Assembly: GCF_029626105.1 (NCBI RefSeq)
Contig: NZ_JARUBH010000009.1
Span: 3,782,001 to 3,846,000 of the forward strand
Reading direction: 5' to 3'
DNA from: Solwaraspora sp. WMMD792
GTDB taxonomy: Bacteria; Actinomycetota; Actinomycetes; Mycobacteriales; Micromonosporaceae
Length of the DNA stretch: 64,000 nucleotides
The notes under the pieces were generated by a model. It was not told the origin of the DNA. It saw nothing but the letters and a program-made list of their open reading frames with translations, and searched no databases. Positions within the stretch are counted from its first letter, which is position 1, and each line of letters starts with the position of its first letter. The translations under genes and the position numbers were made by a program. Shown here piece after piece: positions 1 through 64,000 of the stretch.

Positions 1-1
1 C

Positions 2-634
2 GCAGTGTTGCGCCAGGTGGACGCCGCCGGCCCGGTGGTCCTGGCCGGGCATTCGATGGGTGGCATGGCGATCATGGAGTACGCGCACCGGCACCCGGTG
101 GATTTCGCCGCCCGGGTCGCCGGCCTGGCGTTCGTGGCCACCACGGCGGAGGGACACACCCATACCGCGTACGGGCTGGCACCCCCGGTCGCCCGGCTGG
201 TCCGGCTCTGCGAGGTGGCCGGAGCCGGCGTGCTGGCCAGGTGTGGCGCCTGGCGACCGCATCCGGGTCTGCTGCAGCCGCTGCGGCCGACCCTGCGGTG
301 GCTGCTGTTCGGCGACACCTGCGACCCGCAGGACCTCGAACTGGCGACCACCGCCGTCGGTCGGACGACGCTACGGGCGATCGGCGGCTACCGTGCTTCG
401 ATCGGCGCGCAACGCCGGCTCCGCACGCTGGCGGCGCTCGACGAGGTCCCAGCGGCGGTGCTGGTGGGAGATCGCGACCGGCTGACGCCGCCGATCTGTG
501 CCGAATCGATCGTCGACGCGTTGCCCGGAACCGACCTGACGGTCTGCCACGGGGCCGGACACATGCTGATGCTGGAACGACCGGACCGGGTGACGGCCGC
601 CCTCGTCGAGGTGCTCGGCAGGGCGGCGCGCTGA
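2..634 (+). CDS. alpha/beta hydrolase, 5' end cut by window edge
   Basis: The frame is open to the left edge, so only the C-terminal part (about 210 residues) is visible. The nucleophile elbow GHSMGG lies almost at the visible start. A GDRDRLTPP segment supplies the probable catalytic Asp, and GAGHMLMLER near the end supplies the His, so the order Ser-Asp-His of the alpha/beta hydrolase fold is kept. The oxyanion-hole HG segment that precedes the elbow in this family should lie outside the window. The GTG at base 5 is therefore not the real start. No substrate can be assigned; lipase- or haloperoxidase-like members look similar at this level. Confidence 0.85.
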   Translation, partial: AVLRQVDAAGPVVLAGHSMGGMAIMEYAHRHPVDFAARVAGLAFVATTAEGHTHTAYGLAPPVARLVRLCEVAGAGVLARCGAWRPHPGLLQPLRPTLRWLLFGDTCDPQDLELATTAVGRTTLRAIGGYRASIGAQRRLRTLAALDEVPAAVLVGDRDRLTPPICAESIVDALPGTDLTVCHGAGHMLMLERPDRVTAALVEVLGRAAR

Positions 635-841
635 AACAGGCTCGGCAGGGCGAACGCGGTCGTCGGGTGCCCTGGGAGCCAGCGCCGGGCTGGCGCGCGG
701 ACGGTAACGTCGTAAGGCTGCCGGGTCCGATCACGTGACGGGGTCACCACGCTCTGCCGTCGCCACCCGGCGCCGTGACCGTCCGCCGGCGGACCGGCCG
801 CCCTACCCCGGCCGGCCCGCCCTCGCCCAGGAGCCGCAGCG

Positions 842-2986
842 TTGACCGACGCCACCACGTTGGACCAGGAGATCGCCGCCGAGCAGCGGCACGTCGACCG
901 GGTGTACGCCCGGTTGGCGCAGCTACGCCAGGACGCGGTACGCGCCGAGCGGGACGGCTACCGCCTTGCCCGGGTGGGCAACGTCGGCGCCCTGGTGGAG
1001 CGCGACGCGATGGTCTTCCACGCGGCCCGGCGGCGGCATCTGCTCGACGCCGAGCACGAAGGGCTGGTGTTCGGCCGGCTCGATCTACGCGACGGCGCGG
1101 TGCTGTACGTGGGTCGGCTCGGGGTGCGCGGCGAGCGGGCCGAGCCGCTGCTGATCGACTGGCGTGCCCCGGCTGCCGCCGCGTTCTACCAGGCGACGCC
1201 GGCCCGACCGCGGGGCGTGGTGCGGCGGCGAACCATCCAGTCCCGGGGCGAGCGGGTCACCGGTGTCTCCGACGACCTGCTCGATCCGGCGGCCGCGCCG
1301 GCCGGGATGCGGGTGGTCGGCGACGGTGCGCTGCTGGCCACCCTGGCCCGGGCCAAGGGACGTGGGATGCGCGACATCGTGGCCACCATCCAGCAGGAGC
1401 AGGACCAGGCGATCCGGTCGCCCGCCGCCGGGGTGACGATCGTCTCGGGCGGCCCCGGCACCGGCAAGACCGCGGTCGCGCTGCACCGGGCGGCGTACCT
1501 GCTCTATTCGGACCGGAGCCGGTTCGCCGGCGGCGGCATCCTGGTCGTCGGCCCGACCGGTGTCTTCGTCGAGTACATCGCCGCTGTGCTGCCGGCCCTG
1601 GGTGAGGAGAGCGCCACCCTGAGGTCGTTGGGGTCGCTGCCGCCGGGAGTGTCGGCGACCCGGACGGATCCAGCGTCGGTCGCCGTGCTGAAGGGGTCGC
1701 TACGGATGCGGCGGGTGCTGGAACGGGCGGTACGTGACGCGGTACCGGACGGGCCGACCGAGCTACGGCTGCTCTACCGGGGGCAGTTGCTGCGGCTACG
1801 CGGCCCGGAACTGGACGGCATCCGGGCCCGCGCGCTGCCCCGGGGGGCGCGGCGCAACGAGGTCCGGCGGGCCGGTATCGACGGGTTGTTCGAGGCGTTG
1901 TGGGCGCAGGCCCGGCAGTTGGTGGCCCCGGCCCGGCTGCCCGGACAGGCCGAGTTCGAGGACGAGTTGTCGGACCGGGACGATTTCCGGGACTTCCTGC
2001 GGGCCTGGTGGCCCCGCCTGCTGCCGCGACACGTGCTGGGCTGGCTGGCCCGGCCGGACCGGCTGCGTCGGTACGCGCGGGGAGTGCTCGACCCGGCCGA
2101 GATCACGGTGCTCGCCGACGCGTTCGGTGGCCTGGCGGACAACGGGCCGACGATCGCGGACGTGGCGCTGCTGGACGAGTTGGACGAACTGCTCGGCCGG
2201 CCACCGCAGCCCCGCCGCCGGCACCGGGATCCGTTCCAGGTGACCGGCGGGGTGCGTGAGGTGACGACCTTCGCCGATCGGGACCGGGCGGCCCGGGCCG
2301 CCGCCCGGGAGCGGCCGGCCGACTACCGGGAGTACGCCCACGTGGTGGTCGACGAGGCGCAGGACGTGTCGCCGATGCAGTGGCGGATGATCGGGCGCCG
2401 GGGCCGACTCGCCTCCTGGACGGTGGTCGGGGATCCGGCGCAGACCGCGTGGACCGGGGATCCGGCCGAGCTCGCCCAGGCCCGGGACCGGGCGTTGGGG
2501 CGGCGGCCGCGGCGGGAATTCCAGCTGACCACGAACTACCGCAACCCGGCGGAGATCTTCGAACTGGCCGCCGAGGTGATCCGCGAGGTCGCTCCGGACG
2601 CCCCGTTGCCGACGGCGGTCCGATCGACCGGGGTGGCGCCACGCCGGGACCGGATAGCTGCGGCGGTGCTGCCGGCTGCCGTCCGTACCGCGACCGCCGA
2701 GATGCTGGCCGCAGTGGAGGGGACGGTCGGCGTCATCGCCGCGGTGGCCCGGCGGGACGAGGTCGCCGGCTGGCTCGGCGAGCTGGCGACCTCTCGGCTG
2801 CAGGTGGTGTCGAGCCTGCAGGCGAAGGGCATGGAGTACGACGCGGTGGTGCTGGTGGCCGGCGAGGAGATCCGTGCCGAGTCCGAGGCCGGGGTGCGCA
2901 CCCTCTACGTCGCGCTCTCCCGGGCGACGCAGCGGCTGGTCACCATCGACCTCGACCCGGAGTCGATTGCACATATTGCTATGTGA
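842..2986 (+). CDS. helR: HelR/HelD-type UvrD-like helicase, RNA polymerase recycling ATPase
   Basis: 714-aa superfamily 1 ATPase of the HelD/HelR group, which removes stalled or rifampicin-bound RNA polymerase from DNA rather than unwinding DNA. An N-terminal coiled-coil arm (residues 1-60) precedes the Walker A motif GGPGTGKTA at 203-211. The Walker B motif VVVDEAQD is near residue 500, followed by a QTAWTGDP segment and a C-terminal UvrD-like motif with the ATPase Arg (LYVALSRAT). The length matches actinobacterial HelR/HelD (about 700-740 aa). The chosen start is TTG with AGGAG about 8 nt upstream. It stands alone between a hydrolase and a metal exporter. I found no rifampicin-associated inverted repeat upstream, so I cannot say whether it is the rifampicin-inducible HelR or the housekeeping HelD form. 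Confidence 0.85.
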   Translation: MTDATTLDQEIAAEQRHVDRVYARLAQLRQDAVRAERDGYRLARVGNVGALVERDAMVFHAARRRHLLDAEHEGLVFGRLDLRDGAVLYVGRLGVRGERAEPLLIDWRAPAAAAFYQATPARPRGVVRRRTIQSRGERVTGVSDDLLDPAAAPAGMRVVGDGALLATLARAKGRGMRDIVATIQQEQDQAIRSPAAGVTIVSGGPGTGKTAVALHRAAYLLYSDRSRFAGGGILVVGPTGVFVEYIAAVLPALGEESATLRSLGSLPPGVSATRTDPASVAVLKGSLRMRRVLERAVRDAVPDGPTELRLLYRGQLLRLRGPELDGIRARALPRGARRNEVRRAGIDGLFEALWAQARQLVAPARLPGQAEFEDELSDRDDFRDFLRAWWPRLLPRHVLGWLARPDRLRRYARGVLDPAEITVLADAFGGLADNGPTIADVALLDELDELLGRPPQPRRRHRDPFQVTGGVREVTTFADRDRAARAAARERPADYREYAHVVVDEAQDVSPMQWRMIGRRGRLASWTVVGDPAQTAWTGDPAELAQARDRALGRRPRREFQLTTNYRNPAEIFELAAEVIREVAPDAPLPTAVRSTGVAPRRDRIAAAVLPAAVRTATAEMLAAVEGTVGVIAAVARRDEVAGWLGELATSRLQVVSSLQAKGMEYDAVVLVAGEEIRAESEAGVRTLYVALSRATQRLVTIDLDPESIAHIAM
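2970..2985. promoter_or_regulatory. palindromic site ahead of the metal exporter, possible metal-sensor operator
   Basis: CACATA-TTGC-TATGTG is a perfect 6-bp inverted repeat with a 4-nt centre that overlaps the stop codon of the upstream helicase gene. It is AT-rich in a GC-rich setting and lies about 45 nt before the exporter start. ArsR/SmtB-type zinc or nickel sensors bind AT-rich palindromes of this kind, but the match is not to a named consensus, so the role is inferred. Confidence 0.35.
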
Positions 2987-3031
2987 GCATTAGTCTACTG
3001 ACGAGACGCCGGGCGACGGAGGGTGGCAGGC

Positions 3032-3940
3032 GTGGGAGTCGGACACGATCACGGCGCCGGGAGCACCGGCCAGCGACACTACGGGCGTCTCTGGGCCGCC
3101 TTCGCCCTGCTGGCGGGCTTCATGGTCGTCGAGGCGGTCACCGCGCTGGCCACCGGCTCCCTGGCACTGCTGTCCGACGCCGGGCACATGTTCACCGACG
3201 TACTCGGCATCGGCATGGCGCTCGCGGCGATAGCCGCGACCCGGCGACCGACCGGGGAGCCGCAGCGCACCTTCGGCCTCTACCGCCTCGAGGTGCTGGC
3301 CGCGCTGGCGAACGCCGTACTGCTCGCCGGGGTCGCGCTCTACGTCCTGGTTGAGGCGGCCCGCCGGTTCGCCGATCCGGAGCCGGTGACGGTCGGCCCG
3401 ATGCTGGTGGTGGCGGTCGCCGGACTGCTCGCCAACATCGTCGCCTTCGCCCTGCTGCGCCAGGGGGCCAGGGAGAGCCTCAACGTACGGGGCGCCTACC
3501 TGGAGGTACTCGGCGACCTGCTCGGCTCGGTGGGAGTGCTGGTGGCCGCCACGGTGATCGCCACCACCGGCTGGTGGTACGCCGACCCGCTGGTCGCCGT
3601 CGGTGTCGGGGTGTTCATCCTGCCGCGCACCTGGCGGCTGGCCCGGGCCGCGCTGCGCATCCTGGTGCAGGCGGCGCCGGAGCATGTGGAGGTCGCCCGG
3701 GTCCGCAGCCGGCTGGCCACCGTGCCGGGCGTCTGCGACGTGCACGACCTCCACGTCTGGACGCTCACCCCGGGCATGGAGGTGGCCTCGGCACACCTGG
3801 CCGTGACCCCGTCAGCCGATATCGGCACGGTGCTGCGGGACGCCCGGACGGCCCTGCACGACGAGTTCGGTATCGAGCACGCGACGCTGCAGATCGAGCC
3901 GCTGGCCCCCGCCGACTCCTGTGGACCGGCCGACTGGTGA
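3032..3940 (+). CDS. cation diffusion facilitator family metal exporter
   Basis: About 302-aa CDF transporter of the CzcD/ZitB type, which exports Zn2+ or related divalent ions in exchange for protons. It has a His-containing N terminus (GHDHG), six predicted membrane helices and a cytosolic C-terminal domain that normally dimerises on metal binding (DVHDLHVWTLTPG). The TM2 metal site is present as SDAGHMFTD (HxxxD). In TM5 the usual HxxxD is ExxxD (YLEVLGD), which could shift metal preference. GTG at 3032 has GGAGG 9 nt upstream; a GTG at 3023 touches the ribosome site and is less likely. A palindrome overlapping the preceding stop codon may be its operator. Confidence 0.87.
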   Translation: MGVGHDHGAGSTGQRHYGRLWAAFALLAGFMVVEAVTALATGSLALLSDAGHMFTDVLGIGMALAAIAATRRPTGEPQRTFGLYRLEVLAALANAVLLAGVALYVLVEAARRFADPEPVTVGPMLVVAVAGLLANIVAFALLRQGARESLNVRGAYLEVLGDLLGSVGVLVAATVIATTGWWYADPLVAVGVGVFILPRTWRLARAALRILVQAAPEHVEVARVRSRLATVPGVCDVHDLHVWTLTPGMEVASAHLAVTPSADIGTVLRDARTALHDEFGIEHATLQIEPLAPADSCGPADW

Positions 3941-3959
3941 TTAGCAGATGCTTAAGTTT

Positions 3960-4020
3960 CGTGACCTTACCGCGACGTTGACAGCTACGATATACGTATA
4001 TTTCTGATTTTTCCAGACAT
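3960..4020 (+). promoter_or_regulatory. AT-rich probable promoter region of the riboswitch-controlled gene
   Basis: This stretch is strikingly AT-rich compared with its surroundings. It contains TTGACA at 3978-3983 and the perfect 12-bp palindrome ATATACGTATAT at 3990-4001, directly before the riboswitch leader. The spacing of a -10 element is not ideal, so the exact promoter is uncertain. Confidence 0.35.
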
Positions 4021-4112
4021 AACATGGCTATCGATACCGGGACGGCAACCCGGGGAACCGGTAGTCTCGGCCCCGGTCTCCGCTCGGGCGGCGCCCCTCC
4101 GGCGCCCGCGGA

Positions 4113-4236
4113 GGCCGTCGCCTAATCGCCGTACGGCGAGCCGGGGAACCACGTACCTGGGGTGCATCCGCGTCACGCGGTAGGGATCTTCCGTCCCGAA
4201 CCCGTCAGCTAACCCGGTCGGCGGCTGACGGAAGGA
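4113..4236 (+). promoter_or_regulatory. ydaO-yuaA c-di-AMP riboswitch
   Basis: The leader carries conserved pieces of the ydaO/yuaA class in the right order: CCGGGGAACCACG, then GGGGTGCATCCG, GGTAGGGATC, CCCGAACCCGTCAGC, and a final GGCTGACGGAAGG. The last part folds as CCGTCAGC / GCTGACGG (4202-4209 with 4223-4230). In actinobacteria this class sits before cell-wall hydrolase genes and turns them off when c-di-AMP is high. Here it ends 8 nt before the GTG of a secreted wall-hydrolase-like gene, a typical target. The 5' boundary is approximate and could start nearer 4030. Confidence 0.85.
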
Positions 4237-4243
4237 ACGCACA

Positions 4244-5380
4244 GTGTCACGCACAGTCCACAGGAAAACCCGATTCGCGTTGTTGGCGGCGTTGACCGCC
4301 GCCCTGATGGCCGTCACCGGCACCCCGATCGGCTCGCCGGCCGGAGCCGCCCTGCCCACGAACCGACCCGACCGGGTCGACGACGAGGGCGGCACCGACA
4401 GCCTGCGCAAGGAGCTCGATGCGGCCTCGAAGGGCTGGATCGACGCCAAGGCGGCGCTCAACCATTCGAAGGACCGGCAGAAGAAGCTGTCCGAGCAGCT
4501 CGACACGGTCGGTGCTGAGCTGGAGCAACGGAACAGGAACGTCGGGCACATCGTCGACCGCGCGTACCGCAACGGCCGGCTCGGCCCGGTCTCCGCGCTG
4601 CTCAACAGCACCTCGCCGGAAGGGTTCATCGACCGGGCGGCGGCGCTGAGCGCGGTGACCGCCAACGAGGAGAAGCAGCTCCGCGAGCTGTACCGCACCC
4701 GTGACCAGGTGACCAGGTCCAAGGCTGCGATCGAGCATGAGATCCGGGAGCAGCAGAAGCAGGTCACCATCATGGACCAGCGCCGGAACCAGGCGGAGCG
4801 GGCCCTGGCCGTCGCGGTCGCCGCCGAGAAGGAGGCGGAGGAACGGGCGAGGCAGCAGGCGGCGGAGGAGGCCGAGCGGGCCGCCGCCAGCGGATCCTCC
4901 GGCTCAGGATCCTCCGGCTCCGGCTCGTCGGGATCCGGGTCGTCCAGCGCGTCGGCGACCCCGGCCCCACGCAACGCCAACGGCTCCTGGCCGGCCGAGT
5001 CGTGCAACGTCGACGACCCCACCACCTCCGGCTGCATCACGCCGCGTACGCTGCACGCCCTGAACCAGGCGAAGGCTGCCGGCTTCACCCGCTACGTGTC
5101 CTGCTTCCGCAACGGCAGCTCCGGCGAGCACCCCAAGGGCCGGGCGTGTGACTTCGCCGCCCAGCCCAACGGCTTCGGTGGAGTGGCGACCGGCGGCGAC
5201 AAGAGCTATGGCGACAACCTCGCGAACTACTACATCAACAACGCCGACCGGCTCGGCGTGCTCTATGTGATCTGGTACAAGCGGATCTGGCTGCCCAGCA
5301 GCGGCTGGAAGACGTACAGCGGCGCAGGCGGCGACCCGTCCAGCGACCACACCAACCACGTGCACCTGTCGGTGTACTGA
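4244..5380 (+). CDS. secreted coiled-coil protein with DD-carboxypeptidase/VanY-like C-terminal domain
   Basis: 378-aa exported protein. Residues 1-35 form a signal peptide (n-region Arg/Lys, Ala/Leu core, cleavage near AGA-ALP). Residues about 50-205 are a long heptad-rich coiled coil of the type found in NlpC/P60 and RPF wall hydrolases. A Gly/Ser linker of repeated SGSSG units follows. The last 130 residues hold HPKGRACDF and DHTNHVHLSVY, matching the His/Asp/HxH zinc pattern of the ARB_07466-like, M15-related fold. It probably cleaves or binds peptidoglycan outside the cell. Control by the c-di-AMP riboswitch directly upstream fits wall remodelling in growth or germination. The start is GTG with GAAGGAA upstream, and a 20-bp hairpin terminator follows. 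The peptidase activity itself is inferred. Confidence 0.85.
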   Translation: MSRTVHRKTRFALLAALTAALMAVTGTPIGSPAGAALPTNRPDRVDDEGGTDSLRKELDAASKGWIDAKAALNHSKDRQKKLSEQLDTVGAELEQRNRNVGHIVDRAYRNGRLGPVSALLNSTSPEGFIDRAAALSAVTANEEKQLRELYRTRDQVTRSKAAIEHEIREQQKQVTIMDQRRNQAERALAVAVAAEKEAEERARQQAAEEAERAAASGSSGSGSSGSGSSGSGSSSASATPAPRNANGSWPAESCNVDDPTTSGCITPRTLHALNQAKAAGFTRYVSCFRNGSSGEHPKGRACDFAAQPNGFGGVATGGDKSYGDNLANYYINNADRLGVLYVIWYKRIWLPSSGWKTYSGAGGDPSSDHTNHVHLSVY

Positions 5381-5388
5381 CGTCGCGC

Positions 5389-5432
5389 GTACGGGGGCGG
5401 ACGGCCACGTCGGTGGCCGTCCGCCCCCGTAC
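5389..5432 (+). terminator. hairpin terminator of the riboswitch-controlled gene
   Basis: Perfect 20-bp arms (5389-5408 with 5413-5432) and a GTCG loop start 9 nt after the stop codon. There is no T-run, as usual for actinobacterial terminators. Confidence 0.75.
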
Positions 5433-5596
5433 TGCTATGAACCGACGCCCCCGCCGGCTCGACGGTGATCCCCCGAATCGCCGTAGCGCATTCCCGGAGG
5501 ACGATTCCTGTCAGCATCGATAATAGATGTGCAGGAGCCTCGGGCAGCACCGAAAGACCGATCGGCATATCGACCGACGGCCACCGGCATCCACAC

Positions 5597-5608
5597 GAGA
5601 GCGCTCTA
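5597..5608. promoter_or_regulatory. upstream LacI-family operator (GAGAGCGCTCT type)
   Basis: AGAGCGCTCT is a perfect 10-bp palindrome inside a 12-bp near-palindrome, the core recognised by CebR/CelR-like LacI repressors of actinobacterial glycan-hydrolase genes (known consensus TGGGAGCGCTCCCA). Its centre lies 67 bp from that of the second copy, and both precede the GH81 gene. Confidence 0.6.
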
Positions 5609-5663
5609 CCACCACGCAGTCACACCCGGCTCACGCTGGGCACATTGCCGCCCGCGAGGCCGA

Positions 5664-5675
5664 GAGAGCGCTCTC
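5664..5675. promoter_or_regulatory. proximal LacI-family operator (GAGAGCGCTCTC)
   Basis: GAGAGCGCTCTC is a perfect 12-bp palindrome about 190 nt before the GH81 start. It has the CGCT-centred form of LacI-family operators that control secreted glycanases in actinobacteria. The inducer is presumably a beta-glucan oligosaccharide, which is inferred from the target gene. Confidence 0.7.
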
Positions 5676-5864
5676 ACAGTTAGATATATAGCAGCAGCGG
5701 CACGGCTGTCAACAGACCGCGACGACCCCGTACCGGATGAACGAAACTTCATGTCGGGATATTGACAGGAGCCCGTATGTCTGATGACCTCCTGGCAATA
5801 ACTCATTAATGGGCGTGAAATTTTTCGCGATCGTGGACTGCGCCCGACCCAACCCGGAGGCACC

Positions 5865-8822
5865 ATGAACCTGTCGATCCGTGGCGCGCGAACAGGTCGT
5901 ACGCCGCGCCGGATCCTGGCAGCCACCACCGTGACGGCGCTGGCCGCCACCGGACTGATCTTCGGCGTACTGCGCACCGCCGACGCCGCCACCGTCGGCG
6001 CCGGCAGCTACACCACCACCCGCCCGGCGGGCGCGGCCGCCCCGACCGCCTGCGGCAACATCTCCGCCAACCCCCGGCAGTACGTCACGGGCAACGCCCC
6101 AGCCGGCGCGGTGCCGACCAACGACTGGTGGTCGTCGCTGCTGTTCAAGCGGTACAACTGCGCCTACTCCGACCCGCTGCACGCCCACCCGATGTCGTTC
6201 CAGCCGACCGCCGGCGGACTCGGCGTCTCCTACACCACCGAGGCGGCGATCTCCGGCACGTCGACCGGCGTCGGCGAATACCACTACCCGTACACCCGGG
6301 AGTTCACCCTCGGCGTCGCCGGACTCAACGCCCCGGACGTCAAGGTCGACGGCTGGACCGACTGGACGGTCAGCCCGTACTGGTCCGACGGGGCCCGTAC
6401 CCTGCGCGCGACCGTCGGCCACGGTCTGCCGTTCGTGTACGCCCAGGTCACCGGCGGCAACGCGGAACTGTCGTTTCCCGGCACCCCGACGGTCTGGCAC
6501 CACGGCGGCACCCGGGTCGGCTTCTCCATGCGCGGCCACGACTACGTCGCCTACGCCCCCAGCGGCGCGACCTGGACCGTCAACGGGACCACCATCAGCT
6601 CCACCCTCGCCGGCCGCGGCTACTTCTCCGTCGCGCTGCTGCCGACCGGCGCCGGCACCAGCGCCGCGCGGCGCACCGCCCTGATGGACAGCTACGGCCG
6701 GTACGCCCACGCGCACGTCACCGGCACCCGGGTCAGCTGGAGCTACGATCAGGCCAGCAGCACGGTCGACGCCACCTACAGCTTCACCACCACGGCCCGG
6801 GAGGGCTCCGTCACCGGCACGGTCGTCTCCCTCTATCCCCACCAGTGGAAGCACCTCGACGGCGGCAGCCCGATCGCCGAGACCTACGTGTCGGCCCGGG
6901 GCCCGATGCGCAACCTGATCGGCGCGACATCGTTCCGGACCGCGATGCGCTTCCACGGCGTACTGCCGGAGGTCCCGGCGGTGGCCACCAGCGTCGGTGC
7001 CGACCTCGCCACGCTCACCGCGCACCTGGACCAGGCCGCGTCCGGCGACCCGCTCGCCGGCTTCGACAACGACACCTACTGGACCGGCAAGGCGCTCGGC
7101 CGGGCCGCCCGGCTGGCCGAGATCGCCGACCAGCTCGGCCGCACCGCCCAGCGCGACCACCTGCTCACCGCGATCCGGAACCGGCTGACCGACTGGTTCA
7201 CCGCCAGCCCCGGCAAGACCCAACGGGTGTTCTTCTACGACCAGGCCTGGGGCACTCTGGTCGGCTACCCCGCCTCGTACGGCTCCGACACCGATCTCAA
7301 CGACCACCACTTCCACTACGGCTACTACATCGCCGCCGCCGCGACGCTGGCCAAGTTCGACCCCACCTGGGCGGCGACCAGCCAGTACGGCGGAATGGTC
7401 AACCTGCTGATCCGCGACGCCAACAGCTGGGACCGCAACGACCCGATGTTCCCGTTCCTGCGCGACTTCGACATCTACGCCGGCCATGACTGGGCCGCCG
7501 GACACGGAGCGTTCTTCGCCGGCAACAACCAGGAGTCGTCCTCGGAGGGAATGAACTTCGCCAACGCCCTGATCCAGTGGGGCCTGGCCACCGGCAACAC
7601 CGCGATCCGCGACGCCGGGCTGTACATCTACACCACCCAGTCGGCGGCCATCCAGGAATACTGGTTCGACTCCTCGGACACCAACTTCCCGGCCTCCTTC
7701 GGCCACCGGTCGGTCGGGATGGTCTGGGGCGACGGCGGGGCGTACGCCACCTGGTTCAGCGCCGAGCCGGAGATGATCCAGGGCATCAACATGCTGCCGG
7801 TCACCGGCGGTTCGCTCTATCTCGGCTACCGGCCGGACTACATCGCCACCAACTGGAACGCGCTGGTCACCAACAACGGCGGCCCGCCGACGGTCTGGCA
7901 GGACATCCTCTGGTCGTTCCAGGCGCTCGGCGACGCCAACGGCGCCCTGGCCAACCTGCGGGCGAACCCCAACTACCCGGTCGAGGAGGGCGAGAGCCGG
8001 GCGCACACCTTCCACTGGGTACGCAACCTGGCAGCGTTGGGCCGGGTCGACACCGGCGTCACCGCGAACACTGCCCTGTACGCGGTGTTCAACCGCAACG
8101 GTGCCCGCACCTATGTGGCGAGCAACATCACCGCATCGCCGGTCACGGTCACCTTCTCCGACGGCACCCGGATGACCGTGCCGGCCGGCCGGACCGCCAC
8201 CACCGGGGCGCATACCTGGAGCGGCGGCAACGCCACCGGCGCCCCGACCACCCCCAACCCGTCACCGAGCCTGTCCCCAACGCCGCCGACCTCGCCCACG
8301 CCGGATCCGACCACCCCGCCGGTCACCACGGACCTGTTCCATCTGCGGTCCGCCGGGGTGCTGAGCAACACCGCCGGAACGAACGCGACGACGGTCACGG
8401 TGCCGTCGGCCGGCGGGGCGAACCACGACGGTACGCCGCACAATCCGGTCACCTTCCGGGCCTGCGGGTTGACCGGTGCGTACCGGTCGGCGGCCAGCAC
8501 GTTCGACCTCCAGGTGGACGCAGGCACCTCGGTCGGTGCGGGCATCCAGGCCCGGGTGTCGTACGACTTCACCGGCTCCGGCAGCTACGGCCGTACGGAG
8601 ACCTACCACTACTTCGCCACCGACCCGGTGCCCGGCACGGAGTCCTACCGGCAGAGCGCCGGACTGAAATCCGCCTCGGGTGAGTTCCGGGCGATGAGCA
8701 ACGGGTGCGTCCGGCTGGAGTTGTGGAACGCGATCGGTAACGCACCGACCACGGTTCGGGTCGACGCGGCGAGCGCCGACGCCGGTCGGTCAACCCTGCG
8801 GGTGCCGTTCCGGATCGGCTGA
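5865..8822 (+). CDS. secreted GH81 endo-beta-1,3-glucanase with C-terminal carbohydrate-binding domain
   Basis: 985-aa extracellular enzyme that hydrolyses beta-1,3-glucans (laminarin, fungal wall glucan, callose). A long Arg-rich signal peptide ends near residue 42 (ADA-ATV). The GH81 domain runs to about residue 785 and includes the family motif PTNDWWSSL near the start and the catalytic block NNQESSSEGMN with E557 and E561. A Thr/Pro/Ser linker (about 790-825) joins it to a 150-residue C-terminal beta domain resembling CBM56-type beta-1,3-glucan-binding modules; this second assignment is less certain. The ATG has CGGAGG upstream. The 480-bp region before it is AT-rich and carries two LacI-type operators, so induction by substrate is likely. 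It is monocistronic, ending in a hairpin. Confidence 0.9.
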   Translation: MNLSIRGARTGRTPRRILAATTVTALAATGLIFGVLRTADAATVGAGSYTTTRPAGAAAPTACGNISANPRQYVTGNAPAGAVPTNDWWSSLLFKRYNCAYSDPLHAHPMSFQPTAGGLGVSYTTEAAISGTSTGVGEYHYPYTREFTLGVAGLNAPDVKVDGWTDWTVSPYWSDGARTLRATVGHGLPFVYAQVTGGNAELSFPGTPTVWHHGGTRVGFSMRGHDYVAYAPSGATWTVNGTTISSTLAGRGYFSVALLPTGAGTSAARRTALMDSYGRYAHAHVTGTRVSWSYDQASSTVDATYSFTTTAREGSVTGTVVSLYPHQWKHLDGGSPIAETYVSARGPMRNLIGATSFRTAMRFHGVLPEVPAVATSVGADLATLTAHLDQAASGDPLAGFDNDTYWTGKALGRAARLAEIADQLGRTAQRDHLLTAIRNRLTDWFTASPGKTQRVFFYDQAWGTLVGYPASYGSDTDLNDHHFHYGYYIAAAATLAKFDPTWAATSQYGGMVNLLIRDANSWDRNDPMFPFLRDFDIYAGHDWAAGHGAFFAGNNQESSSEGMNFANALIQWGLATGNTAIRDAGLYIYTTQSAAIQEYWFDSSDTNFPASFGHRSVGMVWGDGGAYATWFSAEPEMIQGINMLPVTGGSLYLGYRPDYIATNWNALVTNNGGPPTVWQDILWSFQALGDANGALANLRANPNYPVEEGESRAHTFHWVRNLAALGRVDTGVTANTALYAVFNRNGARTYVASNITASPVTVTFSDGTRMTVPAGRTATTGAHTWSGGNATGAPTTPNPSPSLSPTPPTSPTPDPTTPPVTTDLFHLRSAGVLSNTAGTNATTVTVPSAGGANHDGTPHNPVTFRACGLTGAYRSAASTFDLQVDAGTSVGAGIQARVSYDFTGSGSYGRTETYHYFATDPVPGTESYRQSAGLKSASGEFRAMSNGCVRLELWNAIGNAPTTVRVDAASADAGRSTLRVPFRIG

Positions 8823-8850
8823 TCCGACCGGCACCTCCGACCGGTACCGA

Positions 8851-8895
8851 AGGAGGAAACCCTTTCCCGACGCGCGGCGCCGGGAAAGGGTCCTC
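8851..8895. terminator. bidirectional hairpin between GH81 and kinase genes
   Basis: ACCCTTTCCCG (8859-8869) pairs perfectly with CGGGAAAGGGT (8881-8891), and flanking AGGA/TCCT can extend the stem. It lies between two genes that converge, so it can serve both. Confidence 0.6.
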
Positions 8896-8992
8896 GCCGT
8901 TGACGATGCCGGACGTGCCGCGACGGCGGAGCCACTTCCCGGACATCTGCTACATATTGCACAATCCCCCAGAATGACCGATAATTCTTGAT

Positions 8993-9928
8993 TCAGGGCA
9001 GAACGTCGTGACTCGCCCTGGCAACGCCGATCCCGCTGTGTGGGCCGATCCCGCTGTGTGGGCCGATCCCGCTGTGTGGGCCGATGCCGACGCCGCTGCC
9101 GCTGCCGCTGTCGACGCCGACGCCGCTGTCGCCGAGCAGGTCCCAGAGCGCGAACGCCGCCTCGACGCTGGTCGGTCGGTTCTCCGGACGCTTGCTCATG
9201 CAGGCCCGGCAGAGATCGGCCACGGGACGCGGCAACCCGGCGACCGCCAGCACCGGGGTGGGAGCCAGGGCCCCTGTCCGCACACCGGTCACCGGCGACC
9301 CCGGGCTGATCCCCGGGTACGGCAACCGCCCGGTCAGCATGTGGTAGAGCAAGACGCCGAGGGAGTAGACGTCGTCGCCCGGTCGACCGGAGCCGGCCAC
9401 CGTCCCCGGCGGCCGGCCGGCCGCCGGCGGGCCCGCCAACCGAGCCAGCCCGAAATCAATGATCTTGGCACCGGACCGGGTCAACATCACGTTGCCGGCG
9501 GTGAGGTCCCGGTGCACCACACCCCGCCGGTGGGCCACCGCCAGCACGTCTGCGGCGGTGCCCGCCGTGCGCACCGCGGTCGGCCACGGCAACGGACCGC
9601 CGGTCAGCCGGTCAGCCAGCGACTCGCCGCAGATCAGCTCCATGACGACGTACGACGACGTGCCGCCCCCGGGTAGCGGCAGTTCGCCGACGTCGTAGAC
9701 GCGGGGCACACTCGGATGCCGCAACCGCTGGGTGATCGACGCCTCCCGGCGGATGTCGTCCCTGGCGCGTCGGTCGTCGGCGGCGGCCGGTGCCAGCAAC
9801 TTGATCGCGAACGGTCGGGCCGAGTCGACGTCGATCGCCTGGTAGACGAGCGACACCCCACCGCGACCGATCGGACGAAGAAGGACATAGCGCCGGAGAA
9901 TGGTGGTACCCACCAGCAACCATGTCAC
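8993..9928 (-). CDS. Ser/Thr protein kinase, PknB-like, soluble, with unusual activation segment
   Basis: 311-aa Hanks-type kinase. The Gly-rich loop is GRGGVSLVY (21-29), the ATP lysine is K43 (FAIKLL), the catalytic loop is HRDLTAGN (D141, N146), and the metal-binding DFG is at 158-160. After DFG the segment runs through Gly/Pro-rich sequence straight into GDDVYSLG. The normal APE motif is not recognisable, so substrate recognition or activity may be altered. The C-terminal tail has no membrane helix; instead it contains three GIGPHS repeats coded by three exact 18-bp DNA repeats. GTG at 9928 is the most likely start but lacks a strong ribosome site. The STAS-domain gene upstream on the same strand suggests a regulatory neighbourhood, without proof of a link. 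Confidence 0.8.
   Translation of the reverse strand: MTWLLVGTTILRRYVLLRPIGRGGVSLVYQAIDVDSARPFAIKLLAPAAADDRRARDDIRREASITQRLRHPSVPRVYDVGELPLPGGGTSSYVVMELICGESLADRLTGGPLPWPTAVRTAGTAADVLAVAHRRGVVHRDLTAGNVMLTRSGAKIIDFGLARLAGPPAAGRPPGTVAGSGRPGDDVYSLGVLLYHMLTGRLPYPGISPGSPVTGVRTGALAPTPVLAVAGLPRPVADLCRACMSKRPENRPTSVEAAFALWDLLGDSGVGVDSGSGSGVGIGPHSGIGPHSGIGPHSGIGVARASHDVLP
9026..9079 (-). repeat. three exact 18-bp tandem repeats in the kinase 3' end
   Basis: Three identical 18-bp units (9026-9043, 9044-9061, 9062-9079) encode the hexapeptide repeat GIGPHS in the kinase tail. Shorter imperfect repeats (9080-9130) encode the preceding Gly/Val/Asp-rich stretch. Copy number probably varies between strains by slippage. 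Confidence 0.9.
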
Positions 9929-10040
9929 GATGGACCATTTTCCGGCAGGACAGCGCTACCGACAAGATCTACCGCCGGGTGTTAACACGGCCCTAATCAG
10001 CCGTTCGAGCTGCGGCCGGACGCCACCGACCGCCGCGAGG

Positions 10041-10400
10041 TCAGGAGAGCGGCACCTCGCGCTCGGCGCTGTCGCCGACATACGGCTCAGGCGCGCCGAA
10101 CAGACCGAGCAGCCCGGTCACCCACAACTGACGGTGCACGAACCGGCTCGGCTCGGTCACCACCAGCTTGATGCCGCTCACCTCGGCCGCCTGGAAACCG
10201 GCAACCATCGCGCTGATGCCCACCGAGTCGATGAACGTCACCAGCCGCATGTTCAGCTGGATCCGGGTCGGACGGCCGTTGGTCAGCACCGCCTGCACCG
10301 CTTCACGCACCTCATGCGCGGTATCCACGTCGATCTCACCCTGTGGTGAAATCTCGACCACTGCACCAGGCAGCGTCGATGTGACAACCGACAGGCTCAC
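10041..10400 (-). CDS. STAS-domain anti-sigma factor antagonist
   Basis: 119-aa single STAS domain of the SpoIIAA/RsbV type. Such proteins bind an anti-sigma kinase when unphosphorylated and so release an alternative sigma factor. The phosphorylation site is the Ser in FIDSVGISAM (around residue 59-62), and the N-terminal GEIDVDTA strand-loop is typical. GTG at 10400 is well supported by GGAGG 8 nt upstream. No anti-sigma kinase gene is adjacent; its partner must be elsewhere. The neighbouring Ser/Thr kinase is Hanks-type, not the HATPase type that normally phosphorylates STAS proteins. Confidence 0.88.
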   Translation of the reverse strand: MSLSVVTSTLPGAVVEISPQGEIDVDTAHEVREAVQAVLTNGRPTRIQLNMRLVTFIDSVGISAMVAGFQAAEVSGIKLVVTEPSRFVHRQLWVTGLLGLFGAPEPYVGDSAEREVPLS

Positions 10401-10832
10401 GCGAGCACCTCCACTCGCCCATCCGGGCGTCTCGTCAGTACGCGGGCCGCGACCGAGAGTATTCCGGTGCGGGCTTCACCGCCAGCTTTCGCCGGGCCGG
10501 ATCCGCATCCGACGGGCACAATAATCGCTAACAATCAGACATCCCGCATCATAGCCCCCTGCGCGCTGAGCTACGGCACGGACACCCGGGGCACGATTCG
10601 TAGAGGCTTGGGGCGCCTGGGTGCCAACCACGAACCTCCGGTGCCCCACCGGCCTCCGGCTCCGCGCCGGCTGTCGTCCCAACAGTAGCGGCCCGGTACG
10701 ACAGAAGACAGCCGTAACGGCGCGACGACGAGGGGGTTTGCCGTCGACCAGGGCTGGGCACGTGGAGGCAACCGCAGCGCGCCACGGCCGCCGGGCGCTA
10801 CCGGCAGCCGTGGCGCTGGAGGAGGTAGCAGC
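10401..10832. other. intergenic region between divergent STAS and small membrane-protein genes
   Basis: About 430 bp without a convincing gene. The part near 10510-10570 is AT-richer and probably holds the STAS promoter. The part before 10833 ends in a GGAGG ribosome site. I see no repeat or RNA. Confidence 0.5.
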
Positions 10833-11228
10833 ATGTTCGCGACCAACCTGATGGAACGCCGCCGCAAGCCGCAACGCGTCACCGACCAGGCCTGGGCGCA
10901 TCTGGTCTCGGCGGTCGACTCCGCCGGCGACGCCGCTCGCCTGGCCCGCCGGCACACCTCGAACCTCGCCACCGAGACCGGATCACGGATGGGCCCGGCC
11001 AGCGCGGAGGCGCGGCACCGGGCGCGAGCGGCCGTCGACGCGCTCGCTGGCCGTCGTCGGGCCATGCCGTGGGCGTTGCTCGCCGGTGCGGCGGCGGCCG
11101 GGGTGGCCCTCGGCTGGCTGGCCGGGGCGATGACCCGGTCGGTGCTCCGGCCCGGCGAGCGGTCCGACGAGGCGCGGATCGAGTTCGTCGACGTGGACGA
11201 GCCGACCGGCAGTACCCCGCGGCGGTGA
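10833..11228 (+). CDS. small single-pass membrane protein of unknown function
   Basis: 131 aa with an Arg-rich N terminus, an amphipathic Ala-rich segment (about 25-75), one clear membrane helix (PWALLAGAAAAGVALGWLAG, about 78-98) and an acidic C-terminal tail. The ATG is preceded by GGAGG at 9 nt. The layout, basic and coiled region then one helix then acidic tail, resembles YtxH-type envelope proteins, but there is no diagnostic motif, so no function is assigned. A bidirectional hairpin follows. Confidence 0.7.
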   Translation: MFATNLMERRRKPQRVTDQAWAHLVSAVDSAGDAARLARRHTSNLATETGSRMGPASAEARHRARAAVDALAGRRRAMPWALLAGAAAAGVALGWLAGAMTRSVLRPGERSDEARIEFVDVDEPTGSTPRR

Positions 11229-11252
11229 TCGGCACCGACCGCAGCACGACCG

Positions 11253-11288
11253 CCGGGGCGGCGTCGACCGAGGTCGACGCCGCCCCGG
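11253..11288. terminator. bidirectional hairpin terminator
   Basis: Perfect 17-bp arms (11253-11269 with 11272-11288) and a 2-nt centre sit between the converging small membrane-protein gene and the xyloglucanase gene. Confidence 0.75.
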
Positions 11289-11309
11289 GCCATGAACCCG
11301 CCACCCGGC

Positions 11310-14048
11310 TCAGTCCGCTGCGCAGCTCACGCCCGCTGGAACTCCGTTACCAGCTGTCCAGTCGGCCAGGAAACCCAGTGTGGTGCTGCCCCCGGGACCG
11401 AGGTCACCGTTCCACGAGACGTTTCGGACCGTGACATCGTCACCGCTCTGCGCGTGCTGCCCACCCCAGAGCTGGGTGATCCGCTGACCGTCAGGGAAAG
11501 TCCAGGTCACCGTCCAGCCGGTGATCCCGGCGCTGCCGGTGTTGGTCACCCGAACCTCACCCTGGAAGCCGCCCTGCCAGGAGCCGACCACCTGGTAGAC
11601 CGCCGTGCATCCGCCCGGCGGCGGGGTGGTCGGACCGGGGGTGGGGCTGCCACTCGGACTCACCGACGGACTCGGACTCACCGAGGGACTCACCGACGGG
11701 CTCGGACTGGCCGACGGGCTGCCGGACGGGGTCGGGCCGACCGTCGGTGACGGCGGCGCACCGAGCCGGTCCGCCATCAGAATGCCGCGGCCGTTGGTGC
11801 CGAGGTACACCCGGCCGTACACCCGGGGATCGCCGGTGATCGCGTCGCCCATGTTGCCGTACTGATGCTGGTCGTCGTTGATCCGCACCCAGCTGGCACC
11901 GGTGTCGTCGGAGCGGAACACCCCGGTGACCCCGTCGATCGTGCCGACCAGGAAGACGGCGTGGTAACCGGCCCCGGGTGCGGCCTTGCCGAACCCGACG
12001 TTGCGGCCAGCGGTGACGCCGGCCACCCGGCTGAACGTGGCACCGGAGTCGGTGGAACGGAACAGGCCGGAGTCGCCGGCCAGCCAGATGTGACCTTCGT
12101 GGCCGGCGACCGTGGCGAACCGGCCCTGCTCGGCCGGCAGACCGGTGGCCGCCGAAACGACGAAGCTGCGACCCCCGTCGGTGCTCACGTAGAACTGCCC
12201 GTCCGCGTAGGCGTAGAACGTCTCGCCGTCGACCCGGTCGGCCTCCACCCGTGCCCCGGCCGGCACCCCGGTGGACGGGCTGAACCCGCCGCCGAAGCTG
12301 GTCGCATGGTGCACGCCGACCCCGCCCGGGCTCCACACCACCGCGCCACCGTCGGCCGCGACGGCGACCGTACCGCCGGAGGTGACGCCAGCAGGCTCGC
12401 TGCCGGCGTACCAGTTGGCCCCGGAGCTGTACGAGTAGGCGATGTGGCTGACACCGGAGTCGCCGTTGCCGACCCGGACCATCTGCTGCGGGTTCAGCTC
12501 GGCGTAGTCGATGCTGGTGTTTCCGGAGAGGTTGGGCTGGTCATGCATCATGGCCGGCACGGTGTCCGGGTCGGTGTGCCGGAAGCCACCGATGTCGCCG
12601 AGCCCGGAGATCAGGAAGGCGTCGCCGGTCGGCGGGCTGACCAGGTCGAGCACCGCGGTCTCCTCCAGGCCCTCGACCATGGTACGGATGGCGACCGTGC
12701 CGCCGTCGTCCAGCGCGGTGAGGTTGGTGGAGCCGTAGATGGTGGCACCGGTGCCGTACATGAACCGGTCCGGGTCGTGCGGGTCGATCGCCAGGGCCTC
12801 GGTCATCCAGCCGAGCTTCGGGGTGACCTCCGGCGGCTGCGGGTTGGCCCCCCAGGACAGCCACGGCGAGTCGCTGATGTCCATGGTGTAGTGGTTGGTT
12901 CGGTTCGGGTAGGTGATGTCGTAGAACGACGTCCAGGAAGCGCCGCCGTCGGTGCTGCGGTAGATGAACGTGTCCGGCCACCACGAGCTGTAGCCGGTCA
13001 CCATCACCGTGCCCGGGTTGCTCCGGTCCACGCTCAACCCGGAGTAGCCGTACCAGTTGTTCGCGGTGTCGTCCGACGGCGTCGGGCTGATCCGGGTCCA
13101 CTCGCCGGTCGCGGTGGCGTACTTCCAGACGTCGCCGTGGTCGCCGGCGTACGGCCCGCCGTTGTCGCTGGTGGCGATGTAGAGGGTGCCGGTCGCATGG
13201 TCGATCTTGCCCTGGTGGGCGATGAAGCCGGTCGGCTGACCGGCGAGCCGCTGCCAGGTCACCCCGGCGTCGGTGCTGCGGTAGACCGTGTTCTGCAGGT
13301 CCGCCACCCCGACGTAGATGTGCGGCGTACGGCTGCCGACGCTGCCCGTCGACTCGTCGAAGGTCACCCAGACCACCCCCGGCTGATGGTCGAGGTACCC
13401 GTTCGGGTCGGCCGGATCCTCGGCCCAGTTGCCGGGGTTCGGGAAGCTGGTCACCTCGGCCCAGGTCTGGCCGTGGTCGGTGCTGCGCCACAGGCCGTTG
13501 CCGTTCTCGGCGCCGAAGTAGACGACGCGGTTGTCGTTCGGGTCGACTGCCAGCCGCTCCCCCATGCCCCGGCCGGGCATGTTGCCGCCGACCTTGAATG
13601 GCAACTCGGTCGCCTGCCAGGTGTCGCCCCTGTCGGTGGAGCGCAAGATCGCGCCGTTGTTCGGGTCCCAGTCGTTGGTGTACATGCCGACCGCCGCGTA
13701 CACCCGGTCGGTCTGCACCGGGTCGGTGGCCAGGCTGAGCACACCGTTCCAGCCCCAGCGGTCCCAGCCCACCCAGTCCAGCAGCGGGGTCCACGACTGG
13801 TCGGCCTGGTTCCAGCGGTAGGCCCCGCCGATGTCGGTCCGGGCGTAGATGAGGTCAGGTTCGGTCTCGTTGAAGACGATGCCCGGCACGAAGCCGCCGC
13901 CGTCGATCCGGACGTTGCGCCAGGAGTACGGGTCAGCGGCGACGGCGCGGGCGGGCGAGGCGGCTCCATCGACCATCACCTGGGTGGCGACGGCCGCGAC
14001 GCCGGCGAGCACCACCGCCGCGAGTGAGCCGGCAAGGGTTCTGCGCAT
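11310..14048 (-). CDS. secreted GH74 xyloglucanase with CBM2
   Basis: 912-aa extracellular enzyme that cuts the beta-1,4-glucan backbone of xyloglucan. The signal peptide (MRRTLAG start, Ala/Val core) is cleaved near residue 37. The catalytic part is the GH74 double seven-bladed propeller with repeated BNR-like RSTDRGDTW / RSTDHGQTW blades. The two catalytic Asp positions are recognisable in ARTDIGGAYRW and, later, GLGDIGGFRHTD. A Ser/Pro/Thr linker leads to a family 2 cellulose-binding module (the last 100 residues, starting CTAVYQVV and ending with two conserved Cys about 95 residues apart). The ATG at 14048 has GAGGAAG upstream; the longer open frame is ignored because it lacks a ribosome site and puts the signal peptide in mid-protein. 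A palindrome about 150 nt upstream is a candidate operator. Confidence 0.92.
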   Translation of the reverse strand: MRRTLAGSLAAVVLAGVAAVATQVMVDGAASPARAVAADPYSWRNVRIDGGGFVPGIVFNETEPDLIYARTDIGGAYRWNQADQSWTPLLDWVGWDRWGWNGVLSLATDPVQTDRVYAAVGMYTNDWDPNNGAILRSTDRGDTWQATELPFKVGGNMPGRGMGERLAVDPNDNRVVYFGAENGNGLWRSTDHGQTWAEVTSFPNPGNWAEDPADPNGYLDHQPGVVWVTFDESTGSVGSRTPHIYVGVADLQNTVYRSTDAGVTWQRLAGQPTGFIAHQGKIDHATGTLYIATSDNGGPYAGDHGDVWKYATATGEWTRISPTPSDDTANNWYGYSGLSVDRSNPGTVMVTGYSSWWPDTFIYRSTDGGASWTSFYDITYPNRTNHYTMDISDSPWLSWGANPQPPEVTPKLGWMTEALAIDPHDPDRFMYGTGATIYGSTNLTALDDGGTVAIRTMVEGLEETAVLDLVSPPTGDAFLISGLGDIGGFRHTDPDTVPAMMHDQPNLSGNTSIDYAELNPQQMVRVGNGDSGVSHIAYSYSSGANWYAGSEPAGVTSGGTVAVAADGGAVVWSPGGVGVHHATSFGGGFSPSTGVPAGARVEADRVDGETFYAYADGQFYVSTDGGRSFVVSAATGLPAEQGRFATVAGHEGHIWLAGDSGLFRSTDSGATFSRVAGVTAGRNVGFGKAAPGAGYHAVFLVGTIDGVTGVFRSDDTGASWVRINDDQHQYGNMGDAITGDPRVYGRVYLGTNGRGILMADRLGAPPSPTVGPTPSGSPSASPSPSVSPSVSPSPSVSPSGSPTPGPTTPPPGGCTAVYQVVGSWQGGFQGEVRVTNTGSAGITGWTVTWTFPDGQRITQLWGGQHAQSGDDVTVRNVSWNGDLGPGGSTTLGFLADWTAGNGVPAGVSCAAD

Positions 14049-14190
14049 GTAACGGGCTTCCTCTCTGCACAGGCAGACGAATCCTGCGTCGGGTTTGCCG
14101 GGGGTGCCCAGGCCCCACTTCCGGCTTGCCGACTCCCGCAACCGGCCGATGTCCAGACGTTCACACACACCGCGACGAGGTGTCAATAGT

Positions 14191-14207
14191 TTGGTTGGCC
14201 AACAAAG
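14191..14207. promoter_or_regulatory. palindrome upstream of the xyloglucanase gene, candidate operator
   Basis: TTGGTTGGCCAACAAA is a 16-bp palindrome with a perfect GTTGGCCAAC core (14194-14203), in the AT-richer region about 150 nt before the GH74 start. Sugar-responsive ROK or LacI regulators bind sites of similar form. No exact consensus is claimed. Confidence 0.4.
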
Positions 14208-14292
14208 AAACCCCGCACCACCAACCTCGTCCGACGGTGCGCGGCGACGGTACGAGCGCACCGGACGGCGGCGTCGACAGTAGGCTGGTCGG

Positions 14293-14730
14293 GTGGGGCA
14301 ACGGGACCAGCAGGACTGGGCGCGGCAGCGCCGGCAGGCAATCGCCGCCCATGCGGCCGACCAGCAGCGCCGTCGGGCCGACGAGGCCCAGCAGGCCGCG
14401 GATCTGCTCGCCGATTTCGTCGCGACCGCCCGGCGTCACGGAATCGCCGCGCAGCACCTGTCCGCCCAGCCACACCACGGCCGGGGCCGGTACCGGACCG
14501 GGCTGCACGGCTGGTACCTGAAATCGGACCGCACCCTGGCCGTCGGTACCGACGGAAACCTTTACCTGTTGACCGTCCCAGCCGACCTGCGGTCCAGATT
14601 GACCGGCGCACGCGTCTCCCCCATGGAGCCACGGCTGGTGATCGGTGCCGGCGGTCGCGACGGCGAGTCCATCCCACTCGCCACCCTGCTCGACCGGCGG
14701 CTCGCCGCAGGCCCCGGGCGGTCCGGCTGA
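14293..14730 (+). CDS. conserved hypothetical protein
   Basis: 145 aa. The first 45 residues are a Gln/Arg/Ala-rich helix. The rest looks like a small alpha/beta domain with HGWYLKSDRTLAVGTDGNLYLLTVP and a C-terminal VIGAGGRDGESIPLATLLDRRL. It has no signal peptide or membrane helix. The codon pattern has strong third-position GC. Start GTG at 14293 lacks a clear ribosome site, so an unmarked leaderless start is possible. Function unknown. Confidence 0.7.
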   Translation: MGQRDQQDWARQRRQAIAAHAADQQRRRADEAQQAADLLADFVATARRHGIAAQHLSAQPHHGRGRYRTGLHGWYLKSDRTLAVGTDGNLYLLTVPADLRSRLTGARVSPMEPRLVIGAGGRDGESIPLATLLDRRLAAGPGRSG

Positions 14731-14907
14731 CCGGAGCCGCGCCCTGTCCTCGATTGGACATCACCGGGCTCTAGTTACTCTCCGCTGTCAAACATAAACT
14801 TCAAGTCACTTGCCGTTCTGCTCGGGCCCAGCGGACGGCACCGGTTCCATCCCTTTTCGGCATCTCGCGTCCACGCCGCGGAATGCCAATCTGCGAGGAG
14901 TTTCACC

Positions 14908-15324
14908 ATGTCCGAGTCATTCAGCGCGGAACGCGACGCCGGCATCACCGAACAGCCGCCGGTGTCCAAGACAGAACGGGAGCAGGCCAGTATCGCGCTG
15001 GTCCCCGCCACCACGTCCGGAATGCCGCCGACCGCCCAGAGCTTCTTCGCGGTCGTCAACGCGAACGGCACCCTGGCCCGTGGCTTCGGCGCGGTCTCCG
15101 CGACCCGTCTCGCCACCGGCACCTACCAGGTGGTCTTCAGCCACAACCTGACCGGGTCGGCCTACGTCGGCAGCATCGGCCTGTCCGGCAGCGTCGGCGC
15201 GTCGGCCCCGGGTGAGATCACCGTCGTGGGTCGGGCCGGCATCCCCAACGGGGTGTTCATCCAGACCTTCACCAGCGCCGGAGTGCTGGCCGACCGCGGC
15301 TTCCACCTGGCGATCCTCTCCTGA
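14908..15324 (+). CDS. hypothetical beta-rich protein
   Basis: 138 aa. A polar 45-residue N terminus is followed by a Gly/Ser/Thr/Val-rich domain (SFFAVVNANGTLARGFGAVS and later YQVVFSHNLTGSAYVGSIG). The spacing of strands is that of compact beta-sandwich or tail-spike-like domains found in many bacterial hypothetical proteins. There is no signal peptide. The ATG has GAGGAG 8 nt upstream and the gene ends before an 18-bp terminator hairpin, so it is a real transcription unit. Function unknown. Confidence 0.7.
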   Translation: MSESFSAERDAGITEQPPVSKTEREQASIALVPATTSGMPPTAQSFFAVVNANGTLARGFGAVSATRLATGTYQVVFSHNLTGSAYVGSIGLSGSVGASAPGEITVVGRAGIPNGVFIQTFTSAGVLADRGFHLAILS

Positions 15325-15371
15325 CCGGCCGGTTCTGTTGATCAGCCCAGAACCGTCGTACGACCGGAACG

Positions 15372-15409
15372 GCTGCGGGCCCGGACTCGTTCGAGTCCGG
15401 GCCCGCAGC
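15372..15409. terminator. long bidirectional hairpin terminator
   Basis: Perfect 18-bp arms (15372-15389 with 15392-15409) surround a TT centre, between two converging genes. Confidence 0.8.
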
Positions 15410-15437
15410 TGTGGTGATCGTTGCGCTAGAGCGCTGG

Positions 15438-16682
15438 TCAGTTCACGGTGATCCGGACCGAGTCGAAGGCCGGGGTCTGGTTGGCCCGCTCCGACATCGG
15501 CAGCCGGTGCGAACCGTCACCGGCCCAGACCGAGCACTGCGCGGTACCGGACTGCGGCATGCCCGAGACCTGGATGGTGACCTGGTCCGGCTCGCGACCG
15601 CCACCGCCGTCCTCGGTCGCCACGAAGAACTCCGGAGCCGGAGCCGGGTCGGGCGCGACCTCGGTCGAGTCCAGCATCCGACACGCGGTGTGGAAGTGAC
15701 CGCGGGTCAGGCCCTGCTCGTTGAGCAGCGAGCTCTCGACGTAGTAGCCACCCTGAGCCGCCGGGAGGAATCGGTCCCGAACCAGGTTACGGGTGCTGAC
15801 CCGGATGGTGAACGGCTCTTCCACGCCGACCTCGTCCGGGAACTCGGTGATCAGCAGCGACGGGTTGTTGGCGGCCGCGCCGACCTCACCGAACTGCGTG
15901 TCGACACAGCGGTTGCCGACCTGGAAGCCGTCGTGGTCGTCCAGATTGCTGTCGTCACAGCTGTTGGCCAGGATCTCCAGCCCGTTTCCGCCGTCGTTGT
16001 TCCCGCCACCGTCGTTGCCGCCGTTGTTGCCGCCGCCGTCGTTGTTCCCGCCACCGTCGTTGTTGCCGGGGCGGTTGACGAGCTCGCAGGTGGCCAACTC
16101 GTCGAGCCCACGCGGACGCGGCGCGACCCGGCCGATGGCGATCGCGATCCGGTCCAGGGTGGCGACCCGCTTACTGGCCAGCGGGCCGAGGATGGCGTTG
16201 TTGATGAAGTTCGGCCCGCCCTCGCCGACACTGTTGGCGAGCCGGTTGTTGGCCTCTTCGATCTGCTTCTCCAGCAGGCCGAGGTTGCGCTCCACCTCGG
16301 TACGCGCCGCAGCGGGAACCTCCGGCAGTTTGTCCGCTACGGACGGGCACTCGATGGTCGGGGCCGCGACGACGGTCCCGCCGCTCTCGCACTCCTCGAG
16401 CGTGGTCTGTCCGTCACCCCAGTGGTGCCGCACCTCGCGACCGTTCTCCCGGGTCACGGTGGTGGTCACGCCGCCTTCAGCCGTGGAACCAGGGCTAGGC
16501 GCGACACATTCCGTGGCGGTACGCAGCTGGTCGTTGGCGGAGGAGACCTGGGTGACCGCGACGATGCCCGCGAACACCGTGACCGTGCCGAGGACAGCGA
16601 TGATGCGTTTGTTGCGGCCACTGACAGTGCGCTGGTTTCGGCCACGCGGGGTCGAACTGCGCCGTTGTGCCGACCTGTACAT
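15438..16682 (-). CDS. membrane-anchored or secreted protein with Gly/Asn linker, unknown function
   Basis: 414 aa. A basic N terminus precedes one hydrophobic helix (about 26-45), so the rest is probably outside the cell, tethered or released. Residues about 110-200 form a helical region. A low-complexity linker of GGGNNDGG units (about 205-235) leads to a C-terminal domain with DDSNLDDHDGFQVGNRCVDTQFG and several Cys that could pair. A conserved-looking HFHTACRMLDST block lies near the end. I do not recognise a catalytic family. The ATG has a weak upstream ribosome site. The gene converges on a hypothetical gene with a terminator between them. Confidence 0.75.
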   Translation of the reverse strand: MYRSAQRRSSTPRGRNQRTVSGRNKRIIAVLGTVTVFAGIVAVTQVSSANDQLRTATECVAPSPGSTAEGGVTTTVTRENGREVRHHWGDGQTTLEECESGGTVVAAPTIECPSVADKLPEVPAAARTEVERNLGLLEKQIEEANNRLANSVGEGGPNFINNAILGPLASKRVATLDRIAIAIGRVAPRPRGLDELATCELVNRPGNNDGGGNNDGGGNNGGNDGGGNNDGGNGLEILANSCDDSNLDDHDGFQVGNRCVDTQFGEVGAAANNPSLLITEFPDEVGVEEPFTIRVSTRNLVRDRFLPAAQGGYYVESSLLNEQGLTRGHFHTACRMLDSTEVAPDPAPAPEFFVATEDGGGGREPDQVTIQVSGMPQSGTAQCSVWAGDGSHRLPMSERANQTPAFDSVRITVN

Positions 16683-17220
16683 GGGGGGTTACCTACTCCT
16701 TCTCGTCGAGGGCGGCGCGGTTGACAGGCGTCGTCCGGTGGGGCAGCCGTGTTCTGCTAGCTGGTCAAACGGGTGCCTTCAAACGCCCACTTCCATTGCC
16801 GGAACGAGTTCGCACCACGTTTACGAGAAGCCACGCTAAAAGTGGGTTCTCTGGGCTGTCAAGCAGCCCGATCCCGTATCCGGGGTGTCTCACGGTTAGT
16901 GGAAAATTGGCGGGCGTCCCTCAACCCGCCGACATCATACTTTCGGTCAATGGGCCGGGTTCAACATCGGCTCAAAAATCTTGTTTCGGCAGCTCAGAGC
17001 CGCCCAGCGGGCACGGGCCGTATTCACCTCGTTCGACCAACAAGACGGATCACGTACCGCAAGCGACCACCTGGGAACTCAGTGGAATCGCGCCGGGTCG
17101 AGCCGATCCCGCAGTGAGAAAATCCACCCGCCGGGCGGATCCGGCAGGCGGCGGGCGGCCCGGTGGCGACGACGGGTGACCGGGGGCCATGAGCAGAGGC
17201 ACCACAGGGCGATCGCAGGG
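16683..17220. other. gene-free region
   Basis: About 540 bp in which no open frame has actinobacterial codon bias. The stretch near 16790-16990 is AT-richer than average and probably carries the promoter of the membrane-anchored gene. No RNA or repeat is evident. Confidence 0.5.
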
Positions 17221-17252
17221 GTGCGCCGCACCGGCTGACCGGTGCGGCGCAC
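17221..17252 (-). terminator. hairpin terminator of the trypsin-like protease gene
   Basis: Perfect 14-bp arms (17221-17234 with 17239-17252) and a CTGA loop, 31 nt beyond the protease stop codon. Confidence 0.7.
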
Positions 17253-17282
17253 GAGACGGGCAGGGAATCAGGCTGGCACGGG

Positions 17283-18041
17283 TCAGGCAGGCAAGCCACC
17301 GACCTGGGTGTTGATCCAGGAGCGGATCGACGGCAGATCGCCGTAGATCGACGGACCGGTGGCGCAGGTGGAGTTGTTGTTGCCGGCACGGCTGGTGGCC
17401 CCGATCAGGTACCACCGGCCGGAGACCATCCGGACCTGCGGACCACCGGAGTCGCCGTAGCAGGCACCGGCGTTTCCGTTGGTGTTGTTGGTACAGATCT
17501 CATAGCCGGCATCGATGCCGAGACACCGACTGTCCGCCACGATCGAAGTGTCCAACTCGTGGGCGATGGTCGGGGCCGAGCCGCAGCCACGGGGAGCGCA
17601 GGTCTGGCCCCAGCCGATGATCCGGGTGGCGGTGCCGACCGCACCGGAGGTGGTCGGGATCGGTGCCGGGGCGTAGCTCACCGAGTTGGCCAGCTGCATC
17701 AGTTTGACGTCGATCCGCGGGTGGTTGACCGCGCGGATCACCCGGACCACCGTGCCGCCACTGGTCCGGTTGACGCTGCCCACCCGTACCGAGATCGGGG
17801 TCGGGCAGTGCCGGGCGGTGACCACCCAGTTCGACTTGATCAGCGAACCGGTGCAGCCGGACGTGTAGACCATGAACGGGTAGTTCTCGGTGGCCGGACG
17901 GCCGTTCACCACCAGGGTGCCGATCTCGTCGGCGGTGCTGGACGGCGGCGCGGCCTGCGCCGTGGTGGCCGGCATCGCGAGGCTGGCGGCGGCGAGCCCG
18001 GTGGCCAGCAGCATCCGGGACAGGAGCGGGAGTGCCTTCAT
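17283..18041 (-). CDS. secreted trypsin-like serine protease (S1 family)
   Basis: 252-aa exported protease. The signal peptide (MKALPLLSRML, Ala/Leu core, AQA-APP) ends near residue 31. The catalytic His is in TARHC, the Asp in RIDVKLMQL, and the Ser in GDSGGP. Pairs of Cys near His, in TCAPRGCG, and around CYGDSGG fit the usual disulfides. VVNGRPATENYPFMV lies where the activation cleavage of trypsin-like zymogens occurs, so a short propeptide is likely. The protein is short for the family but complete. It is monocistronic with its own terminator. Substrate specificity is not obvious; the residue before the GDSGGP block gives no clear trypsin call. Confidence 0.9.
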   Translation of the reverse strand: MKALPLLSRMLLATGLAAASLAMPATTAQAAPPSSTADEIGTLVVNGRPATENYPFMVYTSGCTGSLIKSNWVVTARHCPTPISVRVGSVNRTSGGTVVRVIRAVNHPRIDVKLMQLANSVSYAPAPIPTTSGAVGTATRIIGWGQTCAPRGCGSAPTIAHELDTSIVADSRCLGIDAGYEICTNNTNGNAGACYGDSGGPQVRMVSGRWYLIGATSRAGNNNSTCATGPSIYGDLPSIRSWINTQVGGLPA

Positions 18042-18176
18042 CGTGCAGTGTCCTCATCGTCAGGGGGTACGCGCCGACTGATGGGCGGCGCGGCGATAGA
18101 ACAGGTTGTTCGGCCTTGTCAGACAGGCGCTGCTGGGTACCCGATGCGAACACTATCGACAAACCACGATACTTCA

Positions 18177-18563
18177 ATGCTTCTGGGGATACCGGTCCTG
18201 CCCTATTACCGGGTGATGGGGTGCCGGCTGTTGGAAGGACTCACGCTCGAGCCGCTGCGGCTGGTGACCCCCCGCGCCGAGGTCACCGTGCACGGCGTTT
18301 CCGAGGCGAACTTCCCGGCGATCGGGATCGGACTGCTCGCCGTCGCGCTGAGCGCGGTCCTGCTCTGGGGCTGGACGAAGCCGTGGCCGGCTCTCGCCGC
18401 GATCATCGGCACCGGCATAGTGGTCGAAACCTCCGCGCACCTGCTGTGTCCCGGCCGGATCACCAGCGGTCAGTTGACCGTGCTGCTCGTCGTCTGGGCG
18501 TCCTGCATGGCGGTGGTCACCGTCTTCCTACCTGTTACCGAGCAGTCCCCCGATCGGGTCTGA
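18177..18563 (+). CDS. small integral membrane protein, unknown function
   Basis: About 128 aa with three predicted membrane helices (roughly 48-68, 72-92 and 100-120) and short polar tails. There is no recognised family motif. The start is uncertain: ATG at 18177 or 18216 are both possible and neither has a strong ribosome site. Its last 36 bases overlap the end of the converging peptidase gene. The hydrophobic pattern and GC-rich third positions support a real gene. Confidence 0.5.
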   Translation: MLLGIPVLPYYRVMGCRLLEGLTLEPLRLVTPRAEVTVHGVSEANFPAIGIGLLAVALSAVLLWGWTKPWPALAAIIGTGIVVETSAHLLCPGRITSGQLTVLLVVWASCMAVVTVFLPVTEQSPDRV

Positions 18564-20642
18564 CGCCGCCCGGTCACCGTCCGCCCGGCGCTCACCGGTC
18601 AGGGTCCGCCGGACGAACTCCAGCAGCAGTGCCCATTTGAACGCCTGCTGCGCATTGTCCGCGGCTGCGGAATGCCCACCCTCGACGTTCTCGTGGTAGG
18701 TGACGTCGTGGCCGTACTCGCGCAGCCGGGCGACCATCTTGCGGGCATGACCGGGATGGACCCGGTCGTCGCGGGTCGAGGTGAGAAAGAGCGACGGCGG
18801 GTACGCCGTACCCCGTCGGATGTTCTGGTACGGCGAGTACTCCCGCAGAAACGCCCAGTCCGCCGGATCGTCGGGGTCACCGTACTCGGCCATCCAGGAG
18901 GCTCCAGCCAGCAGCTTGTGATACCGGCGCATGTCCAGCAGCGGCACCTGCCCGACGACCGCGCCGAACAGCTCCGGGCAGCGGGTCAACATCACGCCCA
19001 TCAGCAGCCCGCCGTTGCTGCCGCCGTAGGCGCCGAGCCGGTCCGGACTGGACAGTCCACGGGCGACCAGGTCGGTGGCGACGGCGGCGAAGTCCTCGTA
19101 CGCGCGGAGCCGGTTCTCCCGCAGGGCGGCGGTGTGCCAGCGCGGTCCGTACTCACCGCCGCCCCGGATGTTGGCGACCACGAAGCTGCCGCCCCGGGCC
19201 AGCCAGCCGGCACCGACGACGCCGCTGTAGGTCGGAGTCCAGGCGATCTCGAAACCCCCGTACCCGGTCATCAGGGTGAGCCCGGCCGCCGGTCCGGGCG
19301 GGCTGGTCTCGCCCGGTGTGACCAGGAAGTACGGCACCTCGGTGCCGTCGGCGGAGACGGCGAAGAACTGCCGGACGGTCATCTGTTCGGCGTCGAAGAA
19401 GGCCGGACCGGTCTTGACCGGCCGCGTCGGGCCGTCGACGGTGCCGTGCAGCAGCGTCGGTGGCCGGATGAACCCGGCGGTGTGCAGCAGGAACTCGTCA
19501 CCCCGGTCCGGCTCGGTGTCGGCCACGTCGGTGTGGTCGAATCCGCCGGCTTCGGGCAGCGTGCGCCGCCGCCAGCCGTCATCGCCGGGGGTCAGTACGG
19601 TGATCTCGCTACGGACGTCGGTCAGGGTGACCAGCAGCAGATGGTTGCGGGTCCAGGCGTGGTAGCTGTAGGCGGAGCGCTCGGTCGGCTCGAAGATCGT
19701 GGTCAACTCCCGTTTGCCGGCCAGCAACTCGTCGACCGGGGTGACCAGCACCGCGCCGGCCGGGTAGGTGACGTCACCGGCCAGCCAGTCGCTGCGCAGC
19801 TCGATCAGCAGCCACTGCCGGTGCAGGTCGATCTCGGCGTCCGAGGGCACGTCGACCAGGCCCCAACCGCCGTCGGGCCGCAGCAGGTAGGTCCGGTTAC
19901 GGAAGAACTCGGTACGCCGTACCGCCAGGTCGCGCTCGTAGCCGGCGGTCGGGTCGTGCACCACGTAGACGGTGACGTCGTCGACCTCGCCGGCGAACGC
20001 CAGCGGGGCGTCAGCCAGTGCGGTGCCGCGCTGCCAGCGCCGGATGGTCCGCGGATAGCCGGAGTTGGTGACGGTGCCGGGCCCGAAGTCGGTGCCCACG
20101 TAGATGTGGTCGCGGTCGATCCAGCAGACGGTGCTCTTCGCCTCCGCGACGATGAAACCATCGGGCACGAAGTCGCGGGTGGTCAGGTCGAACTCGCGGA
20201 CCACCGCGGCGTCCGATCCGCCCCGGGACAGCACCACCAGGCACCGGTCGTACCCGGGCCGCAGCACGTGGGCACCCTTCCAGACCCAGTTCTCCCCTTC
20301 GACCCGGGCGAGTTCGTCGAGGTCGAGCAGGATCTCCCAGCTCGGCTGCGGCCGACGGAACTCGTCGAGGGTGGCCCGCCGCCACACTCCCCGGGGATGT
20401 CCGGCGTCCTGCCAGAAGTTGTAGAGGTGGTCCCCGCGCCAGGTCGGGTCGGGGATCTTGTCGGCGGAGTCGAGCACCTGCTTGATCTGGTCCCGCAGCT
20501 GGGTGAACCCCGGCTCGGCGGTCCAGCCGGCGGTGGTCTCCGCGTTGCGGTCGCGGACCCAGTCCAGGGCAGCGTCACCGAGCACCTCCTCCAACCAGAG
20601 GTACGGATCGCCGCCGTGCGACACCCGGCCGTCCATCACCAT
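18528..20642 (-). CDS. prolyl oligopeptidase family serine peptidase (S9A)
   Basis: 704-aa cytosolic peptidase that cleaves short peptides after proline or related residues. An N-terminal beta-propeller domain (about 75-420) gates the alpha/beta hydrolase domain. The nucleophile is the Ser of YGGSNGGLL, the Asp lies in TSTRDDRVHP and the His in VEGGHSAA, all in the standard S9 order. DPYLWLEEV at the N terminus is the family hallmark. The start at ATG 20642 follows GGGGGAGGA at 7 nt; longer frames have no ribosome site. It is divergent from the Mrr-like gene, with 266 bp of shared upstream DNA. Confidence 0.92.
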   Translation of the reverse strand: MVMDGRVSHGGDPYLWLEEVLGDAALDWVRDRNAETTAGWTAEPGFTQLRDQIKQVLDSADKIPDPTWRGDHLYNFWQDAGHPRGVWRRATLDEFRRPQPSWEILLDLDELARVEGENWVWKGAHVLRPGYDRCLVVLSRGGSDAAVVREFDLTTRDFVPDGFIVAEAKSTVCWIDRDHIYVGTDFGPGTVTNSGYPRTIRRWQRGTALADAPLAFAGEVDDVTVYVVHDPTAGYERDLAVRRTEFFRNRTYLLRPDGGWGLVDVPSDAEIDLHRQWLLIELRSDWLAGDVTYPAGAVLVTPVDELLAGKRELTTIFEPTERSAYSYHAWTRNHLLLVTLTDVRSEITVLTPGDDGWRRRTLPEAGGFDHTDVADTEPDRGDEFLLHTAGFIRPPTLLHGTVDGPTRPVKTGPAFFDAEQMTVRQFFAVSADGTEVPYFLVTPGETSPPGPAAGLTLMTGYGGFEIAWTPTYSGVVGAGWLARGGSFVVANIRGGGEYGPRWHTAALRENRLRAYEDFAAVATDLVARGLSSPDRLGAYGGSNGGLLMGVMLTRCPELFGAVVGQVPLLDMRRYHKLLAGASWMAEYGDPDDPADWAFLREYSPYQNIRRGTAYPPSLFLTSTRDDRVHPGHARKMVARLREYGHDVTYHENVEGGHSAAADNAQQAFKWALLLEFVRRTLTGERRADGDRAASDPIGGLLGNR

Positions 20643-20908
20643 CCGTCTGTCCTCCCCCGCCCCCGGCCCGCTCTGCGGGGGTACGCACCAGGATAGGCAA
20701 ACTCGTCGTACCGCACCGCCCAGCAGAGGGTGCCGTCCCAAGGCCGGCCGCGAACGTCGCCGCCGGAAGCTGGACACTGGACGCTACCGTGACGGTCGGA
20801 CAAGATTGACGCACGTCCAACGTGCAGACGTGCGACCGGTGATCCGTCCGGGCCGGGTGGCGCGGACGGTTGGGGCGGGAGTGGACCGGCGACGATCGGG
20901 GCTGACAG

Positions 20909-22501
20909 ATGAGCAGCATGCAGGAGGCGCAGCGGGCACATGCCCAGCAGGTGCACGCCCAGCACCGGGCCCAGGCCTTCGCGTACCGTCAGCATCAGCA
21001 GATGGTCTGGGAGGCGGAGAACGCCCGGCAGGCCGCCGAGCAGGCCGCCGCCGAGGACGAACGCCAACGCAAGCGTCTCTACACCGAGGCCCGTGCGGCG
21101 AAGGTCGCGGCGGCCAACGCGAACCTGCGGTCGCGGGTGGCCGAGCTGGAGGAGCTGCTCGCCGACACCCTGGCCGTCGACGACCACATCGACCTCGAAC
21201 GGCTCAAGCGCAGCAGCACTCCACCGCCGTTCGACCCCGGTGACCTCGCCGTACCGCTGGCCGCACCGCAGTGGTCCGATTTCGCCCCGCCGGAGCCGGC
21301 CGGTCTGGGCCGGATGTTCGGCGGCGAGGTCCGCCACCAGCAGCAGGTCGCCGAGGCGCGACAGGTGTTCGAGCAGGCCACCGCGAAACACGAGGCGGCG
21401 GAGGCGCAGCGGCGCCGCCGGCTGGCCGCAGCCGAGGAGAAGTACCGTCAGCAGTGCGAGAAGCTGGCCGCCAAGATCGCCGCGCACAACGCGGCGATCG
21501 ACCGGTTCTCCGCCGTCTTCGCCGCCGCCGACCCGAAGGCCGTCGTCGAGTACTTCGGACTGGTGCTCGGAAATTCCGTCTACCCGGACGACTTTCCGCA
21601 GCGTTACCGGCTGGCCTACCTGCCCGAGTCCCGTCAGTTGGTGGTCGAGTACCACCTGCCGGCGGTGGAGGTCGTCCCCCGGATCCGGGAATACCGTTAC
21701 CAGCCGGCCGACGACGAGGTGACGGCGGTCGGCCGGTCGGCGACCGAAATCGCCGATCGGTACGCCGACCTCATCACCCAGATCACCCTGCGTACGGTGC
21801 ACGAGCTGTACGAGGCGGACCGTACCAGGCTGCTGGAGACCGTCTGTATCAACGGCATCGTCGAACGGATCGACCCGGCCACCGGCCGACCGGCCCGGCC
21901 CTGCCTGGTCAGTCTGCGTACCACCCGGGACGAGTTCGTCGCGATCAACCTGGCCAACGTCGACCCGGCCGCCTGCCTGCGCCGGCTCGGCGCACGGATC
22001 TCCGCCCATCCGGTGGATCTGGCGTCGGTGCCTGCCGTCGTCGATTTCGACCAGGTCGACAAGCGGTTCGCCGACGAGATCGACGTCCTCGCCGACCTGG
22101 ACCAGCGACCGGACCTGCTGACCATACCGGCTGACCAGTTCGAGCAGCTGATCGCCGACCTGTTCACCAAGCTCGGGCTGCAGATGCGCCAGGTGCGCAC
22201 GACGGCCGACGGCACGGTGGAGTGCATGGCGCACGATCCCCGCCCGTTGTTCGGCGGCACGGTCGTCGTGCTGGCTCGGCGCGGCGGCGGCACCATGGAC
22301 GTGTCGGCGGTCCGTGACCTGTTCGGCGTCGTCCAGGCGGAGAACGCCTCGAACGGCATCCTGGTGACCACCGCCGGCTACACCTCGGCGGCCTTCGACT
22401 TCGCTTCCGGAAAGCCGTTGGAGCTGATCGACGGCTCGGCGCTGCTGCACATGCTCGCCGAGACCGGCGGGGTCAAGGCCCGCATCGACCGCCGGGCCTG
22501 A
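20909..22501 (+). CDS. Mrr-like restriction endonuclease-fold protein with degenerate catalytic motif
   Basis: 530 aa. Residues 1-75 and about 145-200 are Gln/Glu/Arg-rich coiled coils, a middle alpha/beta region (about 210-400) is of unknown fold, and the C-terminal 110 residues match the Mrr/DUF2034 nuclease domain (IPADQFEQLIADLFTKLGLQ through VSAVRDLFGVVQAE, then GILVTTAGY). In this family the core normally reads DGGVD...(V/I)QAKR. Here it reads DGTVE...VVVLARR, so the catalytic Gln and Lys are replaced by Leu and Arg, and cleavage is doubtful. It may bind DNA without cutting. ATG with no perfect ribosome site. No methyltransferase gene is nearby, which also argues against a classical restriction system. 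Confidence 0.85.
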   Translation: MSSMQEAQRAHAQQVHAQHRAQAFAYRQHQQMVWEAENARQAAEQAAAEDERQRKRLYTEARAAKVAAANANLRSRVAELEELLADTLAVDDHIDLERLKRSSTPPPFDPGDLAVPLAAPQWSDFAPPEPAGLGRMFGGEVRHQQQVAEARQVFEQATAKHEAAEAQRRRRLAAAEEKYRQQCEKLAAKIAAHNAAIDRFSAVFAAADPKAVVEYFGLVLGNSVYPDDFPQRYRLAYLPESRQLVVEYHLPAVEVVPRIREYRYQPADDEVTAVGRSATEIADRYADLITQITLRTVHELYEADRTRLLETVCINGIVERIDPATGRPARPCLVSLRTTRDEFVAINLANVDPAACLRRLGARISAHPVDLASVPAVVDFDQVDKRFADEIDVLADLDQRPDLLTIPADQFEQLIADLFTKLGLQMRQVRTTADGTVECMAHDPRPLFGGTVVVLARRGGGTMDVSAVRDLFGVVQAENASNGILVTTAGYTSAAFDFASGKPLELIDGSALLHMLAETGGVKARIDRRA

Positions 22502-22513
22502 ACCGCGACCGTC

Positions 22514-22561
22514 GCGGGTCAGCGGGTCAGCGGGTCAGCGGGTCAGCGGGTCAGCGGGTCA
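22514..22561. repeat. six exact copies of an 8-bp tandem repeat
   Basis: GCGGGTCA is repeated six times without change (22514-22561) between two converging genes. The last copy contains the stop codon (TGA on the minus strand) of the alditol oxidase gene, so any change in copy number leaves the protein end intact. Probable replication-slippage locus. Confidence 0.9.
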
Positions 22562-23815
22562 GCGGGGAAAGTACCGGTCCAGGAAGTCGTTGTGGAACAC
22601 CCCGGCCGGGTCGTAGCGGGCCAGCAGGTCGGCGAAGTCGTCCCACCGCGAATACCTGCCGGCGAGTTCGTCCCGGCCAATGCCGAACAGCTTGCCCCAG
22701 TGCGGTCGGGGGGCGTACGGCGTCAGCGCCTGCTCGACCGCGGCGATCACCGGCGTCACCGCCGTAGCATCCGCGACCCAGGTGAAGTGGATCGCGACGC
22801 TGTCCCGCGAATGGTTCATGCTCAGCCACAGTTCGTCGGCGGCGACGGTACGGATCTCGCAGACCTGCAGCACGGGCGCGACCCGGTCGCGGATCCGGGC
22901 CACCGCGTCGAGGGCGTCTCCCACGTCGCCGGCCGCTACCAGGTATTCCGACTGTAGTTCGGCACCGCTGCTCGGGGTGAAGTCGAGCCGGAAGTGCGGC
23001 AACCTGGTGTGCCACGGACCGGCCACCCCCAGCTGGCTGGTGCAGTTCTCCACCGGCATTCCGGGCACCGGGTGGCGGGGGCCGTCGGCGGCGGCGAGCC
23101 CCAACCCGTCGGCGTCAACCGGCGGATGGTCGTGGTCGGTGCGCCGTTTCACCCACACCTGGTCGATACCGGTCCCGGTCCAGTCGGTGAACATGCTGAC
23201 GCTGTAGCCGCTGGCCTGGAGTCGGTCCCATCCGGCGGCGAGCGCGTCGCGGGACAGCCCGTGATAGACGTACTGCGCCACATCGAAGGTCGGCTCGATC
23301 GTCAAGGTAACGCTGGTGACCACGCCGAGCCCGCCGAGACCGACCACCGCGCCGGCGAAATCGGGATGGGACTGGTCCAGCCGGACCAGGTCTCCGTTGG
23401 CGGTCACCAACTCCACCGCCCGTACGGCGGTGGCCAGGTTGCCGTTGCCGCGCCCGGAGCCATGGGTAGCGGTCGCGCAGGCACCGGCGACCGAGATGTG
23501 CGGCAGCGAGGCCAGGTTGTGCAGCGCGTACCCGTGGGCGTGCAGGTGTTCGGCAAGCTCGCCGTAGCGGACACCACCGCCGGCGGTGACCGTCAACGTC
23601 TCGGCGTCGACCGTCACCTCGGCGGGCAGGCCGGCGAGCGAGACGAGGTCTCCGTCGGTGTCGGCGATCCGGTTGAACGAGTGCCCGGTGCCGAGCACCC
23701 GCAGCCGGGCCGATCCGCCCACGACCTGTCGCAGTTCGTCGACGGTGGTCGGGCGGTGGACGTGACGCGCGGCGAAGGTGACGTTACGCGCCCAGTTGGT
23801 GACCGCAGCGGTCAT
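22559..23815 (-). CDS. aldO: alditol (xylitol/sorbitol) oxidase, FAD-linked
   Basis: 418-aa VAO-family flavoenzyme that oxidises the terminal CHOH of sugar alcohols to aldehydes and makes H2O2. The N-terminal FAD domain has VLGTGHSFN, whose His is the covalent flavin attachment site in Streptomyces AldO, followed by [21 protein letters not shown]. The C-terminal domain has the AldO hallmarks [36 protein letters not shown] and CEIRTVAAD, then PHWGKLF. These match AldO far better than gulonolactone oxidase. Start at ATG 23815 with GGAG upstream. It is divergent from the D-lactate dehydrogenase gene, with 78 bp between the starts. The gene ends inside the 8-bp repeat array. Confidence 0.88.
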
Positions 23816-23893
23816 CAGCCCGTTCTCCTCTCGCCGACCCGCCTCACCGTACCCTGGACCGGCGGAAGCTACGGTCGCGCCGGAGGAGGTCCC

Positions 23894-24898
23894 ATGCGGG
23901 TGGCAGTGTTCAGCACCAAGCCGTACGACAAGCGGTTCCTGGCCGCCGCGAACGCCGAGGCCGGTCACGACCTGGTGTTCCTGGAGCCGAGGTTGTCGGC
24001 GGACACCGCGCCGTTGGCCGACGGTTGCGACGCGGTCTGCGCGTTCGTCAACGACGACCTCAGCGCCCCGGTGCTGGAGACGCTGGCCGGCGGCGGGGTC
24101 CGGCTGGTCGCGCTGCGCTCGGCCGGGTTCAACCATGTCGATCTGGCCACCGCGCGCCGGCTCGGGCTGACCGTCACCCGGGTGCCGGGCTACTCGCCGC
24201 ACGCGGTCGCGGAGCACTGCGTCGGGCTGATCCTGGCGCTCAACCGCAAGATCCATCGCGCCTACAACCGGGTCCGGGAGCACAACTTCGCCCTCAACGG
24301 GCTGCTCGGCTTCGACCTGCACGGCCGGACCGTCGGTGTCGTCGGCACCGGCAAGATCGGCGTCCGGTTCATTCGGATCATGGCCGGGTTCGGCTGCCGG
24401 GTGCTCGCCGCCGACCCGTACCCGTCGGACGAGGCCGTCGCCGCCGGCGCCAGCTACGTCCCGCTGCCGACGCTGCTCGCCGAGTCGGACATCGTCACCC
24501 TGCACTGTCCACTCACCCCCGACACTCATCACCTGATCGACGAGGAACGGATCGCGCAGATGCGCGACGGCGTGATGTTGATCAACACCAGCCGGGGCGC
24601 GCTGGTCGACACCGCCGCCGTGATCCGCGGTCTGAAGAGCGGCAAGATCGGCTACCTGGGGTTGGACGTGTACGAGGAGGAGGCCGACCTGTTCTTCGAG
24701 GACCTGTCCGACCAGATGCTGCGCGACGACCTGTTCTCCCGGCTGGTCACCTTCCCCAACGTGCTGATCACCGGCCATCAGGCGTTCTTCACCGAGGAGG
24801 CGCTGCACAACATCGCCACCACCACCGTCGGCAGCCTGACCGCGTACGAGCGGGAGGGCACCCCGGCGGACATCCAGCCCGACGCCCTGGTGCGCTGA
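23894..24898 (+). CDS. ldhA: D-lactate dehydrogenase / 2-hydroxyacid dehydrogenase
   Basis: 334-aa NAD-dependent D-2-hydroxyacid dehydrogenase, interconverting pyruvate and D-lactate. The N-terminal substrate domain begins [15 protein letters not shown] and contains [14 protein letters not shown]. The Rossmann segment is [10 protein letters not shown] (about 146-155), with DPYP after beta-2 providing the NAD-binding Asp. The catalytic Arg lies in NTSRGALVD, the Glu in GLDVYEEE and the His in TGHQAFFT. This set, with YSPHAVAEH, is typical of LdhA rather than formate or phosphoglycerate dehydrogenases. ATG preceded by GGAGGAGG. It is alone on its strand. Confidence 0.92.
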
Positions 24899-25161
24899 CC
24901 GACGAACCCGTGCGCGGGCGTCCGGGCCCAGCGCCGGTCGCAAGTCCGGTCCGATCCGGCCGGGAGCAGACAGTGTCAAAGTCATGGCTGGAGGTCGGCC
25001 GGCCGGTTCCCCGTTCCCGCCGGTTCACACCGGTTATCTTCCCACGTCTGCGGAGACTCTTCACCCTGACGGATGCTCAGCCCGGGCCGGCCCGGCAGCG
25101 CGGCCCAGCCGGCCGACCAAGGGGCAGAACCAGGAGCGCACCGAGAGTCAGGAGTGACGCC

Positions 25162-25983
25162 ATGGGGTACCTCACCACGCAGGACGGCACCCAGCTCTAC
25201 TACAAGGACTGGGGTTCCGGCCCCGCCATCGTGTTCTCACACGGCTGGCCGCTGAACGCCGACGCCTGGGACGGCCAACTACTGTTCCTCGCCCAGCAGG
25301 GGTTCCGGGTCATCGCGCACGACCGGCGTGGGCACGGCCGGTCCAGCCAGTCGCCCGAGGGCAACGACATGAACGGCTACGCCGACGACCTCGCCGCGGT
25401 GATCGAGGCGTTCGGCCTGACCGACGCCACGCTGATCGGGCACTCCACCGGTGGCGGTGAGGTTGCCCGGTACATCGGCCGGTACGGCACCGGTCGGGTG
25501 GCGAAGGTGGTGCTCATCTCCGCCGTACCGCCGATCATGGTGCAGACGCCGGACAACCCGGACGGGCTGCCGCTGGCCGTGTTCGACGAGATGCGGGCCA
25601 GCCTGGCCCACGACCGGGCGCAGTTCTACCAGGATCTGGCGATCAAGTTCTACGGCGTGAACCGGCCAGGTGCCGAGGTTTCCGACGGCATCCTGCACCA
25701 GTTCTGGTCGTGGAGCATGCAGGCCGGGCTGTGGAACGCGTACCAGAGTGTGGCGGCGTTCTCGGAGACCGACTTCCGGGACGACCTCGCCGCGTTCGAC
25801 GTCCCCACCCTGGTCATGCAGGGCGACGACGACCAGATCGTGCCGATCGGGAACGCTTCGATGAAGACCGCCCAACTGGTGTCCGGCGCCCAGGAGGTCT
25901 ACTATCCGGGCGCCCCGCACGGTATCACCGCGACCCACCAGGACCAGGTCAACCAGGATCTGCTCACGTTCCTGAAGAGCTGA
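25162..25983 (+). CDS. alpha/beta hydrolase of the cofactor-free chloroperoxidase group
   Basis: 273 aa, full length for the family. The oxyanion segment [11 protein letters not shown], the nucleophile GHSTGGGE, the Asp in [10 protein letters not shown] and the His in [10 protein letters not shown] form the Ser-Asp-His triad. [12 protein letters not shown] and the HSTGG elbow are characteristic of non-haem chloroperoxidase/perhydrolase-type esterases. In vivo these act as esterases or lactonases; the peroxidase name is historical. ATG with AGGAG 8 nt upstream. No neighbour suggests a substrate. Confidence 0.9.
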
Positions 25984-26196
25984 GCCCGGCACCGGCCGCG
26001 TTCGTCGGCCTGAACCGACTCCATCGCAAGTAGCCGAGCGGTCCGTTCCGTCAGGACCGCTCGGTCCCCCCCAATTCGTCTCGCACCTCACGCCGCACAC
26101 TGCATACGTCACGCCGCACCGGACCGAACGCGACGAGTTCCGGACGTCGATGTGTGGCGCAAGACCTTTAGCGGACGGTGGTGGAAAATCCACCAG

Positions 26197-27066
26197 ATGA
26201 AGAACCGACCTGGCATCGGTGCGGACGGCGGACTGGCCGAACGCCCCGCCGCCAATTCTCCGGCCACCCGACACTCCCTCCGTGCGGAGCTTGTCGCGTT
26301 GGGTCTGCCGGCCGGCGGTATCGTCCTGGTGCACAGCTCGTTGCGGGCGATGGGTTACGTGTGCGGTGGGCCGGTCGCCGTGGTCCAGGCGCTGCTCGAC
26401 GTCCTGACGCCCGACGGAACGCTGGTGGTGCCGAGCCAGACGCCGCAGAACCGGGACCCGGCGCGGTGGGTACGGCAGGTGCCGGCAGACTGGTGGCCGA
26501 CAATCCGCGAGCACCTGCCGGCCTTTGATCCGGCGGTTCATGACTGCCGGGCCATGGGCATGGTCGCCGAGACCGTACGGACGTGGCCGGGGGCGGTCCG
26601 TAGTCAGCATCCCCAGACGTCGTTCGCGGCGGTCGGTCCCCGAGCGGCGGAGCTGATGGCCCGCCACGACCTGGACAGCGAGCTGGGCGAACGATCACCG
26701 CTCGCGGCACTCGACGCGACCGACGCACACACGTTGCTGCTCGGCGTGGGTTACGACCGGTGTACGGCGTTCCACCTTGCCGAGTACCGTCTTCCGCGGC
26801 CGCCGGAGCCGCACCGCAACGCCTGCGTGGTCCTCGGCGCGGACGGCCAACGGCAGTGGCGGACGTACGTCGGTGCCCGGCTCGACGCGGGACCGTTCAG
26901 CGAACTCGGCCGCGACTTCGAGCGGGACAGCTCGTCGGTCGCCACCGGCCCGGTGGGGCGGGCCGTCGCCCGGCTCCTACCGATCCGACCGGCGGTGGCC
27001 TACGCACGCGCCTGGCTGACGCTACGCTGTCCGGATGGCGACAGTTCCAGCGGTCCCGGGAATTGA
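26197..27066 (+). CDS. aminoglycoside N(3)-acetyltransferase family protein
   Basis: 289 aa in the chosen frame. The AAC(3) fold is recognisable by VLVHSSLRAMG near the start, GTLVVPSQTP, the central block VHDCRAMGMVAETVRTWPGAVRSQHPQTSFAAVG, then LLGVGYDRCTAFHLAE. These enzymes move acetyl from acetyl-CoA to the 3-amino group of 2-deoxystreptamine aminoglycosides; some homologues act on other amines (for example in siderophore or antibiotic pathways). The key His and Glu regions are present, so activity is plausible. The start at ATG 26197 has no clear ribosome site, and GTG 26152 is an alternative. No aminoglycoside biosynthesis genes are nearby, so self-resistance is not indicated. Confidence 0.85.
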   Translation: MKNRPGIGADGGLAERPAANSPATRHSLRAELVALGLPAGGIVLVHSSLRAMGYVCGGPVAVVQALLDVLTPDGTLVVPSQTPQNRDPARWVRQVPADWWPTIREHLPAFDPAVHDCRAMGMVAETVRTWPGAVRSQHPQTSFAAVGPRAAELMARHDLDSELGERSPLAALDATDAHTLLLGVGYDRCTAFHLAEYRLPRPPEPHRNACVVLGADGQRQWRTYVGARLDAGPFSELGRDFERDSSSVATGPVGRAVARLLPIRPAVAYARAWLTLRCPDGDSSSGPGN

Positions 27067-27280
27067 CCGCCAAGGGAGCAGGTGGCGTGCCCGAAGGTGG
27101 CGTCACTAGATCATTAGGCGCAATGATCTTCAAAAAGACTCTTCCCTGAAGAAGACCTGGGAGATATATACTCCTTACACTCGGTGTCACCCTGCGGACA
27201 TTTTGTGCGTGGTGTCGACGTCTCACTTGACACACGTACCGCCGCCCGCGACGGCGCACCGTCGACAGGCGGGAGGGCGG

Positions 27281-28609
27281 TTGTCGGATAACGATCGCGG
27301 CCCGCGGTGCTACTTCTTTCTCAGCTACGCTCGCGAAGACGAAGACGAGTGGGTTCGACGCTTCTACCATGACCTGAGCAACGAAGTCCGGGCTTATGCC
27401 GGGCTTTCACCCGGCACCGAGGTCGGCTTCCTCGACACGCAGAGCCTGGATCTGGGCGCACGATGGTCTGACCGGCTGGCCCGGGAACTCGCCCGCTGTT
27501 GCACCTTCGTCGCGTTGATCTCCCCCCGCTACGTGAAGAGTCCCTGGTGCGGTCGTGAGTGGGCGGTGTTCGCCGACCGGCTCGCCCAGCACACGTCGTC
27601 GGACGGACCACCCTCCGCACTGCTACCGGTGAACTGGCTGTCCACCCCCACCCTGCCGGCGGTGGTGGGCGACCACCAGTTGACCGACAGCAGTCTTCCG
27701 CCGCAGTACCTTGAGAAAGGACTGCGCAGACTTTCCCGGCTCAACAACTACGAGGACCCGTACCTCGACGTCGTCGAGGTACTCGCCAAGAAGATCGTGC
27801 GCAACGCGCACGCGGACGAGGTGCCACGACTCGTCACGCCGCCGGCCTTCACGCAGGTGCCGAGCGTCTTCCACCCGCCGGTGCCGGCCAATCGGCCGAC
27901 CCGGTCGCCAGCGACCTGGCCGCCGGACCCGGGTCAGCCGGTGGCGCCCGGTCCGGTGGCGCCCGGACCGGCGATGTCCGCCGGACCGGCCGACCAACGG
28001 ATCTGTTTCGTGGTCGCCGCGCCTGTCGACGACGACGTACGGGGCTTTCTGGCGTCGACCGGCCGGGACCGTCGCTACTACGGCCCGACCCCCGCCGACT
28101 GGTCCCCGTACCTGCCGGAACTCGACATGCCGCTGGTCGAGTACGCGCGGCAGGTCGCGGAGCAGGAGCAGTTCACGGCGGTCGTCACCGATCTGGCCGG
28201 GCTGCACTCCGCGGTGGGCGCCGCCCAGGCCGGCGGCTCGCCGGTGGTCCTGCTGGTCGACCTGTGGGTGGTCTACGTCGACGGGCCCCGGCGGCTCCTC
28301 AGCCAGCACAGCGGAGACACCTTCGACGATTGGCCGGTGACCGCCGTGCTGGTACCGGCCAACGGCACCGACGCACAGACCCGGTCCCGGCACAACGAGC
28401 TCATGGCGGCACTGCGCCAGGTCATCGGCGACCGGATGCGCAACTCCGGTGCGGTGATCTCCCGTACCCGGATCTCCAGCCATCAGGAGTTCCGCAGCGA
28501 CCTCCAGGCGGTCCTGGAAAAGGTCCGCAACGACGGGTTCCGAACCCGCCACCCGTACCACCGTCCGCCCGGCCGTCCCAACCCTCGACCGATCCTGCGG
28601 GGGCCCTGA
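27281..28609 (+). CDS. fxsC: TIR-like protein FxsC
   Basis: 442 aa. Residues about 10-170 are a TIR domain: CYFFLSYAREDED at strand A, GFLDTQSLDLGARW at the BB loop, and SPRYVKSPWCGREW, where the Glu after WC aligns with the NAD-hydrolase Glu of active TIR domains. A Pro-rich linker (about 210-245) leads to the FxsC C-terminal domain, starting RICFVVAAP and ending with TRISSHQEFR. FxsC marks FxSxx/FxsB peptide loci. The chosen start is TTG with GGAGGG close upstream; in-frame extension to 27203 is possible. The gene is 26 nt before fxsT on the same strand. Whether the TIR is a nucleotide hydrolase or a signalling adaptor is not known. Confidence 0.85.
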   Translation: MSDNDRGPRCYFFLSYAREDEDEWVRRFYHDLSNEVRAYAGLSPGTEVGFLDTQSLDLGARWSDRLARELARCCTFVALISPRYVKSPWCGREWAVFADRLAQHTSSDGPPSALLPVNWLSTPTLPAVVGDHQLTDSSLPPQYLEKGLRRLSRLNNYEDPYLDVVEVLAKKIVRNAHADEVPRLVTPPAFTQVPSVFHPPVPANRPTRSPATWPPDPGQPVAPGPVAPGPAMSAGPADQRICFVVAAPVDDDVRGFLASTGRDRRYYGPTPADWSPYLPELDMPLVEYARQVAEQEQFTAVVTDLAGLHSAVGAAQAGGSPVVLLVDLWVVYVDGPRRLLSQHSGDTFDDWPVTAVLVPANGTDAQTRSRHNELMAALRQVIGDRMRNSGAVISRTRISSHQEFRSDLQAVLEKVRNDGFRTRHPYHRPPGRPNPRPILRGP

Positions 28610-28635
28610 CGCGCCCACGGCTGAAGGAGCACACG

Positions 28636-31600
28636 ATGCCCGGTCCCCTGTCGTCCCGAGGTCAGATCGTCACGTTCTACTCGTTCAAGGGCGGCACCGG
28701 CCGCACCATGGCACTGGCCAACGTGGCCTGGATCCTGGCCGCCAACGGCAAGCGGGTGCTCGCCGTGGACTGGGATCTGGAGTCCCCCGGCCTGCACCAC
28801 TACTTCCGGCCGTTCCTGACCGATCCGAAGCTGCGCCACTCGCGGGGCGTCATCGACGTGATGCGCGACTTCGCCGCCCGAGTCGTCGACCCCGGTACGC
28901 CGATCGACGGCCCGAACTGGTTCCGGCACGTCGCGGACGTAGAACGTGAGGCTGTCTCACTGAACTGGCGTTTCCCCAACGGCGGAAGTCTCGACCTGCT
29001 CCCAGCCGGGGTGCAGGACCCGGCGTACTCGCAACGGGTGAGCGGCTTTGACTGGCGCAACTTCTACGACCGGCTCAACGGTGAGGCGTTCCTGCACGCG
29101 ATCCGCGACAGCATGCGGCAGCAGTACGACTGGGTACTCATCGACAGCCGCACCGGCCTCAGCGACTCGGCCGGGATCTGCACGGTCGTCATGCCCGACA
29201 CCGTGGTCGACTGCTTCACCCTCAACGACCAGAGCATCGACGGCGCGGCCGCAGTAGCGGAGGCGATCCGCAGCCAGCGCCGCGACGAAGCGGTACGGAT
29301 TCTGCCGGTGCCGATGCGGGTGGAGGCCGCCGAGCAGTTCAAGCTGGAAGCTGGCCGGGACTACGCCCGGTACCGCTTCGGATCCTATCTGGATGCCACC
29401 GACGACGAGGCCGACGCCTACTGGGGCGACGTGGAGATCCCGTACAAACCATTCTTCGCGTACGAGGAGATCCTTGCGGTCTTTGGCGAGCGCTCCCGCC
29501 AGGAGTACTCACTGCTCTCCTCGTATGAACGACTCAGTGGAATCATCACCAGTGACACGGTCCGCGAGTTCCCGGCCATCGACGAACGCGAACGCCGACG
29601 ACGACTCGCCCAGTACGAACGACAGAAGTCGCTGCTGCCCAACGACGTCGTGGTCAGCTACGCCTCGGTGAACCGGTCCTGGACCGACTGGATCGCCAAC
29701 GAGTTGGAGAGCATCGGCCTGCGGGTCACCTTGCGGGAGGTGGACCTGACCACCGGCGAGACGTCGACCGGCGACGTCGGACTCGACTCGTGGCTCGACT
29801 CGTGGCTCGACCCCACCACCCGGGTATTGGCTCTGCTGTCGCGCGACTACGTCGTCTCGGCCAACGCGGCGTCGCTCTGGCGGGCCGCCACAGCCAAGGA
29901 CCCGACCGGCGCCATGCTGGTCCCGGTGCGGCTGGACAACACCCGGCTGCCGGCCCCGTTCACCGACCGGGTCGCGGCGCTCGACCTGGTCAACAGCACC
30001 GAAGAACGGGCCCGGCAGGCGCTGCTGGGCATCTTCGACGGCGTCGCCCCGGCCGGCCGCCGGCCGGCCGGCCGGCACACTCCACGCTTTCCGGCCGGTC
30101 AGCCCCCGGTCTGGGAGGTCCCACAGCGCAACACCACCTTCACCGGCCGCAGCGACCTCCTCGAAGGACTGCGCGACCGGCTCTCCGCCGACGCCACCTC
30201 GGTCATGCCGCAGGCGCTGCACGGTCTGGGCGGCGTGGGCAAGACGCAGATCGCGCTGGAGTACGCGCACCGGTTCGCGGTGGATTACGACATCGTCTGG
30301 TGGATGTCGGCCGAACAGCCGGAACTGGTCCGCAGTTCCCTCGCCGAGCTGTCCGAACGCCTCGACCTGCCGACCGGTGGGGACCTGAGCGAGCAGGTGG
30401 ACACTGTGCTCGACGCGCTGCGCCTGGGCGAGCCGTACCAGCGCTGGCTGTTGATCTTCGACAACGCGGGCGACCCCGCCGAGCTCGAACGCTATCTGCC
30501 GCAGGGGCCGGGGCACATCGTCATCACCACCCGCGACGCCGGCTGGTCCCGTCGGGCGACCACGACCGAGGTGGGGGTGTTCAGCCGGGCGGAGAGTGTG
30601 GCGCTGCTGCGTCGCCGGGTTCCCGCGCTGACCCCGCCACAGGCGGACGCCCTGGCGGAGAAGCTGGGCGACCTGCCGCTGGTGATCGAGCAGGCCGGCG
30701 CCTGGCTGGCAGTGACCGGAATGCCGGTGCAGACCTACACCGAACTGCTGGACACCCAGCTGTCCCGGGTGCTGAGCGAAAACCCGCCGCCCAGCTACGG
30801 GGTGCCGGCCGCCGCGACCTGGCGGCTGTCCCTGGACCGGCTGCGCCGGCAGATGCCGGCCGCCGCGAAGCTGCTGGAGGTGTGCGCGTTCTTCGCGGCC
30901 GAGCCGATCCCGATCTCCTTTTTCTACAACGAGCGGTTCATCGCCGTACTACTCCCGATGGACCCGCTGCTCAGCGAGCCACTGGTCCAAGGGCGACTGG
31001 TCCAGGAGATCGGCCGGTACGCGCTGGCCCGGATCGACTCCGGGCAGTCGACGCTCCAGCTGCACCGGCTGGTGCAGGCGGTCATCCGCGACGGGCTACC
31101 TGAGGTCGAGCAGCAGGCCAACCGCCAGCACGTCCATGAGATCCTCGCCTCGATCAATCCGAAGGATCCCGACGACGTCAACCTGTGGCGCGCCTACCAG
31201 CAGCTCCATCGCCACCTCGGTGCCTCCGGCGCGCTGGAGTCGACCATACCGGCGGTACGCCAGCTGGTCATCGACATGGTCCGGTATCTCTGGAAACGTG
31301 GCGACCATCAGGCCAGCCAGCAGCTGGGTGAGAGCGCGTTGGCCGGCTGGCAGGCCCGGCCCGATGCGTCCACCGAGGACGTCACCACGTTGTCCCTGCG
31401 GCTGCACCTGGCCAACGCCACCCGCTCACTCGCCCGGTACGACGAGGCGTACGCGGCGGACACCGAGATCCGTGACGCGCTGGCCCGTCAGCTCGACTGG
31501 AACCATCCGTACACGATCATGGCGACCTCGTCGCTCGCCGCCGATCTGCGGGCCAAGGGCCGGTACGCCGAGGCCAAGGAACTCGACGAGCAGGGACTGA

Positions 31601-32580
31601 CGTTGTCCACCGAGGTACTCGGACAGGAGCACTACCGGACGACCAACGCGATGAACAACCTTGCGTTGTCGCTGGCCCTGGTCGGCGATTTCCAGTCCGC
31701 CGCCGCTCTTGACGAGCAGGCCCTGGAGATCCGCCGCCGCACGCTGGGGCACCGCCACCAGGTGACCCTCTCCTCGGTCGCCGCGCTCGGCCGCGACTAC
31801 CGGGACCTGGGTCGCTTCTCGGAGGCCCAGGAGTTGCTCGGCAGCCACCTCCCGATAGCCCAGGAGGAGCTCGGCGAGACCCATCCGCTCACGCTGCGGA
31901 TCACCCGCACCCTGGCGGTCACCCTGCGCAAGGCGGGCGAGATCGACGCCGCCTACCGGATGAGCGCCGAGTCGCTGCCCAGGCACGAACGCAAGCTCGG
32001 CGCGCTGCACCCGGACACCATCGCCTGCGCCAGCAACCTGGCGTGCGACCAGTCGGCGATCGGCGACGACCGGACCGCCCGGGAGACCGCAGAGGACGTG
32101 CTCGTCCGCTGCCGGGCCAAGGTCGGCGAAGATCATCCGTTCCTGCTGTCCGGGGAGAACAACCTTGCGATCTTCCTGCGCCGGCTGGGTGAGCTCGACG
32201 CCGCGCACCCGATCGCCGAGCGGGTGGTCGACCGGTTGTCGGCCACCCTCGGTCCGGACCATCCGTACACGCTGGCCTGCCGGATCAACTATGCGAACCA
32301 GCTGTACGACCTGCGGGAGTACCCCGCCGCGTTGCAGGTCGACCTCGACGTACGGGATCGGATCAACCGGTCACTCGGTCCGGACCATCCGGACACCCTC
32401 GCGGCCGAGAACAATCTGGCCGTCAGCCTGCGCCGGACCGGATCAACGGATCAGGCAGACGGGCTCGCCGGCAGCGTGCTGCACCGCGCCTACCGGGTAC
32501 TCGGCCTGGAACACCCCAACTCCACGGCCGTCCGCAACGGGGTCCGGCTCAACTGCGATATCGACCCTCCGCAGTTCTGA
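28636..32580 (+). CDS. fxsT: FxSxx-COOH system TPR protein FxsT, copy 1 (ATPase-TIR-NB-ARC-TPR)
   Basis: 1314 aa. Domains in order: a ParA/MinD-like ATPase (1-300) with P-loop YSFKGGTGRTMALANVAW, where Arg23 replaces the usual GKT Lys; a TIR-like domain (about 338-460) beginning NDVVVSYASVNRSW; an NB-ARC-type NTPase (about 500-760) with FTGRSDLL, P-loop LHGLGGVGKTQIALEYAHR, Walker B WLLIFDNAGDP and sensor IVITTRD; then TPR repeats (about 870-1310) of the 42-residue HPxTL type. This is an NLR-like (STAND) layout. The TIR-like part has no WCxxE motif, so it is probably not an NADase. ATG with AAGGAG at 6 nt, 26 nt after fxsC. Its 3' end overlaps the converging hydroxylase gene by 32 nt. A 12-bp tandem duplication encodes LDSWLDSW. 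Confidence 0.9.
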   Translation: MPGPLSSRGQIVTFYSFKGGTGRTMALANVAWILAANGKRVLAVDWDLESPGLHHYFRPFLTDPKLRHSRGVIDVMRDFAARVVDPGTPIDGPNWFRHVADVEREAVSLNWRFPNGGSLDLLPAGVQDPAYSQRVSGFDWRNFYDRLNGEAFLHAIRDSMRQQYDWVLIDSRTGLSDSAGICTVVMPDTVVDCFTLNDQSIDGAAAVAEAIRSQRRDEAVRILPVPMRVEAAEQFKLEAGRDYARYRFGSYLDATDDEADAYWGDVEIPYKPFFAYEEILAVFGERSRQEYSLLSSYERLSGIITSDTVREFPAIDERERRRRLAQYERQKSLLPNDVVVSYASVNRSWTDWIANELESIGLRVTLREVDLTTGETSTGDVGLDSWLDSWLDPTTRVLALLSRDYVVSANAASLWRAATAKDPTGAMLVPVRLDNTRLPAPFTDRVAALDLVNSTEERARQALLGIFDGVAPAGRRPAGRHTPRFPAGQPPVWEVPQRNTTFTGRSDLLEGLRDRLSADATSVMPQALHGLGGVGKTQIALEYAHRFAVDYDIVWWMSAEQPELVRSSLAELSERLDLPTGGDLSEQVDTVLDALRLGEPYQRWLLIFDNAGDPAELERYLPQGPGHIVITTRDAGWSRRATTTEVGVFSRAESVALLRRRVPALTPPQADALAEKLGDLPLVIEQAGAWLAVTGMPVQTYTELLDTQLSRVLSENPPPSYGVPAAATWRLSLDRLRRQMPAAAKLLEVCAFFAAEPIPISFFYNERFIAVLLPMDPLLSEPLVQGRLVQEIGRYALARIDSGQSTLQLHRLVQAVIRDGLPEVEQQANRQHVHEILASINPKDPDDVNLWRAYQQLHRHLGASGALESTIPAVRQLVIDMVRYLWKRGDHQASQQLGESALAGWQARPDASTEDVTTLSLRLHLANATRSLARYDEAYAADTEIRDALARQLDWNHPYTIMATSSLAADLRAKGRYAEAKELDEQGLTLSTEVLGQEHYRTTNAMNNLALSLALVGDFQSAAALDEQALEIRRRTLGHRHQVTLSSVAALGRDYRDLGRFSEAQELLGSHLPIAQEELGETHPLTLRITRTLAVTLRKAGEIDAAYRMSAESLPRHERKLGALHPDTIACASNLACDQSAIGDDRTARETAEDVLVRCRAKVGEDHPFLLSGENNLAIFLRRLGELDAAHPIAERVVDRLSATLGPDHPYTLACRINYANQLYDLREYPAALQVDLDVRDRINRSLGPDHPDTLAAENNLAVSLRRTGSTDQADGLAGSVLHRAYRVLGLEHPNSTAVRNGVRLNCDIDPPQF

Positions 32581-34330
32581 CCGGGCCTGCCGCCGACAGC
32601 CAGCGGACGAGCGCCGACGGCCGGACGTCAGCCGCGCCGGCCCGCCGGAGTTCGCCCAGCAACGCGCGGACGAGCTCCGGTCGGGCGGCGGGCGCGTCGT
32701 CGGCCGACGACTGGGCGGCGGGCGTCAGCTCCAACGCCAGCATCGCCCAGGCCTCCGCGTCGTCCGGATCGTCGAACAGCCGACGGTCCAGCACACTGAC
32801 CCGGTCCGCGGTCCGGTCGTCCCGGATGCCGGGCGCCGGCGGAGCCGCGACCACCGACGCCCGGCCGGTGATCGTCTCCTGCCGGATCCGGCGCACCAGG
32901 CTCGCGGCCATCGCGGCGCCGCCGGCCGGCCTCGCGACGGCGAGCTCGACCTCGACGGCCTGCGTCGACGCGTCGAGCCCGGCGCGGAAGGCGGCGGCCA
33001 GCGGCGAGAGCTGCTCCGCCGGCACCTGGAGGTTGCGGAGCCGCCACTGGACGTCGGCGACCGTCATACAGGCCGACACCCCGGCCTGCACCTCGGCGTC
33101 GGCGGCACCGGGCCAGCCGTGCAGGGTGTCGGCGAGCCGTTCGACGAAGGTCTCCCCGAGAGGGGTCAGCGCCGACGAACCGGCGAACGCGTCGATCGCC
33201 CGCCGGCACTGGTCCCGCCAGAGCACGTACTCGAAATCGGCCCCCCGCCGCGCCGGACCGGTCAGCCGCGAGCGACGAGCCCGCCAGAAGTCAGCGACCG
33301 CGACGTGCGCGTAGATGCCCTGCAGCAGTGCGCTGGCCGGGCGGGGATCGGTACGCCAGGGAGCGTGGAAGACGTCCGGGCAGTCGGGGTCGGTCAGCGC
33401 GAACAGATCAAGTACGGCGCTCAGCTTGGTGTGCTGCGTCTCGTGCACCATCAACAGTGCCAGCTCCGCCGCGTCGGCTGGCACCGAGATCGCCACCGCG
33501 CCGTAGGTCCGCTGGTGCGAGGCGCTGACCGAGCCGCCGGGCGACCCGGCCGGCACCAGCGAGCGGAGGCAGCCGGCCACCGTCGGGGCGTACTGGACAA
33601 GGTCCGTGCCGATCAACGTCCACGCCTGCGGCAGGTGCGCCCGCAGCCGGCTCAGCGGCCGACCGCGCAGCCGGTCGGTGACCGGTAGCCCGAAGCAGCT
33701 CCGGTGCGGGTCGAGGTCGTCGATCTCGATAGCGAGATCACCGGCCGGACCGCGACAGTGGACCACCCGGTACGCCTGCCGGGCGTCACCGGTACGCAGC
33801 ACGGTGCCGTCGTACCGGAGAACCCGGTGCCGGGGGCCGAGGCCGCCGACCCGACCGAGCCCCGGAATCAGCACCGTCTCGACGCCGACGGGCAGGCTCA
33901 GCTCGAACGCGGTCCCGGTGGCCATCGCGGCGGCGGCGGCGAGCCCGGTCAGATACTCCGGACCGGGTGGCCCGGGCGGGCTCCGGTCCGGCTGCGGATC
34001 GCCGTCCCGCCGGCTGCCGGGCACCGGCTGCCGGCCATGCAGCAGCCGATGCGCCCACAGGTCGACGAACGGACGGGAGAGCACCGTCGCGGCCGCCGTC
34101 GACGACTGCGTCACAGCGGTGTCCAGCACGGCCCACGCCTGCTGCCCGGTCTCACCGAGTCTGGTACGCAGCCGCAGCTCCCGCAGCAGCAGCAGCCGCT
34201 TGCTCAACTGTGCGCGGCCCAGCGCGGACAACGTCCCGGTGTCGCCACCGCCAGCGGCGAGCGCATCGAACTGAGCCCGGGTGAGGCCGTGCCGCCGGCC
34301 GGGGTCGGTCGGCGGCGCACCCGTGGTCAC
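32549..34330 (-). CDS. HExxH-type peptide beta-hydroxylase of the FxsB system
   Basis: 593 aa. The metal motif is MVHETQHTK with H296-E297 and H300, the hallmark of the HExxH domain found fused to, or next to, FxsB maturases; the family is now described as alpha-ketoglutarate-dependent peptide beta-hydroxylases. The N-terminal 230 residues are helical, with a Pro-rich break near 115-125. The C-terminal third is Ala/Arg-rich helical. Its GTG start overlaps the stop of the radical SAM gene (GTGA), which fixes the start and implies translational coupling. In many related loci this domain is part of FxsB; here it is a separate protein. It presumably hydroxylates the beta carbon of a residue in the cyclised precursor tail. 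Confidence 0.85.
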   Translation of the reverse strand: MTTGAPPTDPGRRHGLTRAQFDALAAGGGDTGTLSALGRAQLSKRLLLLRELRLRTRLGETGQQAWAVLDTAVTQSSTAAATVLSRPFVDLWAHRLLHGRQPVPGSRRDGDPQPDRSPPGPPGPEYLTGLAAAAAMATGTAFELSLPVGVETVLIPGLGRVGGLGPRHRVLRYDGTVLRTGDARQAYRVVHCRGPAGDLAIEIDDLDPHRSCFGLPVTDRLRGRPLSRLRAHLPQAWTLIGTDLVQYAPTVAGCLRSLVPAGSPGGSVSASHQRTYGAVAISVPADAAELALLMVHETQHTKLSAVLDLFALTDPDCPDVFHAPWRTDPRPASALLQGIYAHVAVADFWRARRSRLTGPARRGADFEYVLWRDQCRRAIDAFAGSSALTPLGETFVERLADTLHGWPGAADAEVQAGVSACMTVADVQWRLRNLQVPAEQLSPLAAAFRAGLDASTQAVEVELAVARPAGGAAMAASLVRRIRQETITGRASVVAAPPAPGIRDDRTADRVSVLDRRLFDDPDDAEAWAMLALELTPAAQSSADDAPAARPELVRALLGELRRAGAADVRPSALVRWLSAAGPVRTAEGRYRS

Positions 34331-35547
34331 CGGAGAGCTCCGACGTCGTGCTGGCGGTCCCCAGCGGCCGCCAGTCGCCGCAGATCGGTCCGCATCCGAC
34401 CGTGTACGTGACCGATCAGCCGGGCCAGATCCGGACAGTAGACCGACGGGTTGCCGAACCCGGTCGAACCGTCGTACCGGTGTGCGTAGTGCCCGCCGCC
34501 GCAGACGTTCACCAGGCTGCAACGTCGGCAGGTCGTACCGAGCGCGGCCAGGCCGATCTGGCGTTGACGCAGCCCGGGAAGCAGCAGCAGATCGTCGAAT
34601 CCGGAACGCTCGACGTGCAGCCCGGTTGCGGTCGCGCCAGCTGTGGTGGTCTTCAGCGCGTCGCCGTGTTCGATGCTGCCGTCGGTCTCCACCACGACGA
34701 AGTCGACGGGTGCCAACCCGACCGATTCGCTCCGGCCGGGACCGCCGAGCAGCAGCGACATGATCACACTGAACAGACGGATGTCCGTCTCCCGCTGTGG
34801 CGCGTCGTACCACCGGTCGAACACGGCGATCAGCCAGTCCGCGTACGGTGTGTGCGTGGTTCCCGGGCCACGACCGGCCGGCGGGGAACTCCAGTTCCCG
34901 TGCGGCAGCAGCAGGTCCAGCCGCGGCGGGGCGAACCGCAGCAGGCCGGCGTACACCTCGATCGGATCGTTGCGCAGGTTGATCGTACATAGTAGACCGC
35001 CGAACAGGTGCCGGAACCGGTCCTGCCGCAGCCGGTCCAGCCCTGCCGACACGTCGGTGTAGCTGCCTCCGCCATGTGGGAAACGCCGGTGCAGATCGTT
35101 GGCGTGACGGTCGCCGTCCAAGCTGACGCCAACCCGCACCGAGAGCCGACTAAACGTCTCCAGAAAGGCCTCGTCGAGAAGGACTCCGTTTGTTTGCACC
35201 GTGAAAGTGACCACGATGTCCGGTGACATCCGCCGCCGGACAGCGGCCACCGCGTATTCAAAGAAATCGACGCCGGCCAGCAGCGGCTCGCCACCGTGAA
35301 AGGTGACCGTCACCCGTGACAGCCGCCACCGGCGGGCATGTTCGGCGAGACGGTCGGCGGCAGCGTCGATCACCGACGGTGACATGATCAAAGGCTGTCG
35401 ACGCCAAGACTGATCGACATGCTGGTAGACATAGCAGTAGCTGCACGAGAGGTTGCAGCGACTGTGCACCTTCAGTAACATGTGCCTTAGCGGCGTCAGC
35501 CCAGCGGGCGGCGAGGTGGCCGGATCAGATATAGTTGTTGAATGCAC
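34327..35547 (-). CDS. fxsB: FxsB-type cyclophane-forming radical SAM/SPASM peptide maturase
   Basis: 406 aa. The radical SAM cluster motif is C31-N-L-S-C35-S-Y-C38 within KVHSRCNLSCSYCYVYQH, followed by FHGGEPLL, QTNGVLL and VSLDGD, all standard SPASM-maturase blocks. The C-terminal auxiliary-cluster region has CRRCSLVNVCGGGHYAHRY and a later VYCPDL. FxsB enzymes link an aromatic side chain to the beta carbon of the residue two positions on, making a three-residue cyclophane. GTG at 35547 is chosen because GGAGG lies 6 nt upstream (35554-35558). The start is inside the last codons of the precursor gene (23-nt overlap), and the end overlaps the hydroxylase start. The order precursor, maturase, hydroxylase forms one operon. 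Confidence 0.9.
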   Translation of the reverse strand: MHSTTISDPATSPPAGLTPLRHMLLKVHSRCNLSCSYCYVYQHVDQSWRRQPLIMSPSVIDAAADRLAEHARRWRLSRVTVTFHGGEPLLAGVDFFEYAVAAVRRRMSPDIVVTFTVQTNGVLLDEAFLETFSRLSVRVGVSLDGDRHANDLHRRFPHGGGSYTDVSAGLDRLRQDRFRHLFGGLLCTINLRNDPIEVYAGLLRFAPPRLDLLLPHGNWSSPPAGRGPGTTHTPYADWLIAVFDRWYDAPQRETDIRLFSVIMSLLLGGPGRSESVGLAPVDFVVVETDGSIEHGDALKTTTAGATATGLHVERSGFDDLLLLPGLRQRQIGLAALGTTCRRCSLVNVCGGGHYAHRYDGSTGFGNPSVYCPDLARLIGHVHGRMRTDLRRLAAAGDRQHDVGALR

Positions 35548-35722
35548 TGACGGCCTCCGCAAGGCGGTCAGCGGCTGTGGAATGGTCCGCCGATTCAACC
35601 TCGTAGCGATTGCGGATGGCATGGCCGAGTGCATTGTCGCCCGGTGACATCAGGGTCGACCACGGCAAGTCGGTGACATCTACGATAGCGCCTTCAATGC
35701 CGCGCTCCGGTGAAGCCGTCAT
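35525..35722 (-). CDS. FxSxx-COOH-type RiPP precursor peptide ending FNNYI
   Basis: 65 aa beginning MTASPERGIEGAIVDVTDLP. The leader carries the FxsA-type pattern IVDVTDLPWSTL, and the peptide ends SAFNNYI at the stop codon. In canonical precursors the tail is FxSxx; here it is F-N-N-Y-I, so Asn takes the Ser position. In three-residue cyclophane RiPPs the third residue is often Asn, so crosslinking of Phe to the beta carbon of the second Asn is plausible, with later beta-hydroxylation by the HExxH enzyme. ATG 35722 has AGAGG 5 nt upstream; an upstream ATG at 35746 lacks a ribosome site. It sits 162 nt behind the second fxsT and overlaps fxsB by 23 nt. Confidence 0.85.
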   Translation of the reverse strand: MTASPERGIEGAIVDVTDLPWSTLMSPGDNALGHAIRNRYEVESADHSTAADRLAEAVSAFNNYI

Positions 35723-35884
35723 GGAGGCCTCTTGTCTCAAAGTCATCTCAAATTTGTTTCGGACAGGTTAGACAGCAGGCGCGACTACCCGACGCCGTGC
35801 CCAACGTGGATAACCGGAACAGTGTACGACACGTCACAGGCAGAGCCACGGTAAACCCCGACGAAAGTCGAACGCGGCGTGGGA

Positions 35885-38800
35885 TCAGGTCGCTGCCGGC
35901 TCGATGTCGCTGCTGATCCGCGTCCCGTCGTGCAACGCAGCCACATATGGGTGTCCCGGGCCGAGCCGCAGCGTGGCCGCCCGCAGCGCATCCGCGTACA
36001 GCTGGGCGGCGCTCTCCGGCAGGCCCGCCGCCACCCGGGTCGTCGCCAGATTCGCCGCCGCCGCGACCACCGCCGGACATTCCTCGCCCAACCTTGCTCG
36101 CAGTCCGGCGTAGCAGCGCTCGTCCACCTCCCGGGCGCGGTCGTGGTCTCCTACGGCGAACAACACGTTGGCGTGGTTGGCGGCGCACAGCAGGGCGTAC
36201 GGGTGCTCCTCGCCGAGGACCTCGGCGAACCGGCCCGCAGTCTCCGCCAGCAGCGGTCCGGCCTGGGTGAAACCTCCATCCCGCACCAGAAAAATCCCGA
36301 GGTTGTTCGCAGCGGCCAACGAATGGGGGTGGTCGACGCCCATCAACTCGCCGTACCGGTCGCACAGCCTGCCCGCCGCGACGGCGGCGTCGGAATGCTC
36401 GCCGCGGGCCGACCGTACGCAGGCCAGCTCCAGCTCGGCGGCGAGAGTGTTCGGATGATCCGCCCCGAGCTGCTGCTCGTACGACCGGCGGACCACCTCG
36501 CTGAGCTCCCGGGACCGGTCCAGGTGGCCCAACCGGCGCAGCGTCACCGCGAGGTTCTTCGTCGCGGCCAGCGTGTGGCCGTGCAGGTCGCCGAACTCTC
36601 GACGGCAGGTGGACACCACAGTCTCCAGCGTCTCCCGGGAACGGACCAGGTCACCGGTCTCCCGCAGTACCCTCCCGTGGTTGATCCGGTAGATGACGGT
36701 CCACTGGTTGGTCTGCCCGAGCAGGCGGCCGGCAATCTCCACCACCTCCTCGGCCAGCAGGAGCGAGCTGCGGAAGTCACCGGTCAGCAGGTACGACAAC
36801 GACAGGTTGTTGATCGCCTTGTGGGTCTCATCGTGATCGCGCCCCATGGCGGCCTGCCACTTGGCGACCGCGTCCTCGTCGAGGTCGCGGGCCTGCCGGT
36901 ATCGACCCAGTCCGCGCAGGTCCGCCGCGACGCCCCGGAGACTCACCAACGAGTACGGGTGCACCCCGCCGAACACCCGCTCCATCCGTTCGCGTACATC
37001 GATGTCGATGTCCAGCGCCGCCTGGTAGTCCCCGAGCTGTCGCAGCACGTTCGCCAGTTCGGCACGCAGTCGCAGGACCGAAGCGTCGTCGGCGCCCGAG
37101 GTCACGGTCCAGCCGTGCAACGCGCGGACCGCCAGGTCGTGACTGCTGGTGAGGTCGCCCCGGTAGCGCAACGCCCGCACCATGTCGATGACGAGGTTGT
37201 GCACGTCGCGGTCGTCGGACTCCAGCGCGCCAGTGGGCTCCAGATGGGGCAGCATCCGCCGGTAGCTGTCCCAGTTCAGCCGGTCGTCGGGAACACCACG
37301 GCGCTCGGCGGCCAGGATCGAATGCACCTGCCGCCGACGTTCCTGCCGTACCTCCGGATCGAGGTCGTTGCGGATCACCTGCTGGACCAGGCGATGCATC
37401 CGCAGTGCCCGCACCGTCGGATCCAGGCGGGCCAGACCGAACCGGGTGATCTCGCGGACCAGTGCGCCGTACAGCAGCGGGTCCCGCATCGCCGGATCGT
37501 CCTGGCTCAGCACCTGTAGCATCCCCGGACTGGACAGCAGGTCCGTCGGGATCGGCTCGGGCGCGAGGCAGGCACAGAGCTCCACCAGGTGCGCCGCGGC
37601 TGGGTTCGACATCCGTAGCCGCTGCTGCGAGATGCGCCAGATCTCCGCCGCCGGATGCGGGTAGTCCGACGCGGGCGGCGTCTCCAGGATCCGGGGCAGG
37701 TGTTCGTCCAGAATCGCCAGGTAGCGGTCCGGGCTCATCGCGGTCGCCGCCAGCCAGCCCGCCGCCTGCTCCACCGCCAGCGGCAGATCCCCCAGCTTGT
37801 CGGCGATCACGTCGGCGGAGGCCCGGTCGATACTCGGCACCCACCGGGCGATGAGGTCGATACTCTCCGTACGGCTGAAAGTGTTGACCTCGATGGTCCA
37901 CCCGCTGCCCGACCAGTCACCGCCGCGCGTGGTGACGATGACGTCGCCCTGCCCGGCCGGCACGTACGGCAGCAGCTGTTTCGGATCCTCGATGTTGTCG
38001 AACACCACCGCCCACCGGCGGGACGGCCGGCCGAGGCGCAACGCTTCCAGGACCGCCCCGACCTGACCGGCCACGTCCGCCGCCGACAGATCCAGCGCGT
38101 TCGCCAGATCGGCCAACGCGGACGGCACCAGTCTCGGCTGCTCGGCCGAGATCCACCAGACGATGTCGTAGTCGGCGGCGAATCGGTGCAGGTACTCGGT
38201 GACGATTTGCGTCTTGCCCACCCCGCCGATCCCCTGCAACACGGTCGGACCGTTCATCGCGGTGCTGGCGTTGAGGCGTTCGCGCAACTGCTCGAGGATC
38301 GCGTCGCGGCCGGTGAACGTGGCGTTGCGCGACGGTGCCCGCCAGACCCGCGCCGGCTCGAACGGGAACCGGGGACGCGGAATGGCCCCGAGCATCGCCT
38401 CGCTGGCCGGTGCCACGTCGCGCAGGTCGAACTGCGCCAGCAGGGCGTCGCGGGAGTGCTGCCGGGAGACGTTGAACATGTCGACCGGTTCCTGAGAGTC
38501 GTACGGCTGCGGTAGCCGGAAGCCGTCCAGCCGGATCGGCACCAGGAACGGCCCTGAGCCGGACGGTTCACGCCGCTGGGCCGCCGACCAGAACGCATGC
38601 GCGTGCGGGGTCCGGACCGACTCCTGCGACAGCAGCAGCAATGCCCGGTCCGAGTCCCCCACCACCGTCACCGCGTCGTCAGCGGTGATGTCCTGCAACA
38701 CGCCCCGGTGTCCCACCGTGCGCAGTTGCAGGGCGATCCACTCGGCCCAGATCCGGTCACGTGGCAGGTAGCCGATCAGCACGGTCCCCTGCTCGACCGG

Positions 38801-39796
38801 ATGAGGTCGCTCGAACTCACCGAGCCAGCTGCGTCGGACCGCCTCGGTCGGCCCTTCGTACCGACACGGCTCCCCGATCAGCTCTCCGGCGAGCCGCTGG
38901 TACGCGGCCAACAGGGTGTTCTCCAGGTGCGGGCGGTCACCCAGGGTCGCCAACGTCTCCTCGTAGGCGTAGGAAACCTTGTACGGGATCTCGATCGCTC
39001 CCCAGTACAGGGTGTCGTCGGAGTAGCCGAGGTCGGCCACCACGTCGCTGAACCGCTGCTGCGCGTTTGCCCGCCACCGGTCGAGCTTGGCCGCTTCGCC
39101 GTCCTCCACCCGGGTCGGCACCGGAAACACCCGCACCGGCTCGCCGTACTGGTTGCGCCGTTCGCGGATGCTGTTGGCGGCCGCCACCGCCCCGTCGAGA
39201 TTCTGGTGATTGAAGGTGAAGCAGTTGACCACCACGTCGGGTATCTCCAACGTGCACATGGCCGCGTTGGTGCCGAGCCCGGTGCTGCTGTCGACCAGGG
39301 TGACGTCGTACTCCGCCCGCATGCCCGCCGCCCAGGACCAGAGGAAGGACCCGGCGTCGAACTGGTCCCAGAACTCGGACCAGTCGAACGCGGTCAGCCG
39401 GACCGCGTACTCCGGGTCCTGCTGTCCGCAGGGGATGAAGTCGATCGACCCGCCGTTGGGAAATTCGTAGCGCTCCAACGGAATCGCGTGCTGCTGAACC
39501 CTGGCGACCCGGGCCAGTCTGGCCGCTGACAGCGGCCCGTACTGGTCGACCTCCTGGCGGTAGCGCGCCATGGCGTCGATCACTCCCGGCGACCGACGCA
39601 GCTTACGGTCGGCCAGGAACGGCCGGAAGTACAGGTGCAGGCCGGGCGAGTCGAAGTCACAGTCGACAGTCAGCACCCGGCGGCCGGTACTGGCGAGGAT
39701 CCAGGCGACGTTGGCCAGCGCCATCGTCCGGCCGACACCGCCCTTGTACGAGTAGAAGGTAAAAATCTGACCGTTTCGCGGGGTGGCTGATTCCAT
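35885..39796 (-). CDS. fxsT: FxSxx-COOH system TPR protein FxsT, copy 2 (ATPase-TIR-NB-ARC-TPR)
   Basis: 1303 aa, same architecture as copy 1 but clearly divergent in sequence. ParA-like P-loop YSYKGGVGRTMALANVAW (again Arg23 in place of Lys), TIR-like domain (about 355-460, starting VLIGYLPRDRIWAEW), NB-ARC with NATFTGRDAI, P-loop LQGIGGVGKTQIVTEY and Walker B WAVVFDNIEDP, then TPR repeats of the HPNTLAAELELAC form. The TIR-like part lacks the catalytic Glu block (HAFWSAAQRRE). ATG with GAGG 11 nt upstream. It lies upstream of, and on the same strand as, the precursor-fxsB-hydroxylase operon, while copy 1 lies beyond it in the opposite orientation, so the two enclose the operon. Paralogues of this kind may recognise different ligands or form a pair. 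Confidence 0.9.
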   Translation of the reverse strand: MESATPRNGQIFTFYSYKGGVGRTMALANVAWILASTGRRVLTVDCDFDSPGLHLYFRPFLADRKLRRSPGVIDAMARYRQEVDQYGPLSAARLARVARVQQHAIPLERYEFPNGGSIDFIPCGQQDPEYAVRLTAFDWSEFWDQFDAGSFLWSWAAGMRAEYDVTLVDSSTGLGTNAAMCTLEIPDVVVNCFTFNHQNLDGAVAAANSIRERRNQYGEPVRVFPVPTRVEDGEAAKLDRWRANAQQRFSDVVADLGYSDDTLYWGAIEIPYKVSYAYEETLATLGDRPHLENTLLAAYQRLAGELIGEPCRYEGPTEAVRRSWLGEFERPHPVEQGTVLIGYLPRDRIWAEWIALQLRTVGHRGVLQDITADDAVTVVGDSDRALLLLSQESVRTPHAHAFWSAAQRREPSGSGPFLVPIRLDGFRLPQPYDSQEPVDMFNVSRQHSRDALLAQFDLRDVAPASEAMLGAIPRPRFPFEPARVWRAPSRNATFTGRDAILEQLRERLNASTAMNGPTVLQGIGGVGKTQIVTEYLHRFAADYDIVWWISAEQPRLVPSALADLANALDLSAADVAGQVGAVLEALRLGRPSRRWAVVFDNIEDPKQLLPYVPAGQGDVIVTTRGGDWSGSGWTIEVNTFSRTESIDLIARWVPSIDRASADVIADKLGDLPLAVEQAAGWLAATAMSPDRYLAILDEHLPRILETPPASDYPHPAAEIWRISQQRLRMSNPAAAHLVELCACLAPEPIPTDLLSSPGMLQVLSQDDPAMRDPLLYGALVREITRFGLARLDPTVRALRMHRLVQQVIRNDLDPEVRQERRRQVHSILAAERRGVPDDRLNWDSYRRMLPHLEPTGALESDDRDVHNLVIDMVRALRYRGDLTSSHDLAVRALHGWTVTSGADDASVLRLRAELANVLRQLGDYQAALDIDIDVRERMERVFGGVHPYSLVSLRGVAADLRGLGRYRQARDLDEDAVAKWQAAMGRDHDETHKAINNLSLSYLLTGDFRSSLLLAEEVVEIAGRLLGQTNQWTVIYRINHGRVLRETGDLVRSRETLETVVSTCRREFGDLHGHTLAATKNLAVTLRRLGHLDRSRELSEVVRRSYEQQLGADHPNTLAAELELACVRSARGEHSDAAVAAGRLCDRYGELMGVDHPHSLAAANNLGIFLVRDGGFTQAGPLLAETAGRFAEVLGEEHPYALLCAANHANVLFAVGDHDRAREVDERCYAGLRARLGEECPAVVAAAANLATTRVAAGLPESAAQLYADALRAATLRLGPGHPYVAALHDGTRISSDIEPAAT

Positions 39797-39931
39797 CGCT
39801 CGGCAACCTCGTCCCTGCCCCGTCGGGCCCGCCCCCGGACGGCAGCAGGCCGATCGACCAACGGCACTGTCTGTAACCAGAATATGAAGCTGCGTCCACG
39901 ATCTGAAGCGGTCCGATGCCAACGGCCGTAC

Positions 39932-39973
39932 GCTGTTCGACGTACCGCTGGCGCTGTTCGACGTACCGCTGGC
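39932..39973. repeat. 21-bp tandem duplication upstream of the second fxsT
   Basis: Two identical 21-bp units (39932-39952 and 39953-39973) lie about 140 nt before the fxsT start, in the 227-bp gap behind the SLOG-like gene. They could hold duplicated regulator half-sites, or simply be a slippage product. Confidence 0.8.
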
Positions 39974-40021
39974 GACCGCCTCTGCCTGCCGGTCTACCGC
40001 CGGGTCGACGTACGCGGCGGT

Positions 40022-40594
40022 CTACCGCCGGGCCGCGCCCGGCGGCCAGATCACCCGCACCGTGATTCCCCGCCGGTTGGCCTCCGCGACCATCTCGGCG
40101 GTGCCACCGACGCCGCCCTCGGTCCCGTCCCAGACCGCGAAAAGAAGATCGCAGCGGTCGAGAACGAGCCGGCCCGCCTCGGCATAGGTCCGACTACCGG
40201 AAACCGTTCCGGCGTACGAGACCGATCGCGCGAGGGCGAGCAGATCGTCGAACGCCGGCCGTCGCACCGGTCGGATACACCTGGACCGGTAGTCCGGCGC
40301 GGGCAACACCACATCGAAGGTCGCGCCGGCAGCGACGATCTCCTCGGCGAACAACTGGTCGGCGCCTTCCGCGAGGCAGGTCAGCCCGTGGATCGGTCGG
40401 CACCCGGCCTGTCGGTGAACCTCACGCAACGCCGCTCGCAGTGCCAGCCGGACCAGCCGGTCGGACCCGGCGGCCAGCCCGATGTGACCGGAGACTCCGA
40501 TCCGCAGTTCACGATGCCCCGACGCGGCGCCGGGTCCGGTGCCGCCGGCGGCGCCGGAGGTGTCAGCAGACCTGGTCGCTGTACCGCCCCTCAC
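40022..40594 (-). CDS. SLOG/LOG-like Rossmann nucleotide-binding protein
   Basis: 190 aa. After a polar 28-residue start, the fold runs LRIGVSGHIG, then GLTCLAEGADQLFAEE, FDVVLPAPDYRSR, and CDLLFAVWDGTEGGVGGTAEMVAEANRRG, which is the GxGxxxE-like nucleotide site of the SLOG/DprA/LOG superfamily. SLOG proteins sense or process nucleotides and are common in bacterial conflict and signalling loci. GTG 40594 overlaps the stop of the TrkA-N/RyR gene (GTGA), so the two are coupled. It lies directly upstream of the second fxsT on the same strand. The ligand is unknown. Confidence 0.78.
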   Translation of the reverse strand: MRGGTATRSADTSGAAGGTGPGAASGHRELRIGVSGHIGLAAGSDRLVRLALRAALREVHRQAGCRPIHGLTCLAEGADQLFAEEIVAAGATFDVVLPAPDYRSRCIRPVRRPAFDDLLALARSVSYAGTVSGSRTYAEAGRLVLDRCDLLFAVWDGTEGGVGGTAEMVAEANRRGITVRVIWPPGAARR

Positions 40595-42417
40595 CGCCGA
40601 TGCTCCCGGGTCGCTGACCACCGCGTGACCGGCTCCGGCGCGCCGGTACCGACCCGCACGATCTCCAGCCCGACATCGGCCAGCACACCGGGGATCTGCC
40701 GCATCTCGTCGCGGTTCTTCTCCTTGACCTGCTCCGGAAGCTCGCGCCAGGGACGCAGGTCCGGATGGGTACGGGCGGCTCTGTCCCGCCGCGGGCCGTG
40801 CACCCAGCCGGTCGACCTGCGTTCCCGGGACCACCGTTGGTGTTCCAGCACGGCGAGCCGTTCGATCTGCTCCCGGGTCAACCGCACCGCCACGTTCGTC
40901 CGGGTCCGTGGCGCCAACGCCAGCCCGAGGACCCGCAACTTCCGACCGATGTCGGCGGCCTGAGCACGGTTCGTCCGACGCAGATCCTCCGGTAGCGAGG
41001 CCCAGGGCAGCAACGCCGGATCGGCGACCGACCCGACCGCCCCGACCCGCGACGCCAGCAGGTACCGGTCGTGGATCGACCGGCCGAGCCGCTCGACCAG
41101 GTCGTCGCCGATCCGATCGGGGTCGCTGGCCGCGTCGACCGTCGGGTAGCAGCGCACCGTGCCGGAAATCGCGTCGAGCAGGCCCGAGTGGCCGTCGCCG
41201 TCGGCGAACGCGCCGGCCAGGCCGGCGAGCCGGGTGACCGGTACGGTGACCGATCCCGGCCCGCCCCGCCACAACGACGGTGTGGTCAACGCGATCTTCA
41301 ACGCCTGCTCCTCGTCGTCGAGGCAGAGCAGGACCCGGTCGTGCGGGACGCGGAAGGCCGGGCCGGGCAGCAACGCGTCCGGCTCGCGCTCGTAGCACAC
41401 GACGTCGCAGACGCCGCCGAGGAACGGGTACCGGTGCACCAGATCGTCGACCACCGACCGGGCGTCCGCAGCAATGAGATCGACACGGAGCCGGCCGGCG
41501 GTGTCCGGCTGGTGGATCCGCCAGTGCCGGGCCGCTTCGACCAGCACCGCGCGGCCGAACGACGACATCCCGATCACCAGCAGCCGACTGAGCCGTACGG
41601 TCGGCAACGGGTCCTGCCGGAACAACCAGCGGGCGGCGAGCTCGTCGACGTTGAAGAAGTCGAGCCGCAGATCGACGCCGGCCGAATGGCTCAACCGGCG
41701 GGCCTGCATCGCCAGACAGAGTTCCGGATCGTGGAGTTGGGCGTAGACCCGCATGCCGCCGTTGTGTTCGTCGCGCAGCATCCCGGCGGTGGTGGCGGCG
41801 AGGATGTTGTCCGTGCTGTCATCGGTGCAGGCGTACACCAGCGCGGCGCGTCCTACGCCGGCCGCCCGCAGCACTTCGGCGGCGGTGGGGTCCCCGGGTA
41901 CGGAGTACCACCGACGACGGGACGGGACCGGCGTGCCCGACGGCAGGCCCACCACGACCACCTTCCTGCCGGCGGCGTGCAACCGGGCCGCGAGGTTGCG
42001 GGCCATGGCCGAGTCACCGCACACCACGACGTGCCCGCTGGCCCGCCGGGCACGCAACCGGTGCAGTTCACCGGTCAGCAGTACCCGGGCAGTCTCGACG
42101 AGAGCGAACACGGTCGCCGCCGGCGCGGTGAACCGGGCGACCTGCAACTGCCAGGGCAGGTCGGCCCGGTCCGCGAGCTGGTCTGCATCGAGGACGAAGA
42201 GCTGCAACGTGTAGTAGAGAACGTCGACCGGCGTGGTCGTGCCGCCGCGCTCGCCCACGAGCAGCTCGGCGTAACCGACGAATCCCAGGATCGCCGACAC
42301 CCCCGCCAGCAGCACGAAAGTGATGCGGAGCAGGGTGATTGTCGTTCTGTTCCGGTCCTGGTCCAGGGAAGCCTCCCACCGTCCGGTCTGACGGTCGATG
42401 TAACGAGTATCACCCAT
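40591..42417 (-). CDS. membrane TrkA-N protein with C-terminal RyR domain
   Basis: 608 aa. Two hydrophobic segments near the N terminus (TTITLLRITFVLLAGVSAIL and, after a possible pore-like loop VLYYTLQLFVLD, FTAPAATVFALVETARVLL) resemble a simple ion-channel module. Two Rossmann TrkA-N-like units follow, the first with GHVVVCGDSAMARNLAARL, the second with LLVIGMSSFGRAVL. The last 75 residues are a RyR domain: LEHQRWSRERRSTGWVHG, then HPDLRPWRELPEQVKEKNRDE. Prokaryotic RyR domains have been described with SLOG and TIR proteins in nucleotide-centred conflict networks. It probably reacts to a nucleotide or NAD-derived signal. ATG 42417 is the likely start but lacks a clear ribosome site; TTG/GTG starts up to 42510 are possible. 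Coupled to the SLOG-like gene by GTGA. Confidence 0.8.
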   Translation of the reverse strand: MGDTRYIDRQTGRWEASLDQDRNRTTITLLRITFVLLAGVSAILGFVGYAELLVGERGGTTTPVDVLYYTLQLFVLDADQLADRADLPWQLQVARFTAPAATVFALVETARVLLTGELHRLRARRASGHVVVCGDSAMARNLAARLHAAGRKVVVVGLPSGTPVPSRRRWYSVPGDPTAAEVLRAAGVGRAALVYACTDDSTDNILAATTAGMLRDEHNGGMRVYAQLHDPELCLAMQARRLSHSAGVDLRLDFFNVDELAARWLFRQDPLPTVRLSRLLVIGMSSFGRAVLVEAARHWRIHQPDTAGRLRVDLIAADARSVVDDLVHRYPFLGGVCDVVCYEREPDALLPGPAFRVPHDRVLLCLDDEEQALKIALTTPSLWRGGPGSVTVPVTRLAGLAGAFADGDGHSGLLDAISGTVRCYPTVDAASDPDRIGDDLVERLGRSIHDRYLLASRVGAVGSVADPALLPWASLPEDLRRTNRAQAADIGRKLRVLGLALAPRTRTNVAVRLTREQIERLAVLEHQRWSRERRSTGWVHGPRRDRAARTHPDLRPWRELPEQVKEKNRDEMRQIPGVLADVGLEIVRVGTGAPEPVTRWSATREHRR

Positions 42418-42533
42418 AGACGCCAGTCGGCTACCCAACGCTTGACCATCACATTTCATGGTGAAGTAGGAAAATTCGCCTTGGTGCCACGGGTCCGTCA
42501 CCGCGCACACCGACCGGATAAGATTCCTTCGCC

Positions 42534-42610
42534 GGGGCGGTAGCTCAGCCGGTCAGAGCAGGGGACTCATAATCCCTCGGTCGCGGGTTCGAGCCCCGCC
42601 CGCCCCACCA
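42534..42610 (+). tRNA. tRNA-Met (anticodon CAU)
   Basis: The complete cloverleaf includes a 7-bp acceptor stem GGGGCGG/CCGCCCC, D arm GCTC...GAGC, anticodon stem GGGGA/TCCCT with loop CTCATAA, T arm GGGTTCGAGCCC and an encoded CCA (42608-42610). The anticodon CAU with acceptor pairing at position 1 means elongator Met rather than initiator. A lysidine-modified tRNA-Ile2 cannot be fully excluded from sequence alone. Confidence 0.93.
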
Positions 42611-42792
42611 GGTGCAGCGTTTCGCGAACCGGATCCAATTCTCAGGGGTTGCCGCCGGTTGTCGTCGTGGTGGCATCCGCGCCCACGGGGAGCTGCGCGC
42701 CCGGCGACAGCACCACGGCGACGAACAGGACGACGGCCGGGTACCGGAGAGAGGTATGAAGGCGCTCGGGGCGCCGATCCTTGTTCTCGGAG

Positions 42793-43650
42793 CTATCGGT
42801 GACTCGTCGGGGCGGCTGGATTTGGCACCGGTGTGACGGCCACCGAGCCGAGCAGGGCTAGCTTGTCTGCGTCGGCGCTGCCGGGTTGAGGGTGGTAGAC
42901 GACCAGAACCATGCCGTCAGTGCCACTGATGTGCAGTTTCTCGCGGTTGAGGCGGATCTCGCCGAGCTGCGGATGCAGCAGGGGCACCACCGCGCCTTCG
43001 CGGGGCCGGACGTCGTGGCGGGCCCACAATTGGCGAAAGAGCGGGCTGACGAGGGCAAGCTCACCGACAAGCTCGATGAAGCGCGGGTCGTCGGTGTCGG
43101 TGCCGACCGCCCCGCGGAACGACGCGACGAGGGCGGTGGCGGCTGCCTCCCAATCGGGCCACATGGCCTGCTCCTCCGTGTCGAGAAGCACGTCACGCAG
43201 CCGGTTGGCGCCAGCGACCAGGCGCGGTGACAGGGCGGTCGCCGACGGATTGGCGGCAAGAACATCCAAGTAACGGCCTTCGATGAAGGCGGGAAAGGGC
43301 AACATCGCCAAGAATTGAGCCGTACGCGCTGGAACGATCTCCTTGCGCGGACGGCGCACCCGGCGGCGCGGCTTGTCGGCGGCGAGGCTCAGCAGGTACT
43401 GCCTGGCGTGGTCGTCGAGGTGCAGAACCCGGGCGATTGACTCCAGTACCTGGCTTGACGGGCTCCGGTCACGGCCGCGTTCCAGCCGCAGGTAGTAGTC
43501 GGCGCTGATTCCGGCAAGTATCGCCACCTCCTCACGGCGCAGGCCGGGTACCCGCCGGACACCCACCACGGGGATGCCCACCTGTTCGGGGGTGACCAGC
43601 TCCCGGCGGGCCCGCAGGAAGCCGCCGAGCGGATTCGATTCGTCGCTCAC
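42793..43650 (-). CDS. MmyB-type XRE-family transcription regulator
   Basis: About 285 aa. The N-terminal Cro/C1 helix-turn-helix is GLRREEVAILAGISADYYLRLERGRDRSPSSQVLESIARVL in overall pattern, with the family hallmark YYLRLERGRD. The C-terminal MmyB/PAS-like ligand domain has LDVLAANPSATAL and RLNREKLHISGTDGMVLVVYHP. Such regulators commonly repress a divergent short-chain reductase gene and respond to fatty or aromatic ligands. Here an aldehyde-reductase-like gene starts 160 bp away in the other direction, the usual arrangement. Start chosen at GTG 43650, where homology begins; its ribosome site is weak and longer frames are open. Confidence 0.85.
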   Translation of the reverse strand: MSDESNPLGGFLRARRELVTPEQVGIPVVGVRRVPGLRREEVAILAGISADYYLRLERGRDRSPSSQVLESIARVLHLDDHARQYLLSLAADKPRRRVRRPRKEIVPARTAQFLAMLPFPAFIEGRYLDVLAANPSATALSPRLVAGANRLRDVLLDTEEQAMWPDWEAAATALVASFRGAVGTDTDDPRFIELVGELALVSPLFRQLWARHDVRPREGAVVPLLHPQLGEIRLNREKLHISGTDGMVLVVYHPQPGSADADKLALLGSVAVTPVPNPAAPTSHR

Positions 43651-43809
43651 CGGCCCCACGGTAAACGTGATCGCGCCCGGCTGAGGGGTCTTGCTGGGCC
43701 CCTGGCTGACCGGGGCCATGGCTGGCTGCGCACGGTCGTCGGATCGTGGTGTCACGGCACCGGGGACGTCAGGCGCCGGGCCGAATCCACCCACCACGGG
43801 AGTGCTTTC

Positions 43810-44844
43810 ATGTCTGCGCAGCGAGTTCTGGTCACCGGAGGCTCCGGCTTCATCGCCGGCCACGTCATTCTTCATCTGCTCCAGCAGGGTTTTCGGGTAC
43901 GCGCCACGGTCCGGTCACTGCAGCGCGAGACTGCCGTTCGCGGCGCGTTGGCGGACGCCGGGATGGTCAACGGCGACGCATTGAGCTTCGCCGCCGCGGA
44001 CCTGCTGGAGGACGAGGGGTGGGCACAGGCTGCGACCGGCTGCGACTACGTGCTGCACGTGGCGTCGCCGGTGCACACCGGCAACTCCGGGGACGAGAAC
44101 GCGGTGATCCTCCCGGCCAGGGAGGGCACTCTGCGAGTGCTCCGCGCCGCCCGGGACGCCGGCGTCCGGCGAGTCGTGCTGACCTCCGCGTTCCATGCGA
44201 TCAGCTGGGGTCACCCGCACCGCGACCAGGCGTTCACCGAGAACGACTGGACCGTGCTGGACGGGCCCGGCGTTGACGCGTACGCGAAGAGCAAGACCCT
44301 CGCCGAGCGTGACGCGTGGGATTTCGCGTCCGCCGAGGACTCCGGCATGGAACTGGTGACCCTGTGTCCGGTCGCCGTGGTCGGCCCGGTGATGGGCAAG
44401 GAGATCTCCGGCGCCAACCACATCGTGCAGCGCAGCCTGGACGGCAGCATGCGGGGTTACCCGCACCTGTACATCCCGTTCGTCGACGTGCGCGACGTCG
44501 CCGCCGCCCACGTGCTGGCCATGACCACGCCCGGTGCCGCCGGTCAGCGGTTCCTGCTCTCCGGCGGCCCGGCGATCGCGATGAAGCAGGTCGGCGCCCT
44601 GCTGAAGGCCAACCTCGGCGACGCGGCCAAGCGGGTGCCCACCCGGACCATCCCCAATCCCGTCGTGCGGGTGGCGGCCCTGTTCAGCAAGGAGTTCCGG
44701 CCCATCGTCCCGGACCTCGGCTACGCCAAGAAGGTTTCCAACGAGAAGGCTCGCCGCGTGCTGGGGTTCCAGCCGCGCCAGACCGACGAGGCGATCCTCG
44801 CCGCCGCAACCACGATGCTCGACAAGGGCCTGGTCAACAAGTAA
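43810..44844 (+). CDS. NAD(P)-dependent aldehyde reductase-like extended SDR
   Basis: 344 aa. The N-terminal cofactor motif is VLVTGGSGFIAGH (TGxxGxxxG variant), with RATVRS providing the Arg of NADP preference, then LLHVASPV and the catalytic pair in DAYAKSKTLAE (Tyr and Lys of YxxxK). The family contains dihydroflavonol/cinnamoyl-CoA reductase-like aldehyde reductases. ATG with GGGAG upstream. It is divergent from the MmyB regulator that probably controls it. Its natural substrate is unknown. A short hairpin follows, overlapping the end of the converging TetR gene. Confidence 0.88.
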   Translation: MSAQRVLVTGGSGFIAGHVILHLLQQGFRVRATVRSLQRETAVRGALADAGMVNGDALSFAAADLLEDEGWAQAATGCDYVLHVASPVHTGNSGDENAVILPAREGTLRVLRAARDAGVRRVVLTSAFHAISWGHPHRDQAFTENDWTVLDGPGVDAYAKSKTLAERDAWDFASAEDSGMELVTLCPVAVVGPVMGKEISGANHIVQRSLDGSMRGYPHLYIPFVDVRDVAAAHVLAMTTPGAAGQRFLLSGGPAIAMKQVGALLKANLGDAAKRVPTRTIPNPVVRVAALFSKEFRPIVPDLGYAKKVSNEKARRVLGFQPRQTDEAILAAATTMLDKGLVNK

Positions 44845-44856
44845 GGGGTGCCGACA

Positions 44857-44876
44857 GTGACCCGCCTACGGGTCAC
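44857..44876. terminator. short bidirectional hairpin
   Basis: GTGACCCG/CGGGTCAC with a CCTA loop, between the reductase stop and the end of the converging TetR gene, which it overlaps by 4 bases. Confidence 0.55.
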
Positions 44877-45553
44877 CGCCAGCTTTCCCGGCTCCGCTGC
44901 AGACCGTCGAGGATCAGGTCGAGTCCGACGTCGAACTCGGCCGCGTAGGAGTAGCCGGGTGCCAGCGCCCGATGAACGATCATCTCGGCGAGATGCGGCA
45001 ACTCGTCACGGGGCAGTTGCTCCAGGATCGCGCCCGCCACCTCGGTGACCTCGGCGGACGAGGTGAACGGCAGGCTGAGTTCCTGCAGGGTGAACCCGTA
45101 GACGTAGCTGTCCAGCATGGAGAGCGCGTGCGCCGCGCCGGCGACGGAGAATCCACCTGCACGCAGGCAGCCCAGCACCGCGTCGTGGTGGCGCAGGGTC
45201 GCCGGGCCGGGGTTGGTCCGGGAGTCCATCAAACCGATGGCCCACGGGTGCCGGATCAGCGCCGCCCGCATCGAAGCCGCCCGGTCCCGCATCGCGGCAC
45301 ACCAGTCGACCCCGTCCGCCGGTAGGTCGATCTCACCGAACACGACATCGACCATTCCGTCGAGGATCAGGTCCTTGTTGCGGAAGTGGTGGTAGAGCGA
45401 CATCGCCTCGACGCCGAGCCGCTGCGCGAGCCGGCGCATGCTCGGCACCCCCGAACCGGCCTCGTCGGCCAGCGCGACCGCTTCGCGCAGCACCAGGTCC
45501 CTGGTGAGCGCGGTGCGCCGGTTCCCGGGCGTACCGGCTGGCTCTGTGACCAC
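44873..45553 (-). CDS. TetR/AcrR family repressor
   Basis: 226 aa. The DNA-binding domain (about 15-62) has the helix-turn-helix SMRRLAQRLGVEAMSLYHHFRNKDLIL. The remainder resembles the TetR C-terminal type 1 ligand domain. GTG 45553 is supported by AGGAGG 7 nt upstream. The gene is divergent from an NmrA-like gene, and the 114-bp gap holds two similar palindromes overlapping a promoter, so autoregulation and control of the neighbour are likely. Its inducer is unknown. Confidence 0.9.
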   Translation of the reverse strand: MVTEPAGTPGNRRTALTRDLVLREAVALADEAGSGVPSMRRLAQRLGVEAMSLYHHFRNKDLILDGMVDVVFGEIDLPADGVDWCAAMRDRAASMRAALIRHPWAIGLMDSRTNPGPATLRHHDAVLGCLRAGGFSVAGAAHALSMLDSYVYGFTLQELSLPFTSSAEVTEVAGAILEQLPRDELPHLAEMIVHRALAPGYSYAAEFDVGLDLILDGLQRSRESWR

Positions 45554-45585
45554 GTGATCCTCCTGCCGTCATCCGCTCGGACCGC

Positions 45586-45614
45586 TTGACAACCTTACAC
45601 CGCAAGGCTGTACC
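45586..45614 (+). promoter_or_regulatory. promoter of the NmrA-like gene
   Basis: TTGACA (45586-45591), a 17-nt spacer, then TGTACC (45609-45614) give a recognisable sigma-70-type promoter about 55 nt before the gene. Two TetR-like operators overlap it. Confidence 0.6.
45593..45607. promoter_or_regulatory. TetR operator, copy 1
   Basis: CCTTACACCGCAAGG is an inverted repeat between the -35 and -10 elements, and agrees with copy 2 in the pattern CTTAC-NNCG-NAAG. It is placed to block RNA polymerase. Confidence 0.55.
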
Positions 45615-45626
45615 TTACGGCGTAAG
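45614..45626. promoter_or_regulatory. TetR operator, copy 2
   Basis: CTTACGGCGTAAG has perfect 6-bp arms around one central base, exactly 21 bp (two helical turns) after copy 1. It is a typical operator form for actinobacterial TetR repressors. Confidence 0.65.
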
Positions 45627-45667
45627 CCAATCGTGGTGCGGGGAATTCGAGAGACAGGAGCGGGACC

Positions 45668-46402
45668 ATGGAACCGATCGGGACCGACGGAGTCGGCCAG
45701 CCAGGTGCGGGCCGGCGGATCTGCGTCGTCGGCGCGTCCGGGAAGCTCGGGCGGTACATGGTGCGGCACGCGCTGGAGCGCGGGTACGAGGTCGTCGCCG
45801 TGTGCCGCGAGAAGAGCGTGCCCAAACTGTCCGAATTCGACGGACGGATCACCGTGGTCGCAGGTCCGACCAACTCCCGTACGGTCATCGCCCAGGCGGT
45901 GCGCGGTTGCGACGCCGTGCTCACGGTGCTGGTGCCGTGGGGGGTGCAAAGTTACGCTTCGGGCACCGCGCAGGCGGTGCTCGACTACGCCGAGCCCGGT
46001 GCCCGGCTGATCTTCTCCTGTGGTTGGCACATCACCCGCGACGGCCGGGACGTCTACCCCCGGGGGTTCAAGCTCTACACGACGGTCTTCGGCTGGCTGG
46101 CAAAGCTGCTGCGGGTGGTAGACGTCGACGACCAGGTGCAGGCCTGCCAACGGGTCTTCGCCAGCGGCACCGACTGGACCGTCGTACGCGGCAGCGACCT
46201 CGAGGAGGGCGACAGCCAGGGCCTGCCGGTGTGGAGCCGACACGTGGGTGACCCGGTGCTGGCCAGCAACCTGACCCGGCGCATCGACTACGCCCGGTTC
46301 ATGGTCGAGGCCGTGGACGACGACACCCTCATCCGGGAGGCCCCGGCCATCGTCGGTCGGCTGACCCCGTCCGCCCTCGCCCATGCCGGTCGGCCGCAGT
46401 GA
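45668..46402 (+). CDS. NmrA-like NAD(P)-binding protein
   Basis: 244 aa. The Rossmann motif is ICVVGASGKLGRYM (18-31), followed by AVCREKS. No classical YxxxK pair is present; an HITRDGRDVY segment occupies the region instead. Members of this atypical SDR group are redox sensors or reductases without the usual catalytic Tyr. ATG with CAGGAG at 7 nt. Controlled by the divergent TetR through two operators. Substrate unknown. Confidence 0.8.
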   Translation: MEPIGTDGVGQPGAGRRICVVGASGKLGRYMVRHALERGYEVVAVCREKSVPKLSEFDGRITVVAGPTNSRTVIAQAVRGCDAVLTVLVPWGVQSYASGTAQAVLDYAEPGARLIFSCGWHITRDGRDVYPRGFKLYTTVFGWLAKLLRVVDVDDQVQACQRVFASGTDWTVVRGSDLEEGDSQGLPVWSRHVGDPVLASNLTRRIDYARFMVEAVDDDTLIREAPAIVGRLTPSALAHAGRPQ

Positions 46403-46667
46403 CAGGCGCGGCCCAGCCGGTGCGCCGATGTACCGGCTCGCCGGCCCGGTGTCCGAGGTCGGACAGGCTGCGACGGCGGTCTCAGGATCCCTGTCCTACC
46501 TGGTCAGCGGCGTGGTGGTCGGGATAGCGTCCGGATTGCCCGGCGGGGACGCCCGCAGGTATCCATCGTCACCGACGGTCGTCGCGACCACCCCTCGGTC
46601 CGGCGACGCGTACCGGACGGCGCCCCGGTGACCGCGCGGTGACTCCCGTACGCCAGTGGGAGGACAG

Positions 46668-47699
46668 ATGCATCCGTCGTTTCCTGAGTCCGAAGACCCG
46701 GCGCCGGCAGCCCGGCATTCCGCAGCTCCGCTCAGCCGTGATTGCGCACATCCGCCCGCCCGGCGCTCCACGCACCGGACCGCGCACCGGATTGCGCACC
46801 GGACCGCGCGGCCGGATCGCAGCCGGCGTCGAATTCGAGGTGTGCTCGCCGCGGCGACGGCCGCGCTGCTGGCGGTCGCCGGGCTCACGTTGATCCCGAA
46901 CGCGAGCGCCGCCGAGAACCCGTTCGAACGGGGTCCGGCACCGAGCGCGTCCAGTCTCGCCGCTGCCCGGGGCCCGTTCGCGACGTCCCAGGTGACGGTG
47001 TCGTCGCGCGATGCCAGTGGGTTCGGCGGCGGCACGATCTACTTCCCGACCAGTGGCGACGACGGCACCTTCGGTGCAGTGGCGGTCGCCCCCGGCTTCA
47101 CCGCGTCCCGGTCGAGCATGGCCTGGCTGGGACCCCGGCTGGCATCACAGGGGTTCATTGTATTCAATATCGACACCATTACCCGCTCCGACCAGCCGGC
47201 GAGCCGCGGCCGGCAACTTCTCGCCGCGCTGGACTTCCTGGTAGAGCGCAGCCCGATTCGGGACCGGGTGGACCCGGACCGGCTCGCGGTGATGGGTCAC
47301 TCGATGGGCGGTGGCGGTGCGCTCGAGGCGGCCGAGTCGCGCCCGACCTTGCGGGCCGCGATTCCGCTCACCCCGTGGAATCTCAACAAGAACTGGTCGC
47401 GGGTGCAGGTTCCAACGATGGTGATCGGCGCCGAACGAGACACGATCGCCTCGGTACGATTTCATTCCGAGCCATTCTTCGACAGCCTTCCCTCCGATTT
47501 GGACAAGGCATATCTGGAGCTCAACAACGCCAGCCATTTCGCACCGAACATTCCGAACGCTACCATCTCGTCGTTCAGCGTGGCATGGCTGAAGCGCTTC
47601 GTCGACGACGACACCCGCTACGAGCAGTTTCTCTGCCCACCGCCCCGACCCGACGGAGAGATCTCCGAATATCAGGACACCTGCGCCCGCGTGTCCTGA
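46668..47699 (+). CDS. secreted cutinase of the PET-hydrolase (poly(ethylene terephthalate) hydrolase) family
   Basis: 343 aa. An unusually long basic, Arg/His/Thr-repeat-rich n-region (about 55 residues) precedes a signal core and a cleavage site near ASA-AEN. The mature enzyme begins ENPFERGPAPS and follows Thermobifida cutinases closely: SGFGGGTIYFP, VAPGFTASRSS, AWLGPRLASQGF, IDTITRSDQPASRG, MGHSMGGGG (S212), IPLTPWNLNKNW, GAERDTIA (D258), NNASHFAPN (H290), SVAWLKRFVDDDTRYEQFLC and a C-terminal Cys for the conserved disulfide. The natural role is cutin or polyester hydrolysis. The usual aromatic of the oxyanion region is Phe (GFTAS) rather than Tyr. ATG 46668 has GGAGG 5 nt upstream. It is monocistronic with a strong terminator. 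Confidence 0.92.
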   Translation: MHPSFPESEDPAPAARHSAAPLSRDCAHPPARRSTHRTAHRIAHRTARPDRSRRRIRGVLAAATAALLAVAGLTLIPNASAAENPFERGPAPSASSLAAARGPFATSQVTVSSRDASGFGGGTIYFPTSGDDGTFGAVAVAPGFTASRSSMAWLGPRLASQGFIVFNIDTITRSDQPASRGRQLLAALDFLVERSPIRDRVDPDRLAVMGHSMGGGGALEAAESRPTLRAAIPLTPWNLNKNWSRVQVPTMVIGAERDTIASVRFHSEPFFDSLPSDLDKAYLELNNASHFAPNIPNATISSFSVAWLKRFVDDDTRYEQFLCPPPRPDGEISEYQDTCARVS

Positions 47700-47704
47700 T
47701 CACG

Positions 47705-47745
47705 CGGTGAGCCCGGCCGGCGCGGACCGCCGGCCGGGCTCACCG
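47705..47745. terminator. bidirectional hairpin terminator
   Basis: Arms of 18 bp (47705-47722 with 47728-47745) and a 5-nt loop start 6 nt after the cutinase stop codon and end just before the converging TetR gene. Confidence 0.8.
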
Positions 47746-47750
47746 TGGGC

Positions 47751-48401
47751 TCACCGCGCCCCGCAGAGCAGGGACCGCAGCGCCTGTTCGGTCAGGTCGA
47801 GGTCCGGCTGCCGGCCGGCGAGCAACTCCGCGTAGATGGCGGACTCGACGATCCGGATGTAGAGGTACGCCAGCGCCTCCGGTGCGGCGTGGATGGCCGT
47901 ATCCGGGCCGAGCACGTCGACAAAGATGTCCGCCTGGGCACGGATGAACCGCCGGTGCACCCAGCCCGGCTCGGCGAACAGGACCCGGGCCGCCGTCTCG
48001 GGTTCGTCGGCGAGGAACTGCCGGAACGGCGCGGACCGGCGCACCGCGGCGGCGTAGCGCATGGTCACCTCGATCACGCCGTCCACCCCGGTCCGTCGAC
48101 GTGCGCCACGCGCTTCGGCCAGTTGACGGCTGCCGAGCCACCACAGGACTTCACCGAGCAGCCGGTCCCGACTGCCGGTGACCCGGTAGAGCGTCGCCCG
48201 GCTGACCGCCAATGCGTCGGCGAGCCCGCCCATGTCGATGGTGCCGTGGCTGAGGAAGTACCGGCCGCCACCGCGTACCACCGTCTCCTCGCTTACCACC
48301 CGACGGGGTACCGGACTTCGGGCGACCGGTATCTGTGCGGTCTTGCCGTTGCCGTGTCGCGTGCTGCTGGCCGGGCGGACCCGGTAGGCCATTGACCCCA
48401 T
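47751..48401 (-). CDS. TetR family regulator, QsdR-like
   Basis: About 216 aa. The helix-turn-helix is GTIDMGGLADALAVSRATLYRVTGSRDRLL. The C-terminal part, with FRQFLADEPETAARVL and YLYIRIVESAIYAELLAG, resembles the QsdR ligand domain. The start is uncertain: ATG 48401, ATG 48392 or an upstream TTG at 48428 are possible, none with a good ribosome site. It is divergent from a bile acid:sodium symporter-family gene 236 bp away and is a candidate regulator of it. Confidence 0.8.
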   Translation of the reverse strand: MGSMAYRVRPASSTRHGNGKTAQIPVARSPVPRRVVSEETVVRGGGRYFLSHGTIDMGGLADALAVSRATLYRVTGSRDRLLGEVLWWLGSRQLAEARGARRRTGVDGVIEVTMRYAAAVRRSAPFRQFLADEPETAARVLFAEPGWVHRRFIRAQADIFVDVLGPDTAIHAAPEALAYLYIRIVESAIYAELLAGRQPDLDLTEQALRSLLCGAR

Positions 48402-48637
48402 ACTCTGGGCACGTTCCGTGATCGCCAATGGTTCAAGGCATCGCCGTGATCGATCCGGCCAGCGGATACTCCGCCAACAGTTGGTGACTCACCGCAATCT
48501 GCCCGACTCGGCGGACGGGTGGAACCGCGCCGCTCAGGATGGCGGCCGCCATAGATCAAGCAACCAGGAAGAAGCAGCCGACCGGTCGGCAATGTAAAGA
48601 TCCATGCACTTCATTCCAATCGGAAGGCAGGCTTGCC

Positions 48638-49543
48638 ATGAGCAACGATACGGTGGTCCTCCTATTTCCCATCGCCGTGGCGATCATCATGCTCGGACTC
48701 GGGCTCACCCTGACAATGGAGGACTTCCGCCGGGTCCTGCGATACCCGCGGGCCATGGTGGTCTGCCTGGTCAGCCAGATGCTGGTGCTGCCAGCGCTCT
48801 GCCTCGGTCTGGTCTTCGTGCTCGGTCTGCGCCCCGAACTGGCGGTCGGCATGATGCTGCTCGCCGCCTCACCGGGCGGCAGTACGGCGAGCCTTTACAG
48901 CCACCTGTTCAAAGGTGACCTGGCGCTGAACATCTCGCTCACCGCAGTCAACTCGGTGCTGGCGCTGTTCACCCTGCCGGTGATCGTCAACCTGTCCGTC
49001 GCCGGGTTCATGGGGTCGGACAGCTCGATCGGGCTCCAGTTCGACAAGGTGATTCAGGTGTTCGCCCTCGTGCTGATCCCGATCTCCATCGGCATGGCGG
49101 TCCGGCGGCGGTTCACCAGCCTCGCGATCCGGTTGGAGCGCGCGGTCAAGGTGCTGTCCGTCCTCGTGCTGCTGATGATGATCGCCAGCGTGATCGCTGG
49201 TCTCGGCGAAGAGGTGTTCGACGTCCTTGGGGAGATCATCCTCGCCGTCGTGCTGTTCAACCTGCTCAGCATGACGATCGGCTACTTCGGCCCCCGGCTG
49301 TTCCGGGTCGGCGAACGCGAGTCGATCGCCTCCGCCTTCGAGATCGGCCTGCACAACGCCAGCCTGTCGATCACCATCGCGATGACCCCGACGCTGCTCG
49401 GCAACACGGAGATGGCGATGCCCTCGGTGACGTACGGATTCGTCATGTTCTTCACCGCCGCTGTCTTCGGCTTCATCGTCGCCCGGCGGGTCCCGGCGGC
49501 AAGCGCGACCGCCGAGCGGGCGGCGCCGTCCAGCCGGGTCTGA
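48638..49543 (+). CDS. bile acid:sodium symporter (BASS) family transporter
   Basis: 301 aa with about nine membrane helices and a short polar tail. The family signature is AASPGGSTASLYSHLFKGDLALNISLTAVNSVLALFTLP in pattern, with the Pro/Gly break of the crossing helices. Bacterial BASS proteins import organic acids or related anions with Na+; the substrate here is unknown. ATG 48638 has GGAAGG about 10 nt upstream. A divergent TetR gene is the likely regulator. Confidence 0.9.
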   Translation: MSNDTVVLLFPIAVAIIMLGLGLTLTMEDFRRVLRYPRAMVVCLVSQMLVLPALCLGLVFVLGLRPELAVGMMLLAASPGGSTASLYSHLFKGDLALNISLTAVNSVLALFTLPVIVNLSVAGFMGSDSSIGLQFDKVIQVFALVLIPISIGMAVRRRFTSLAIRLERAVKVLSVLVLLMMIASVIAGLGEEVFDVLGEIILAVVLFNLLSMTIGYFGPRLFRVGERESIASAFEIGLHNASLSITIAMTPTLLGNTEMAMPSVTYGFVMFFTAAVFGFIVARRVPAASATAERAAPSSRV

Positions 49544-49677
49544 CCCCCGCTGACCCCTGATGTGACCCAGGGCCCGAAGGTCGGCGCCGACACCGCAGCG
49601 ACAGCCCGGTGCCGGCGCCGACCTCTGGTCAGGAACCGGCAGCCATCGTCTGGTCCGGAATCGGCACCGGCCTCTGG

Positions 49678-50910
49678 TCAGGACCGACGACGCAGCACCG
49701 CGCCCGCGACCCGCCAGCCGCTGGCGAGTGCACCCTGGATAGACGGGCTGTCGCGATGGTCGCCGGCGACGAAGATGCCACTGCTGACCTGCGCCGGTGC
49801 GCGCAGCGTGCCACGCGGCGGCACCGCCGCCGGCAGCGCGCCGACGACCGCCACCGTCCGCAGGTGACACCAACCGGTGGTCGAGGTCTGGTACAGCCGT
49901 GCCAACTCGGCCCGGACGACCGTCTCTGGCGGTGTCTCTCGGCCGACAACGGAGGTGGCGATCAGGTGCTGACCGGGCGGTGCGTAGTCCGGTGCCGCCT
50001 GACTGACCACGACGGTGTTCGCGACCGGCCCGCTGCGGTGCCCGTCGAGCAGCAGGATCGGCTCGGCCACCGGCGGCTGCTCGGCGGCATGATAATAGGT
50101 AGTCAACTGGCGCATCCGTACCGGCGCGACCGACGGGATCAGCCGGGCGGCCGCCGGTGGATCGGTCGCCACGACGATCCACCGGCAGCGCAGGTCGGTG
50201 TCCCGGGTGCGCACCAGGCCAGGCTCGATCGCCGTCACGTCGGTCGCCAGCCGGATCCGATCGGGTGGCAACGGCCCGGCGAGGGCACGGGGCAGGTCGG
50301 CCATTCCGGCAGCCGGTACCCCGATCCGACCCCGGGCGAAGGATCGCAGAATCATCGCGACGACATGATTCGACGTTTCCAGGTCGGGGTCGGCGAGCAC
50401 TCCGGACAGGAATGGTCGCAGCAGTTCGTCGATGATCCGGGTGGAGAGTCCAGCTCGCCGCAACTCGTCCACAGCGCTCGTCTCCGCTCGGGTGAGCAGC
50501 CGGGCGGGGCTGGTCAGGGCGTACCGCATCAGCAGCCGACCGAGTCGGAGCCGGTCCGGCAGGGTGCCGACGCCGGCGAGCAGCGTCGCCGGCGCGGCGA
50601 ACGGCATCCGTAACGGGTGCACCAGCCGTACCGTGTCATCGGCCCGCCGGACCAGCACAGCCGGAGTGAAGAAGCGCAGGTCGAGGCGGTCCAAGTCGAT
50701 CAGATCGGCCAGCCGCGGGTAGGCGGTGTTGAGCACCTGGAAGCCACGGTCGAGCCGGAAGCCGTCGACGACATCGGTGGCTACCCGGCCGCCGATCCGA
50801 TCGGCCCGGTCGATGAGTAGGTGATCGACGCCGGCTGCGGAGAGTCGGCGGGCTGCCGCCAGCCCAGCGAGCCCGGCACCGACGATGACAACTTCCGCCG
50901 CGACGGCCAT
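49678..50910 (-). CDS. FAD-dependent amine oxidase/phytoene desaturase-like protein
   Basis: 410 aa. The N-terminal dinucleotide motif is VVIVGAGLAGLAAARRL, followed by LIDRADRIGGRVATD, where the GGR motif contacts the flavin. The C-terminal FAD block is GIFVAGDHRDSPSIQGALASGWRVA. The body resembles flavin amine oxidase/phytoene desaturase-like proteins without a recognised substrate. The start is ATG 50910. The gene begins 9 nt beyond the end of tRNA-Asn, and its only ribosome-site-like sequence (GGGGGAG) belongs to the tRNA acceptor end. Confidence 0.88.
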   Translation of the reverse strand: MAVAAEVVIVGAGLAGLAAARRLSAAGVDHLLIDRADRIGGRVATDVVDGFRLDRGFQVLNTAYPRLADLIDLDRLDLRFFTPAVLVRRADDTVRLVHPLRMPFAAPATLLAGVGTLPDRLRLGRLLMRYALTSPARLLTRAETSAVDELRRAGLSTRIIDELLRPFLSGVLADPDLETSNHVVAMILRSFARGRIGVPAAGMADLPRALAGPLPPDRIRLATDVTAIEPGLVRTRDTDLRCRWIVVATDPPAAARLIPSVAPVRMRQLTTYYHAAEQPPVAEPILLLDGHRSGPVANTVVVSQAAPDYAPPGQHLIATSVVGRETPPETVVRAELARLYQTSTTGWCHLRTVAVVGALPAAVPPRGTLRAPAQVSSGIFVAGDHRDSPSIQGALASGWRVAGAVLRRRS

Positions 50911-50919
50911 CCGTGGAAG

Positions 50920-50992
50920 CTCCCCCGTTTGGACTCGAACCAAAAACCTGCCGGTTAACAGCCGGCTGCTCTGCCAATTGAGCTACGGGGGA
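50920..50992 (-). tRNA. tRNA-Asn (anticodon GUU)
   Basis: Acceptor stem TCCCCCG/CGGGGGA with discriminator G, D arm GCTC...GAGC, anticodon stem GCCGG/CCGGC with loop CTGTTAA, and T arm GTTCGAGTC. CCA is not encoded. The FAD oxidoreductase gene follows immediately on the same strand. Confidence 0.95.
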
Positions 50993-51338
50993 CCGCTGCG
51001 TAGCCGGCACCGGATCTCTCCGACCGCCTGGCGACGGGACAAGAGTACAGGACGCCACCGCCGGATGGGCGACCGGGTTCGCCGCCCCGGACCGGCCGGG
51101 TCCGCCGCCCCGGACCGGCCGGGTCCACGGCACGGCCCGGCCGGCCGAGCTCCGATAAGAAGCCTATCGAAACGGACAAAAGACCGAGTTGTCTGCGCTG
51201 ACGCGTGAGAAGGGAGCAGGATGGGTAGACAGCACCGGACAGATGACGAAGGCACGACCGGGTCACTCATCGGCCAGCCGGCACCGAACCGGACCGCCGG
51301 CCGACGGGTACACCGGGTCAGGTACGGAAGGAGCCGCC

Positions 51339-51701
51339 ATGCGCGGAAAACTTTGGTTCATCGGCGGGGTGGCCGTGGGTTTCGTCCTGGGCGCCCGCGC
51401 CGGCCGGGAGAAGTACGACGAGCTGGTACTCAACGCACGCAAGGTGATGGACCACCCGACGGTGCAGGAGGCCGCCGGGGTGGCGCAGGCTCAGGCCAAC
51501 CGGATCTACGCGGAGGGCCGGGAGCGGCTCAGCCACACCCGGCTGGGCGAACGCCTCAACGGCCACGACCACCTCACCACCCCCGACAGCAGTCTCGCCG
51601 ACGCCGGGATGGGCACGGCCTCCTCGCCCGGGTCCACCGGTGCGACGACGGCCGGGAGCAAGCCAGGCAAGGGCACCGGGCCCGGCGGCAGCGCCAGCTG
51701 A
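51339..51701 (+). CDS. YtxH-like small membrane protein
   Basis: 120 aa. An N-terminal helix MRGKLWFIGGVAVGFVLG is followed at once by ARAGREKYDEL, the typical YtxH-type junction, then an amphipathic helix and a Gly/Ser/Thr-rich tail. It is probably a membrane-attached envelope or stress protein of unknown role. ATG 51339 is preceded by GGAAGGAG. The gene ends before a 21-bp terminator hairpin. Confidence 0.82.
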   Translation: MRGKLWFIGGVAVGFVLGARAGREKYDELVLNARKVMDHPTVQEAAGVAQAQANRIYAEGRERLSHTRLGERLNGHDHLTTPDSSLADAGMGTASSPGSTGATTAGSKPGKGTGPGGSAS

Positions 51702-51734
51702 CGCCGGCACGCACCGTCGGGAACGCGGCGTACG

Positions 51735-51778
51735 CGTGGGCCGGTCACCCCCCGTTGACGGGGGGTGACCGGCCCACG
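51735..51778. terminator. very long bidirectional hairpin terminator
   Basis: Perfect 21-bp arms (51735-51755 with 51758-51778) with a TG centre, between converging genes. Confidence 0.85.
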
Positions 51779-51822
51779 GTCGTCCAGGTGTGTTCGCCGC
51801 CGCTGGTCCGGCGGCGGCCAGG

Positions 51823-52833
51823 TCAGTCCCGGCTGCTGGAGAACGCCGCGTCGAACGCCGCCGTCGGGGCGTCGAACGCCTGCTGACGGACGAACCGCAA
51901 CGCCTCGGGGGCGCCGACCAACCGGTCCATTCCGGCGTCCTCCCACTCGACGGAGATCGGTCCGTCGTAACCGATTGCGTTGAGTGCCCGGAAACAGTCC
52001 TCCCACGGCACGTCGCCGTGCCCGGTGGAGACGAAGTCCCAGCCCCGCCGCAGATCCGCCCAGGGCAGGTGGGAGGCGAGCCGGCCACGCCGACCGTCGC
52101 CGGTACGGACCTTCGCGTCCTTGCAGTCGACGTGATAGATCCGGTCGGCGAATTCGAGGATGAAGTTGACCGGGTCCAGTTCCTGCCAGACGAAGTGCGA
52201 CGGGTCCCAGTTGAGGCCGAACGCCGGGCGGTTGCCGATCGCCTCCAGGGTGCGGCGGGTCGTCCAGTAGTCGTAGGCGATCTCGCTTGGGTGCACCTCG
52301 TGGGCGAACCTGACGCCGACCTCGTCGAACACGTCGAGGATCGGGTTGAACCGGTCGGCGAAGTCCTGGTAGCCGCGTTCAATCATCTCCGGCGGCACCG
52401 GTGGGAACATGGCCAGGGTGTGCCAGATCGACGAGCCGGTGAAGCCGATGACGGTGTTGACGCCGAGCTTCGCGGCGGCCCGGGCGGTGTCCTTGATCTC
52501 CTCGGCGGCGCGCTGACGGACGCCTTCGGGTTCCCCGTCGCCCCAGATCCGGGCGGGCAGGATCCCCTGGTGCCGCTCGTCGATCGGATGGTCGCAGACC
52601 GCCTGGCCGACCAGGTGGTTGGAGATCGCGTACACCTTGAGGTTGTACTTGGCCAAGGTCTGTAGCTTGCGTTCGACGTAGTCGTCCTCGGCCAGCGCCC
52701 GGTCCACCTCGAAGTGATCGCCCCAGCAGGCGATCTCCAGGCCGTCGTAGCCCCACTCCGAGGTCAGCCGACACACTTCCTCGAACGGCAGGTCGGCCCA
52801 CTGGCCGGTGAAGAGCGTGATGGGTCGCGCCAT
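51823..52833 (-). CDS. sugar phosphate isomerase/epimerase family TIM-barrel protein
   Basis: 336 aa of the xylose isomerase-like TIM-barrel (AP endonuclease 2) superfamily. Likely metal ligands lie in [39 protein letters not shown] and VEWEDAGMD. These enzymes isomerise or epimerise keto-sugars or inositol derivatives. ATG 52833 has GAGAAGGA upstream. No dehydrogenase or transporter is adjacent, so the pathway is not apparent. Confidence 0.9.
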
Positions 52834-53172
52834 GGTCCTTCTCCCGTTGTCGTCACTGGGATTCCAGCCCGCGCCGCAGGTGCGGCGCCTGGTTGGACCG
52901 GCGCGAGGTGACGGCCCGATGAGCTACCGGCGTGGAACTGTACGGTCGTGGTACACCGACCGGTGGTGCAGGCAGCGAACACCGGCCGGCTGGTCACGAC
53001 GGCACCCGGCACGGTCACCGTGCCGGCGCGGCGCTTCCCGACCGGGCGGGTTGCGCCTCCCGCCCGGACACCGGCCCGGGTACGGGCCTGCCCGCACCAC
53101 TCTAGGCCGGTTGCCGGCCTGCGCGATAGAGGCAGCCGAGGTACGACGCCAGCGGAGTACGAGCCTGGCTGG
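52834..53172. other. intergenic region with hairpin
   Basis: About 340 bp without a supported gene. A perfect 10-bp inverted repeat with a 1-nt centre (53006-53026) could end transcription of the sulfotransferase operon on the minus strand. The part near 52834-52930 is the likely promoter region of the isomerase gene. Confidence 0.45.
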
Positions 53173-54078
53173 TCAGTAACCCCACTCGGCGAGCGGCTTC
53201 TCCAGCACCCGGTCAACCGCAGCCAACTGCTCCGGGCTGAGTTCCCGGTGGTACGCCGCCCCGCGACCGCTGTGGAACTCGTACCGGCGGAAGCCACGCT
53301 CGAACGCGGGCGACCAGTCGAGGCCGAGAAAGTCCAGCATCCGGGCTACTTCGTCGCGCGGTGCGACCAGCAGGTCCTCGTACCGTACGTCCAGCCATTG
53401 GCCGGCCGGGTGGCTGGCCCGAGCCTCGGCGAACGCGGCCATCAGCATCTTCCAGCCGAGCGCGGCCAGCACCGGAAACGACCGGTCGGCTTCTTCCCAC
53501 TCGGCCCGCAGGTCGGCTGGCAGCGGGCCGAGGAACCAGTTGTCCGGGCCACGCCAGCCGTCCCACCAGCCCATCTGCAGCCACGAGTTGGCCACCGCCC
53601 GTCCGTCGCGGACCACGTTGACCACCCGCAGTTCCGGGTACGCGGCATGCAGCCAACCGGTGCGGGGCCAGCCAGTGACGTGTTGCAGCAGCACCTGGCA
53701 GCCCTGCCGCTCGACCCGGCGGTCGAAGAAGGCGCGCAGCCGCTGGCCCACGTACGGGGTGAGGTCGTCGGCCCGCAGATCCCGGCACGGCCTGGAGTAG
53801 CCGGCCATCACCTGCCGGTCGATCAGCCGGTACGCCTCGGACGGCGCCACCCGCAGCCGGCCGCGTTCCAGCAGGCGACGGCTGTGCCCGAGCGAGGTCA
53901 TGCCGGCCGGCCGGGGCGTCGAGCGGCGGTAAAGCCGGCCGTTGCGGCGACCGGCCAGGTTGAGCCGGGGCAGCTTGTCGTCCAGCCCGGACACGAAACC
54001 GACGGCCGGGTGCCGGGCCAGGATCTCCTGGACGAGGGTCGATCCGCACCGTCCGGTGCCCACGACGACGGACAGCAT
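53173..54078 (-). CDS. PAPS-dependent sulfotransferase
   Basis: 301 aa. The 5'-phosphosulfate loop is VVVGTGRCGSTLVQEIL (4-20). The 3'-phosphate site is in RVVNVVRDGRAVANSW, and the later WLDVRYEDLLVAP is also typical. The protein transfers sulfate from PAPS to an acceptor, likely a glycan or lipid. It is the last gene of a three-gene operon (4-nt gap to the preceding sulfotransferase, which overlaps the GT4 gene). It lacks a signal peptide and is cytosolic. Confidence 0.87.
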   Translation of the reverse strand: MLSVVVGTGRCGSTLVQEILARHPAVGFVSGLDDKLPRLNLAGRRNGRLYRRSTPRPAGMTSLGHSRRLLERGRLRVAPSEAYRLIDRQVMAGYSRPCRDLRADDLTPYVGQRLRAFFDRRVERQGCQVLLQHVTGWPRTGWLHAAYPELRVVNVVRDGRAVANSWLQMGWWDGWRGPDNWFLGPLPADLRAEWEEADRSFPVLAALGWKMLMAAFAEARASHPAGQWLDVRYEDLLVAPRDEVARMLDFLGLDWSPAFERGFRRYEFHSGRGAAYHRELSPEQLAAVDRVLEKPLAEWGY

Positions 54079-54082
54079 CGGG

Positions 54083-55264
54083 TCAGCCTTCCTTGCTCGG
54101 TGTCGTGGCGGGGACCGGCCCGCCCGGTACCCCGGCCGGCCCGCCCTGGACCGGCCCGCCCTGGGTCCTGGCCGGGGGCACAGCCGGGGCCGGGGGCGCT
54201 GCGGGTCGCCGTACCGGGTAGCCGAAGCGGCGCAGCAGCGGCAGCGTCACCGCGGTGACCACCGCGAACGACCGGCCGGGCAACGCCCGGACCCATTCGG
54301 CGTCGTCGCTGACCGGGACCGCTCCGGTACGGTGCCGCGCCGGGTTGCCCGCCACCGAATGGGTGGGGGCCAGAGTGACCCGGCCTTCGGCGTCCACCGG
54401 CAACCCGGCCGGATCCAGCCCGGCGAACAGCGCGATCCGGCGCAGCTGACCGGCCGGGTCGGCAACTACGTCCTCGTAGCGGATCCGCAGGTAGCGGTCG
54501 GGTCCGGCGGCTTCGAAGAACCGCGCGGTGGCGGCGTTCCACACCCGCCACAGCAGCGCCGCCTTCCACACCGGCGGGCGGCTCATCAGCTTGCGGTCCG
54601 CCGCGCCGTCCAGTCCACGCCGACGGCGCCAGGAGAAGGCGGTGCCGCGCGGGTCCCGGACCAGGTGCAGCACCCGCAGGTCGATGCCGGGCAGGTCACG
54701 CAGCAACGCACCGTACGGTGGCAGCTTCGACGAGTCGACCACCACCACCGGTCCGTCGCCGCCGCGGCTCACCTGGCGGGCGACCGCCGGATAGACCGCT
54801 GCGATCGCGGCATCGTCGGCGTGGTGCGGCACGGCCCGCCGTCCGGCGCCGGCCCGGCGCAGCATGGCTGGCAGGTCCCGCATCCGCAGCCTGGTCCGCA
54901 GTCGTCGGGCGATGCCGGCGGCAACCGAGCCGGCGGCAAATGCCGGGTCGGCGGCAGCCGGGTCGGCGGCGGCAAATGCCGGACCAGCAGCAGTTGCCAG
55001 CTCGGCGGTGACCGCCCGCCAGACCGGACACGCGTTGAACGGCGCGCCGCAGCCGCAGGGACGGTTGTCGACCATCCCGCGCTGCCAGAGGTAGCGCAGC
55101 TCGCCGGCGGCGAAACAGCCGTCCAGCTGCCCCAGGACGGTGGTGATCAGGGTGCTGCCGCTGCGACCACTGCCGGCCAGGTAGAGCACCCGGACCGGAG
55201 GACTCGACGGGCCGGACGTGCCAGCGGCAGAGGGCGTACCGGCAGCAGAGGGCGTACCGGTCAT
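54083..55264 (-). CDS. PAPS-dependent sulfotransferase with extended C terminus
   Basis: 393 aa. The phosphosulfate loop is YLAGSGRSGSTLITTVL (about 28-44) and the 3'-phosphate loop is RVLHLVRDPRGTAFSW, followed by YLRIRYEDVVADPAGQL. A long Ala-rich insert occurs near 90-115 and a Pro/Gly-rich tail after 360; both are unusual and low-complexity. A short N-terminal repeat GTPSAAGTPSAAGTS is coded by near-identical DNA. ATG overlaps the GT4 stop (ATGA), so translation is coupled. Acceptor unknown. Confidence 0.87.
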   Translation of the reverse strand: MTGTPSAAGTPSAAGTSGPSSPPVRVLYLAGSGRSGSTLITTVLGQLDGCFAAGELRYLWQRGMVDNRPCGCGAPFNACPVWRAVTAELATAAGPAFAAADPAAADPAFAAGSVAAGIARRLRTRLRMRDLPAMLRRAGAGRRAVPHHADDAAIAAVYPAVARQVSRGGDGPVVVVDSSKLPPYGALLRDLPGIDLRVLHLVRDPRGTAFSWRRRRGLDGAADRKLMSRPPVWKAALLWRVWNAATARFFEAAGPDRYLRIRYEDVVADPAGQLRRIALFAGLDPAGLPVDAEGRVTLAPTHSVAGNPARHRTGAVPVSDDAEWVRALPGRSFAVVTAVTLPLLRRFGYPVRRPAAPPAPAVPPARTQGGPVQGGPAGVPGGPVPATTPSKEG

Positions 55265-56511
55265 CGTCGGGTTCCGGCCGGGGCGGTCAACGCCGCGGCC
55301 AAATAGGCGTCGCGGAGCCGGTTCAGGTGCAGGTCGGGCGTGAAGTCACGGTCGATCTTGTCCCGGGCGGCCCGGCCCATCGCGTACGCCCGGTCCGGGT
55401 CGGCGACCAGCCTGCCCAGCGCGTCGCCGAGAGCCGCCGGGTCGTCGGCCGGGACGGTCTCGCCATCGACGCCGGGACTGATCAGCTCCGGCAGCCCACC
55501 AAGGTCGGTGCCGACCACCGGCACGCCGCAGGCGAACGCCTCGAGCACCGCCATCGGCTGGTTCTCGTGCCAACGGGACGGCACCGTGACCGCCGCCGAG
55601 GACCTGATCAGGTCGTGTAGCCGGGACTTGTCCAGCCGGCCGTGGAACCGCACCCGACCGGGTGCCACCCGGTCGGCGAGGGCCCGGACCGCAGGCAGCG
55701 CGGGGCCGTCGCCGGCCACGTGGACGGGCACCTGCCGGGGCAGCCGGGCGACCGCCTCGACCAGCGTGTCCACTCCCTTCTCGGCGGAGATCCGGCCGGC
55801 GAAGACCACTCCCCCGCCCGGCGAGTCCTTCACCGCCACGGCAGCCGTGTCCACGAAGTGGTTGATCACCCGTAGCCGGTCCGGGTAGACGCCGGCCCGG
55901 CGCATCACGTCGGCGAGGAACCGGCTGGGGCTGACGAACACCCCGACCGAACCATAGGCCTGTGACTTTCTGTGTATCCACGACTCCACAGCGAGTAGCG
56001 TACTGGCGGATGCCGATCCGTCCTTGCACCTGCGCCGCGCGGCGTGTAGCGGACCTCCATCGACGCACGCCTCACAGACCTTGCCCCGGTCCAGCAGCTG
56101 GTAGCTGGGGCAGGCGAGCTTGTAGTCGTGCATGGTCAGCACGCACGGCACCCCGACGTCGCGGGCGGCGGCGAGCACCGACGGAGACAGCTGGTGGTAG
56201 ATGTTGTGCAGGTGGATGACGTCCGGCCCAAAGTCTTCGATCACCCGGGTCAGGCCGCGGCGGCTCGCCGGCGACCAGATCATCCGACCAGCGACGGCCA
56301 GCCGGGGGCGCAGTCCGCGCGGTGCCGGTTCCAGCTCGACGTGCGGCGGGAAGTGCCGGGCGTACGGCAGCGGCCCGTCGTTGTCCGGGTGGGTCATCCC
56401 GAAGTACGCAACCTCGTCCCCGGCGGCGCGCTGCAGATCGGCGAGGTCGATCAGATACCCCTCAGCGCCACCCCGACGGTACAAAAACTTGTTCACATGG
56501 AGGACACGCAT
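55261..56511 (-). CDS. GT4 family glycosyltransferase
   Basis: 416 aa GT-B enzyme. N-terminal acceptor domain starts MRVLHVNKFLYRRGGAEGYL with the Gly-rich loop. The C-terminal donor domain has VVFAGRISAEKGVDTLVEA and the EX7E motif in WHENQPMAVLEAFACGVPVVGTD. It transfers a sugar from a nucleotide-sugar to a glycan or lipid carrier at the cytosolic membrane face. A Cys-rich stretch (CPSYQLLDRGKVCEACVDG) occurs mid-protein, as in several GT4 members. First gene of the minus-strand operon, divergent from the plus-strand sulfotransferase operon by 260 bp. Confidence 0.9.
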   Translation of the reverse strand: MRVLHVNKFLYRRGGAEGYLIDLADLQRAAGDEVAYFGMTHPDNDGPLPYARHFPPHVELEPAPRGLRPRLAVAGRMIWSPASRRGLTRVIEDFGPDVIHLHNIYHQLSPSVLAAARDVGVPCVLTMHDYKLACPSYQLLDRGKVCEACVDGGPLHAARRRCKDGSASASTLLAVESWIHRKSQAYGSVGVFVSPSRFLADVMRRAGVYPDRLRVINHFVDTAAVAVKDSPGGGVVFAGRISAEKGVDTLVEAVARLPRQVPVHVAGDGPALPAVRALADRVAPGRVRFHGRLDKSRLHDLIRSSAAVTVPSRWHENQPMAVLEAFACGVPVVGTDLGGLPELISPGVDGETVPADDPAALGDALGRLVADPDRAYAMGRAARDKIDRDFTPDLHLNRLRDAYLAAALTAPAGTRR

Positions 56512-56771
56512 CAGTCCGGCCCGCTCGCTCGATACCGGGGTGTGGCCACCCGGTTATGGTGGCGCAGGGCTCCCGCCCTGGCTGCTGCCTCACGCTATGC
56601 ACCCACGCCGGGTTAGTCCAGTACCGAATCGCCAACTAGCTGATCGGATGATCTTGTGTGGCTGACCAGCCTGCGTTCTGGCGTTTCGCCCCGATCCGTG
56701 GGTAGCCTGACCGCGGCCCGACCTCGCCCCAGCCTGGCCACAGCGGCTGGTGACGTGCCCGAGGAGGACCG

Positions 56772-57761
56772 GTGAACGACGACGAGCCTTCCACCCTGGC
56801 CTGGACCGCGCGGCGAATCGCCCGGCACGCCCGGTGGATCCGCACCGAAGGACTCCGCCGCCTCGTCGAGGAGGACCGGCTCAACCCGGTCGACCGGGCC
56901 ACCACGGCGTGGACCAAGCTGCGCTGGCGACACCAGCACGGCGTACCCCGTGGTCAGGCCACCCCGGTCTACCTGGTCGGCCTGCAGCGGTCCGGCACCA
57001 ACATGCTGGTCCGCGGGCTGGAGAACGCCGGCGAGTTCGAGGTCCGCAACGAAAGCGACCGACGGGTCTTCCATCGTTTTCAACTCCGCGACGACGCGGT
57101 GCTGACCACTGTGGTGAACCGGAGCCGACACGCGTACGTCCTGGTCAAACCGCTGTGTGAGAGCCACCGGGTGGACGAGTTGCTCGCCCTGCCCGGGATG
57201 GCGCCGGGGCGGGCGGTCTGGGCGTGGCGCGACGTCGACGACCGGGCCCGCTCCGAGGTGGCCAAGTTCGGCGACGCCAACCTGCGGGCACTCGCCGCCA
57301 TCGCCGACGGCACCATCGGCCGCCGCTGGCAGGGCCAGCGCCTCGACGCGGACACCTACGAGCTGATCCACGGCTTCGACTACCGACGGATGGACCGGCA
57401 CACCGCCGCCGCTCTTTTCTGGTACGTCCGGAACACCCTCTACTTCCGCCTCGGCCTGGACCGCCGCGACGACGTGCTGCTCAGCTCGTACGACGCGTTG
57501 ATCGCCGATCCGGCCGGGCAGATCAGCCGGCTGTGCGACTTCCTCGGGATCGCCTACCGCCCCGACCTGTCCGCGCACATCGCCCCTCGCACCCCCGCCC
57601 GCCAGCCGCTGCCGATCGACCCGGCGGTCCGTACGCTCTGCGACGAACTCACCACCCGACTGACCGCCAGCGGCCGCCCACACTCCCCCACCACCCCACC
57701 TCAACAAGCCGACACCGACCGGCGTACCCCGGTGAGCGTGGAAAGGACCGACCATGGCTGA
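56772..57761 (+). CDS. sulfotransferase-like protein
   Basis: 329 aa. After a 60-residue basic helical region, the loop PVYLVGLQRSGTNMLVRGL gives the phosphosulfate site. The central region has AWRDVDDRARSEVAKFGD in place of the usual RDxRxxxxS block, so the 3'-phosphate site is modified. SSYDALIADPAGQISRLCDFLG is typical of the C-terminal part. GTG 56772 has GGAGG 6-7 nt upstream. It starts the plus-strand operon and overlaps the next sulfotransferase by 8 nt. Confidence 0.83.
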   Translation: MNDDEPSTLAWTARRIARHARWIRTEGLRRLVEEDRLNPVDRATTAWTKLRWRHQHGVPRGQATPVYLVGLQRSGTNMLVRGLENAGEFEVRNESDRRVFHRFQLRDDAVLTTVVNRSRHAYVLVKPLCESHRVDELLALPGMAPGRAVWAWRDVDDRARSEVAKFGDANLRALAAIADGTIGRRWQGQRLDADTYELIHGFDYRRMDRHTAAALFWYVRNTLYFRLGLDRRDDVLLSSYDALIADPAGQISRLCDFLGIAYRPDLSAHIAPRTPARQPLPIDPAVRTLCDELTTRLTASGRPHSPTTPPQQADTDRRTPVSVERTDHG

Positions 57762-58560
57762 AGCCCCCGCGCCGGCCGCCGCCGAAGTGGCGCAGTCGCC
57801 GACGGCGCCCATCTTCCTGGTGGGCTGCCAGCGCTCCGGCACCACCTTCCTGCGGCTGGTGCTCGACTCGCACTCCCGGATCTCCTGCGGTCCGGAGACC
57901 CGGTTCCTGCCGGACCTGCGACGCATCGTCGGCTCCGACTGGGAGCGGCTGGCCCGCTTCGGCTTCACCCGGGAGGACTGGCTGCGCCGCATCGCCGACT
58001 TCTTCGGCGGCGTGCACGCCGACTACGCCGCCGGTCGGGGCAAGGCCCGGTGGGCAGACAAGACCCCGCTGTACGCGATCTCGCTCGACTTCGTCACCGA
58101 GGTTTTCCCGGACGCGCAGATCGTGCACGTGATCCGGGACGGCCGCGACGTGGTGGTCTCGCACCGCAAGCGGTTCGGGTACTGGTCGGCGGTGAAATGC
58201 GTGGTCAAGTGGCCGCGCTACATTCGTACCGCCCGCGCGATGGGCGCCACCCTGCCAGCTGACCGCTACCACGAGCTGCGCTACGAGGACGCGGTACGTG
58301 AGCCGGAGAAGTCGATGCGCGCGCTGTTCGAGTTCCTCGGCGAACCGTGGGAGGAAGGCGTGCTCGACTACGTCGACAAGCCGCATGACGTGGCCGGAAA
58401 GTACACCAGTGAGGCGGACCGACGCCGCGCCTCCGCCGGCACCGACTCGGCCATCTACCGGTCCCGCGTCGGCAGCTACCGCCGGGAGCTGGATCCGTTC
58501 CTGCGGTTGCTCGTCGCGGTCTTCTCCGGTCGGATGCTGCGCGAGCTGGGCTACCGATGA
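57754..58560 (+). CDS. PAPS-dependent sulfotransferase
   Basis: 268 aa, the most canonical of the four. The phosphosulfate loop is FLVGCQRSGTTFLRLVLDSH (21-40), and the 3'-phosphate loop is QIVHVIRDGRDVVVSHRKR. The catalytic-type WADKTPLY and YHELRYEDAV blocks are also present. The ATG overlaps the previous gene and its stop overlaps the following glycosidase start (ATGA), showing one operon. Acceptor presumably a glycan made by the cluster (inference). Confidence 0.9.
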   Translation: MAEAPAPAAAEVAQSPTAPIFLVGCQRSGTTFLRLVLDSHSRISCGPETRFLPDLRRIVGSDWERLARFGFTREDWLRRIADFFGGVHADYAAGRGKARWADKTPLYAISLDFVTEVFPDAQIVHVIRDGRDVVVSHRKRFGYWSAVKCVVKWPRYIRTARAMGATLPADRYHELRYEDAVREPEKSMRALFEFLGEPWEEGVLDYVDKPHDVAGKYTSEADRRRASAGTDSAIYRSRVGSYRRELDPFLRLLVAVFSGRMLRELGYR

Positions 58561-60053
58561 ACGCCGCGACCCGGCCGGACACTGCGACCCGGCCGAACAC
58601 CGCGGCCCGCCGCTGCGTGGCGGCGGTCCTCGGCGGGCTGTTGCTGCTGGCCGGCTGCACCAGCGCCGACGAGGACACCACCCCGCCACCGGTGCCGCCA
58701 ACCGGCGCGCCGCTGCCGAGCCTGCCGCCGTACCCCGAGGACACCCACCCGTTCGGCGCGCACTGGGACTGGAACCGGTACGACGAGTTCCTGCCGTACC
58801 TGCGCAAACTGTCCGGGTCCGCCACCTACCACGAGATCAGCTGGTGCAGCATCGAGCCGACCCAGGGGCAACAGGACTGGTCGGCCCTGGACCAGATCGC
58901 CCAGCGCAGCCGGGAACTCGGCATCGTGCTGAACATCAAGATCCGGACCGAGATGTGCTGGGCCACCGGTGGCACCCCGGAACACGTCCGCGGCCAGGCC
59001 AACAAGACCGAGTCGACGATGCCGCTGGACATGGCCGCCTACCGGCAGTTCGTCGGTGACGTGGTGCGCCGCTACACGCCCTACGGCGTCCGCCAGTATG
59101 CGATCGAGAACGAGGTCAACGCCCCGCAGTACTGGCGCGGCACCCCCGAGGAGTACATCGAGCTGGCCACCGCCGCCGCTGAGGCGGTGCACGCCGCGAA
59201 CCCGGACGCGGTGGTCGTCGACTCCGGCATCAGCAGTGTCGCGTACGGCTTCGGGGTGGTCGACCGGCTGGTCCAAGCCGGCCGCAACGACGAGGCGATC
59301 GCCGCCTACAACGCGTACTTCCAGCGGCGGATCGGCACCCGGGGCCGCAAGATCCCCGAGGTGGACACGATCGAGACGCTGCGGACCGCGCTCGACAACG
59401 AGACCAACGTACGCAACGTCGCCTTCCTGGCCGCGACCGAGCAGCTGATCGACGACGGGGTGGTGCAGCTACGTCAGGTGCACTACTACGAGCACTTCGA
59501 CGGCGTACCGGCGCTGCTGGACTACCTGGCGGCACAGACCCCGGTCGACGTGCCGATCGAGGCGTGGGAGGTCGGGCAGTTCTGGCGCGACGGTGACGGT
59601 GACGACGTCAGCCGGGCCGAGGAGGTCGTCAAGGTCTCCACCATGCTGCTGGCCGGCGGTGTCCGGCAGGTGATGTGGCTGCCGCTGGGCTACAACCCGA
59701 ACAACCGGGCCGGCAGCGAGGTTCGCTACGGCCTGCTCGACCCGGACGGTACGGAACGTGAGGCCGGCCGGATGTTCGAGAGCCTGGCGGTGGCGGCCCG
59801 TGGCGCGACCGTCACTCCGGTCCGCCGGGACGGACTGATCGGCGTCGCGTTCCAGCAGGGCGGGGAGAGCACCCTGGTCGTCTGGTCCGGCGAGGTCAAC
59901 GACGCGGTACGGGTGTCCGCGGTGCCGAGCCTGCACGCCGGGCCGGCCGGCGCCTCGCCGACCAAGACAGCGGCCGAGGTGACCGTCACCGATCGGCCGG
60001 TGCTGTTGCACGCCACCGGCACCCCGGAGTCGATCCTCGCCGAGGTCGACTGA
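58557..60053 (+). CDS. lipoprotein glycoside hydrolase of clan GH-A type
   Basis: 498 aa. A lipobox LLAGC with lipid-attachment C34 follows a basic n-region, so it is anchored outside on the membrane. After a Pro-rich spacer the TIM-barrel domain has YHEISWCSIEPTQGQQDW, then IENEVNAP with probable acid/base E186 and, later, IEAWEVGQFW with probable nucleophile E338 (E335 is an alternative). GH39/GH10-like enzymes share this arrangement, but I cannot name the family. A C-terminal beta domain (about 410-498) completes it. Linked by ATGA to a sulfotransferase, it may trim or remodel the sulfated glycan. Its stop codon is immediately beside that of the converging DUF559 gene. Confidence 0.8.
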   Translation: MNAATRPDTATRPNTAARRCVAAVLGGLLLLAGCTSADEDTTPPPVPPTGAPLPSLPPYPEDTHPFGAHWDWNRYDEFLPYLRKLSGSATYHEISWCSIEPTQGQQDWSALDQIAQRSRELGIVLNIKIRTEMCWATGGTPEHVRGQANKTESTMPLDMAAYRQFVGDVVRRYTPYGVRQYAIENEVNAPQYWRGTPEEYIELATAAAEAVHAANPDAVVVDSGISSVAYGFGVVDRLVQAGRNDEAIAAYNAYFQRRIGTRGRKIPEVDTIETLRTALDNETNVRNVAFLAATEQLIDDGVVQLRQVHYYEHFDGVPALLDYLAAQTPVDVPIEAWEVGQFWRDGDGDDVSRAEEVVKVSTMLLAGGVRQVMWLPLGYNPNNRAGSEVRYGLLDPDGTEREAGRMFESLAVAARGATVTPVRRDGLIGVAFQQGGESTLVVWSGEVNDAVRVSAVPSLHAGPAGASPTKTAAEVTVTDRPVLLHATGTPESILAEVD

Positions 60054-61001
60054 TCAGCCGTACCCCCGGCGGTGGAGGATGGTCAGGATCTCGCGGCGGA
60101 CCTGCCGCGGCTCGGTCACCAGCCGGCGGTGTGCGAACCGCACAACCTGGATGCCGACGGTGGCCAGCAGCGCGTCACGCCGCAGATCGATCTCACGCTG
60201 GGCAGGGCTGCCGTGCGAGGCGGCTCCGTCGAGCTCGAAGTCGATCCGTTCCCGCTCGGCGTACACGTCCAGGTAGATGGTGCGTCCACCGACCCGGACC
60301 GGATATTGCCGCTGGAAGTCGGGCATGCCAGCGCCGACGAAGACCTGATCGTGGCCCCAGATCTCCAACTGGCTGCGGCAGCCGGCGGCGAGCTTCGCCA
60401 GCAGCGTCCGCAACGCGGCCCGGTCGGTGAGCCGCGGCAGCTCATCGAGAGTTGCCCAGATCCGGTCCGCATTCGTCCACCTGTCATTGACAGCCCGGAT
60501 CAGCGGAGCCGGCCGGTCGGCGGCCGACAGCAGCGGCCAGGACTCGACAAGACTCCGTTCCAGCCGCGTCACCGGCGCCTCGTCGCGTACCACCACCTGC
60601 GGCGGACCGACGGCGAACGCCGGTCGGTGGTGCACGGTCAGGCCGGCCTGGCTGCGAATTCCCACGCCGACCGGCACCGTCAGGTGCAGTGCCTCGTCAG
60701 TGGGTTGCTGGCGCAGCCCCCAGAGACCGAGTGCGGTGGTGTGGCTGAACGCGACCCGACCGTCGGCGTGGGCCAGCACCGCACGCCGACGCAGCTGCGG
60801 TGCGAGCGACTGGATCGACGACACTCCGCCACGGTTGTCGTCGATCAACTCGGTGGTGACGTAGACGCCCGGCAGAACGCGCCGCAGTCGACCGGCGCGT
60901 ACCGCGTCGTCCAGCACCCAGCGCGGCACCATCTGAAGGGCCTGGCGACGGGTCACCACACCGCCGCTGCGCCGGCACAGCTCCTCGATCACCTCGTTCA
61001 T
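60054..61001 (-). CDS. DUF559-domain protein with AbiEi-like N-terminal part
   Basis: 315 aa. An N-terminal winged-helix-like region (GGVVTRRQALQMVPRWVLDDAVRAGRLRRVLPGVYV in pattern) resembles the AbiEi/type IV antitoxin HTH. The C-terminal 100 residues are the DUF559 fold: YLDVYAERERIDFELDGAASHG, RREIDLRRDALLATVGIQVVRF-type ending. This fold is related to Vsr-like nucleases, with Asp and Glu in place, so nuclease activity is possible. Stand-alone actinobacterial copies have no known role. Start ATG 61001, weak ribosome site. Confidence 0.8.
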   Translation of the reverse strand: MNEVIEELCRRSGGVVTRRQALQMVPRWVLDDAVRAGRLRRVLPGVYVTTELIDDNRGGVSSIQSLAPQLRRRAVLAHADGRVAFSHTTALGLWGLRQQPTDEALHLTVPVGVGIRSQAGLTVHHRPAFAVGPPQVVVRDEAPVTRLERSLVESWPLLSAADRPAPLIRAVNDRWTNADRIWATLDELPRLTDRAALRTLLAKLAAGCRSQLEIWGHDQVFVGAGMPDFQRQYPVRVGGRTIYLDVYAERERIDFELDGAASHGSPAQREIDLRRDALLATVGIQVVRFAHRRLVTEPRQVRREILTILHRRGYG

Positions 61002-61196
61002 GCTCGGCTACGCTGCCGCGACCTCGGCCGCTGGACGGCCCAGCTGCGGTCGCACTGTGGACAGCTTCCTGACTGTGGACAGGCTGCTGTCTGCCTCGGT
61101 AATGCGCTATCGACGTGTGATCACTTGACGGTCTGCTGGGCGCCCGTCGGCGTGTCGGCCGAATTTTCATCATCTGATCATGAGGGCAGCCACTGA

Positions 61197-62024
61197 TCAT
61201 GAGGTGGCGGGCTGCTGCTCCGGATCGGGCCGGCGGTCGTAGGCGGCCAGGGTCGCCTTGTTCGTGCTGGCATCCTGGAACACCAGCTCCCACGGGCCGG
61301 TGTTGACGTCCATCTCCTTGCCGAACCCGATCCACTTTCCGGTCAGCCGGCGCCCGGTGGGCTCGGCCAGCAGTTGGATCGCGCCGAGGTAACGGGCGCC
61401 CCGGTAGTAGCCCTGCGGCGCGGTCTGCTCGACCCAGGTTCCGGTGACCACGTTGCCGTCGACGGTCAGGTCCATGGTGAGCGGCGCGTCGGAGGAACCG
61501 GGCAGACTGCGTACGGTGAGCCGGTCACCGTGCTGCAGCAGCACGACGTAGTGCCGACCGGTGAACGTGGCACCACGACCCGAGCTGTAGTACTCGTACC
61601 TGGACAGCCACACCCCGGAGTAGTTGCCGGTCGGCGCGGTCCGCAGGGCAGGGCCACCGCGCGGCACCGGAGTGGACGCCTGCCCGGTCGCCGGCACCTG
61701 AGCACCCCGCGCTTCGTCACCGCCCTCGCCACTCCGGCCGCCGGCTCCATCCTCGCTGGCGTCGGCGCTGCGAGCATGCGGGACCGCCACGGTGAAGCCG
61801 AGCGAGCTGATCGGCAGGCCGGTGACCGACTCCAGGGCGCGCGCGTACGCCGGACGGGGCGAAATGATCGCCCCGGCCTCCCAGCGTTGCACGAGGCGCT
61901 TGTTCGCATCGTTGGGCATTCCGGCGCGATCCCCTGCCTGCCGCAGTGCGCGGGCGAAGTCGTCCTGACTCATCAGCAGGCCCATCCGCACGGCCTGCAA
62001 CGTCGCGTTCGGAGTGGTCGTCAT
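61197..62024 (-). CDS. XRE-type helix-turn-helix protein with C-terminal beta domain
   Basis: 275 aa. The N-terminal helix-turn-helix (about 10-70) contains MSQDDFARALRQAGDRAGM and VQRWEAGAI, with a short insertion typical of actinobacterial variants. An acidic Gly/Ser linker follows. The C-terminal 145 residues are a beta-rich domain (NYSGVWLSRYEYYSSGRG, HYVVLLQHGDRLTVRSLPG, LTGKWIGFGKEMDVNTGPWEL) that could bind a ligand. No target can be named. Start ATG 62024 with a weak ribosome site. Confidence 0.75.
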   Translation of the reverse strand: MTTTPNATLQAVRMGLLMSQDDFARALRQAGDRAGMPNDANKRLVQRWEAGAIISPRPAYARALESVTGLPISSLGFTVAVPHARSADASEDGAGGRSGEGGDEARGAQVPATGQASTPVPRGGPALRTAPTGNYSGVWLSRYEYYSSGRGATFTGRHYVVLLQHGDRLTVRSLPGSSDAPLTMDLTVDGNVVTGTWVEQTAPQGYYRGARYLGAIQLLAEPTGRRLTGKWIGFGKEMDVNTGPWELVFQDASTNKATLAAYDRRPDPEQQPATS

Positions 62025-62168
62025 GCCAGCGATCGTTGCCCTCGTGTCGCCGGAATGTCGCCCTGCAGACAGCCGAACTGGACAGTGGATCAGGCAGTTC
62101 GGCTGTCTACGTGCTCCGCCCCCGTGGCTGATGCGACAGGCGTGGGGCCTCGCCAGCGAGTGAGCGGG

Positions 62169-62612
62169 TCAGCCGCGCGACTGGAGGAGGAAAACCGGGT
62201 GGCAGTCCGCTTCGGCGAGGAACCCGGACGGACCGTCGCCGGGGGTGGCGTCGAAGGCCTGCCGGACGAACGGGATGAACCCGAACGCGCGGCGGTAGCG
62301 ATACAGAACGTCCAGCTTGGTTTCGCCGTCGACCTCGACGATGCCGACAGTGCGGAACCGGTGTCCGCGACCGAGTTCGGCGCGGCCGTTGGCGCGGATG
62401 TTGCGCACCCACTGTGTGACACCGAACGGTGAGACGAGCCAGTCGAGGTCGGCGTGCCGCAGCGTGACGACCGGCACGGTACGCGGCAGGCCGCTGCGCC
62501 GGCCCTGGGTACGCAGCAGGGTCAGCGGCCCCATCGGCACCCCCCAGCTGAGCAACCGGTACGGGATACGGCTGACCCGCTCCACCCCGGCGGGCAGGGC
62601 AGCGGCGTTCAC
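62169..62612 (-). CDS. F420-type nitroreductase-family (deazaflavin-dependent) oxidoreductase
   Basis: 147 aa, the usual size of Ddn-like proteins. Recognisable blocks are PMGPLTLLRTQGRRSGLPRTVPV, DLDWLVSPFGVTQWVRNIRANGRAEL and RFRTVGIVEVDGE. Such proteins bind F420 (or another flavin) and reduce quinones or other acceptors. GTG 62612 overlaps the SDR stop (GTGA), so the two are co-translated and may share a substrate. Confidence 0.85.
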   Translation of the reverse strand: MNAAALPAGVERVSRIPYRLLSWGVPMGPLTLLRTQGRRSGLPRTVPVVTLRHADLDWLVSPFGVTQWVRNIRANGRAELGRGHRFRTVGIVEVDGETKLDVLYRYRRAFGFIPFVRQAFDATPGDGPSGFLAEADCHPVFLLQSRG

Positions 62613-63433
62613 GACGGGGCCACCGTGGTGGTGGCTTCCCGTTCGGCGAGGCGGCGGGCGGCCTGGCCGAGCATCCGGCCGTTGAGGCGGATCGACCGGG
62701 TCCGGGGCAGCAGCCGGGTCATGATCCGCATCGACCGACCCGGGATGTGGGTGGGCCGACCGCGCAGGAACGCGGCCACGCTCTCGCGTACGGCGGTCTG
62801 GACCGGCTGGGGTCGGATCGGCATCGCCGCACGGTCGATGCCGTAGGCGTCGATGATCGGGGTGTCGACGTTGCCCGGCAACAGCACGGTGACGTCGACG
62901 CCGCCGGCGGCGAGCTCGTGGTGCAGGGCCTCGCCGAGGTTGAGCACGTAGGCCTTGGCCGCGCTCTCGTGGGCCATGTTCGGCAGCCCGTGCACCGCGC
63001 CCAGTGCCGACACGAGGATGATGCCGCCCCGGCCACGGGTGACGAACCGCCGCCCGAAGGCGTGGGCCAGATCCAGGTGCGTGGTGGCGTTGATGGTGAA
63101 CCGGCGGTGCAGGTCGGCGAGGTCCTGGTCGAGGAGCGGGCCGGGGCGGCCGGTGCCGGCGTTGGAGACCAGCAGGCCGACGTCGAGATCCGCGGTCGCG
63201 TCGACGAGCTCGGCGGCGGCCTCGGTCCTGCCGAAGTCGACGGTGACCACCCGGCAACTGATGCCGTGGGCACGGGTCAGCGCGGTGGCGAGGGTTTCGA
63301 GCCGGTCGGTGGATCGGGCCGCCAGGACAAGGTGCAGCCCGGCAGCGGCGAGGTACTCGGCGAACGCCTCACCGATGCCGGACGAGGCACCGGTGATCAG
63401 CGCCCACGGACCGTAGGATCTGATTTCAACCAT
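62609..63433 (-). CDS. short-chain dehydrogenase/reductase family protein lacking the catalytic Tyr
   Basis: 274 aa. The cofactor motif is ALITGASSGIGEAFA (11-25), followed by LVLAARSTDRL, then LLVSNAGTG and the Ser in IILVSALGA. At the YxxxK site the sequence is MAHESAAKAYV: the Lys is present but the Tyr is replaced by Glu, so classical SDR chemistry is unlikely without an alternative acid. LNLGEALHHELA follows as in the family. ATG 63433. Coupled to the F420-type oxidoreductase and divergent from a TetR gene, with only 56 bp between the starts. Confidence 0.85.
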   Translation of the reverse strand: MVEIRSYGPWALITGASSGIGEAFAEYLAAAGLHLVLAARSTDRLETLATALTRAHGISCRVVTVDFGRTEAAAELVDATADLDVGLLVSNAGTGRPGPLLDQDLADLHRRFTINATTHLDLAHAFGRRFVTRGRGGIILVSALGAVHGLPNMAHESAAKAYVLNLGEALHHELAAGGVDVTVLLPGNVDTPIIDAYGIDRAAMPIRPQPVQTAVRESVAAFLRGRPTHIPGRSMRIMTRLLPRTRSIRLNGRMLGQAARRLAEREATTTVAPS

Positions 63434-63439
63434 GATTTA

Positions 63440-63461
63440 GACTGTAATCTGGATTCTGGTC
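63440..63461. promoter_or_regulatory. possible TetR operator between SDR and TetR genes
   Basis: An AT-rich imperfect inverted repeat (GAC...AAT-CTGG-ATT...GTC) fills the centre of the 56-bp divergent gap. The position is right for an autoregulatory operator, but the symmetry is modest. Confidence 0.35.
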
Positions 63462-63489
63462 CAGGGCAAGCCGGATAGGCTGTATCGAC

Positions 63490-64000
63490 GTGAAGACCCC
63501 TCCGGCTGACCTCGCGCGACGCCTGCTCGACGTCAGCGAGCAGGTGCTCCACGGCGACCCTGCGCCCCGTCTGGAAGACATCGCCGGCATGGTCGGGGCA
63601 TCGCGAGCGACGTTGTACTACTACTTCGCCGGCCGTGACGACCTGCTCACGTACCTCCTGACCGCGCACGCCCACGACGGAGCCCAGGCGGTGCAGGCCT
63701 CGATAGACCCCACCGACCCACCCGAGCGGCGACTACGGGCGATGGTGACGGCTCTCGCCACCTACTTGTCGCAGCACCCCGGGATCTGCGCCGGCCTGCT
63801 CAGCGCCCTCGGTTCCACCGGCCGGATGACCGACGTCATGGCCGCCAACGACAGATGGATCGCCGGCCCGCTCCGGGAACTCCTCGCCGAAACAAAGACC
63901 GACACCGACGGCGCAGTCACCGTCGCAGACATCGCCAACGCCATCCTCGGCGCGTTGCTGCTCGCCGTGCTCGGCCGGTCCGTCGCCGGAGCCGACCCCA
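63490..64000 (+). CDS. TetR family regulator, 3' end cut by window edge
   Basis: The visible 170 residues start GTG-AAG (MKTPPADLARRLLDVSEQ). The helix-turn-helix is LEDIAGMVGASRATLYYYFAGRDDLLTYLL. The ligand domain is visible to ...LGRSVAGAD. It is divergent from the SDR/F420 operon and likely controls it. The frame is open to the last base, so the C terminus lies outside. Confidence 0.85.
   Translation, partial: MKTPPADLARRLLDVSEQVLHGDPAPRLEDIAGMVGASRATLYYYFAGRDDLLTYLLTAHAHDGAQAVQASIDPTDPPERRLRAMVTALATYLSQHPGICAGLLSALGSTGRMTDVMAANDRWIAGPLRELLAETKTDTDGAVTVADIANAILGALLLAVLGRSVAGADP

What the first reader, a model, noticed from the sequence alone, without database searches (positions are those of the whole stretch)
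35525..35722. RiPP precursor with a non-canonical FxN tail in an FxsB locus
The 65-residue peptide ends FNNYI instead of FxSxx. Asn replaces the Ser at the third position, which is where three-residue cyclophane maturases attach the aromatic ring. The sequence shows the tail, the overlap with fxsB and a leader with the DLPW pattern; the crosslink between Phe and the second Asn, and a possible extra modification of Tyr, are inferred. The peptide may be a new sub-type of cyclophane peptide.
Basis: partly seen in the sequence, partly recalled or inferred. Interest (0 to 1): 0.9.

Follow-up and report, generated by a model that had tools for sequence, protein, structure and literature searches.

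The report
Asn-type FxsA cyclophane peptide precursor
The small gene looks like a real precursor of a ring-closed peptide, but its unusual Asn tail is not a one-off: it is the common tail in one branch of these actinobacterial systems, so it is a little-noticed variant of a known kind.

Summary
In detail: a 65-codon minus-strand ORF (35525-35722) ends FNNYI and overlaps the likely fxsB start (GTG 35547) by 23 nt. It is homologous to other FxsB-adjacent precursors. A profile from 69 others ranks it first of 367 small window ORFs (E 2.8e-11; next 0.89). A core-masked profile of 38 FxS precursors still finds it (E 2e-6).

The tail is not singular. Of 110 distinct FxsBs, 31 had an FxN precursor upstream, 38 FxS, 1 FxA; in 40 none was recognised. 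The window's FxsB lies in a supported clade of 29: 26 FxN, 3 FxS. Six Actinomadura/Actinocorallia FxsBs form a second FxN clade. The first clade's signature is F-x-N-[F/Y]: 14 Phe and 9 Tyr of 26, against Tyr-specific chemistry. Two of nine FxN relatives scanned pass NCBI's FxSxx-COOH cut-off; Phe-Asn cyclophanes are known from XncB and OscB (review).

So: a new variant of a known kind, in a seven-gene block that a same-genus genome lacks. Unexpected: an AAC(3)-like acetyltransferase gene recurs in these loci. No chemistry was tested.

The parts
35525..35722 (-). FxsA-type precursor peptide, 65 aa, tail F61-N62-N63-Y64-I65
34327..35547 (-). fxsB, radical SAM/SPASM cyclophane maturase; GTG start inferred (ORF open from ATG 35634)
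   Evidence: TIGR04269 464 bits; CxxxCxxC and further Cys invariant in an alignment of 17 (window and 16 relatives); best PDB sequence match ChlB 9gm3, E 6.7e-85
32549..34330 (-). HExxH protein (aKG-HExxH peptide beta-hydroxylase type); inferred GTG start in a 4-nt overlap with the fxsB stop; HETQH motif present
   Evidence: TIGR04267 158 bits, cut-off 40; start candidates; translation
35885..39922 (-). TPR1: KGGVGR/MinD-like + TIR_2 + NB-ARC + TPR protein, same strand as and upstream of the precursor gene
   Evidence: NF040586 890 bits, NF047398 123 bits; Pfam
28264..32580 (+). TPR2: second FxSxx-system TPR protein, convergent with the HExxH gene (mechanical ORF; the true start is probably near 28.6 kb, inferred)
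   Evidence: NF040586 1008 bits; conserved in L095 and L096
27203..28609 (+). FxsC, TIR-like protein
   Evidence: NF040588 166 bits and TIGR04276 112 bits, both above cut-off
26152..27066 (+). AAC(3)/PF02522-type N-acetyltransferase, recurrent in these loci
   Evidence: PF02522 285 bits; NF033082 180 bits, below its cut-off of 270
26075..39476 (.). block absent from same-genus genome G114 (39596-39801 is missing there too; a relic of TPR1, 39477-39595, remains)

Best explanation
The ORF encodes an FxsA-type RiPP precursor. FxsB recognises the leader (IVDVTDLPWSTLM...ALGHAIR), abstracts H from the beta-carbon of Asn63 and joins it to the ring of Phe61, giving a three-residue Phe-x-Asn cyclophane near the C-terminus. 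The HExxH protein probably hydroxylates a beta-carbon afterwards or takes part in processing. The product most likely acts within the cassette as a signal or toxin linked to the TIR/NB-ARC/TPR proteins. Shown: the ORF, its homology, its linkage, the clade-wide FxN tail. Inferred: leader recognition, crosslink, regiochemistry, hydroxylation, biological role.
For: Leave-window-out profile E 2.8e-11, first of 367 ORFs; core-masked FxS profile E 2e-6; FxsB 464 bits, ChlB its best solved relative by sequence; 26 of 29 FxsBs in its clade have FxN precursors just upstream; C4(Phe)-Cbeta(Asn) by XncB/OscB and C4(Phe)-Cbeta(Ser) by MscB (review PMC11002830, passages); ChlH beta-hydroxylates Asp and His in a way that depends on a preinstalled cyclophane (PMC12636437, passages); proposal of a peptide toxin or signal coupled to AP-ATPase/TPR proteins (PMC7159879, section 24).
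Against: The peptide itself misses NCBI's FxSxx model altogether. The FxS profile does not recognise every FxN precursor: 18 of 31 at E<=0.01 (16 of 31 with cores masked), so some FxN leaders have drifted far. No mass data. HExxH lies within 15 kb of only 14 of 29 clade FxsBs, so its part is uncertain. Several relatives carry residues after the motif (FANFIGTQ..., FGNFIGGHC...), so a strict C-terminal position is not general.
Confidence: 0.72

Rival explanations
1. FxsB of this clade does something else at FxN: Asn is linked through its side-chain nitrogen, or FxsB installs a change that is not a cyclophane.
For: Asn stands at this place in 26 of 29 clade members, so the enzyme may have changed with it.
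Against: FxS precursors recur inside the clade (L021 beside L020, SH-aLRT 83; L038 and L041), so closely related enzymes go with both residues; Cbeta(Asn) products are known in sister families.
Confidence: 0.15
2. The ORF is translated but the locus is decaying, or the peptide mainly serves translational coupling of fxsB through the overlap.
For: Overlap with fxsB; G114 lacks the block and keeps a relic; 5 of 7 genus genomes show no FxsB at E<=1e-30.
Against: Leader and core match those of far relatives; the FxsB and HExxH frames are open and score over their cut-offs; relatives keep the tail at other distances from fxsB.
Confidence: 0.08
3. The 65-aa frame is a chance ORF.
For: No Pfam or NCBIfam hit.
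Against: Profile ranks and E-values.
Confidence: 0.02

Closest known systems
FxSxx-COOH cyclophane-containing RiPP peptide (TIGR04268) with FxsB (TIGR04269)
   Same: leader pattern, size, place before fxsB, Phe at the first core position
   Different: third core residue Asn, not Ser; the window peptide does not reach the model, whereas two of nine FxN relatives scanned pass its cut-off and, of the 10 FxN rows in A2, three including the window gave no hit at all
Triceptides made by XncB, OscB, MscB (review PMC11002830, passages seen)
   Same: aromatic-x-X motif with a SPASM radical SAM maturase; Phe-Asn links known
   Different: an FxsB-family enzyme with Phe-x-Asn in an actinobacterial TIR/NB-ARC/TPR cassette; chemistry untested here
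ChlB/ChlH (radical SAM and aKG-HExxH; PDB 9gm3)
   Same: homologous maturase (E 6.7e-85) together with a HExxH protein
   Different: separate genes here, where the ChlB-type protein is described as fused; one FxN core
Standalone actinobacterial peptide-processing systems with AP-ATPase and MinD-like domain (PMC7159879)
   Same: gene content: peptide, radical SAM/SPASM, zincin-like protein, MinD-like + TIR + AP-ATPase-like + TPR
   Different: section 24 names four peptide types (FxSxx, RxD, acidic, FtsH-associated) and no FxN type; in the passages seen the one acetyltransferase shown is GCN5-like, not AAC(3)

Membership tests
FxSxx-COOH precursor (TIGR04268) | score at or above 28 bits | tested here: not met
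   no hit at E<=10; of 9 FxN relatives scanned 2 met it (32.9 and 29.6 bits), the one FxS control scored 48.9
FxSxx-COOH precursor (TIGR04268) | C-terminal F-x-S-x-x | tested here: not met
   tail is FNNYI
FxSxx-COOH precursor (TIGR04268) | homology of the leader to FxsB-adjacent precursors | tested here: met
FxsB maturase (TIGR04269) | score above 370 bits | tested here: met
   464.4 bits
Triceptide | aromatic-x-X core beside a SPASM radical SAM enzyme | tested here: met
Triceptide | aryl carbon to Cbeta (i, i+2) crosslink | not testable with these tools
   needs MS and NMR
aKG-HExxH beta-hydroxylase (TIGR04267) | score above 40 bits and HExxH motif | tested here: met
   158.1 bits; HETQH in the translation
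FxsC (NF040588/TIGR04276) | both domain models above cut-off | tested here: met
   166.3 (cut-off 130) and 111.6 bits (cut-off 55)
AAC(3) aminoglycoside acetyltransferase (NF033082) | score above 270 bits | tested here: not met
   179.9 bits; the broader PF02522 is met

The most novel reading that the evidence does not exclude
FxN[F/Y] defines a separate cyclophane subfamily whose product is a Phe-Asn ring peptide, N-acetylated by the cassette's own AAC(3)-like enzyme, and sensed inside the cell by the TIR/NB-ARC/TPR proteins as an alarm or self-marker.
Probability: 0.12. Interest if true: 0.7.

Novelty: new variant of a known kind. Interest (0 to 1): 0.42.

Why it matters
It shows that 'FxSxx' is too narrow a name: Asn (and rarely Ala) stands at the crosslink position in sizeable parts of the FxsB family, so models keyed to FxSxx miss precursors such as this one. 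Sister enzymes that go with Asn and with Ser substrates give natural pairs for asking what fixes residue choice. The recurrent acetyltransferase gene offers a testable tailoring or protection step.

Tried and rejected
Rejected: (1) the tail as a singular oddity. (2) Tyr-specific modification, since Phe and Tyr alternate there. (4) Chance ORF.

Weak points: tail classes were assigned by eye from scripted lists; 40 of 110 and 91 of 180 FxsBs got no class and are not in the N/S counts; unclear candidates (for example L067, L069, L155, L172) were left unclassed. L062, L081 and L089 were classed although their ORFs end 154-225 nt before fxsB, and the HESSI tail of L163 was counted as S. The 110 come from the window's taxonomic family, chosen from the top of the cut hit list mostly by similarity, so the N:S ratio is no census. 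The 80 contigs are the best 80 of 580; 10 were already held, 70 were added. Trees are quick IQ-TREE searches (SH-aLRT only). PF02522 count: one search covered 20 genomes (19 chosen for FxsB, plus G114); 30 full-length matches lie in 16 of the 19, two short fragments were dropped; the FxsB list used may be incomplete because cut its list. PADLOC gave only weak look-alikes (viperin models for FxsB, PDC-M28B for the TPR proteins).

Literature: the listings (the last with 'FxNxx', 'FxN motif', 'Phe-Xaa-Asn') show no paper on FxN precursors of FxsB among the titles listed; only PMC7159879, PMC11002830, PMC12636437 and PMC12281569 were opened, in passages or one section. Sugiyama 2022, Nguyen 2020, Phan 2024 and Morishita 2024 are not held and may describe FxN. 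That IPR026335 (MscB) is the FxsB family is recalled.

Full report
What is there. On the minus strand, ATG 35722 to TGA 35525 encodes 65 aa (MTASPERGIEGAIVDVTDLPWSTLM...AEAVSAFNNYI). The likely fxsB start, GTG 35547, has GCGGAGG upstream and gives a 23-nt overlap; the HExxH gene has a GTG at 34330 in a 4-nt overlap with the fxsB stop. The neighbour is a true FxsB (464 bits, cut-off 370) and the third gene an aKG-HExxH type (158 bits, cut-off 40). FxsC, two FxSxx-system TPR proteins and an AAC(3)-like acetyltransferase complete the set.

Is the ORF real. A profile from 69 FxsB-adjacent precursors of other genomes, window left out, ranks it first among 367 window ORFs of 40-150 aa (E 2.8e-11; next 0.89). 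A profile from the 38 FxS precursors alone gives E 3.3e-7, and with cores cut off E 2e-6, with no other window ORF at E<=1. So the leader, not only the tail, marks it as FxsA-like. The same FxS profiles recognise 18 (16 masked) of the 31 FxN precursors at E<=0.01 and 24 (23) at E<=1; the rest, mostly from tandem loci, were classed by place and tail alone. NCBI's own FxSxx-COOH model does not see the window peptide.

Is the FxN tail special. FxsB relatives were sought in 300 genomes drawn from the same taxonomic family: 196 of 300 have one at E<=1e-30. From the loci fetched, 110 distinct FxsBs were read; upstream precursors were FxN in 31, FxS in 38, FxA in 1, and not recognised in 40. On the FxsB tree the window lies in a clade of 29 (SH-aLRT 98): 26 FxN and 3 FxS, from seven genus codes. 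Adding 70 of the 80 named contigs (10 were already held) gives 180 FxsBs (37 N, 50 S, 2 A, 91 unclassed); the same 29-row clade stays (95), and six FxsBs of Actinomadura and Actinocorallia with FDN cores form a second FxN clade (98). The N label needs 8 changes on the tree against a mean of 34 in 500 shuffles. FxN is thus a clade-wide trait with further separate cases (L045, L062, L086, L110, L114); the direction of change is not known.

Anatomy of the core. In the 26 clade members the residue after Asn is Phe 14, Tyr 9, Ala 2, Arg 1; in the 38 FxS precursors it is Ala 12, Ser 10, Phe 9, Val 3, Tyr 2, His 1, Arg 1. So the clade signature is F-x-N-[F/Y]. Tyr is interchangeable with Phe, which speaks against an essential phenol chemistry. 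Some members have residues beyond the motif. W-x-S (L083, L123), H-x-S (L163) and F-x-A (L046, L184) tails also occur.

Mechanism. The review seen in passages (PMC11002830) lists C4(Phe)-Cbeta(Asn) bonds by XncB and OscB and C4(Phe)-Cbeta(Ser) by MscB. FxsB here is close to ChlB in sequence (PDB 9gm3, E 6.7e-85). The simplest reading is a Phe61-Asn63 cyclophane. PMC12636437 (passages) reports that the ChlH activity on Asp and His depends on a preinstalled cyclophane, so hydroxylation after ring closure is plausible; but a HExxH gene is within 15 kb in just 14 of 29 clade members. FxS precursors nested in the clade (L021 beside L020) suggest that these maturases can go with both residues.

Setting. 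G079 (same genus) and G219 keep the order TPR1, precursor, fxsB, HExxH, TPR2 with FxsC and the acetyltransferase. Same-genus G114 lacks window 26075-39476, with aligned flanks about 94% identical on both sides, lacks 39596-39801 too, and keeps a 119-bp piece of the TPR1 gene (39477-39595, 92%), which suggests loss from its lineage; its alignment with the window has other gaps outside the block as well. G093 also lacks the block. Of 7 genus genomes 2 have FxsB. The gene set fits the standalone peptide-processing systems of PMC7159879 (section 24 read), where the peptide is proposed to be a toxin or signal.

Unexpected partner. PF02522 genes: of 30 full-length matches in the 19 genomes chosen for FxsB (16 of 19 have any; G114, also searched, gave a fragment only), 17 lie within 15 kb of a listed FxsB and 5 more within 3 kb of a HExxH gene; 8 lie near neither. 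Of the 29 clade FxsBs, 22 have one within 15 kb. In a wider 121-genome sample 61 have a PF02522 match; linkage was not counted there. The genomes were chosen for FxsB, so this is linkage, not frequency.

Verdict. Observation confirmed; interpretation partly supported; new variant of a known kind.

Noticed in passing
window 26152-27066 (+): AAC(3)/PF02522-type acetyltransferase gene recurrent near FxsB and HExxH genes, in L098, L099, L101 and L105 just upstream of a precursor-fxsB pair; possibly a peptide acetyltransferase or self-protection.
   Followed up: partly
window 26075-39476 against G114: The block is absent in a same-genus genome, which keeps a 119-bp relic of the TPR1 gene.
   Followed up: partly
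L097, L098, L099, L101, L105: Two precursor-FxsB pairs about 7-8 kb apart around a TPR gene, each pair with a different FxN core; an FxsC gene follows one fxsB (checked in L097 and L101) and no HExxH match lies within 15 kb.
   Followed up: partly
L163, L046, L184, L083, L123: Further core variants next to FxsB: HESSI, FNAAL, FEAVI, WNSAV, WNSYLP.
   Followed up: no
L170 (Nocardia carnea contig): Upstream ORF with three GNFSSFIE repeats, suggesting a multi-core precursor.
   Followed up: no
window 40591-42510 (-): TrkA_N plus RyR domain protein beside the cassette; G114 keeps it in two matched pieces without the cassette.
   Followed up: no
G000:C9:2543508-2552440: Two further HExxH-family genes about 8 kb apart elsewhere in the window's genome, and a third at 5373727.
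   Followed up: no
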